A stretch of 33,646 nt of DNA, from the IMG/VR virus record IMGVR_UViG_3300030393_000017, positions 1 through 33,646 of that record, one strand, 5' to 3'. Every line of letters starts with the position of its first letter. Position 1 is the first letter of the stretch. Shown piece after piece: positions 1 through 33,646 of the stretch. The position numbers were made by a program, and so were the translations under genes. The notes beneath the pieces were generated by a model, which was given only the letters and a program-made list of their open reading frames with translations, was not told the DNA's origin and did not search any database. Source of the DNA: a virus.

Positions 1-474
1 TTATTTTTTAGAATCTCCTGACAACAAACTTATTAGCCCTAAAACTGCTGCACCACCTATTATCCAGGCAGCTGCATTTGAACCTTTATCCTTTTTACTC
101 TCCATCTTATTGATTTCGTCCTCTAATTTATTAATTGCTAATTCAGGATTGTTTCTCGAAAATGAAATGATAGGGTGTCTGAAGTTGGAATCTATTGGGA
201 CTATATCCTCTACAATTAATAATGTTTGAATTTTGGAGTTAAGAGCAGTTTCCCACTCATTCATAACTCTTTGTCTCTCCATAGATTTACCAGTAACTAA
301 ACCAATAACTAATTGTGAATTATTAATACTATTAATAGTTAAAGGACTTAGCTTTTCATTAAAATCGCTACTTTGAGATATACTACATCCTTTATTTTGA
401 AGTTCATTTGCTAATAATGACAGAATATATTCATCTTGATCATTTAATGAATATGAAAGAAATACATTGATCAT
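1..474 (-). CDS. TIR-like domain protein with C-terminal membrane anchor
   Basis: The 157-residue product begins with a TIR-type first strand (NVFLSYS, residues 3-9). A second core strand follows (QLVIGLV, 54-60). The segment V70-M-N-E73-W-E-T-A77-L lines up with the WVxxExxxAL helix that holds the catalytic glutamate in TIR and TIR_2 domains, so E73 is the candidate catalytic residue. A third strand is TLLIVED (84-90). After a charged linker, residues about 135-152 form one hydrophobic helix, so the protein is probably tail-anchored in the inner membrane. Bacterial TIR domains often degrade NAD+ or make cyclic ADP-ribose signals in phage defence; activity here is inferred. Its start overlaps the end of the upstream nuclease-like gene by 4 bp, so the two are co-translated. 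A related Rossmann-like fold without NADase activity is possible. Confidence 0.62.
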   Translation of the reverse strand: MINVFLSYSLNDQDEYILSLLANELQNKGCSISQSSDFNEKLSPLTINSINNSQLVIGLVTGKSMERQRVMNEWETALNSKIQTLLIVEDIVPIDSNFRHPIISFSRNNPELAINKLEDEINKMESKKDKGSNAAAWIIGGAAVLGLISLLSGDSKK

Positions 475-980
475 TGTGTTGGTAATTTAGAAGTTAAAAA
501 CTCATTATAATCAGGAAAGAACACTTCAAAAAGACTTCTTCTAATCTTTAGCTTCTGAAGAAATTGTCTTCCATCCCAATATTCATAATGATAATTATAT
601 CTACATTCGTCATTTAAACGAGTAAAAAGCTTTGTTACAGTTTCTGTAGGATTGCTTTTACAAATCAGTAAGTAACCTGATGCTTTGTAAGAATGTATTA
701 ATGTTGGGATATTAATAGTATTTATAGCCGATGCTGGAATATTTTTATCCCAAAATTTACATTGTACTATCCATCTTCTCTTAAATATTTTTATATCATC
801 ACTTATTGAAAAATCTATTAAAATATCTACACCTCCATCAGAACCAATACCATTCTGAATTAAGTCAACATTTGATATATTGTTATTTTTATCTTCTTTA
901 ATATCTCTAAAATATGCAGCAACGAGCTCTTCAAAATGAGTGCCATCACTTATTTCTTCATAAGACAATGTATTACGCAT
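471..980 (-). CDS. Mrr-like restriction endonuclease-fold protein
   Basis: The 169-residue product has the pattern of a PD-(D/E)xK nuclease of the Mrr_cat group: an N-terminal helix with FEELVA (residues 16-21), then GSDGGVDILI carrying the metal-binding Asp, then after a strand and turn VQCKFW, the QxK motif. The C-terminal part (YWDGRQFLQKL through LFEVFFPDY) resembles the tail that often follows such domains in defence proteins. It is the first gene of a two-gene minus-strand unit and overlaps the TIR-like gene by 4 bp. It could be a DNA-cleaving effector or a nucleic-acid sensor for the TIR partner. No methyltransferase or specificity subunit is next to it in the window, so it is not a classical restriction-modification system. 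Fold fairly sure; function inferred. Confidence 0.66.
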   Translation of the reverse strand: MRNTLSYEEISDGTHFEELVAAYFRDIKEDKNNNISNVDLIQNGIGSDGGVDILIDFSISDDIKIFKRRWIVQCKFWDKNIPASAINTINIPTLIHSYKASGYLLICKSNPTETVTKLFTRLNDECRYNYHYEYWDGRQFLQKLKIRRSLFEVFFPDYNEFLTSKLPTQ

Positions 981-1154
981 ACAGTGTGTTTTTAATGTTT
1001 CTCATCTATTTCTTGTTCAATTATACAATATTTTTCCTTTACATCATCATTTTTATTCTGATACAATATTTTTTTAAAAAACATAAATCTTACGATATAT
1101 ATGTTTTTATCACATATTATATTACTTAAAAACATATTTTGCTATTTTTGTTGT

Positions 1155-1724
1155 ATGAGAGAAAACAAGTTAACAATAAAGCAAGAAGCGTTTGCGCAAG
1201 CCTATATAAAACTTGGTGATAAATCAGCTGCTTATAGAGAGGCTTACTCTACTAAAAACATGAAGCCAAACACTATTCATGTAAAAGCAAATGAGCTTGC
1301 TAGCAACGGTAATGTAGCGGTAAGGATAAAACAGTTACAAGAAGAACTGAAAGACCGTAATCAAGCTACTATTGATGAAATTGTTGGTTCTTTATCAGAT
1401 ATGCTCAGGTTTGATATTGCAGACTTGTATGATGACACAGGAAAATTAAAAAACATAAAAGACATTCCTAAGAAAGCGAGACTTATGATCTCAGAACTTA
1501 GCATAGAAGAAATAAAGGACCTGTCGGACAAAAAGTCAACAGTAATTGGTCAAACAAAGAAAATAAAGCTCTTTGACAAACTAAACGTTGTTGAAAAGCT
1601 TATGAAGCACTTTGGAGGATATGAAAAAGACAATAAACAGAAAACTATTGATCTCGGAGAGGGTTGGAATCCTGAAAAAGAAAAACGTCTAGAAGCATTA
1701 AGAAGTAAATTAAGCAATGGCTAG
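1155..1724 (+). CDS. terS: Phage terminase small subunit
   Basis: This 189-residue protein starts LTIKQEAFAQAYIKLGDKSA, the signature opening of Terminase_2-type small subunits: an N-terminal helix-turn-helix that recognises the packaging site on phage DNA. The later part is helical and charged, as expected for the oligomerisation and large-subunit contact region. The frame is open from 1101, but the 18 residues before Met-1155 are hydrophobic and unlike the family, so 1155 is chosen. It is followed by a small ORF, the large terminase and the portal, the standard packaging order. A TATTTTTG box lies at 1143-1150 but is too close to this start to be a convincing promoter. Confidence 0.85.
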   Translation: MRENKLTIKQEAFAQAYIKLGDKSAAYREAYSTKNMKPNTIHVKANELASNGNVAVRIKQLQEELKDRNQATIDEIVGSLSDMLRFDIADLYDDTGKLKNIKDIPKKARLMISELSIEEIKDLSDKKSTVIGQTKKIKLFDKLNVVEKLMKHFGGYEKDNKQKTIDLGEGWNPEKEKRLEALRSKLSNG

Positions 1725-1789
1725 TATTTTTTTAAAAACACAGTAGCATATTTTACAACTTATTTGCAATATATAAAACCCTCTAAAAA

Positions 1790-1966
1790 ATGATAACAAT
1801 TAACAACGGTGCAATATTTATAAATGGTACACAGACAACAGACCCAGAACTTATAGGGTGTGCAGTTTTAGACTTTGCTGAAACTACAGAAGATGATAGC
1901 TATGCTATTCATTTAAAAGACGAGGATGTGTTCATCGAAAATAAAGAAGAGAATAACAATAAATAA
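1790..1966 (+). CDS. Small phage protein of unknown function
   Basis: An open frame of 58 codons fills the gap between the terminase genes. It starts at an ATG preceded by an A-rich stretch and ends with a hydrophilic EENNNK tail. The protein is acidic and has no membrane segment. Its 3' end overlaps the start of the large terminase by about 40 bp, typical of tightly packed phage genes and suggesting translational coupling. I do not recognise the family. It could be a packaging accessory, or a chance frame, although the gap would otherwise be unusually long for this operon. Confidence 0.45.
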   Translation: MITINNGAIFINGTQTTDPELIGCAVLDFAETTEDDSYAIHLKDEDVFIENKEENNNK

Positions 1967-3428
1967 AATTAATTTGTTAACGGATACTGAAATATTAGAA
2001 CTAGAAACTCTTTTGAAGGAAAGAGATATTAATAAAGTGCGTAATAACCTCAATATTATTAATGAAAATACTAATCCAAACTATAAGCTACTTCATCATT
2101 CAATCAAAAAACAGAAGTATAATAACGACAATGAACTTGTTGATGGAAAAAGAGGTGCTGCATTAGAAGGTTCTTCTAGGTCCGGAAAAACATGGAGTAG
2201 TATTGATATTATTATTTGGATTTGCCTTTATGTAGAGAAGTCATGTACAATAAATATTTATAGGGAAACATATAATGAATTTAAAACCACCCTATATGAT
2301 GATTTCAAGCGCCGTCTTGATGATTTCGCCTTGCCCAACCCCTTTCATAAGGCAAAAGAGATAAAGAGCTTTAAAATAAATAATAGTACTATTTACTTTC
2401 TAGGTGACGGTAAACATGGTGGAGGTTGCGACTATGCTTTCTTTAACGAGATGATGTTTATTGAAAACTCAATATTTGATCAATCAGAAATGCGTTGCAG
2501 AAAATTCTGGTGGGCAGACTATAACCCTTCAGTTACTGAACATTGGTTTTTTAATAAAGTACTAACGAGACCCGATGTTGCCTTCTTACGTACTACGTAT
2601 AAAGACAATCGATTTATATCTCCTCAAGAAAAGAACAAGGTCCTTTCATACGAACCATGGAAACCAGGTTCATACATTGTTAAAGACAATATTATAAAGT
2701 GTTACAATAAGCAAACTGGAAAAGTTGAACCTATAACAAAGACAAACCAACCTCCACTCCACCCTACCAATATAACAAACCAAACTTCAGACGAGTTTAT
2801 GTGGAAAGTTTACGGGCTCGGCCTTAGAGGGGCTATGGAAGGTGTGATATTCCCATACGTTGAATGGATTGATAAGTTCCCGAAAGAAAAAGCCCCTATT
2901 TATGCTAATGACTTTGGCTTTACAACGGACCCTAATGCATTTGTCAAATATGCAGAGGATGAATATAATATTTGGATAGAGTTATTATGTTATGAGCCAA
3001 TTGAAACCCCTGAAGACTTAAGTTAACTATTCATTAGCTTAGGAGTAGATAAAGAAAGAGATATTATCCCTTGCGACTCTTCTGATAAATATACTGGTGA
3101 GAATAAAGGTACTATTGAAATGGTTAAAGGCCTTAGAAAGTTAGGCTTTAAAAATGCTACTAAAATAAAAAAGACAAGGTCTGTAATGTTTTGGCTTAAT
3201 TCTATGAAGAAGAAAAAGATTCATATCATAAAGAATCACTTACACGAGGAAGCTACAAAAGAACAACAAAATTACAAGATGAAAGAAATAGCTGGAATAG
3301 CTATTAATCAACCCATAGACAAATGGAATCACATGTGGGATGCTGCACGCTATGGGCACATAATGCATAATCAAGAACCAGGTATATACGAAACAAAAGA
3401 AGAAGTTATAAAGAGAATAAACTACTAA
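1926..3428 (+). pseudogene. terL: Phage terminase large subunit, interrupted by an in-frame stop
   Basis: One reading frame runs through this span with a single TAA at 3024-3026. The first part has the packaging ATPase: a Walker A-like SSRSGKT (about residues 83-89) and a Walker B region YAFFNEM with the catalytic Glu. The RNase H-like nuclease follows, with an Asp in NDFGF (about residue 328). Just after the stop come CDSSDKY and finally DAARYG, the other expected acidic residues. Residues either side of the stop (TPEDLS and LFISLGVDKE) join smoothly, so this looks like a point mutation of a sense codon rather than two genes. Re-initiation at the ATG at 3120 would omit the CDSSD motif. The first fragment keeps the ATPase but should lack working nuclease, so packaging would fail unless the stop is read through. 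Confidence 0.85.
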
Positions 3429-3435
3429 ACCAACT

Positions 3436-4866
3436 ATGGAAGCTATATTAAAACTACTCACAGCAGACCCTGAGAAAGCAATCGATAAAATCAGAAAGAC
3501 AGGTTCTGAAAAAGCTGAAAAAATAACTAACTATAGAAAAGAGTACGTTAATCATGACAGGTCTTTAAGGAAGGAGCAAATTGATAAAACGCAGAAAGAC
3601 AAAAAGGTTGGTGAAGGTGAAAGATCACGAACAGTAACAGCCGTTCGTATCCCTGTAAATTTTGCTAAAAAAATAGTACAAACATCAAGTTCCTTCGAAG
3701 TAGGAAAACCTATTACATTAATACCTTCTGAAGAAAACAACCTTTCCGTATTAATAAAAAAAATATGGAAGATTAATCGAGTTGATAACTTGATTCAAAA
3801 AGCTGTAAGATTAAAGAAGTCCGAAACTCAAGGAGCTTTTCAGTTTTATATTCAGCCTATTAAGCCGAGCTCAATACTTAATAAAGTTTTAACTCAAGTA
3901 GGTCTGAAAAAACAAAATACAGAAATAAAAGTAAAAGTTCTGGATAATACCAAAGGAACTATGACACCTTATTTTGACGATTTTGACGATATGATTCTAT
4001 TCATGTGGGAATATACAACGGTAAATAGTAATGATAAGACTATTAAGAATGTGAGAGTTTGGGATAAAACAAACTGTTATAGTTATAGTGATGAATCAGG
4101 TAAACTAGATCTTCAAGAAACCAAATCGCATGGATTTGACCGCATACCAATCGTTTATACTTCTCAAGATGAGCCAGAATGGTTTGATGTGCGCGAACTT
4201 ATTGATCGTTACGAAACTACTTTATCAAAACTAGGCGGATCAAATGATTATTCGGCTTACCCTATTTTACAGATCTTCGGAAAGATTAAGGATTTTCCCG
4301 ATAAAGACGAAAATGGAAAAGTTTTAAACTTTCCTATAGATGTCGATCCAGAGTCAGGAAAACCTATACACGGCGAGGCTAAATTTGTAAATGCAGATAA
4401 TGCAGTAGATAGCTGCAAGTTAGAAATAGAAACAATTGAGTCTCTTATATACTCAATATCATCTACCCCGAACCTTTCATTTGATAATGTAAAAGGTATC
4501 AGCAGCGTGTCTGGAATAGCTTTAAAACTTATGTTTTTAGATGCTATAACAAAAGCTTCTATGAATGAAGGAGAAAACAGAACTATGATCGAGAGAATAG
4601 TTAATATAATAATTGGTGGAGTGATAACCTCAACTAACACCTCTATGAGATCTCTTTCTGAAAGCTTATTTTACGAAATTGAGTTTAACTCTATTCTACC
4701 TGACGATTTAAAAGAAGCTGCTAGCATTATGACCCAACTTAAATCATCTGGCCTTGTGAGTACTCAAACAGCAGTAAAGCAATTAGATATAAACCCAGAT
4801 ACCGAGGAAGAGCTTGAGCTTATTAAAAAAGAAAACTTAAATATAGGTATAAAACAAAAAGATTAA
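3436..4866 (+). CDS. Phage portal protein (SPP1 gp6-like)
   Basis: The 476-residue product has the organisation of SPP1-type portals: a short helical N-terminus, RIPVNFAKKIVQTSSSFEVGKPI near residues 72-94 (the start of the wing/stem region in this family), an alternating beta-rich middle (residues about 130-260), and a long helical C-terminus with TPNLSFDNVKGISSVSGIALKLMFL. Portals form the dodecameric ring at the unique capsid vertex through which DNA enters and the tail attaches. Length is typical. It follows the terminase by 7 bp and appears intact. The next structural gene is displaced by a two-gene insert. Confidence 0.86.
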   Translation: MEAILKLLTADPEKAIDKIRKTGSEKAEKITNYRKEYVNHDRSLRKEQIDKTQKDKKVGEGERSRTVTAVRIPVNFAKKIVQTSSSFEVGKPITLIPSEENNLSVLIKKIWKINRVDNLIQKAVRLKKSETQGAFQFYIQPIKPSSILNKVLTQVGLKKQNTEIKVKVLDNTKGTMTPYFDDFDDMILFMWEYTTVNSNDKTIKNVRVWDKTNCYSYSDESGKLDLQETKSHGFDRIPIVYTSQDEPEWFDVRELIDRYETTLSKLGGSNDYSAYPILQIFGKIKDFPDKDENGKVLNFPIDVDPESGKPIHGEAKFVNADNAVDSCKLEIETIESLIYSISSTPNLSFDNVKGISSVSGIALKLMFLDAITKASMNEGENRTMIERIVNIIIGGVITSTNTSMRSLSESLFYEIEFNSILPDDLKEAASIMTQLKSSGLVSTQTAVKQLDINPDTEEELELIKKENLNIGIKQKD

Positions 4867-4880
4867 TACTGTAAAAATTT

Positions 4881-4906
4881 ATCTACATTTGTTAACAAAT
4901 GTAGAT
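4881..4906. promoter_or_regulatory. Perfect 26-bp palindrome overlapping a -7-like element
   Basis: Positions 4881-4893 read ATCTACATTTGTT, and 4894-4906 are their exact reverse complement. The left arm contains TACATTTG (4884-4891), which fits the Bacteroidota -7 consensus TAnnTTTG; by symmetry the same box faces left as well. No TTTG lies 19 bp upstream. The palindrome sits between the intact portal gene and the inserted two-gene unit. I infer an operator laid over the promoter of that unit, which a dimeric repressor could occlude. A hairpin acting on mRNA is an alternative, but no T-run follows it. Confidence 0.5.
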
Positions 4907-5242
4907 AATAAATTGGAAGAAATTTTAGATTTTATTGGCAGCATATATTTTCAGACATGGTTAGGAGCTATCAGCGCCCACTTCTTGTCTCTTTATTCAA
5001 AAGATTTTAAAGGAACAATACCATTCTTGAAAAAAATAATTCCGTATAAGTCGGATACCTTTTACTATCGGGTTGATCTAATTATTTTACCGTTGATTGG
5101 CACATTAATTGCCTGTATGGTAATAGAGCCAGTTAATCTAAAGACATCATTTTTTGCTGGGATTAGTTGGAGTGGAACTTTAATAGCATTATTAACAAAT
5201 AATAATAATAATAATTCAAACGATAAAGATGGAGATAATTGA
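4889..5242 (+). CDS. Small integral membrane protein, moron candidate
   Basis: The frame encodes about 117 residues with no ATG before residue 75 or so. TTG at 4889 lies inside the palindrome; TTG at 4913 is an alternative that would leave a short leader behind the -7-like box. The sequence has a weakly hydrophobic stretch near residues 22-38 and two clear membrane segments (about 63-80, VDLIILPLIGTLIACMVIEP, and 85-103). It ends in an Asn-rich tail encoded by an AAT repeat (about 5199-5214). The stop overlaps the start of the next gene by 14 bp. It interrupts the conserved order portal, scaffold, capsid, so it is probably cargo. Family not recognised; holin-like or exclusion roles are possible. 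Confidence 0.55.
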   Translation: MLTNVDNKLEEILDFIGSIYFQTWLGAISAHFLSLYSKDFKGTIPFLKKIIPYKSDTFYYRVDLIILPLIGTLIACMVIEPVNLKTSFFAGISWSGTLIALLTNNNNNNSNDKDGDN

Positions 5243-6050
5243 TTTAGTTTACATAATACCTCTTTTACTTTCTTTGTTGTTATTTAGTACATACTTATTT
5301 AAAACAAAAGAACAAACAAATCCAAGAGCAATTAAGAATAAATGGGTTAGATATTTTCCTATTTATACTGTCTTGTTTATGTCTGTAGGCGTAATGATTA
5401 TTTCAAAATATTATGAAGATAAAATAAATAGACTTGAAACTGAAGAATTAATGTTACAGTCTGAAATAAATAAAAGCAAAATATATAATAGTATTATCTC
5501 AGATAAATTAAAAAGACTAGAAGTTTTAGATAGTCTTATAAATAAGAATAAAGATTATAAGAATTTAATTGAAGAAATAAAAAAACAGGAAGTTATAGTT
5601 GGTGATAAAACAGATATCCTTAAAAATATAGAACAAGCAATAGAAGATACTGAAAATAATATCGATTATATTAACTCCTACAATGAAATAATTGATACTC
5701 CAAAAGAAATATCCAAAGGATATACATATAGTGGAGAAACTAATAAAATAATATTTGTATGCCCGGTAGAAAAAAACTCTGAGTATTTAAATTTTGGTTT
5801 AAAGTTTAAAGATGAAAAAATCATTAATGATATAGCATGTATTTATGTTACAATAAACGAACGTGTTGATAATAATAATTATACACATTTATATTCCCAA
5901 GCTTTTGCTCCTAAAACTGGAATTAACAATTTTAAGATTAAAAACTATCTATTTAAAGAGAATACAATAATGAGGGTTGGATACTTTTTAAAGTCTGACT
6001 TTAAAAAAGATGAAGAATATCCATACTTTCACAGTGTAAGCTGTAAATAA
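5229..6050 (+). CDS. Membrane protein with two TM helices, coiled coil and C-terminal domain
   Basis: The 273-residue product has two membrane helices (about residues 6-24 and 44-60). A long heptad-like charged stretch follows (about 62-150, rich in Lys, Glu, Ile, Leu), consistent with a coiled coil. The C-terminal soluble domain (about 155-273) is beta-rich. It overlaps the upstream small membrane gene by 14 bp and is closed by a strong terminator, so the pair forms its own transcription unit. It is very AT-rich. The architecture suits a membrane-anchored sensor or assembly protein, such as a superinfection-exclusion or defence component, but I recognise no family and the role is inference from position. 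Confidence 0.6.
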   Translation: MEIIDLVYIIPLLLSLLLFSTYLFKTKEQTNPRAIKNKWVRYFPIYTVLFMSVGVMIISKYYEDKINRLETEELMLQSEINKSKIYNSIISDKLKRLEVLDSLINKNKDYKNLIEEIKKQEVIVGDKTDILKNIEQAIEDTENNIDYINSYNEIIDTPKEISKGYTYSGETNKIIFVCPVEKNSEYLNFGLKFKDEKIINDIACIYVTINERVDNNNYTHLYSQAFAPKTGINNFKIKNYLFKENTIMRVGYFLKSDFKKDEEYPYFHSVSCK

Positions 6051-6078
6051 TTTATTTATAACTAAACTTAACTAAATA

Positions 6079-6109
6079 AAAAAAACACTCAAGGCTTGAG
6101 TGTTTTTTT
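6079..6109 (+). terminator. Rho-independent terminator after the two-gene membrane unit
   Basis: The arms CACTCAA (6086-6092) and TTGAGTG (6096-6102) enclose the loop GGC. An A-run upstream pairs with a run of seven T downstream, extending the stem to about 14 bp. It can work in both directions and closes the 4889-6050 unit just before the promoter of the head operon. Confidence 0.85.
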
Positions 6110-6124
6110 ATCTACACGTCACTT

Positions 6125-6165
6125 ATTTAGAATAATTCTAAATAAAGTTATTTTTATTATATTTG
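6125..6165 (+). promoter_or_regulatory. Head-operon promoter with inverted-repeat operator
   Basis: A 19-bp motif ATTTAGAATAATTCTAAAT (6125-6143) consists of two perfect 9-bp arms around one base. It is followed 14 bp later by TATATTTG (6158-6165), matching the Bacteroidota -7 element. There is no TTTG at the -33 position; the right arm of the inverted repeat lies there instead. The downstream gene starts at 6197. Almost the same 19-mer precedes the -7 box of the tail-fibre block at 24140-24182. I infer a phage activator binding site replacing the -33 box. Confidence 0.6.
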
Positions 6166-6196
6166 TTACTCAAACAATTAACTAACAATAATAGAA

Positions 6197-6853
6197 ATGG
6201 CAGTAGAAAAAACTAGAGTGATTGATAGACTTAAGGCTTTGTTCCCTAAGGCTAACTTATCACAAGTAAGGTTAGACGCATTAGCGGATAAACTTTCTAA
6301 AAAACCAGCGGATGATGCAGATGATGCAGCTATTGATTTAGTAATTAATGATTTTAATGAAATCATGGATATTACTGATATCGCGAAAGGTGACGATAGA
6401 ATTCGGAATCTAGAAAAGAATAGCAACCCAAAACCAACCCCTCCAGCTACACCGCCTGCTACTCCCCCAGCAAACAAACCAGACACTTCAGAAGATGTGC
6501 CAGCATGGGCTAAGAAAATGATTGAGCAAAATGATACGCTTAAATCAGATTTAGAAGCTTTAAAAACTGGTAAAATAATCGATGCTAAGAAAGCAACAGC
6601 TTCTGAAATGTTTAACAAATCTGAAGCTTTAAAAAGCATGCCTGAAAAAGCAAAAGAAAACTGGAAAAACAGGATTGATGTTGAGTCTGAAACACCTGTT
6701 GAAGACCAGATTAAAGGTTTGGAGGATGAGTATACTGAACTAGTTCAAAATTCTGCTGATCAAAACGATTATGCAGGTCCTGTTGGAGGTGGTAACCCAA
6801 CTCCAAGTAAAGTAGACGAAGATGTAGTCGCAAATGTTGTTAGTAGTATTTAA
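6197..6853 (+). CDS. Scaffolding-like head assembly protein
   Basis: The 218-residue, acidic, mostly helical protein has an N-terminal helical segment (about 1-75), a Pro/Ala/Thr linker (TPPATPPATPPANKP, about 78-95), a second helical region with coiled-coil character (about 105-190), and a Gly/Pro-rich tail. It sits directly before the decoration and major capsid genes, where scaffolding proteins usually lie. Family sequence similarity is weak, so the assignment rests on position, charge and helix content. It is the first gene behind the promoter at 6125-6165 and appears intact. Confidence 0.6.
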   Translation: MAVEKTRVIDRLKALFPKANLSQVRLDALADKLSKKPADDADDAAIDLVINDFNEIMDITDIAKGDDRIRNLEKNSNPKPTPPATPPATPPANKPDTSEDVPAWAKKMIEQNDTLKSDLEALKTGKIIDAKKATASEMFNKSEALKSMPEKAKENWKNRIDVESETPVEDQIKGLEDEYTELVQNSADQNDYAGPVGGGNPTPSKVDEDVVANVVSSI

Positions 6854-6880
6854 ATAAGTCTAATTTAAAAAATCATTATT

Positions 6881-7279
6881 ATGTCGGGAGTTACCGCTGA
6901 TTTGAATAACAAAGGAACTACAATTGATACTGGAAATGACAGTATTGTAATTATAGCTAACCTAGAGAACATACCAGGAGGAAAAACACTAGATACGACA
7001 GGATTTAGTCCTGAAGTAATACCTGCTGGTCATCTCGTAATAGAAGAAACAGCCACAGGGAAACTAAAACCTATGCCAGTTTCAGGAGATAACTATGGAT
7101 CATTACCAGCTTCTCACACTTATAAAGGAGTTGTTGTATCAAGTGTATCAACTAAAAAGCCTTTTGTATCAATACTTGTTAGAGGCTCTGTTAACAAAAA
7201 CGCTTCTAAATATGGAATAACATCCATCCTGTCGGCTGTAAAAACAGCATTACCATTAATCCGTTTCACACAAGACTAA
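6881..7279 (+). CDS. Head decoration protein
   Basis: The 132-residue protein is Gly/Thr/Val-rich and predicted mostly beta: TADLNNKGTTIDTGN at the N-terminus, then VIPAGHLVIEETATGKLKPM and YKGVVVSSVSTKKPFVSILVRGSV. This pattern (an extended N-terminal arm, a GHLV..E segment and a VLVRGSVN strand) resembles capsid-stabilising proteins of the lambda gpD / SHP type found next to the capsid gene. It lies 4 bp before the major capsid gene, which supports the role. Exact family is not certain. Confidence 0.62.
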   Translation: MSGVTADLNNKGTTIDTGNDSIVIIANLENIPGGKTLDTTGFSPEVIPAGHLVIEETATGKLKPMPVSGDNYGSLPASHTYKGVVVSSVSTKKPFVSILVRGSVNKNASKYGITSILSAVKTALPLIRFTQD

Positions 7280-7282
7280 CCT

Positions 7283-8563
7283 ATGAATCAATCACTATTT
7301 GTAGCCTTTGCTGCATACTTTATAGCAATCGCTAAATCCATTGATGAAAAAATCAATGGAGGGAAAATCGAATTAACATACCTCTACAAGGCTATGTTGT
7401 CTGAAGAACTAAGTGTTGACCTAAAATGGCAAACTTTACAAGTGAACTCGAATATTGTTTCAGCAGATATTGTTGCTTTAGATTCGAGCCTTCCTTTGAA
7501 AAAGAGAGACTCATTTGGATCAGCTTCTGGAGATATTCCAAAAATGGGTATGAAACTTCAGTTAACTGAAAAACAAATGTCTGATCTCGATGTTCTAAAA
7601 GCTAGAAATGTCGAAACTTCTGTATTAGTTGATAAAATATTCAACGATCAGGTTAAATGTATAATGGGTATCCATGAAAACCTTGAAAGAATGTTCTTGC
7701 AAGGTATTTCTACAGGAGTTGCTCTTGCAGAAGATGAGAATAATATAGGAACAGGTATTCGTGTTAATTATGGTTATGAAGACTCTAATAAATATGGAGC
7801 CATTAAGCCATGGACAGACTCTGAGAACGCTACTCCAATGGACGACATCAAGAGAATTATAAAAGCTGCTAAAGCAAAAGGAGATGTTATTAAATACTTG
7901 ATGATGTCAGATACAGCTCATGATAGATTAGCTCAATGTAAGCAAACTAGAGAGCAATATGCATTTAGTCAAAACTTCGTAGGAGATAAAATACCAACTC
8001 CAGACATGGAGCAAGTAAATTCTCTAATGCAGAGAAAATTTGGGCTAAAAATTATAGTTGTAGACAGAACAGTGACTACAGAACGTGATGGTAAAAGAAC
8101 TGTACACACTCCGTTTGAAGAAAACAATGTAGTTTTCCTAACCAGTAATAAAGTAGGGAAGCTACAATACGGTATACTAGCTGAAGAGACAAGAAAATCT
8201 AAGCAATGTACTTATGCTAAATCAGGAAGTTTCACTCTGTTGAAAAAATGGAGTACAGAAGAACCGTTTGCTGAATTTACTTCTTCTCAAGCTCTTGTTG
8301 TCCCTGTAATAAATAACCCAAGCTCGGTCTATCTATTAGATTCAGAAGAAGCTGCAACTGACGAGCAAACTGAGGGGGATGATAACTTTGATTACAAAGG
8401 GACAGCTTATACGCGTACTTCTGTGATATCAGCTATTAATGAAGCTACTGGTAAAGAGACTGCCACAGCTACCAATAAAGATGAAACTTTACTAAAACGT
8501 ATCAATGAACTTAGTGAAGAACAAATCTTAGTATTTGATGCTAACATCGTAGAATCAGCATAA
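7283..8563 (+). CDS. Major capsid protein (HK97 fold, gpE-like)
   Basis: The 426-residue product lies at the capsid position behind the decoration gene. Its N-terminal and central regions (residues about 30-340, including LVDKIFNDQVKCIMGIHENLERMFLQG and, later, RKFGLKIIVVDRTVTTERDG) fit the E-type major capsid proteins of siphoviruses. The segments PWTDSENATPMDDIKR, YLMMSDTAHDRL and NNVVFLTSNKVGKLQYG correspond to strand and spine elements of that fold. A C-terminal extension of about 80 residues, starting with an acidic stretch (about 350-370), goes beyond the usual end and may be surface exposed. Intact and co-directional with its neighbours. Confidence 0.8.
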   Translation: MNQSLFVAFAAYFIAIAKSIDEKINGGKIELTYLYKAMLSEELSVDLKWQTLQVNSNIVSADIVALDSSLPLKKRDSFGSASGDIPKMGMKLQLTEKQMSDLDVLKARNVETSVLVDKIFNDQVKCIMGIHENLERMFLQGISTGVALAEDENNIGTGIRVNYGYEDSNKYGAIKPWTDSENATPMDDIKRIIKAAKAKGDVIKYLMMSDTAHDRLAQCKQTREQYAFSQNFVGDKIPTPDMEQVNSLMQRKFGLKIIVVDRTVTTERDGKRTVHTPFEENNVVFLTSNKVGKLQYGILAEETRKSKQCTYAKSGSFTLLKKWSTEEPFAEFTSSQALVVPVINNPSSVYLLDSEEAATDEQTEGDDNFDYKGTAYTRTSVISAINEATGKETATATNKDETLLKRINELSEEQILVFDANIVESA

Positions 8564-8564
8564 T

Positions 8565-9143
8565 ATGTATAGTCAAGAAGCAATAGATGTTTTAGTGAAT
8601 CGTATAGGTTGGTCTGATTTATCATCAGACCTTTCTATCGATTTAAGCGTTGAAAACAAAACGGCAGAATCAGGAAAAACATTCGACTGGTATCACTCAC
8701 TTGCCCAGATAGGTAATATTTATTCGGCTGTTCCAAAGGTTAACATGGATAGTGAAGATTTTAATGAATTGTTGCTAGACCTAAAGAAGAAAGCCGTTTC
8801 ATCCACTTTAACATCTATTCTTGACAAACATTATCGCTATGATTTTAATAAAGACTACTCAAATGAAATAATCGATAAAGCTTCTCTTTTTGATGATGTT
8901 ATAGGTTATACAGTAGCTATCAAAGTAATTGAGTTATTAATATCTACTAATAGGAAGAATGCAGAAGAACGTAATGCTTCTATGAGTTATCAAACTCTAA
9001 AGGTAGAGCTTAACGGAGCTAAGAATGAAGGAGGACATTATATAGCCAAAGGGATATACTTTGAGCTAAGTCAAAGTATTAAGAAAGCACAGAGATCGCT
9101 ATTCCCTTTTGAGGTTATAGTGAGAAACGGAAACTGCCAATGA
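8565..9143 (+). CDS. Head-tail connector-region protein
   Basis: The 192-residue protein is mixed helical with no membrane or signal segments. It starts one base after the capsid stop and overlaps the next gene by 4 bp (ATGA), so it belongs to the head-neck operon. The region between capsid and major tail genes normally encodes adaptor, stopper and tail-terminator proteins. The FDWYHSLAQIGNIYSAVP segment and the helical middle (about 65-130) are compatible with an adaptor, but I do not recognise a specific family. Confidence 0.55.
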   Translation: MYSQEAIDVLVNRIGWSDLSSDLSIDLSVENKTAESGKTFDWYHSLAQIGNIYSAVPKVNMDSEDFNELLLDLKKKAVSSTLTSILDKHYRYDFNKDYSNEIIDKASLFDDVIGYTVAIKVIELLISTNRKNAEERNASMSYQTLKVELNGAKNEGGHYIAKGIYFELSQSIKKAQRSLFPFEVIVRNGNCQ

Positions 9144-9664
9144 TATATAAAGCCCCTACCCTTGCTGGAATTGATACAGCTATTAATAAGCTACAATTAG
9201 CTATTGATAAAAAGATCTCTTGGAAGGATGTCGATATTTTCGGAAGGGTATATAGAAACTCTTCTAAGAATGGGAAAATAGCTCCAGAAGCTTACATAAA
9301 TGGAGAGTATAAAGACGTACTGACCAACGATAAAAAAACAGCTAGTATCTTCTTTATTGATTCGGAGAAAGAAGATACCAAAGAAGGTATCAGGTTTGTA
9401 AACAGTACTAAAATAGTATTCATGGTGGACCTAAAAAAAGCTTATCCTGATTATACGCATAGGTGCGATATGGAAGCTAGATTGGAAGCTATTGAACTTA
9501 TAAAAGGAGTTTCTCGATTTGAGATTACGGGCATCGAGAAAGGTATCGAAGAAGTTTTTAAGGGGTTTGATGTTGAAAATATAAAACTTAACGACTTAAA
9601 CCCTTTTCATGTATTTGCGATTGTAGGAGACTTAACCTATAACGCATCTTCTTGTTTTAACTAA
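9140..9664 (+). CDS. Neck or tail-terminator-like protein
   Basis: The 174-residue product has an N-terminal helix (GIDTAINKLQLAIDKK), a beta-rich centre (ASIFFIDSEKED, TKIVFMVDLKKAYPDY), helices around residues 112-125 (CDMEARLEAIELIKG), and a C-terminal strand. This alternation resembles tail-terminator proteins that cap the tail tube, and it lies right before the major tail gene, where those are encoded. Start overlaps the preceding gene by 4 bp. The assignment depends on synteny and is tentative. Confidence 0.5.
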   Translation: MIYKAPTLAGIDTAINKLQLAIDKKISWKDVDIFGRVYRNSSKNGKIAPEAYINGEYKDVLTNDKKTASIFFIDSEKEDTKEGIRFVNSTKIVFMVDLKKAYPDYTHRCDMEARLEAIELIKGVSRFEITGIEKGIEEVFKGFDVENIKLNDLNPFHVFAIVGDLTYNASSCFN

Positions 9665-9680
9665 TTAAATTTTTATAAAA

Positions 9681-10556
9681 ATGAGCACATACGTAGAAAT
9701 TTGTGGAGGTGAACAAAAAACACCTCAAAACACAGGGTATAAAAAACAATGTATCGAATCGAAATTACAAATTCCTGTAATTTCGAACGGTTACAAATTT
9801 GAAAATGTAGGGGACTTTAAAGACCCTCAAAAATGGAAAGAAGCAATAGCAGCTAAACATTTAGTGCCTCTATTCGCTGTTTACGAACTTGCAGATGCAT
9901 CAACTGAAGATACCAAATTCGAAAGTGGAAACTTCTCTAAGATCACCGCTAAAGGGGTTGAGAAAATAACTTTTGAATGCTATCTGAGCGTATGCGCTTA
10001 TGCTGCATTGAAGTCTTATGAGAATTCAGGGGATTATAGTGAATTATTCGAATTTAACGAAGATGGTGATTACTCAGGTATATTCGATTCTGATAACACT
10101 AAAGTGAGAGGGCGAAGAATTAAGTCTCTTACTGTTACTAGAATAAGAGCAACGAAGGACAAGGTACCGTATGTTAAAGGAGAAATTACTTTTGCAGACA
10201 AAGACGATGTTCTTGATGCTGTAATAGTAAAATCAGAGCTTTCAGATACTGACTTGGATGGGATATTTGATGTACAACTAACACAAGTTTCAGCTTCATC
10301 AACAAGTATTCGATTTAAAGCGAGTTCAGGTTGTGCAGGAGGTTCATTAGTCACCTCTTTGACACAAGCCGACCTTGTAGTGAAAGATACTTCAGGCACA
10401 GTTCAGGGAGTATCACTTATCGCTGCTGATAGTGATGGAGTTTTTGAATTAACAGGTACTGGTTTTGCTTCTGATTTCACTGTCTCTATTAATGGAGTCG
10501 TAACTCAAGCTGCAATCATGTACGAATCACCAGAGGTTCTAAAAATCACTATATAA
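9681..10556 (+). CDS. Major tail tube protein with C-terminal Ig-like domain
   Basis: The 291-residue protein is placed where the major tail protein is expected, before the assembly genes and tape measure. Residues about 1-190 are beta-rich and would form the tail tube ring. Residues about 195-291 (QLTQVSASSTSIRFKASS onward, with LVVKDTSGTVQGVSL and FTVSINGVVTQAAI) look like an added Ig-like domain of the type that decorates siphovirus tail tubes and may bind host surface polysaccharide. The stop overlaps the next start by one base (TAATG). Confidence 0.7.
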   Translation: MSTYVEICGGEQKTPQNTGYKKQCIESKLQIPVISNGYKFENVGDFKDPQKWKEAIAAKHLVPLFAVYELADASTEDTKFESGNFSKITAKGVEKITFECYLSVCAYAALKSYENSGDYSELFEFNEDGDYSGIFDSDNTKVRGRRIKSLTVTRIRATKDKVPYVKGEITFADKDDVLDAVIVKSELSDTDLDGIFDVQLTQVSASSTSIRFKASSGCAGGSLVTSLTQADLVVKDTSGTVQGVSLIAADSDGVFELTGTGFASDFTVSINGVVTQAAIMYESPEVLKITI

Positions 10557-10771
10557 TGAGTAGTTATAAAGGTATAGAATTCGCAAAGGGCTATAACAAG
10601 CCCTTTGCAGAATTCAAAAAGGAGTTTGAAGGAACACATATTTTTAAAAATATGCATCCCGACATAAGAGAAAAAGAACTTAAAATAGCTCATAAAACAG
10701 CGGTCAATGGCAACTCTTCAAGAACAGTTAAAAAAAGCAAGGAAGGTAAACCCGAAGAACCTGAAGAATGA
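10556..10771 (+). CDS. Small tail-operon protein
   Basis: The 71-residue product is highly charged and helical (residues 14-25 PFAEFKKEFEGT, 32-48 NMHPDIREKELKIAHK) with a Lys/Glu/Pro tail. It starts overlapping the stop of the major tail gene and ends 64 bp inside the next gene. Overlaps on both sides make it likely to be a genuine translationally coupled gene. The family is not recognised; a tail assembly accessory is the most economical idea. Confidence 0.55.
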   Translation: MSSYKGIEFAKGYNKPFAEFKKEFEGTHIFKNMHPDIREKELKIAHKTAVNGNSSRTVKKSKEGKPEEPEE

Positions 10772-11156
10772 CCTGTTCAGGTTCATTAGAAGTATTGAAT
10801 CTGAGTTATTAGAAAAGAATAAATCCCAGATTAAGGACGATAGTAAAGATATCTTCGGTAACCCAATTGGTTTCTATTCTTCTGCTACAGAAATAATCAC
10901 TAATGGTAAAAAGGCTAAAGGGCAACCTTTTGATGGTTTTGATACTGGAGATTTTCTGAAAGGATTTTACATGCAGGAGGTATCTGGGGTCATTCGTTTT
11001 GGATCTAAAGACGAAAAGACACAAACTATTCTAAAAAGCGATAATTGGCTTTCTGATGAGCTATTTGGACTATCAGATGAGAATTTGAAGGGAGTGATCG
11101 AAAAAAGATTACTCCCTTTTTTTATTAAGAACGCTAGAGATAAACTAGATATATGA
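10707..11156 (+). CDS. Tail completion-like protein
   Basis: The 149-residue product has an N-terminal helix (LRKA-type repeats of Lys/Leu, about 5-40), then GFYSSATEIITNGKKAKGQPFDGFDTGDFLKGF. That region resembles minor tail or tail completion proteins, in which a helical head is followed by a Gly/Asp-rich loop describing the target site (FDTGDFLKGF) and a C-terminal helix pair. It overlaps the small gene before it and shares an ATGA overlap with the next one. Function by position; intact. Confidence 0.5.
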   Translation: MATLQEQLKKARKVNPKNLKNDLFRFIRSIESELLEKNKSQIKDDSKDIFGNPIGFYSSATEIITNGKKAKGQPFDGFDTGDFLKGFYMQEVSGVIRFGSKDEKTQTILKSDNWLSDELFGLSDENLKGVIEKRLLPFFIKNARDKLDI

Positions 11157-11761
11157 TACTCGATTCATTAGAGAGAATACCGTACAAGCTGTTTCTGAGG
11201 GTTTGCGAAACTTCGGAGTATTACCTTTTAGATACTTCTAAAAAAAGCCGTGAAGAGGCTACAGATGAAGAACTAAAGGCGCTTTCAAGTATATGGGATA
11301 AAATGTATGCTGAACATGACTCTAAACAGTCTAATGAGCAAAAAAAAGTATTTCAGATTTCTAAAAATATCGATCAGTTATTAACGACTAACAAGACCAT
11401 TCTTTTCGCTTGTTTTAGTTTAAGGTTTGAAATGAATACTGAAATGGTTGATATAATTAGGTCCTACAATCATAAGCTATCGACTGATGATACTGAATCA
11501 TATTTCAATGATTTAGATAGAATAGAGAGAGAAGCAAACGCTTATACTATTAAGGCAGAGCGATACAAGTCTATGTTGCCTGAAGAACAACATAGCAGTA
11601 AAGAGAAATATACCATTGACGATATAATGGCTTCGTATTCGGCAATATTAGGAGTCAATATTGGTGATTTCAACACCATTACTTACACAGCTTATAAAGG
11701 CTATGAAAAACAAGTTAATGCAAAAATAAACTCATTAAAGAATAGTAACTATGGCAAATAA
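11153..11761 (+). CDS. Putative tail assembly chaperone
   Basis: The 202-residue protein is soluble, helical and acidic (residues about 30-50 and 95-140 are charged helices), and lies immediately upstream of the tape measure, overlapping its start by 11 bp. In siphoviruses this slot holds the chaperones that coat the tape measure during tail assembly, often as a pair made by ribosomal frameshifting. I see no second overlapping product or clear slippery site here, so a single-gene version is assumed. Sequence alone does not identify the family. Confidence 0.5.
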   Translation: MILDSLERIPYKLFLRVCETSEYYLLDTSKKSREEATDEELKALSSIWDKMYAEHDSKQSNEQKKVFQISKNIDQLLTTNKTILFACFSLRFEMNTEMVDIIRSYNHKLSTDDTESYFNDLDRIEREANAYTIKAERYKSMLPEEQHSSKEKYTIDDIMASYSAILGVNIGDFNTITYTAYKGYEKQVNAKINSLKNSNYGK

Positions 11762-14700
11762 AGGCGGAGTAATAACCAGGAAAGATATTATAGAGGATGA
11801 TGCTTTAAGATTCGGGGAAGTGTATGCAAAAAACCTTGAGAAAGCTATTAGTTCTAATGAAGTACTGGTTGCATCAGTAAAAGAGTTAAACAAGCAAGCC
11901 AAAGCCTTCAAAGTGGCAAATGGTCATAAAGAATACATTACAATAAAACAAGCAACAACATTAGCTACACAAAAAGCTATCGATGCTATAAAAATAGAAG
12001 AGGCTGCTGAATTATCAGCCGACAAAATAAAGAGATCACATATTGCTACCATAAATGCTGAAAAAAGAGCTAAACAGCAGGTGATAAAGTTATCTCTTGA
12101 AGAAAAAGTAATAAATCAGCAAGCTACAACTGAGGCTAAAAGGCAGATTATCGCTAACGGGGCGTTAGCTAATGCTTATAAAGAATTATCGGCTAAAGTT
12201 GCTATTGCAGGCGATAAAGTAAAAAACATTATCGCTACAGGTAGAAAAGCTGGTGAAACTCAAGCGCAGTATAATAAAAGACTAAAACAGGCGCAAGCAC
12301 ACTTTGACAAGCTATCCATTAGGGTCAGAGCAGCTGATGCAGCAGTTGGTCAATTCAACAGGAATGTGGGTAACTACCCTAAACAGGCTACTGCTGCCCT
12401 TAAAAACTTGATATCGGCATTTGGTGTAACCACAGGTATTTATCTGTTCGCACAGGTGATGAAAGATGCTTTCAATGTCGCAAGAGACTTTGAGAAACAA
12501 AATGCTACTCTTTCTGCTGTTCTTCAGGTAGAGAAAGAAAATATGAAAGCTCTTACTGATGAAGCAAAAAAGCTCGGTGCTCGTACTGTAAAATCAGCAG
12601 GAGAAGTAACACAACTTCAAATTGCTTATGCAAGGTTAGGTTTTTCACAACAGGAGATCATTGACCTTACTGAATCTACTATATCGGGATCTATTGCCAT
12701 GAATTCTGAATTAGCTCAGACAGCCGATTTAGTAGGTGCTGTTGTAAATACTTTTGATGATTTTAGTTCTACCGATGCTCCAGAGATTATAGATGTAATG
12801 AGTTTGGCTACTGCTAAGTCTGCATTAAACTTTCAAAAGCTAGAAACGGGTATTCCTATTGTGGCAGGTGCTGCAAATGCAGCTGGTGTTCCTTTCACAA
12901 AATTAGTCGCGTTATTAGGTAAGCTTGCCGACTCAGGTATTGACACTTCTTCTAGTGCAACAGCACTTAGAAATATATTTATTGAAAGTGCAGCACAAGG
13001 ACTAGATTATGGTCAGATATTACAGAAAATAAAAGATAGTCAAGATAAATTAACTGCTGCGAACGATGAGTTTGGGAAAAGAGCAGCTGTATCTTCGGCA
13101 GTACTGGCTGAAAACATTGACAAAACAAATGAACTAGACGAAGCATTACGAAATGCTGCTGGTACAGCTCAAAACATGGCTGATAAAGAATTAGCCACTC
13201 TTGATGGTGCTGTTAAGTTGTTGTCTTCCGCTTGGGATGGGTTAATAATAGACACAACAGATGCTAATTCAGTTAATTCTAAATTAGCTGTTGGACTTAC
13301 GTTCTTAGCTGAAAATTTGAAAACAATATTTAATGTTCTTGGATACCTTACAGCTGCGTGGGTAGCTTATAAGACCTCTTTAGTTTTAGCCAATGTACAA
13401 ACAAAGTTAATTGCGTTAGCAACAACACAATCAACTGCTGCGCAAGCAGGGAATGCTACTGCAACAAACTTATCTACAATAGCATGGAAGAAGTTTAACA
13501 CCGCATTAAAAGCCAATGCACTAATGTTGTCTGTCACAGCTCTAATCGCTATTGTTTATTACTTCAATAAACTTCATAAGTCTTTAGAAGAACTTACGGA
13601 TGAAGCAAAGAGTAGTACTGAAGCATTCTTACAAAACAAGGAGCAGACTCAAAAAAACATATCATCTATTTCTACTCTAGCAGATAGATATGATGTGTTA
13701 AAATCTAAGACTGAATTAACAAAAGAAGAGCAAAAAGAACTTAATAAAATCACTAAAGAACTAGGTAAGACAGTACCTGAAGCTACTGAAAAAGTAAATG
13801 GTTATGGAGATGCTTTAGAAATAAATACTGAAAAGATAAGAGCATATAATAAGGAGCAAAAAGAACATCTAGCATTAGGAAAAAGTATTGAACTAAAGAT
13901 CCAAAACGATTTATTAAAACAGCAGCGTGAAAGACTTGAAGATATTAACCAGGCTAACATTGAGGCATCTAAAATATATGATCCGAAGTTTCAGGGCTTT
14001 GTTTTGGAAGGAGCTGGTTCTCATGCCAAAACCATTAAGACACTAAATGGAGAGCTTCAAATAAGGAATGGAATATATGGTAAATATAGAGATCTAACAG
14101 ATGAGGAGCTACATCAATATCAAGAGATAAAGATGAAAGCTGAGGAAGAAATTCAAAATACTAATAAAAGAGTTGAACAGATAAAAGAAGTCATTGACTT
14201 AACTAAAGAGAGTACTTCTGTAAATGAAGATGCTGAAGGTAATAGCCAAAAGGCCGTAGAAAGAACAATTGCTATTATTGATGAAGAAATAAAAATTCAA
14301 AAAGAAAAAATAGCTACACTTTCAGATAAAACAGGTAAAAAAGGGGATGCAATTAAAGCAGAAATAGCTTCTCTTGAAGCCGAAAGAGAGCTAATTTACA
14401 GAACTCAAAAAGCCGAAAAGAAGAGATTTGATAATGGTATAAAAGGCTATAAAGAAGTTAGAGAAGCTATTTACCAGCTCTCTCAATTTCGCTATGACAA
14501 TGAGATAAAAATTAACGAGGAAATAATTAAAAGTGATTCAAGGGTTACAGAGGAAAAACTGAAAGCTCAAAATCGTATTTCAGAATTAAGAGAAGCTAAA
14601 AACGAGGAAACATTAAGGTATGAATTAGAGAAAAATGCACTGGAAAAAGAAGGTGTAGATAAACTTTCTAAATCAAAACTTGAAGCTTACAAAAAAGATG

Positions 14701-16061
14701 TTGAAAACAGGATTGAATCCCTTGTAAGTGGTAAAATTAAAGCAGAAAACATATCGAATGAAGAATTATTAATCATCGAAAAATACTATGCTCAAAAAAG
14801 AGAATTACAGGAAAAAGACAAGGAGAGAACGCAAGAAATTATCGACTCAGAAGTTGAGGCTATTAGAAAAAGGATTGATGCTGAATTACAGTTAAGAGAA
14901 AATAACCTCAACCAGGATATTGTCAAAGAGAATGATGTTTACAATGAAGAATTGAATTCAGCTCAAGGAAACTTCTCTTTAATAGAAAAAGCTAGAGAGG
15001 ATCACGAAAAACGATTGTTTGACATCAAGAAGAAATATGCTTTAGAGGGACTCAACTTGCAAATAGACGAGCTGCAAACAATGTTAGACAAAAATGATTC
15101 ACTAGATAAGTCTGAACAAATATCATCGGATAAAAGAGCTCAAATCGTTGCTGACTTAGAACGTTTCAAACGAGAGGCTTCTGATTTAAAAACAGAAAGC
15201 TATGTGTCTAATCTTCTAAGTAAGGAAGAGAAAGAAAAGTTGTTTGCAGCAAAAATAAAAGAACTTACAAGTGAAATGACAGGCGCTCTTACCGATTTTA
15301 CAAATACTATTTTCGATGGTAGAGCTGAAAGAATAGATGAAGATATTGCAAGGAGTGACGAACATTACGCTCATCAAATTGAACTTGCGGGGAATGATCA
15401 AGAACAAAAAGATTTATACGCTGAAGAAGCAGAGAAAAAAAGGAAAGAGCTTGAGGCTAAAAAAAGGAAAGAACAACAAAAGCAAGCTGTATTCAACAAA
15501 GCAATGCAGGCTACTCAAGTAGGTATTTCTACAATCGGAGCAGTTATGTCGGCTTTACGTGATGTGCCTAAATTTGATTTTGGTATTAGTGCAGCAGCTC
15601 TAGCAGCTACTTACGCAGGTATCGGGGCGGTTCAATTAGCTGCGGTGTTGGCTAAACCAATACCAAAATATAAGGATGGTAGAAAAGGTGGTAAAGAAGA
15701 AATAGCTTTTGTTGGAGATGGTGGAGTTAATGAGGTTATTGAAAGAGCGTCTGGAGCTGTAGAAATAACACCTGCTCAAGACACTTTAGTGAAGCTTAAT
15801 GCTGGAGATAAAGTCCACAGCTCCATAGAGGAATACAATAAATTACAAAGGGCTGCTATGGCAACTTCTTTAAATCTACAAGGTAAAAATGTAACAGATT
15901 ATCAAGCTCAGAGGGAATTTGACGATTTATATGGCAAAGAGCTGCTTGAAGAGCTGAAAGAGAATACAAGAGCTGTGAAACGTAACCGAACTGTGGTTAA
16001 CTATTCTAAAATAGATCTAGAACATGAGTTTTGGAAAATGGGGAATAAGAATTGGGAGTAG
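11751..16061 (+). CDS. Phage tail tape measure protein
   Basis: The 1436-residue protein sets tail length and is ejected ahead of DNA. It is mostly long helices and coiled coils. Residues about 245-470 (KQNATLSAVLQVEKENMKALTDEAKKL, QLQIAYARLGFSQQEI, PIVAGAANAAGVPFTKLVALLGKLADSGIDTSSSATALRNIF) match the core of the TP901-type tape measure family. Hydrophobic stretches at about 222-240, 526-545 and 590-605 are typical channel-forming segments. Residues about 720-1290 are charged coiled coil, and a Gly/Ala-rich segment lies near 1265-1305. At roughly 1.5 angstroms per residue the tail would be about 200 nm long. It is the last gene of the head-tail operon. Confidence 0.93.
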   Translation: MANKGGVITRKDIIEDDALRFGEVYAKNLEKAISSNEVLVASVKELNKQAKAFKVANGHKEYITIKQATTLATQKAIDAIKIEEAAELSADKIKRSHIATINAEKRAKQQVIKLSLEEKVINQQATTEAKRQIIANGALANAYKELSAKVAIAGDKVKNIIATGRKAGETQAQYNKRLKQAQAHFDKLSIRVRAADAAVGQFNRNVGNYPKQATAALKNLISAFGVTTGIYLFAQVMKDAFNVARDFEKQNATLSAVLQVEKENMKALTDEAKKLGARTVKSAGEVTQLQIAYARLGFSQQEIIDLTESTISGSIAMNSELAQTADLVGAVVNTFDDFSSTDAPEIIDVMSLATAKSALNFQKLETGIPIVAGAANAAGVPFTKLVALLGKLADSGIDTSSSATALRNIFIESAAQGLDYGQILQKIKDSQDKLTAANDEFGKRAAVSSAVLAENIDKTNELDEALRNAAGTAQNMADKELATLDGAVKLLSSAWDGLIIDTTDANSVNSKLAVGLTFLAENLKTIFNVLGYLTAAWVAYKTSLVLANVQTKLIALATTQSTAAQAGNATATNLSTIAWKKFNTALKANALMLSVTALIAIVYYFNKLHKSLEELTDEAKSSTEAFLQNKEQTQKNISSISTLADRYDVLKSKTELTKEEQKELNKITKELGKTVPEATEKVNGYGDALEINTEKIRAYNKEQKEHLALGKSIELKIQNDLLKQQRERLEDINQANIEASKIYDPKFQGFVLEGAGSHAKTIKTLNGELQIRNGIYGKYRDLTDEELHQYQEIKMKAEEEIQNTNKRVEQIKEVIDLTKESTSVNEDAEGNSQKAVERTIAIIDEEIKIQKEKIATLSDKTGKKGDAIKAEIASLEAERELIYRTQKAEKKRFDNGIKGYKEVREAIYQLSQFRYDNEIKINEEIIKSDSRVTEEKLKAQNRISELREAKNEETLRYELEKNALEKEGVDKLSKSKLEAYKKDVENRIESLVSGKIKAENISNEELLIIEKYYAQKRELQEKDKERTQEIIDSEVEAIRKRIDAELQLRENNLNQDIVKENDVYNEELNSAQGNFSLIEKAREDHEKRLFDIKKKYALEGLNLQIDELQTMLDKNDSLDKSEQISSDKRAQIVADLERFKREASDLKTESYVSNLLSKEEKEKLFAAKIKELTSEMTGALTDFTNTIFDGRAERIDEDIARSDEHYAHQIELAGNDQEQKDLYAEEAEKKRKELEAKKRKEQQKQAVFNKAMQATQVGISTIGAVMSALRDVPKFDFGISAAALAATYAGIGAVQLAAVLAKPIPKYKDGRKGGKEEIAFVGDGGVNEVIERASGAVEITPAQDTLVKLNAGDKVHSSIEEYNKLQRAAMATSLNLQGKNVTDYQAQREFDDLYGKELLEELKENTRAVKRNRTVVNYSKIDLEHEFWKMGNKNWE

Positions 16062-16095
16062 TTTATAAAACATTTTACTGTTAGTTTGTTTTATT

Positions 16096-16117
16096 AACCC
16101 TGCCAGTTGGCAGGGTT
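16096..16117. terminator. GC-rich hairpin between the tape measure and a convergent gene
   Basis: Arms AACCCTGCCA and TGGCAGGGTT form a perfect 10-bp stem around GT. It lies 35 bp after the tape measure stop and 5 bp before the end of the convergent minus-strand gene. The trailing T-run is short on both strands, so termination may be moderate, but the position suits a shared bidirectional terminator. Confidence 0.6.
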
Positions 16118-16121
16118 TGCT

Positions 16122-16592
16122 TCATTCAATAGGTAACATGTTGACTTTCCATTTTAAAAAATTTCCTTTATCATCTTTGACTATTATATATTTTATTTTT
16201 GAAGCTAAGTATATTTTTTTATTCGTTCTCAATTCTTCGACAGTAATAAAATCAAGATTATTGATAGTACTAATTTTTTCAGGCTTATCTACAGAAAGAT
16301 AATTAATCGAACTTGTAGGAGAAGAAACGAACGATGTGTCAGGTGCCTTTTTAAAGATATTTGTTTTTTCGTTATTTTTCTTTACAATTTTCCTCTGCTG
16401 TTTTTCAGAGTTATAACTTTCTCTATAGATTGCAAAAGAAGTTCTCATATAATCTTTAGAAGATTTGACAGATATATAATCTTTATTTAAATCTTCTAAA
16501 TAAAGAATGTTAGTTTCAGTTTGAGTAGAAAACATACTAACTGCGAGTATCAAAATAGAATATATACTGATAAGAGAATTATTTATTGACAT
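16122..16592 (-). CDS. Secreted protein, partner of the surface lipoprotein
   Basis: The 156-residue product begins with a hydrophobic segment (LISIYSILILAVSMFS, about residues 7-22) that reads as a signal peptide or membrane anchor. The rest is hydrophilic: a basic central part (KQQRKIVKKNNEKTN), a Ser-rich linker, and a C-terminal beta-like region (NKKIYLASKIKYIIVKDDKGNFLKWKV). Its start overlaps the end of the lipoprotein gene by 10 bp, so the two are one minus-strand unit set between plus-strand tail genes. No family recognised. The pair is probably expressed from the lysogen rather than with the virion genes. Confidence 0.6.
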   Translation of the reverse strand: MSINNSLISIYSILILAVSMFSTQTETNILYLEDLNKDYISVKSSKDYMRTSFAIYRESYNSEKQQRKIVKKNNEKTNIFKKAPDTSFVSSPTSSINYLSVDKPEKISTINNLDFITVEELRTNKKIYLASKIKYIIVKDDKGNFLKWKVNMLPIE

Positions 16593-18181
16593 AAGTTATC
16601 TGAGTTTTCATTATGATAATTAAAAAATGTTTCCAAAATTTCTAGTCTTTTATTTTGTGGAGTATTCTGCCATGCCACAGTTGGATTAGTCGGTAGACCA
16701 GTTACTGGATCGATATCTCCATCCCCCATTAGTCCTACCCATGCTAAAGCTTCATAAACATTCTCAGATTGACTATTATCAAATTCTTTTAAAGTGTTTA
16801 TTATAATGTCTCTATAATGCTGAGCCATGAGTTCATGTTGGTAATCACTCGGAGTAGTAGTGTTATAAGAATACCTTAGATAATAATCAAATAAACCAGG
16901 AAAATCATTATGTAAATTAGTAATATAATTTTCCCACTCTTGTTGGCTATAGTTATGAAAATTGACGTTAGGAAGTCCTGCACAACTTAATAATTTTCTG
17001 TAAATTTCTGCATGAATCATTTCATGTATAAATGTTCTCGCAACATCAAGCGAAGGCCTATTTAAATTATTGGGATTAAACATAATTTCAATTAAATAAT
17101 TTATGGGTCCAATAGTAACCGCATTTGCAGTTGGATAATCTTCATCAAGACCAACACTAAATTTTAAATTCGCTACTGAAAAATCTCCATCAAAGTTTTG
17201 CAAATAGTTCTGAAATGTAGGAGAGCCTCCTAGTTGATCATAAATACCTTTCAAACAATCGTTATCTGAAAAAGTAGGGTCTAAAATAATTTGTAAAGGC
17301 TCCAAATCTAATAATATTGGCTGAGTAATTATTGTTTGACCTTCTACTAAACTATCATTTGTATCAGGTTCTTCTCCTCCTGAACCACTTCCGTCTCCTG
17401 AACCACTTCCGTCTCCTGAACCACTTCCGCCTCCTGAACCACTTCCGCCTCCTGAACCACTTCCGCCTCCTGAACCACTTCCGCCTCCTGAACCACTTCC
17501 GCCATCGTCACAACCTACATATACATAACTTAAACTTGTAGGTTGAAGTACCCACTCACTGCCTCCTACTTGACATTCAGCATGACCTGGTTCATGCTCA
17601 TAGCCTGCATCACATTCCCATGAACCTACATAATGTTGAATCGCATCAAAACAATTAATATTGATTAATCCGCCTCCGTTACCAATTACCAAAGGTATTA
17701 TTTCAGTTTTAGAAAGTATTGTTTTAATAGGTAATTGTCCCAAATTTTTAACTTCATTTTGTGTTAAATGATACCTAAAGAAATAAGCATTAAATGTACC
17801 ATCAAGCTTAGATTCTAAGACAATATTTTCTATCTCTTCATCTTTTTTATCTTCCCTATCGGTGTTAAAAGTATAGGTGTGTTTTCCATCATAATCGATA
17901 TAAAGAGCTTCTTCATCTTTTACCTGTAAATCTGTAGGAATGGAAAAAGAATTAATGTTTTGTTTTATTTTAGCAAGTCCTTCATTTACGGCAACCAAAT
18001 CTGGAAAATTTCCCTTTTTTAATTTTTTGTAGGTGATTTTATCTAGTGGACCAAAACTCTTGGCTTTAATCAAAGACTCGTCGTTTGGAGTTATTCCAGC
18101 ATCATCTTTTTGACACCCTATAAACATCGTTAATAGTAACGCTATTCCAAAAACAACTTTCTTTCGAAGATTTATTCTCAT
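16583..18181 (-). CDS. Surface lipoprotein with HExxH metallopeptidase motif
   Basis: The 532-residue protein has a lipoprotein signal peptide ending FIGC, with Cys23 as the lipidated residue. The next residues, QKDD, fit the Lys-(Asp/Glu)2 lipoprotein export signal described in Capnocytophaga, so display on the outer surface is likely. Residues 24-165 form a first domain. Residues 170-226 hold Cys and His (C177, C190, H196, H200, C203, C224). Residues 227-268 are a Gly/Ser/Asp linker. The C-terminal domain has FIHEMIHAEI (H386, E387, H390) and a later QHE (H449, E450) that could supply the third zinc ligand, as in minimal zincin-like proteases. It sits on the minus strand inside the tail region, a lysogenic-conversion cargo arrangement. 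Substrate unknown; peptidase activity inferred from the motif. Confidence 0.75.
   Translation of the reverse strand: MRINLRKKVVFGIALLLTMFIGCQKDDAGITPNDESLIKAKSFGPLDKITYKKLKKGNFPDLVAVNEGLAKIKQNINSFSIPTDLQVKDEEALYIDYDGKHTYTFNTDREDKKDEEIENIVLESKLDGTFNAYFFRYHLTQNEVKNLGQLPIKTILSKTEIIPLVIGNGGGLININCFDAIQHYVGSWECDAGYEHEPGHAECQVGGSEWVLQPTSLSYVYVGCDDGGSGSGGGSGSGGGSGSGGGSGSGGGSGSGDGSGSGDGSGSGGEEPDTNDSLVEGQTIITQPILLDLEPLQIILDPTFSDNDCLKGIYDQLGGSPTFQNYLQNFDGDFSVANLKFSVGLDEDYPTANAVTIGPINYLIEIMFNPNNLNRPSLDVARTFIHEMIHAEIYRKLLSCAGLPNVNFHNYSQQEWENYITNLHNDFPGLFDYYLRYSYNTTTPSDYQHELMAQHYRDIIINTLKEFDNSQSENVYEALAWVGLMGDGDIDPVTGLPTNPTVAWQNTPQNKRLEILETFFNYHNENSDNLCQ
17379..17504. repeat. Seven tandem copies of an 18-bp unit
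   Basis: The unit CCTGAACCACTTCCGCCT (with T for C at one site in the first two copies) recurs every 18 bp from 17379; the last full unit begins at 17487. On the coding strand it gives Gly-Gly-Ser-Gly-Ser-Gly-type repeats, so copy changes alter linker length in steps of six residues without breaking the frame of the lipoprotein gene. Confidence 0.9.
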
Positions 18182-18305
18182 GTATTGTAGTTTTTAAGTT
18201 AGATAGTTATAATTATACGATTAATCTTTACAAATATTGTGCAAAAAATATTCTTAACACATTATTCATATCAATGATAATGTTTCTAGGGTTAACAAGT
18301 GTGTT

Positions 18306-18336
18306 ATTTATATCTATTCTGAATTATGTATTTTTG
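18306..18336 (+). promoter_or_regulatory. Possible promoter of the distal tail block
   Basis: TATTTTTG at 18329-18336 fits the TAnnTTTG -7 consensus and lies 20 bp before the ATG at 18356, after a divergent gene, so a promoter is needed about here. No TTTG is present at the -33 spacing. ATTTATATCTATTCTGAAT (18306-18324) resembles the 19-bp operator seen at 6125 and 24140 at 14 of 19 positions but is only 4 bp from the -7 box, so relation to that operator is doubtful. Confidence 0.35.
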
Positions 18337-18355
18337 CTTATATAAGACCTTAAAT

Positions 18356-19009
18356 ATGAGCAGTAACACACAATTTAACGATAGAGTAAGATATACTCTG
18401 AAAAATAAAAATTTAGGCTCTGAGATAATAACAGAGCCTATAGGGTGGAATGATGATGATAAGGAATATTCAAGGCATAAGAATTATCACGGAATAATCG
18501 CAAAGTTCTCCAACTCATTAAAATTTATAGGCACTGGAGCTGATTACATACAGATGGCTTTAGACCTGTATGGGATTAATGAAGAGTTAGAACTAACAAG
18601 AGAAGAAAGGCATCCTCATACAGATCAATGGACCTTGATTTATTCGGGTTACTTAGATTTATCAACTTGGGTTAAACAAAACGATCAAGTAAGCGTTAAA
18701 TTCAACTCAGGAGGATTAGAGCAGTTATTAAAATCAAGAGAGCGCGACAAAATAGAAATAGATAGATTAACATCTATTGATGGTGGAAATTTGCCTGTTT
18801 TACAGACTGTAAATGTTAAGCTAGAAGGCAGAAGGATATTTTTAAAAAGTGAGTTAGTAGCAAAAGGAACTCAAAATTATGTAGGTCATTCAAGTAGAGC
18901 TGGTGATACAGGTAGTTATAGTTCTGGAATTCCTTTTGAAGTTTTAAATAAATCACATGAACAATGTACATGCTATTTTAGAAAGTTCAGAGATAAGTCA
19001 AGAAGGTAG
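18356..19009 (+). pseudogene. Distal tail / baseplate protein, N-terminal fragment
   Basis: This frame encodes the first part of a tail protein, starting MSSNTQFNDRVRYTLKNKNL. The frame is open from 18326, but ATG-1184 style upstream residues are not tail-like, so Met-18356 is preferred. Its family-like sequence runs to about SSGIPFEVLNKSHEQ (near 18964), then turns into an unconvincing Cys/Arg/Lys-rich run before the stop at 19009. The continuation is found in the next frame (VHAILESSEISQEGSSGG from about 18966). Dropping one base near 18965 joins the two, so a one-base indel has split the gene. Position after the tape measure suggests the distal tail or baseplate hub. A programmed frameshift is unlikely because no slippery sequence is visible. 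Confidence 0.7.
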
Positions 19010-19991
19010 TTCAGGAGGGACATATAACGGTACAACAGGTATGATGTTTTTCTTAACATCAGACAAAAGACGACACCTTAAGATAAATTTGAGTCTGAAT
19101 TTTAAATTTACAACAAATACTGTAGATGTAGATTGGTCGCATTACCAAATCAATTTAACGCGATACGCAGACGGTACTAATTATTCCGTAGTTGAACGAA
19201 TTAATATCTTTGATTTACCCAATACCTCAGAAATAGTAAATAATAATGGACAATTATTTACTGTTTCTTTAGATACAATGATAACAGTTCAAAAAAATGA
19301 AAGTTTAGCTTTAGAGTCTAGACTTGCATATGATTTACATAATGTACATGCTGGTCAAGAAACAGCAAAAATTGAATGTAAACTAAGTCAAATTAGTGGA
19401 CATTTAACCATTGAGGAAGATTCTTTTCATGAAGCTACAGAAACTAAAGCAATACTGGCTCATGAAATGGCAGAAAGATTAACAAGTATTACTACTAACA
19501 ATAATAACTCTTTTTATTCTGATTTTTTAGGAAGAACAGATATTGGTTATTCCTCTGACGGGGAAGCTGCTTTAACAGCTTTTTCTCATGGGTTTTGGAT
19601 TAGGAATTTCACCAAAGATGAGTCAGACGAGGAAGATAGGTTCAAACCTCTTACAACGTCTTTTCGGGATTTCGTAGAGTCTATGTCGACTGTGTGGAAT
19701 ATAGGGGTCGGAATAGAAAAATCAGCTCATAAAGAAATCGTAAGACTAGAAGAGTTAAGTTATTTCTATAACAGAAATACAACTATAAGACTCCCTAATC
19801 AAGTAAAAAAAGTAAAACGATCAATTGCTAACGAAAAGTATTATTCATCATTAGAAATAGGTTTTAATGAAGGTGGAGAATATGAAGAAGCTTGTGGTCT
19901 TGACGAATATAATGTAAAATCAACATTCACAACTTCTATAAATAGAATTAAAAAAAGCTATACAAAGCTTTCTAAATACAAAGCTTTCTAA
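18957..19991 (+). pseudogene. Distal tail / baseplate protein, central fragment
   Basis: The middle section of the same broken gene, in a different frame. It includes a beta-rich domain (about 19020-19440), then EATETKAILAHEMAERLTSITTNNNNSFYSDFLGRTD and a helical region (FRDFVESMSTVWNIGVGIEKS). The real coding content starts about 18966 rather than at a true start codon. It ends abnormally: SYTKLSKYKAF and a stop, because a 16-bp segment is present twice (19961-19995). With one copy removed the frame reads SYTKLSKYRADSYGMEFARR and enters the next fragment. Confidence 0.72.
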
Positions 19992-19995
19992 ATAC
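19961..19995. repeat. 16-bp tandem duplication that shifts the frame
   Basis: TACAAAGCTTTCTAAA occurs twice in direct contact at 19961-19976 and 19977-19992, followed by TAC. Sixteen extra bases shift the frame by +1 and create the stop at 19989-19991. Removal of one copy restores an uninterrupted tail gene frame, so this is almost certainly a replication-slippage mutation. Confidence 0.9.
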
Positions 19996-20013
19996 CGAGC
20001 TGACAGTTACGGG

Positions 20014-20598
20014 ATGGAATTCGCAAGAAGAAAGCAAAAAAACTTAAACGACACAGAGGACACTAGCTATGACAACAAAATTTTCTTTTTAGATCTGAAA
20101 AGGTTTACCTCTACCCTGTTCAAGCAGCGAAAGTGGGAGGATGATTTTGAAAACGCGCCTGCAGGTGTATTTAGTCCAGACACAGCTACTAATTTAAGGT
20201 TCTCCCCTTTTAACTGCTTACTTCGTCACGCGTGGTGGTTCTCTGGGGGCTTAACTAAATATCTTACAGAGCATGTAAGATATAGTAGTTCAGTATCTAA
20301 TAGTAATTTAAGAACAAGGTTGTTAGGAGGTAATGAATATGCTGAGAATGGAAATATTATAAATTCCGAATTAGATCGTCCGCGCTTCGTACCCGAGATA
20401 ATAGAATTTGAACACCTGTGTGATTTTGAAGTTATGCAACAGGTCAACGGGACCTCTAGTATATTGGGTAAGAATATACCAAACCTATATGGGTTGGTGG
20501 AATTTATAAATGAAAGGAATGAGGTGGAAAAAGGTTATTTAATGAACCTTAAGCCTAACAAGAAAGGAAAATGGAAATTATTAAAAGTAAATAGATAG
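20014..20598 (+). pseudogene. Distal tail / baseplate protein, C-terminal fragment
   Basis: The last section of the split tail gene, whose coding content continues from about 19996 (RADSYGMEFARRKQKNLNDTEDTSYDNKIFFLDLKR). The Met at 20014 lies inside that continuous sequence and is not a likely natural start. The fragment ends LKPNKKGKWKLLKVNR and stops one base before the next tail gene. Together, 18356-20598 would encode a protein of about 740 residues. Without repair the hub or baseplate would be missing two thirds of its length. Confidence 0.7.
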
Positions 20599-20599
20599 T

Positions 20600-22609
20600 A
20601 TGGCTAATTCTAAGATAATATTGACGTTCAATGCCGATTTAAATATAGATGAAACTGTGGGTTTTAAAGTAAGTAATTTTCAATCTACTTATTCTTTAGC
20701 TCAAGACTTTATATGGAAAAATATTAGAGCTAATAGTGGTCAGGTTACAAAAGGAGAACCGACTAATATAGCTGGAGAAAGGTCTGCAATAAATTTTATA
20801 CAGGCTTATAACTTAGGCTGGAACTTCAACGGAAGTTACTACACGATCACTAGGGTTGAAAATATTGTTACAATAGAAGCAGCTTTTTACAACACTATGT
20901 TTTTTGATTTTGTTAGTTCTACTAATGTTTCTGCTACAATAACAAATGTTCCTCAGGACATATTCGAAGTTGACTCTATATCTTTTTCAGAAGCTGATAT
21001 TAACCCTTGTAGTAATGTAAAGGTTACAATTTCAACATCAGAGTTAGCTCCTGTAGTTAATCAGCCAGTAAGCATTCCTGTTAATAATAGTAATCCTATT
21101 ATAGTAGAAGTATTAAGAAATAGTAGTTTCAATTTTCAGGCAAATAATGGTAATGGGCAAGATATACAAAAAAGCTACCTCACACCTCCTCTACTGGATG
21201 AAAACCTATTTAATGTAGTAGTTAACAATAGTCCTTTTGGAACAACTGTGATTGTAAACAACACCGTTAACAATGGTTTTACGAACGAACAAAGTTTAAG
21301 TTTTCAATATTCATTAGATAATATAAACTGGCAGGATTCAAACGAGTATAGTGGTTTAGCGATAGGAAGCTACACTTTATATATCAAAGATCATTTAGGG
21401 TGCTCTATTACCAAAACATTTTATATAGGTGAACTTGGGTCTCCACCTCCATACTTCTATATTTCAAAATCTAACTCTATTCGTTTTGCTGAACGTGTAG
21501 AATGGGGTGATAGTGAAAATTATAAAAACGACGAAAACACGTTAAGTTGTGAGAGTGATGTGGAGTTAGCATATAAAGAAGTGCAGCAGTTTCAGTCTGC
21601 TGATATTATCACAACTCAGTTTAAGAGCAATTACTCAAGTAATAACGTTATTATAAAAAAAAACGGTGAAGAAATACCTGTGCCTGTAATTCAAAAAACA
21701 AATAATTTAGGATTGCAAGACAAGAGAGATGCTCGGAAGTATGACTTAGAGGAAGGAAAAACAGGAGTCTACTTTATTTCTGGAAATAAATACAACTACA
21801 TTACAAACGAAGTAATTGGGAGTTATACTCTGAACGGGAACTTACCAGAATGGGCAAAAAAAGGCAATTATATAAGTATTGGCAATACTTTCTACCTAAT
21901 AGAAGATATTGTTTACGACGATTCTAAAAATGCTGAAATAGTAGTTTTTACTAATGAATATAATGGACCAGAAACCAATATAATAACAGGTTCAATTTAT
22001 AACAGGTTTGAATACGAAGTGTTCGAATTTACTATTAATATGGCTCAATATATCGATGATAAATTCAGTGTAGAAATAAACAATACTGATACTAATCACC
22101 CAACTATAACACATTTATCTGAGCTGTTATGGTGCAAGGTAAAACATGAAAAAGTACTTGAAATTAGTTATAAAAACACCACTAATACTGATGTTTTTTA
22201 TAGCACAGGTATTGAACATAAAATAAGAATACCATATTTAAAGATAAGTGCTAAAGTTGATGAAAATAGTGAGACACATAAAACAGATACTGCTGCTATT
22301 TTATTAAATGCTGATCTATATGAAGGTACCGAGTTTAAGTTTGAGCCCGTAACTAAAGAAATATGGAGGAAATTAATAATTGCGCTCTCGCATGAGATAG
22401 TTTTTATAAACGGGGTCGGCTACGTTAAGAATGATAGCTTTGAAACAGAAGGTCCTCTAGAAAATTCTAACCTATATGTTTTAACCGCTAATATGTTGAA
22501 AACAGGTAACGTTTATAATTCTCAAACAAGCGAGGATACAGATTTCAACGGAAGTGAAATAGAAATACCAGGATTATTATCAATAGGTGATGGATTCATG
22601 AAATACTAA
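20600..22609 (+). CDS. Distal tail protein containing an SprB-like repeat
   Basis: The 669-residue protein starts one base after the broken tail gene. Residues about 1-150 form a beta-rich domain. Residues about 213-278, with FQYSLDNINWQDSN, YSGLAIGSYTLYIKDHLGCS and a closing strand, follow the pattern of the SprB repeat of Bacteroidota gliding adhesins and large surface proteins (YSLDG..W.....F.gL..G.YT..V.D..GC). Residues about 290-669 hold further beta-rich regions. It is probably a minor tail or baseplate component that touches the host surface. It ends just before a strong terminator, so it closes the distal tail operon. Intact. Confidence 0.68.
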   Translation: MANSKIILTFNADLNIDETVGFKVSNFQSTYSLAQDFIWKNIRANSGQVTKGEPTNIAGERSAINFIQAYNLGWNFNGSYYTITRVENIVTIEAAFYNTMFFDFVSSTNVSATITNVPQDIFEVDSISFSEADINPCSNVKVTISTSELAPVVNQPVSIPVNNSNPIIVEVLRNSSFNFQANNGNGQDIQKSYLTPPLLDENLFNVVVNNSPFGTTVIVNNTVNNGFTNEQSLSFQYSLDNINWQDSNEYSGLAIGSYTLYIKDHLGCSITKTFYIGELGSPPPYFYISKSNSIRFAERVEWGDSENYKNDENTLSCESDVELAYKEVQQFQSADIITTQFKSNYSSNNVIIKKNGEEIPVPVIQKTNNLGLQDKRDARKYDLEEGKTGVYFISGNKYNYITNEVIGSYTLNGNLPEWAKKGNYISIGNTFYLIEDIVYDDSKNAEIVVFTNEYNGPETNIITGSIYNRFEYEVFEFTINMAQYIDDKFSVEINNTDTNHPTITHLSELLWCKVKHEKVLEISYKNTTNTDVFYSTGIEHKIRIPYLKISAKVDENSETHKTDTAAILLNADLYEGTEFKFEPVTKEIWRKLIIALSHEIVFINGVGYVKNDSFETEGPLENSNLYVLTANMLKTGNVYNSQTSEDTDFNGSEIEIPGLLSIGDGFMKY

Positions 22610-22610
22610 T

Positions 22611-22650
22611 AAACAAAAAGGCTTTACTAATTAGTAAAGCCTTTTTGTTT
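22611..22650. terminator. Strong bidirectional terminator, 40-bp perfect palindrome
   Basis: Positions 22611-22630 (AAACAAAAAGGCTTTACTAA) are exactly the reverse complement of 22631-22650. The GC-containing stem is flanked by A-run and T-run, so it should end transcription of the distal tail operon and also of the convergent minus-strand gene that ends at 22786. Confidence 0.92.
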
Positions 22651-22785
22651 TGTTAATTATTTAAAAGTTATTTTATCCCGTGAATTCTTCTTCTTCTACT
22701 ATTTGTAAGTAGTGTAATTTGCATAAGTAAGTTCTCATAAGTGATTTGTTTTAAAAATTAATTAACGGTGTAAATATATAATTTA

Positions 22786-23775
22786 TTATTTATAAACTCT
22801 TTTATCTCTAAAAATAATTCTAGTCCCTTGATTTTTAAACATAATACCGTTGTATTCAAATCTTTGAACTTTGAAATCGTCATCCCCGACAGTTCTATCT
22901 TGAAGCCTTTCAAAATTATTTAATGTTCCATTTTCATAAAAATCAACATCTAATTCCTTCGGATGAGTTACTTCTAAAGTATAATTATGAAAAATATGAG
23001 AACAAATGTGTGATTTAGTATTCTCAACTTTTAAAGAATATATTTTTGTTTCTTCTTTTTTAATAGAATATTTATTCTTTCCCTTTAAGTTTCTTGTATG
23101 ATTTACAAAAACTTTATTTCCATTATGATTTTTATCAACCGTTAGTTTAAGTTTTTTAGAATCAATTTTTGTGCCATTTACCTGAAAACTTCGCATTTTG
23201 TAATCAGTGATATTATCTTCGTAATTTTCTTTACTAAATAAGCAAGACGACTTATAGTCTACCTTATCTTTAGTTCTACTAATAAGATCAAAAGACTCTC
23301 TTTCTTTTAAAATTATAAAATTTTTATTTTCTTTATCAAAAGATATATCTACTTTATAGACATAATTTTCATAATATTTACTTGAATCAACAGGTATGTA
23401 TTTTTCAATATTTAGCTCTATTTTGTCACATAATTCTGGAAAGTTTTTACGATACATTGCTTTAGAAGCGCTTATCCATAGATCTCTAATGTCTTTTCTT
23501 TTTTCAAGATGTTCAGTACAATATATTATTTCTCTCAATTGTTTACTGAATATTTCTGTAAACTGTTTAGATTTTACAATGGTAGTGAAAACTGTAGCAG
23601 TAATCATTGTAATACCAGAAGTATTTAACGCTTTAGGTAAGAATTCGATTTCTTCACAGAAACTAGAATATGATAATAAAATAAAAAACAAACCACAAAT
23701 AAATATATAAATCCACCTGTAATCACTAATATATTTTATTGTACTGGGTTTGAACTTAGAAAAAAAATTTGGCAT
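22786..23775 (-). CDS. Two-TM membrane protein with large soluble domain, moron candidate
   Basis: The 329-residue product has an N-terminal pair of membrane helices (about residues 20-38, WIYIFICGLFFILLSYSSF, and 48-67, ALNTSGITMITATVFTTIVK). A helical segment follows (ILIEYC..LEKRKDIRDLWISASKAMYRKNFPEL region, about 75-120), and then a predominantly beta C-terminal domain (about 125-329). The 2TM-plus-cytosolic-domain plan is common in phage exclusion and abortive defence effectors, but I recognise no named family. It lies on the minus strand between two tail blocks and is insulated by the terminator at 22611-22650. On the minus strand a TTTG (23810-23813) and TAAATTTA (23783-23790) are 19 bp apart, a fair promoter match, but almost touching the ATG. 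Confidence 0.62.
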   Translation of the reverse strand: MPNFFSKFKPSTIKYISDYRWIYIFICGLFFILLSYSSFCEEIEFLPKALNTSGITMITATVFTTIVKSKQFTEIFSKQLREIIYCTEHLEKRKDIRDLWISASKAMYRKNFPELCDKIELNIEKYIPVDSSKYYENYVYKVDISFDKENKNFIILKERESFDLISRTKDKVDYKSSCLFSKENYEDNITDYKMRSFQVNGTKIDSKKLKLTVDKNHNGNKVFVNHTRNLKGKNKYSIKKEETKIYSLKVENTKSHICSHIFHNYTLEVTHPKELDVDFYENGTLNNFERLQDRTVGDDDFKVQRFEYNGIMFKNQGTRIIFRDKRVYK

Positions 23776-23874
23776 TAATAATTAAATTTAGTTAAAAAAA
23801 AGCATTGAACAAAAAAATTGGGGATATAATATGGAATATTTAACAGTATAAAATGTATTAATAAAGATTTATAA

Positions 23875-24093
23875 CTAATTTCTATTGTCTAAATCTTTTA
23901 ACTCAAATATACTTTCTTTAGTTTCTTCATCAATAATATTAATGTGTTTGTGTTCGTGGTAATGGTTGTGTATCTCGGTAGAGTGAAACGTAAACTTGTT
24001 TTCATCCTCTCCGAACAAAAAACTACCTAAAGACTTGGCTACAAGCCAACACCCACCAACAATAATAACAAATATTACTATAAAGAAATCCAT
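23875..24093 (-). CDS. Small His-rich membrane protein
   Basis: The 72-residue product has one N-terminal membrane helix (FIVIFVIIVGGCWLVAKSLGSF, residues 3-24), then a short soluble tail with a His-rich run (STEIHNHYHEHKHINI, about 38-53) that could bind metal, and an acidic end. It is on the minus strand, about 100 bp from the larger membrane gene and divergent from the tail-fibre promoter. No family recognised. The membrane helix plus compact charged tail argue that it is a real gene. Confidence 0.5.
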   Translation of the reverse strand: MDFFIVIFVIIVGGCWLVAKSLGSFLFGEDENKFTFHSTEIHNHYHEHKHINIIDEETKESIFELKDLDNRN

Positions 24094-24139
24094 GATACAA
24101 TATTAAAAAATATTAAGATTACATTTTTGAAACCCCTCT

Positions 24140-24182
24140 ATTTAGACTAATTCTAAATAATATCAATTTTTCACTACATTTG
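24140..24182 (+). promoter_or_regulatory. Tail-fibre/lysis promoter with the shared operator
   Basis: ATTTAGACTAATTCTAAAT (24140-24158) differs from the motif at 6125-6143 at two of 19 positions and keeps perfect 7-bp arms. TACATTTG (24175-24182) fits the TAnnTTTG -7 element 16 bp further on, and the fibre gene starts at 24202. As at the head operon, no TTTG sits at -33; the right arm of the repeat covers that place. Confidence 0.6.
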
Positions 24183-24201
24183 TCATATAAAACATGATAA
24201 C

Positions 24202-25350
24202 ATGAGTACCAATAATTCTGTGATAATGCAAACGTTAGCTACTATCATGGCTAGTTTAAACACTCTAATGGGGAATTCTAAAAAAATAGATGAATTACCT
24301 GTTCAAGAAAATGTTAATCTTGAATCAAAAATTCATGTTTCTAACAACAGTAACTCACAATCTCTAACCCTTCAGAAATTAGCTGAAAAAATACTTAAGA
24401 GCCAAAATAATAAAGGGCTTTATTGGTATTTTGGAGAGGTTTCAGGCGATGGGGATATTACTCCAGAGCAAGCAAAAACAGCACTAAACAACGTAGGATA
24501 CTCTATAAGTATAACAGAAATTACAACCCCTGTAATATTTGAGTTTACAAGAAGCGGTAAAAAGTTTCTTTATATTTTCATAAAGGGTCGAGGGATATGG
24601 GGTTCTGCTAATGGGGCTAATGTTCATCCTGCAATTTCCTCATCTGACCTAGTGTTCATGTCAAAAACAACATTGACAAACGATGATATAACATCTAATG
24701 ACGGGGCAACAATAACAGACTTAGGCACATTAGCGACTGGAGACTATTTAACAGCGGTAAATTCTGAACCACGAGATTTTAGTAACTCGGGGGCTCTAAA
24801 TGAAGACGGAAATATTATAAGCCACTATTTTAGTTATACTCAAGATGGTGTATTGTATTTTGTTCAGTTTGTTGGTGCTGCTGGTCTATACAATTCTCAA
24901 AATCCATTATTAGAAGATGATTTTGTTAGTAGCACAAATAGCAGTGTCGAGCCTAATATAGAGGTGCAAGATGCAACTAGTGAACAAAAGGGTATTCTAC
25001 AACTTACAGGAGATCTTGGTGGTACTTCTGAAAACCCTACAGTACCAAATAAAGTAGATAAGCCCTCTCCACTCCCATCAGCTGGAGAAATAGTAGTAGT
25101 TGGTGTTGACGACCAAGGTAATAGTACTTCTATACCTACAAAAGAAGTTTTTCATGTCGATCAAATTAACACACCTTACGAAACAATTAATGATCTTGTT
25201 AATACAGGTAATTATAGTACTGCGAATGGTTATACTAAAGGAACTCAAGTAATATGCCCTGGAGTAATTCCTCCAAGGGTATATCTGAAAATAGGAGATA
25301 ATGATACTAATTGGATAGTATTTAACGGTGCAACTATACCTTTAGGATAA
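24202..25350 (+). CDS. Tail fibre / adhesin-type tail protein
   Basis: The 382-residue protein contains DATSEQKGILQLTGDLGGTS (about residues 254-273), a segment very common in phage tail fibres just before their receptor-binding parts. The N-terminus (about 1-60) is Asn/Ser-rich helix, then come beta-rich domains (80-235, including YWYFGEVSGDGDITPEQAKTAL), and a C-terminal part with VFHVDQINTPYETINDLVNTGNYSTANGYTKGTQVICPG. It is the first gene after the shared-operator promoter. It ends immediately before the LRR-type fibre gene (stop TAA then ATG), so the two are probably co-expressed parts of the receptor-binding apparatus. Confidence 0.7.
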   Translation: MSTNNSVIMQTLATIMASLNTLMGNSKKIDELPVQENVNLESKIHVSNNSNSQSLTLQKLAEKILKSQNNKGLYWYFGEVSGDGDITPEQAKTALNNVGYSISITEITTPVIFEFTRSGKKFLYIFIKGRGIWGSANGANVHPAISSSDLVFMSKTTLTNDDITSNDGATITDLGTLATGDYLTAVNSEPRDFSNSGALNEDGNIISHYFSYTQDGVLYFVQFVGAAGLYNSQNPLLEDDFVSSTNSSVEPNIEVQDATSEQKGILQLTGDLGGTSENPTVPNKVDKPSPLPSAGEIVVVGVDDQGNSTSIPTKEVFHVDQINTPYETINDLVNTGNYSTANGYTKGTQVICPGVIPPRVYLKIGDNDTNWIVFNGATIPLG

Positions 25351-26973
25351 ATGAAAATAGCTACTACACAGGCTCAGGTTTTTACTATAGGTGGCTTTGC
25401 TCCTATCATCTCTCCTGATGGAGAAATTATACTTAAACTAACAACACGAGGAACATGTTTTCCTGCGCGTTCCGATGGCTATACCGCACGCTCATCGTTC
25501 TTTCAGATACTATCGTACCCTAACGTCGATAACAAGGTGTATATCGACTATTCCGATGGGACTGGGTGGCATGAATATGCGTTTAAAAGTAATAACAATA
25601 ATCGAGGCATCTCATTCCGATGCAACGATAGCACCGACCCCACGCAAGTAACAACCGCAAGCGGGGTGTACGGCGTTACTCCGAATGATGGTTTTGGCGG
25701 AGGACAATTCGGGTTACATTTTTATCAAGATCTTACAGATCCTGGAAAAATAAATACGGTTGACCATTACTATGCACAGGAACGCGACATCTTTATTAAG
25801 TTTGATAAGCCTACGCAATTGCAGAGCATCATATGTTTTAACACGGTGTTTTTGGCTACATTCCCATCGTTGGCGAAACTTCGTAACCTAACGGAACTCA
25901 TATTATCGTTAATCCCTGAACTCGCAGCCTTTGAAAACGAAGCCGTAAACACGTTGCTTGAGGTGGTATCGCTTGCCGACTTAGGCATAACATCGAACAT
26001 CATCCCGTTGTGGATAAAAAACAGCCCCGTATCTCGGTTAGATTTAAGCGACTTTTTGGTGACTACTACAACTGCTGAATTTGAAACCGAGATAGTAAAC
26101 GCGTTTAAAAACACGCTTGAAAGACTAACGCTTTCTTCAGTAGATGTGAACTATGCCATGCCCGAAAGTTTTTCAGAGCTTACCAAGCTCGAAAATCTAA
26201 CCATGCGGGATAACCGAGCTTCGGAAAACTTTACATTCCCAGCCGATTTATCGCCACTTGTGAATTTTACAACGCTCGATTTACGAGGTCGTGCCAGCTT
26301 TCCTCTAGCACAATTAAAACGCTATATCGCAGAAGTTCCCTCAACAAACAAGTATATCGACATTCGCGGTTTTGGCACAACAACTACAGCTATAGACTTT
26401 GTTCTAGATAATGATGATTATACGGTAGGCACATTATCGGCAGCCTATGGGCGTTGGAACAACGGTGCACCGCCAACGTGTATCGGTCAAATGAAAGCTC
26501 TTGAAGAATTAACTATTTATGGTAGTTATAATTATTCTGTTTCAAATGGTGCGTTCAATTTACTTTCTTGGGGCGATTTTTCGGGGGCTACAGCCTTAAA
26601 AGAAATTAATTTTCGTTGGCAACAAAAGATGGATTTAAATTTTCCCGCTTGGCTTGTCAATCTTACGGAACTTAAAATTTTTGATTGTCATGCTAGCTTT
26701 GAAACATTACAAAAAATGGACGATTTTGTAAATAGTGTTTATGATTTTATAACTACAAATGCATCCATTACAGAAGGCAACAGCCCTTTTCGAATAATGC
26801 ACATAAAAACATATCGATCTGCTTCTCCCCTTAATTCTTTTCATCCTACAGGAATATATCAAGAACCTACTGGATATGTACAAGGTAGTGCCAACGGAAC
26901 ACCAACAACCCCACTAGAGAAAGTTTGGGTATTAACACATCAATACCAACACACGTGGGTTTTAAAACCATAA
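25351..26973 (+). CDS. Leucine-rich-repeat receptor-binding tail fibre candidate
   Basis: The 540-residue protein has an N-terminal fibre-like domain (about 1-170, ending near the AQERDIFIKF segment). Leucine-rich repeats follow at about residues 175-440: LRNLTELIL, LERLTLSSVDVNYAMPESFSELTKLENLTMRDN, LSPLVNFTTLDLRG, MKALEELTIYG, WLVNLTELKIFDC. LRR surfaces usually bind proteins or glycans, so a receptor-binding role is likely. From about 25440 to 26510 the DNA is visibly more GC-rich, with different codons (GCC, CTC, ACG), than the AT-rich flanks, and after about 26515 it returns to phage composition. This suggests a swapped-in segment from another source. Start directly follows the previous stop. 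Confidence 0.66.
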   Translation: MKIATTQAQVFTIGGFAPIISPDGEIILKLTTRGTCFPARSDGYTARSSFFQILSYPNVDNKVYIDYSDGTGWHEYAFKSNNNNRGISFRCNDSTDPTQVTTASGVYGVTPNDGFGGGQFGLHFYQDLTDPGKINTVDHYYAQERDIFIKFDKPTQLQSIICFNTVFLATFPSLAKLRNLTELILSLIPELAAFENEAVNTLLEVVSLADLGITSNIIPLWIKNSPVSRLDLSDFLVTTTTAEFETEIVNAFKNTLERLTLSSVDVNYAMPESFSELTKLENLTMRDNRASENFTFPADLSPLVNFTTLDLRGRASFPLAQLKRYIAEVPSTNKYIDIRGFGTTTTAIDFVLDNDDYTVGTLSAAYGRWNNGAPPTCIGQMKALEELTIYGSYNYSVSNGAFNLLSWGDFSGATALKEINFRWQQKMDLNFPAWLVNLTELKIFDCHASFETLQKMDDFVNSVYDFITTNASITEGNSPFRIMHIKTYRSASPLNSFHPTGIYQEPTGYVQGSANGTPTTPLEKVWVLTHQYQHTWVLKP

Positions 26974-26977
26974 GAAT

Positions 26978-27181
26978 ATGGATAAGTACTTAATCTGCTA
27001 TTATAAAAAAACAATCATCTCAGTTACTGAAATTGAAGATGAAAGATATATGCTAGGTAAACACAACGACCATGAGGTTTTACCTCTTACTGAAGCTATT
27101 GTAAAATTCAATAATGAAGGTTTTGACATCAGTCTGTTAGTTAAAGAATATAATAAACCTGAAATCGAAGAAGAATTTTAA
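26978..27181 (+). CDS. Small phage protein downstream of the fibre gene
   Basis: The 67-residue product starts 4 bp after the fibre stop. It is soluble, with an N-terminal beta-like stretch (KYLICYYKKTIISVTEIEDE) and an acidic C-terminus. Small genes in this place are often fibre assembly or chaperone-like proteins, but I recognise no family. Its close spacing within the operon supports reality. Confidence 0.5.
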   Translation: MDKYLICYYKKTIISVTEIEDERYMLGKHNDHEVLPLTEAIVKFNNEGFDISLLVKEYNKPEIEEEF

Positions 27182-27200
27182 CCCTTAAAATCACTAATAC

Positions 27201-27587
27201 ATGAAAAAGTTACTATTAAAATTATTGAGCACAATGCGTTTTTCTGCACACGACTTTTTGGTTCATTCAACTTATGCGCCTTTTACGTATCTAATACCTC
27301 GTGTATTGAGTGTATTATTTGTAAGTGTATATGCTTCACAAACAATATCGGCAGGTGTAGCTACTTTCGGAATATTAGCCTTTGAAATATGGCAAAGAGA
27401 AAGCCGTAAAGGAAAAGCTGAAGCAACTGATTATTTTGCGGGATTTATTCCTATCATGTTTTGCTATTTTATTGACTTAGCAATATGGCCTAATGGTGAT
27501 CCAGATAACTTGGGAAATATAATAGTTGCTAGTATCCTTGCTGTGTTTTGGGGTGTTCTGTATGTGAAAACAAAACCAAAAAGATAA
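27201..27587 (+). CDS. Small membrane protein of the lysis region
   Basis: The 128-residue product has hydrophobic segments at about residues 30-60 (YLIPRVLSVLFVSVYASQTISAGVATFGIL), 75-95 (DYFAGFIPIMFCYFIDLAIW) and 105-122 (IIVASILAVFWGVLYVK), so about three membrane helices. The stop overlaps the start of the holin-like gene by one base (TAATG), and both precede the endolysin. It could be a second holin or antiholin component. A clear family match is not visible. Confidence 0.55.
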   Translation: MKKLLLKLLSTMRFSAHDFLVHSTYAPFTYLIPRVLSVLFVSVYASQTISAGVATFGILAFEIWQRESRKGKAEATDYFAGFIPIMFCYFIDLAIWPNGDPDNLGNIIVASILAVFWGVLYVKTKPKR

Positions 27588-28114
27588 TGAACCTATATAT
27601 ATACGTATTAAAGTATTTATTGCTTCTCCATCAAGGGAGTGTAGCGATAAAGGTTAAAGCCGTTATATTTCTTTCACTCCCCTTTAGTGGTGTAACATGG
27701 CTAATTTCACAGATTACAAAATGGAGTATTTCGAATAGTGATTATATAATAGGGGTACTGACCTGCATAGCTATTGATCATATTGTAGGTAGTATATACC
27801 ATGCGGTAAAAGTAAAAGATTTTACTTTAAAAAAAAATGCAATAGGGCTCGTTACTAAACTAACATTATGTGTTGGAGCAGCTATACTTTTCGAAATAAT
27901 GCATAATGCAGTCAAAGAGTCTACTTTGATTTATGAGTATCTAAAAATAGTAACTCGGCTTATTGTAATACTATACCCAGCAGGTTCTGCCTTTATGAAT
28001 ATGAGCGCCTTAACTAATGGTATTTTTCCTCCTTTAGGTTGGATCTCAAAAATTAAAGCATTTAACAAAGATTTAGATTTAAACCGCTTCAGTAATAAAA
28101 GTAGTAATGGATAA
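27587..28114 (+). CDS. Holin (toxin secretion / phage lysis holin type)
   Basis: The 175-residue protein has four or so membrane helices (about residues 8-24, 27-45, 50-72, 85-105, 118-140). The IAIDHIVGSIYH segment fits the short Asp-containing motif of the phage lysis holin family (Phage_holin_4). The frame is open from 27548, but the 13 residues before Met-27587 are Cys/Lys-rich and unlike a holin, and this ATG overlaps the previous stop as TAATG, so 27587 is chosen. It overlaps the endolysin start by 8 bp. Its job would be to make inner-membrane holes that release the endolysin. Confidence 0.7.
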   Translation: MNLYIYVLKYLLLLHQGSVAIKVKAVIFLSLPFSGVTWLISQITKWSISNSDYIIGVLTCIAIDHIVGSIYHAVKVKDFTLKKNAIGLVTKLTLCVGAAILFEIMHNAVKESTLIYEYLKIVTRLIVILYPAGSAFMNMSALTNGIFPPLGWISKIKAFNKDLDLNRFSNKSSNG

Positions 28115-28634
28115 AATAACTCTTGAAAGGATAAAACTACTACACCCTACAGTACGCAAAGAGGTGCTTGAGGCTTATACTTATGTAAACAACAAACTGC
28201 TAGGTAAAAGAGTAAGGCTTCGCTTTAGTAGTACGTTACGAACAGCTGATGAGCAAAAGGAGCTTTATGAAAAAGGAAGAACTGCACCAGGAAGAAAAGT
28301 AACTAATGCTAAAGCGTGGCAATCTATCCATAACTATGGGCTTGCACTAGATATAGTATTACTTATAGATAGAGATGGTAATGGCTCGTTTGAATCAGCA
28401 TCATGGGACACAAAATCGGATAATGATAATGATGATATTGCAGACTGGATGGAGGTTATCAATCATTTCAAATCCATTGGATGGACTTGGGGTGGTGACT
28501 GGACTCGTTTTAAAGATTATCCACACTTAGAAAAAACAGGACATACTTGGCGAACATTAAAAAGTAAAATGGATAACGAAGACATTTTTACAGAGACCAT
28601 AGATGGTAAGATTTATCAATGGGTAAATCTTTAA
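28107..28634 (+). CDS. Endolysin, M15 peptidase
   Basis: The 175-residue enzyme has the zinc motif of M15 (VanY-type) peptidases: SIHNYGLALDIV with H75 and D82, and PHLE with H140 as third ligand. These phage endolysins cut L-Ala-D-Glu peptide bonds in peptidoglycan. Residues 88-100 (DRDGNGSFESASW) form an Asp/Gly loop like an EF-hand calcium site, and a second acidic stretch (DNDNDDIADW, 105-114) follows. Comparable calcium-dependent loops occur in T5-type endolysins. No signal peptide is seen, so it needs the holin. The next gene starts shortly after it. Confidence 0.87.
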   Translation: MDKITLERIKLLHPTVRKEVLEAYTYVNNKLLGKRVRLRFSSTLRTADEQKELYEKGRTAPGRKVTNAKAWQSIHNYGLALDIVLLIDRDGNGSFESASWDTKSDNDNDDIADWMEVINHFKSIGWTWGGDWTRFKDYPHLEKTGHTWRTLKSKMDNEDIFTETIDGKIYQWVNL

Positions 28635-28654
28635 CTTTTCAACAAACTATTACC

Positions 28655-29284
28655 ATGAAAAAATACATACCATATATAATAATAGGTGTAATGTCTTTAT
28701 TATGGCTACAACAATGTAGTAAAAGTAAATCTCGTGACACCTCCAACATTGAAGCGATGAATTATACTATTAGGTATTATGAAAACGCTTTAGGCACGGT
28801 TACAGCTTCAAAAAAAACATTGCAAGCTGTAAACACAAAACAAGCGCTTGCATTGTTAGGAAAAAACAAAGAGCTTGAAAAGCTTACAAAAGAGTTTACC
28901 AAGGTTAGAAGTATTGTGCATTATGAGACGGTAACGCAAATTGATACTATAAAGGTATTGTTTGAAAAACCTGTTAGGATATATGATTTTGTACGTGTAG
29001 GTCGTGTAAAAGAAAAGCATTATTCTTTTATGTATGAAGTAGATACATTTGGATTTACACTCGATAGTTTACAAATACCTAACGAAGTTACTGTAATAAC
29101 TGGTACTAAGCGTAAATGGTTTTTAGGGAAACAAACACTAGTAACTGATGTTACAAATAGTAATCCTTACATTACCGTTACTGACATAAAAGCCACTGAA
29201 GTGGTAATACCCGAACCTTGGTACAAAAAATGGTATGTGTGGCTCGCAACAGGTTTTGTTGCTGGGGCAGCAATTAGTAATTAA
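28655..29284 (+). CDS. Spanin-like membrane protein of the lysis cassette
   Basis: The 209-residue protein has an N-terminal membrane helix (YIPYIIIGVMSLLWL, about 4-18) and a coiled-coil-like part (about 35-85, KQALALLGKNKELEKLTKEF). Beta-rich segments follow (about 85-180), then a C-terminal hydrophobic helix (VWLATGFVAGAAI, about 190-203). A helix anchored in the inner membrane with a periplasmic coiled coil, encoded just after holin and endolysin, suits a spanin that breaches the outer membrane. The frame is open from 28619, but Met-28655 precedes the membrane helix correctly and is preferred. The usual paired outer-membrane lipoprotein is not seen. Tentative. Confidence 0.5.
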   Translation: MKKYIPYIIIGVMSLLWLQQCSKSKSRDTSNIEAMNYTIRYYENALGTVTASKKTLQAVNTKQALALLGKNKELEKLTKEFTKVRSIVHYETVTQIDTIKVLFEKPVRIYDFVRVGRVKEKHYSFMYEVDTFGFTLDSLQIPNEVTVITGTKRKWFLGKQTLVTDVTNSNPYITVTDIKATEVVIPEPWYKKWYVWLATGFVAGAAISN

Positions 29285-29313
29285 AAAAAGCACCTTATAT
29301 TAAGGTGCTTTTT
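29285..29313. terminator. Bidirectional terminator between lysis genes and integrase
   Basis: Arms AAAAAGCACCTTA (29285-29297) and TAAGGTGCTTTTT (29301-29313) form a perfect 13-bp stem with loop TAT. It lies between convergent genes and can serve both the lysis operon and the integrase. Confidence 0.88.
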
Positions 29314-29318
29314 ATTTA

Positions 29319-30533
29319 TTAAGCAAAATCATTCCCTACAGCCTTCAATCGTGCAAACTGACGTTCCTTTTCTCCCACAGCATAATGATTCTCTAACATC
29401 TTAGTTGATTTATGATTAGCCATAGCAGCAGCTTCTTTCATAGATAACAAAGCAACAGTTTCATCAAGATTTATATGCTTCAACGCATAAAAGTCAGCAG
29501 AAACCCCTAACTTTTGTTTAACATGAGTTCTCCACCTTCTACTTATTTGCTGTGTTCTTATTTTACTTTCTCCTGGCTTTAAACCAACAGAGAATATATA
29601 ATCTGATTTCTTACCTCCAAATAATACTCTTCTCCAATAAACCAAAGCAATATCCTTTATCACTCTCTCCACCCATGTATGTTGCTGACCTTTTTTAATT
29701 AATACTCTATACTTTTGATTTTCAATATCTACATCTTCAATTTTTACACTCAACAACTCTGTTATTCTACCTCCAGAGTGGAAAAATATTATCAAGAAAA
29801 TCCAGAAATCAGGAAAATTATGTTTTAGATGATCATTAACTAGCTTCCTTTCTTCTACAGTAAGTGTTTCTCTGATTGTTTTTACTTGCGTTCTTTTACG
29901 AATATCAGTGATTATGTTATTTTCTACTGCTTCAAATTCTAAAAGCTCACGAAAGATAACCTGTAAATACCCTCTATATTTATTGAATTTATGACCTGAG
30001 AACTTTCCTTGAGTCTTTTCTAAATTTGAAATTATCAACTTTATATGCTTTCTTCTCACATCTTTAATAGCTAATTCATCATACCTAAGTTGTTGAGCTG
30101 ATTTTTTGAAATGAATTAGGATGAGTCTAATGTCGTTATTAGTTGTTTTTGCAATCTCTAATCTTTCATAGACAAAATCTAAAGCTTTTAAAAAAGGGGT
30201 ACTAGGACCAAGTTCTGAGTCTGAGTCTTCTTCTTCAGTATTCTCGATCATATATTTACCCGTAATAGGATTAAATCCTTTTTCTTCAAAAAGTCGAGGG
30301 ATCTCTTCTAACAAGAATTTTACAGCTGCTTTCTTCTTTTCTAGCGACTTAATTCTATTTAATTTTTTCCTAAAGGGAAATCCTTTAGGGTATTTTTCTT
30401 TAAATAAAGGATCGTAGAAAACACATTGGATATACCAATTTTCAGAAGAGGCTTTCTTGTCAGAAATTGTTTCCCAATTTTTTGGGGACACCCATACATC
30501 AGTGTATGAGCAATCGAAAGGTAAAAGTTTCAT
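29319..30533 (-). CDS. int: Phage integrase (tyrosine recombinase)
   Basis: The 404-residue protein has an N-terminal arm-binding part, a core-binding domain (about 110-215), and the tyrosine recombinase catalytic domain. The first catalytic Arg is in SGGRITELL (about residue 255). The second box reads F-Y349-A-L-K352-H, where most family members have H-x-L-R; ANHKS with H374 and the nucleophile Y384 in ENHYAVGEKE follow. Many Bacteroidota integrases carry this YxLKH variant, so it may be functional. It is the last phage gene, next to tRNA fragments that mark attachment sites. It ends 6 bp from the terminator at 29313 and is convergent with the lysis genes. Confidence 0.88.
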   Translation of the reverse strand: MKLLPFDCSYTDVWVSPKNWETISDKKASSENWYIQCVFYDPLFKEKYPKGFPFRKKLNRIKSLEKKKAAVKFLLEEIPRLFEEKGFNPITGKYMIENTEEEDSDSELGPSTPFLKALDFVYERLEIAKTTNNDIRLILIHFKKSAQQLRYDELAIKDVRRKHIKLIISNLEKTQGKFSGHKFNKYRGYLQVIFRELLEFEAVENNIITDIRKRTQVKTIRETLTVEERKLVNDHLKHNFPDFWIFLIIFFHSGGRITELLSVKIEDVDIENQKYRVLIKKGQQHTWVERVIKDIALVYWRRVLFGGKKSDYIFSVGLKPGESKIRTQQISRRWRTHVKQKLGVSADFYALKHINLDETVALLSMKEAAAMANHKSTKMLENHYAVGEKERQFARLKAVGNDFA

Positions 30534-30595
30534 TTTGTGAGTAATTACATTGCCGTTTTATGTAACTACAGGTCTCAGAAGTATTGCAAAAAAAT

Positions 30596-30628
30596 GGTCC
30601 AAACCCTCCGTGAGAGTGGGTTTGGACC
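30596..30628 (-). terminator. Terminator behind the tRNA-Met 3' half
   Basis: Perfect 11-bp arms GGTCCAAACCC (30596-30606) and GGGTTTGGACC (30618-30628) enclose an 11-nt loop. On the minus strand the stem is followed by a run of T, and it starts 4 bp after the tRNA fragment, so it is the normal terminator of that tRNA gene. Confidence 0.8.
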
Positions 30629-30631
30629 TTG

Positions 30632-30673
30632 TAGCGAAGACGGGATTTGAACCCGTGACCTCAGGGTTATGAA
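30632..30673 (-). other. tRNA-Met(CAT) 3' half, probable attachment site
   Basis: On the minus strand the sequence runs from an anticodon loop TTCATAA (CAT = Met) through the stem half CCCTG, variable region, T arm (ACGGG TTCAAAT CCCGT) and acceptor strand CTTCGCT plus A. The 5' half (acceptor, D arm, upper anticodon stem) is absent: the bases before the loop do not pair fully and no TAGCTCAG-like D arm is found. This is the 3' segment that tRNA-directed integrases use as the core site. It lies 98 bp from the integrase start. Confidence 0.78.
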
Positions 30674-30864
30674 ATCTGTATCGAGAACTTCTTTTATTCG
30701 AGTATGGTAAAATTCACATATTTGAAGGGATGTCGAGTTTCCTTACGATATTCTAATCGCATTTCGAGGGAGATGTAATTATAGTAAAAAGCATATAAAC
30801 CCTCTGTTTTCATCTCTATTAGGTAGATATTTATTTCCTATTAAAAAATAAAACTTATTTTGAG

Positions 30865-30881
30865 TGCAAATTGCGTGCAAA
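30865..30881. repeat. Helically phased direct repeats near the attachment region
   Basis: TGCAAA occurs at 30865-30870 and 30876-30881, one turn of the helix apart (11 bp). Short phased repeats near a core site are typical of integrase arm-type binding sites. Two copies are weak evidence. Confidence 0.25.
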
Positions 30882-30884
30882 CAA

Positions 30885-30920
30885 AAAAGACTTTAAAAGT
30901 TTTACCTCTTAAAGTCTTTT
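30885..30920. terminator. Terminator behind the tRNA-Asn 3' half
   Basis: Arms AAAAGACTTTAA (30885-30896) and TTAAAGTCTTTT (30909-30920) form a 12-bp stem with a 12-nt loop, with T-rich ends on both strands. On the minus strand it follows the tRNA-Asn fragment, so it is that gene's terminator. Confidence 0.75.
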
Positions 30921-30931
30921 GTTTATTAGCT

Positions 30932-30973
30932 CCCCCCTCTTGGGCTCGAACCAAGGGCCCTCTGATTAACAGA
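30932..30973 (-). other. tRNA-Asn(GTT) 3' half, second attachment scar
   Basis: On the minus strand an anticodon loop CTGTTAA (GTT = Asn) is followed by stem half TCAGA, a T arm (CTTGG TTCGAGC CCAAG) and an acceptor strand of mostly G. The opposing 5' stem half would be TCTGA; the sequence there is GTTTT, and no D arm or 5' acceptor is present. So this too is a 3' half left by an integration event. The adjacent terminator supports it as a former tRNA gene end. Confidence 0.75.
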
Positions 30974-31063
30974 AAACTACTATTTCTATGTTATTAACTA
31001 ATGCTAGCCTCATAATATTTTGTCATAACTATCCATCAACAAATCTGATCCCTTCTAAAACTG

Positions 31064-31213
31064 ATGAAGCTTACAGAGAGGATTGAACAAGTAGGTAAAT
31101 TGGCCTTAACGATGGTAAAGAAATCGTTGGGGCATGCTTCGCTTGCGACTACAGCGATTTATTTGGATGTTATGGAGTTAGAGGAGCGTGAGATTGCGAA
31201 GAGAATTTGGTGA
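31064..31213 (+). pseudogene. C-terminal remnant of a second tyrosine recombinase
   Basis: The frame encodes MKLTERIEQVGKLALTMVKK followed by SLGHASLATTAIYLDV, the last recombinase box with the catalytic His and Tyr, and ends EEREIAKRIW. That ending is typical of another tyrosine recombinase subfamily than the integrase at 29319. The catalytic Arg boxes and all N-terminal parts are missing; an in-frame TGA lies at 31046-31048. It is the tail of a gene cut away by a past rearrangement near the tRNA-Asn fragment. Confidence 0.8.
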
Positions 31214-31230
31214 AGGTGGAATTAATTGGT

Positions 31231-31404
31231 ATGAAAGTTATGTATGAACAACTGCATGAAATGAAAAGGATCTTATTAGTTTCAAGGACTGCTAAAAGCA
31301 TTACAATTGCTTTTAACGGATGGAGGGCGCATGACTGTGTGATAAATGCGCTGGAAAATAGAGTGACAGAATTGCAGATACGTTTATTACTTGGATCACC
31401 TTAA
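31231..31404 (+). CDS. Hypothetical small protein next to the recombinase remnant
   Basis: A 57-residue frame from ATG-31231, with helices (MYEQLHEMKRILLVSRTAKS; CVINALENRVTELQIRLLL). The frame is open from 31207, overlapping the recombinase stop. It resembles nothing I recognise; it may be a small gene that accompanied the lost element, or spurious. Confidence 0.3.
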   Translation: MKVMYEQLHEMKRILLVSRTAKSITIAFNGWRAHDCVINALENRVTELQIRLLLGSP

Positions 31405-31531
31405 GAATATTAGCAGATTTTGAAATACATACCTTTTCCGCTTAGAGCCGACTGTAAAGATCAAAAAACGGCTTTGATTTAAAAGCTTAAGCCACTATTT
31501 ATTTTTGTACTTTTTTGTTGACTATAGTTTT

Positions 31532-33646
31532 TTAAGCTTTAAGAATTATTTTCTTTTCAATTCCAAGCCTTTTCATTTTAGCAAATAGTGTCTTATCTTT
31601 CATCTGTAAAATTGTTGCGGCGCCATTTGGCCCACTAACTCGCCAATTGGTATAATCAAGCACTTCAATTATATAATCTCTTTGCTTTGCTTCAAAAGAT
31701 TTAAAATCGTTAGGGCTTATTATAACATCTTTATCAGGCATCCAACTTCCTGGTTTCAAAGTTGTTCCATTCTCTACTATTACTGCGCGCTCTATTAAAT
31801 TTTCCAATTCTCTTATATTGCCTGGAAAATTATATTCCATCAAAATTTTAAGAGTTTTTTTTGATAATCGTTTAAATGACTTACCTGCTTTTATCGAATA
31901 TTTTTCCAAAAAGAATTGTGCTAAAAGAGGTATGTCTCCTTTGCGAGCGCGTAGTGGTATATTATATATTGGAAATACATTCAAGCGGTAATAAAGATCC
32001 TCTCTAAACTTACCTTTGCTTAGCATTTCCTTTAAATCTCTATTAGTTGCAGCAATTATTCGAACATCAACTTTTAGTGTTTTAATGCCACCTAGTTCAT
32101 CATATTCACCTTCTTGCAAAACTCTTAAAAGTTTAGATTGAAGCTTTAAAGACAATTCTCCTATTTCATCGAGAAAAATTGTTCCTCCATCAGCAAGCGT
32201 AAATTTCCCTTGCTTATCTGTTACAGCACCTGTAAAAGCACCTTTTTTATGACCAAAGAGTTCACTTTCTATAAGTTCGTTGGGTAAGGTAGCACAATTC
32301 ACTTTTATAAGTGGTCTTTTTTTTCTTAGACTATTAGAATGTATCGCAGTGGCTAATAATTCCTTGCCTGTTCCAGATTCACCAGTAATTAGTACGGTAG
32401 CAGTCGTGGGGGCTACTTGATTTACCTGTTCTAAAACCTTTTCATAAGCTTTACTTTTACAGATAATATTATCCGAATTAATCTTCCTGCTTATTTCTTC
32501 CTGTAGATATTCATTCTCATTTTCAAGTCGATCTTTTAGTGACTTGATCTCCTCCAATGCCTCATACAGCTTTAGGCCCTGCTCTTTTTGGGTTGTAATA
32601 TCTCGGACAACAGAACAGACATAATTTTCTCCCTTATATTTTAAATGATTAGAAATTATTTCTACGGGGAATTGAGTCCGATCTTTTCTTTCGATAGACC
32701 AATCAAACCGTTGAAACCCTATTTTTTCAATATTTTCAAAATGAGCATCATAGAAATCTGCTGAAACCATTGTATCCAGTTCAAACATGCTCATTTTATC
32801 AAGTTCTTTTTTAGAAAATCCTAACTTATCAATTAAAGATTTACTATAATGCAAGAGGTCTCCTTTTATATTATAGACATAAATCAAATCTTGCACATTG
32901 TCAATGATATTTTTATATAGTGATAAATTGCTTTCTTTGTGTTTTGTCTCGGTGACATCTTGATAAATCCCTAACACTTTATAAATTTTATCGCCCTTCA
33001 AAACAGGTTTGGCGATAACTCTAATATATCTAGGTGGTGAGGCTTTACTTTCAAAAATTTCATCAAAAACATGGGCATTCCTGATTACTTTTCCAAGTAA
33101 TGATTTGAACTTTTCACTGTCTTTAAATTTATGAACAATTTTAGAGGGAGTTAAATCTTGCGAGTCAGTGGTGTTAAAAATTTTTAGAGCACCAGTGGTT
33201 GCTAAAATAGATCCATCCTGTAAGTTCAACTCCCAACCTCCAATATTTGCAATCGTTTGGGTGTTATCAATTAACTTTTTATAAAAGCTCGATACTACTA
33301 TATCATTTACTATTGCACAAATAAATTTTGTTCCATTATATGAGAAAGACTGAGCCAGAACCTCAGCTTCATAAAATTTACCTCCCTTGGTTTTGTGGGT
33401 AACATTGAAACGAAGACTCCCTTTCTTGTGGACTTCCTCCCAATGATTTTTCCAACTTTCAGGGGTGACAGTAATATTGATATCAGGAATTGATAGCATT
33501 TCACATTCTTTTTTATTATACTCTATTGTCTCACGAAACTTTGCATTGCAATAAATTAAATTACCATCAATATCTATCCAAACCATCTCAAAAGGTAACC
33601 GCTCTACCAGCTGACCCTTTATGTCCAATTCACCAATCTTATCCAT
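31532..33646 (-). CDS. PAS-domain sigma-54-dependent transcriptional activator
   Basis: The visible 704 residues read as a cytoplasmic sensor-activator. PAS domains lie at about residues 12-115, 125-235 and 240-355, then a coiled linker (EEIKSLKDRLENENEYLQEE, about 365-385). The AAA+ domain has Walker A GESGTGKE (about 424-431), the sigma-54 contact loop GAFTGA and Walker B TIFLDEIGE. A C-terminal Fis-type helix-turn-helix follows (about 655-704). Enhancer-binding proteins of this type remodel RNA polymerase carrying sigma-54 in response to a PAS-sensed signal. It is host-type, not phage. The ATG is the very last codon of the window, so translation could begin further upstream outside it. Confidence 0.9.
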   Translation of the reverse strand: MDKIGELDIKGQLVERLPFEMVWIDIDGNLIYCNAKFRETIEYNKKECEMLSIPDINITVTPESWKNHWEEVHKKGSLRFNVTHKTKGGKFYEAEVLAQSFSYNGTKFICAIVNDIVVSSFYKKLIDNTQTIANIGGWELNLQDGSILATTGALKIFNTTDSQDLTPSKIVHKFKDSEKFKSLLGKVIRNAHVFDEIFESKASPPRYIRVIAKPVLKGDKIYKVLGIYQDVTETKHKESNLSLYKNIIDNVQDLIYVYNIKGDLLHYSKSLIDKLGFSKKELDKMSMFELDTMVSADFYDAHFENIEKIGFQRFDWSIERKDRTQFPVEIISNHLKYKGENYVCSVVRDITTQKEQGLKLYEALEEIKSLKDRLENENEYLQEEISRKINSDNIICKSKAYEKVLEQVNQVAPTTATVLITGESGTGKELLATAIHSNSLRKKRPLIKVNCATLPNELIESELFGHKKGAFTGAVTDKQGKFTLADGGTIFLDEIGELSLKLQSKLLRVLQEGEYDELGGIKTLKVDVRIIAATNRDLKEMLSKGKFREDLYYRLNVFPIYNIPLRARKGDIPLLAQFFLEKYSIKAGKSFKRLSKKTLKILMEYNFPGNIRELENLIERAVIVENGTTLKPGSWMPDKDVIISPNDFKSFEAKQRDYIIEVLDYTNWRVSGPNGAATILQMKDKTLFAKMKRLGIEKKIILKA

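Follow-up and report, generated by a model that had tools for sequence, protein, structure and literature searches.

Polymorphic toxin features of a lipoprotein with a predicted zincin domain, encoded with an exported partner in a flavobacterial prophage

Results

A two-gene cassette lies between late genes of a prophage

The window (the whole stretch of DNA that was analysed) is the 33,646-nucleotide virus record IMGVR_UViG_3300030393_000017. It maps to positions 203409-237054 of contig C12 in a 2.5-Mb draft genome that is 83.8% complete. Its terminase, portal, major head, tail/tape-measure, structural and integrase genes mark the region as a prophage. Two minus-strand ORFs of 532 and 156 amino acids, which overlap by 10 bp (common letters ATGTCAATAA), were found at the coordinates given by a first-pass annotation of the sequence (Table 1). 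That annotation described the longer product as a lipoprotein with a lipobox, a CQKDD sequence, a Cys/His-rich segment, a Gly/Ser linker and a HEMIH motif containing E387, and all of these are present. The Cys/His-rich segment is probably the end of the carrier domain, where its Cys residues would be joined by disulfide bonds. The seven linker repeats could change in copy number by slippage, or could act as a site at which C-terminal domains are exchanged.

Neither protein was assigned to a named family in Pfam, NCBIfam, PHROGs, PADLOC or PDB sequences, where most matches fell on the Gly/Ser linker. A terminator scan detected no classical terminator between the tape-measure gene and the cassette and gave no score to the hairpin at this place. 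The hairpin is not followed by a T-run, and it is a possible bidirectional stop.

Table 1. Positions of the cassette, its domains and the neighbouring features in the window
Feature	Position	Strand	Basis
Lipoprotein gene, 532 aa; predicted surface lipoprotein polymorphic toxin	16583..18181	-	ORF call; carrier and zincin profile searches
Lipoprotein signal peptide (aa 1-22), predicted lipidated Cys23, export signal CQKDD (aa 23-27)	18101..18181	-	Sequence; motif compared with PMC5080379
Conserved N-terminal carrier domain (about aa 28-165)	17687..18100	-	Common to proteins with unrelated C-termini
Cys/His-rich pre-linker segment (about aa 170-226)	17504..17674	-	Sequence; similar pre-linker segments in relatives
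Gly/Ser linker (GSGSG[G/D])7, seven near-identical 18-bp repeats	17375..17500	-	Sequence
C-terminal zincin domain (aa 301-532), putative toxin	16586..17281	-	Conservation, structure model, profile searches
HEMIH (aa 386-390, with E387)	17012-17026	-	Sequence
Third invariant His, H449	16835-16837	-	34-member alignment
Exported partner, 156 aa; predicted immunity protein	16122..16592	-	Hydrophobic N-terminus, position, co-variation with zincin
Perfect hairpin AACCCTGCC-AGTT-GGCAGGGTT	16096..16117		Between convergent ends of tape-measure gene and cassette
Tape-measure gene, left neighbour of insertion	11751..16061	+	Profile match
Virion structural gene (phrog_15220), right neighbour	18356..20598	+	Profile match; relatives compared
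Insertion relative to five related (pro)phages	16062..18355		Flanking genes abut in relatives
Integrase	29319..30533	-	Profile match

The cassette is a cargo insertion

The location inside the tail region given by the first-pass annotation was borne out: the pair lies in inverted orientation between the tape-measure gene and the phrog_15220 gene. The pair is absent from five relatives, three from IMG/VR and two from genomes, and in these the next structural gene follows the tape-measure gene directly or with a slight overlap. Therefore, the pair is a cargo insertion of roughly 2.3 kb, and the 2.3 kb separating the flanking genes holds exactly the inverted pair. We detected no direct repeats at either edge of the insertion. 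The first-pass annotation had also proposed to look for the pair at the same site in other prophages; it is missing there in all five related (pro)phages.

The phrog_15220 gene is a single ORF of about 716-746 aa in the five relatives. In contrast, it is split here into three frames by frameshifts around positions 18950 and 19975, and the break near 19975 is a 16-bp tandem duplication. This points to a possibly defective prophage or to a possible error in the draft assembly. If the prophage is decaying, a chromosomal toxin cassette may simply have landed in it, and the phage would be a passive site and no vehicle. The broken structural gene and its duplication fit this idea. So does our search of IMG/VR, phage and plasmid records, which found no relatives of the zincin or the carrier, and the neighbourhoods look chromosomal in the few relatives whose neighbour genes were read. 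However, the reading frames of terminase, portal, head, tape measure and integrase are open, and the frame breaks could be assembly errors in an incomplete draft genome. Moreover, the pair is inverted and placed precisely between two genes, as is often the case for phage cargo genes. We regard a passive landing site as a real possibility that falls somewhat short of an even chance.

The lipoprotein has a surface-export signal and the partner an export signal

The optimal signal (LES) for surface export of Bacteroidota lipoproteins is C-X-K-(D/E)2-X (PMC5080379). The sequence C-Q-K-D-D-A, which follows the lipobox of the 532-aa protein and has K-(D/E)2 after the +1 Cys, fits this motif. By this match, the lipoprotein is probably displayed at the cell surface through CQKDD, in agreement with the surface export suggested earlier. 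A lipobox was detectable in 26 of 38 long N-termini of the carrier family. At least two acidic residues occur at positions +2 to +6 in 21 of these 26 lipobox carriers versus none of the six partner lipoproteins. This is the pattern reported for surface-exposed versus periplasm-facing lipoproteins, and also for BcpT and BcpI. The 156-aa partner, which had been annotated as a secreted protein, has a hydrophobic N-terminus; the same holds for 61 of the 63 partners at homologous loci.

The C-terminal domain is a predicted zincin

We aligned the C-terminal domain with its relatives (31-62% identity). H386, E387, H390 and the distal H449 are invariant in 34 of 34 sequences, and therefore the HExxH is not a chance occurrence. 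In the AlphaFold2 model of the domain (pLDDT 90.2, pTM 0.88), the HExxH lies inside a 25-residue helix and the distal His on a later helix. Thus, both the conservation and the model agree with the zincin-type peptidase domain proposed by the first-pass annotation.

A Foldseek search with the model gave no PDB match below E 0.001; the weak matches include the zincins 3e11, 4hx3, 6wjj and 7skm. Weak profile similarity to SprT-like proteins (PF10263) was detected around the HExxH helix in 26 of 34 zincin members (best 1.7e-6), and a profile search with the zincin retrieved SprT-domain chains of Spartan at E 0.0025. The 532-aa protein itself scored 14.5-16.4 bits, below the PF10263 gathering cut-off of 25.6. 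Unlike SprT-like/Spartan, a cytoplasmic DNA-repair protease, the protein has its third invariant His 59 residues downstream and is predicted to be exported. No Tox-MPTase profile in Pfam matched the 532-aa protein at E values up to 5. From sequence and model together, we read the C-terminal domain as a zincin of its own, with a predicted HExxH...H zinc site.

Of 150 related genomes, 19 encode the zincin domain. Across Bacteroidota it occurs at 68 loci, in Flavobacterium, Kordia, Tenacibaculum, Polaribacter, Riemerella, Algoriphagus, Roseivirga, Gracilimonas and others. At five loci (L102, L107, L112, L128 and L135), the same zincin stands behind a second, unrelated lipoprotein domain, which the carrier profile fails to recognise. 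Thus, the zincin has been exchanged between at least two unrelated lipoprotein carriers.

The carrier domain is shared with unrelated toxin domains

We built a carrier profile from the mature domain, leaving out the signal peptide and the linker, and used 200 shuffled sequences as controls. The profile retrieved proteins whose C-termini matched the following Pfam families, all above the gathering cut-off: Tae4 amidase (L175, 5.5e-13), AHH nuclease (L165/L062, 4e-11), Tox-MPTase3 (L231, 3.6e-10), peptidase M23 (L163/L059, 4.5e-9; L214, 1.5e-12) and DUF6973 (L162 and L246). In the first pass, the carrier E-values of the Tae4, AHH, M23 and DUF6973 proteins ranged from 4e-6 to 8e-11, versus 0.04 for the best shuffled control (n=200), and every carrier recognised in that search scored 4e-6 or better. 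The carrier E-value of L231 was 5e-18. Thus, one conserved N-terminal domain is combined with unrelated C-terminal domains (zincin, Tae4, AHH, M23, Tox-MPTase3 and DUF6973). We rejected the idea that the signal peptide alone accounts for the carrier homology, because the matches were kept in the search with mature sequence and shuffled controls.

Imm11, a curated immunity family, is encoded directly downstream of both AHH versions (L165 and L166; 9.9e-9 and 1.8e-10). These Imm11 partners have no signal peptide, whereas the partners of the zincin and M23 versions and the DUF6705-linked partners are exported. The partners thus appear to reside where the toxins are expected to act, with the cytoplasmic side represented by the two AHH loci only. 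Another group of C-termini (L170, L172 and L174) has an HxH...SxxD pattern, which suggests a resemblance to JAB/JAMM peptidases, and is followed by DUF6705 partners. These arrangements suggest that DUF6973 is a toxin domain and that DUF6705 is an immunity family of the JAB-like toxins in this system. At L179, two DUF6705-like partners are found in tandem.

The carrier occurs in 53 of 400 sampled Flavobacteriaceae genomes (about 13%) and in 43 of 237 genera. In the open-access journal papers searched, we found no description of the carrier family, DUF6705 or DUF6973.

The partner travels with the zincin

We counted partners at the 63 loci that have both the zincin motif and a partner. The partner start lies within -25 to +15 bp of the toxin stop in 60 of these 63 loci. 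Among 35 non-redundant loci, partner similarity was correlated with zincin similarity (Mantel r = 0.46, P = 2e-4), and the corresponding value for carrier similarity was r = 0.005 (P = 0.38). Homologous partners were found in 56 locus pairs, of which just four have detectably homologous carriers. Partner similarity thus tracks the zincin and not the carrier, and therefore the partner travels with the peptidase domain. By position and co-variation, it is the adjacent gene that follows the toxin domain; immunity is its predicted role. On contig L036, a full-length toxin is followed by tandem carrier-less zincin fragments with distinct further partners. Thus, stand-alone zincin/partner cassettes exist as well.

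The structure model of the partner was of moderate confidence (pLDDT 76), and Foldseek gave no significant fold match for it. The zincins of L087 and L092 are 54-63% identical to that of the 532-aa protein, yet these loci, with which L225 was grouped, encode a different partner family consisting of lipoproteins. No similarity between these lipoproteins and the 156-aa partner was detectable. One type of toxin may have two immunity families that are unrelated to each other.

A peptidase and its inhibitor can also be adjacent and co-vary, and flavobacteria commonly secrete zinc proteases. The pair could accordingly be a housekeeping or scavenging protease of the cell surface with a periplasmic inhibitor or folding helper, and no weapon. 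This is hard to reconcile with a carrier that is common to nuclease and Tae4 domains and to loci with Imm11 immunity genes, with the patchy distribution (zincin in 19/150 relatives, carrier in 53/400 genomes), or with the tandem carrier-less cassettes. We consider a housekeeping role improbable.

The pair has the features of a polymorphic toxin-immunity system

Judged by its sequence, the locus belongs to the polymorphic toxin systems. The carrier is shared with toxin domains, the partner co-varies with the zincin and there are tandem cassettes. Therefore, we think it highly likely that this cargo of a flavobacterial prophage is a toxin-immunity pair of the polymorphic kind, and not a superinfection-exclusion lipoprotein.

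The latter was the proposal of the first-pass annotation, in which the prophage alters the host surface by superinfection exclusion or lysogenic conversion: its surface lipoprotease would trim a phage receptor, or would aid nutrient use. Such a role would suit a surface lipoprotein signal joined to a protease domain in a prophage, and phage surface lipoproteins such as Ltp reportedly block superinfection (PMC3952083). However, the pair occurs on many flavobacterial and other Bacteroidota chromosomes and in none of the viral and plasmid collections searched, and five related phages lack it. Moreover, the carrier that would display the receptor-trimming protease also bears nuclease, amidase and M23 toxins, and neither the co-variation of the partner with the protease domain nor the tandem cassettes agree with this role. 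Receptor trimming and nutrient use thus fit the locus poorly, and we regard them as very improbable.

The toxin-immunity pair may work as follows. The 532-aa protein would be exported by the general secretory pathway (Sec) and then lipidated, and CQKDD would probably flip it to the outer face of the outer membrane. There, the N-terminal carrier domain would display or deliver the C-terminal domain, and the zincin, which follows the flexible GSGSGG linker, would be the warhead. Transfer to neighbours might occur by contact, in vesicles or after proteolytic release. The zincin would act as an antibacterial toxin by cleaving at least one envelope protein of neighbours that lack immunity. In the periplasm of the producer, the exported partner would bind and neutralise the zincin, protecting the producer and immune kin.

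Another route would be delivery by the tail of the phage or a type VI secretion system (T6SS). The cassette lies inside the tail gene cluster, and one carrier relative has a Tae4 domain, which is named for T6SS amidases. However, the protein has its own lipoprotein signal, its gene runs opposite to the tail operon, and the pair is absent from five related tails. We searched for T6SS genes with PF05943, a proteobacterial marker, and with PF17541 (TssC of T6SSiii), which was added because PF05943 may miss the Bacteroidota-type T6SS. TssC is missing in 24 of 28 carrier/zincin genomes, including the genome that holds the prophage, where neither VipB nor TssC was matched (83.8% complete). A T9SS marker was present in 28 of 28 genomes and is therefore uninformative. 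We consider delivery by the tail or a T6SS extremely unlikely.

Discussion

What is known of interbacterial weapons in environmental Bacteroidota concerns mainly T6SS and secreted bacteriocins. The polymorphic toxin-immunity pair analysed here suggests a broader picture, to which we give an even chance. Flavobacteriaceae would possess previously undescribed surface lipoprotein polymorphic toxins that use a T6SS-independent route (e.g. outer-membrane vesicles, membrane contact or proteolytic release), and temperate phages would pick them up and spread them. A lysogen would then gain a weapon together with the immunity to it, in parallel to SitA on Mx-alpha prophages. If this is true, a common competition system with an uncharacterised delivery route exists, since its carrier is found in about 13% of Flavobacteriaceae genomes with nuclease, amidase, M23, zincin and other domains. 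Testable roles would follow for DUF6705 (immunity-type partner), DUF6973 (toxin domain) and the present zincin (a new toxin peptidase).

The carrier proteins may be seen as a widespread mix-and-match toxin family of Flavobacteriaceae. In its predicted mode of action the pair is like SitA/SitI and BcpT/BcpI, and in architecture it is similar to APD1/APD2. The first members of SitA/SitI were found on Mx-alpha prophages of myxobacteria (PMC5562445, PMC8546572). As described, they share with the present pair a lipoprotein toxin with a conserved N-terminal domain, a polymorphic C-terminal toxin and a downstream immunity gene. Unlike SitA, which is transferred by TraAB outer membrane exchange and whose studied toxins are nucleases, the pair here has a surface-export motif, an envelope-type peptidase and an exported partner. 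BcpT of Bacteroidales is a surface lipoprotein toxin of about 500 aa, encoded on a mobile element with BcpI, a small downstream immunity lipoprotein without acidic export residues (PMC9308784). By description, it resembles our pair in topology, mobile location and small downstream partner. In contrast to the prophage pair, BcpT is plasmid-borne and was reported to have no similarity to any characterised toxin.

The APD1/APD2 effectors of Amoebophilus likewise combine a lipoboxed N-terminal domain of Bacteroidota with highly variable C-termini (Zhang 2012, PMC3482391), a likeness of architecture by description. Their predicted target is a eukaryotic host, and they come from one endosymbiont, whereas the carrier family here has an immunity-like neighbour gene for each toxin and is spread family-wide. 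Zhang et al. foresaw a wider spread of lineage-specific lipobox-plus-carrier effectors (PMC3482391), and our analysis extends these to predicted toxin/immunity pairs and to a prophage. Like Tox-MPTase1-5 (Zhang 2012; PF15639 and others), the present domain is a predicted HExxH zincin at the C-terminus of a polymorphic toxin, and the carrier relative L231 bears Tox-MPTase3 itself. Unlike the described Tox-MPTase1-5, which are mostly on RHS carriers, it matches none of their Pfam models. MuF polymorphic toxins, e.g. Bxa, are prophage-encoded and have neighbouring immunity genes (PMC11699363, PMC5576092), as is predicted here. However, a MuF toxin is part of a capsid-protein fusion encoded in the head operon, and the lipoprotein here is free, its gene lying inverted after the tape-measure gene in the tail region; no MuF match was found in the window.

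Additional genes in the window and in the genome

On contig C3 of the same genome (L033, 7429-9576, minus strand), there is a second toxin/partner pair with a more distant zincin that has HEMIH. Its partner is a 200-aa lipoprotein of another family, and the next gene resembles a peptide-chain release factor (GGQ motif). In the window, a 329-aa ORF with a hydrophobic N-terminal region (22786-23775, minus strand) is inverted within the late operon. It had no detectable counterpart in L154, L155, L156, L160 and L161 and no PADLOC or Pfam match, and it is probably a second cargo gene. Beside the terminase end of the prophage (1-980, minus strand), a TIR-domain gene (PF13676) overlaps a 169-aa gene that matches the candidate defence model PDC-M58A, and these two genes are a possible defence pair.
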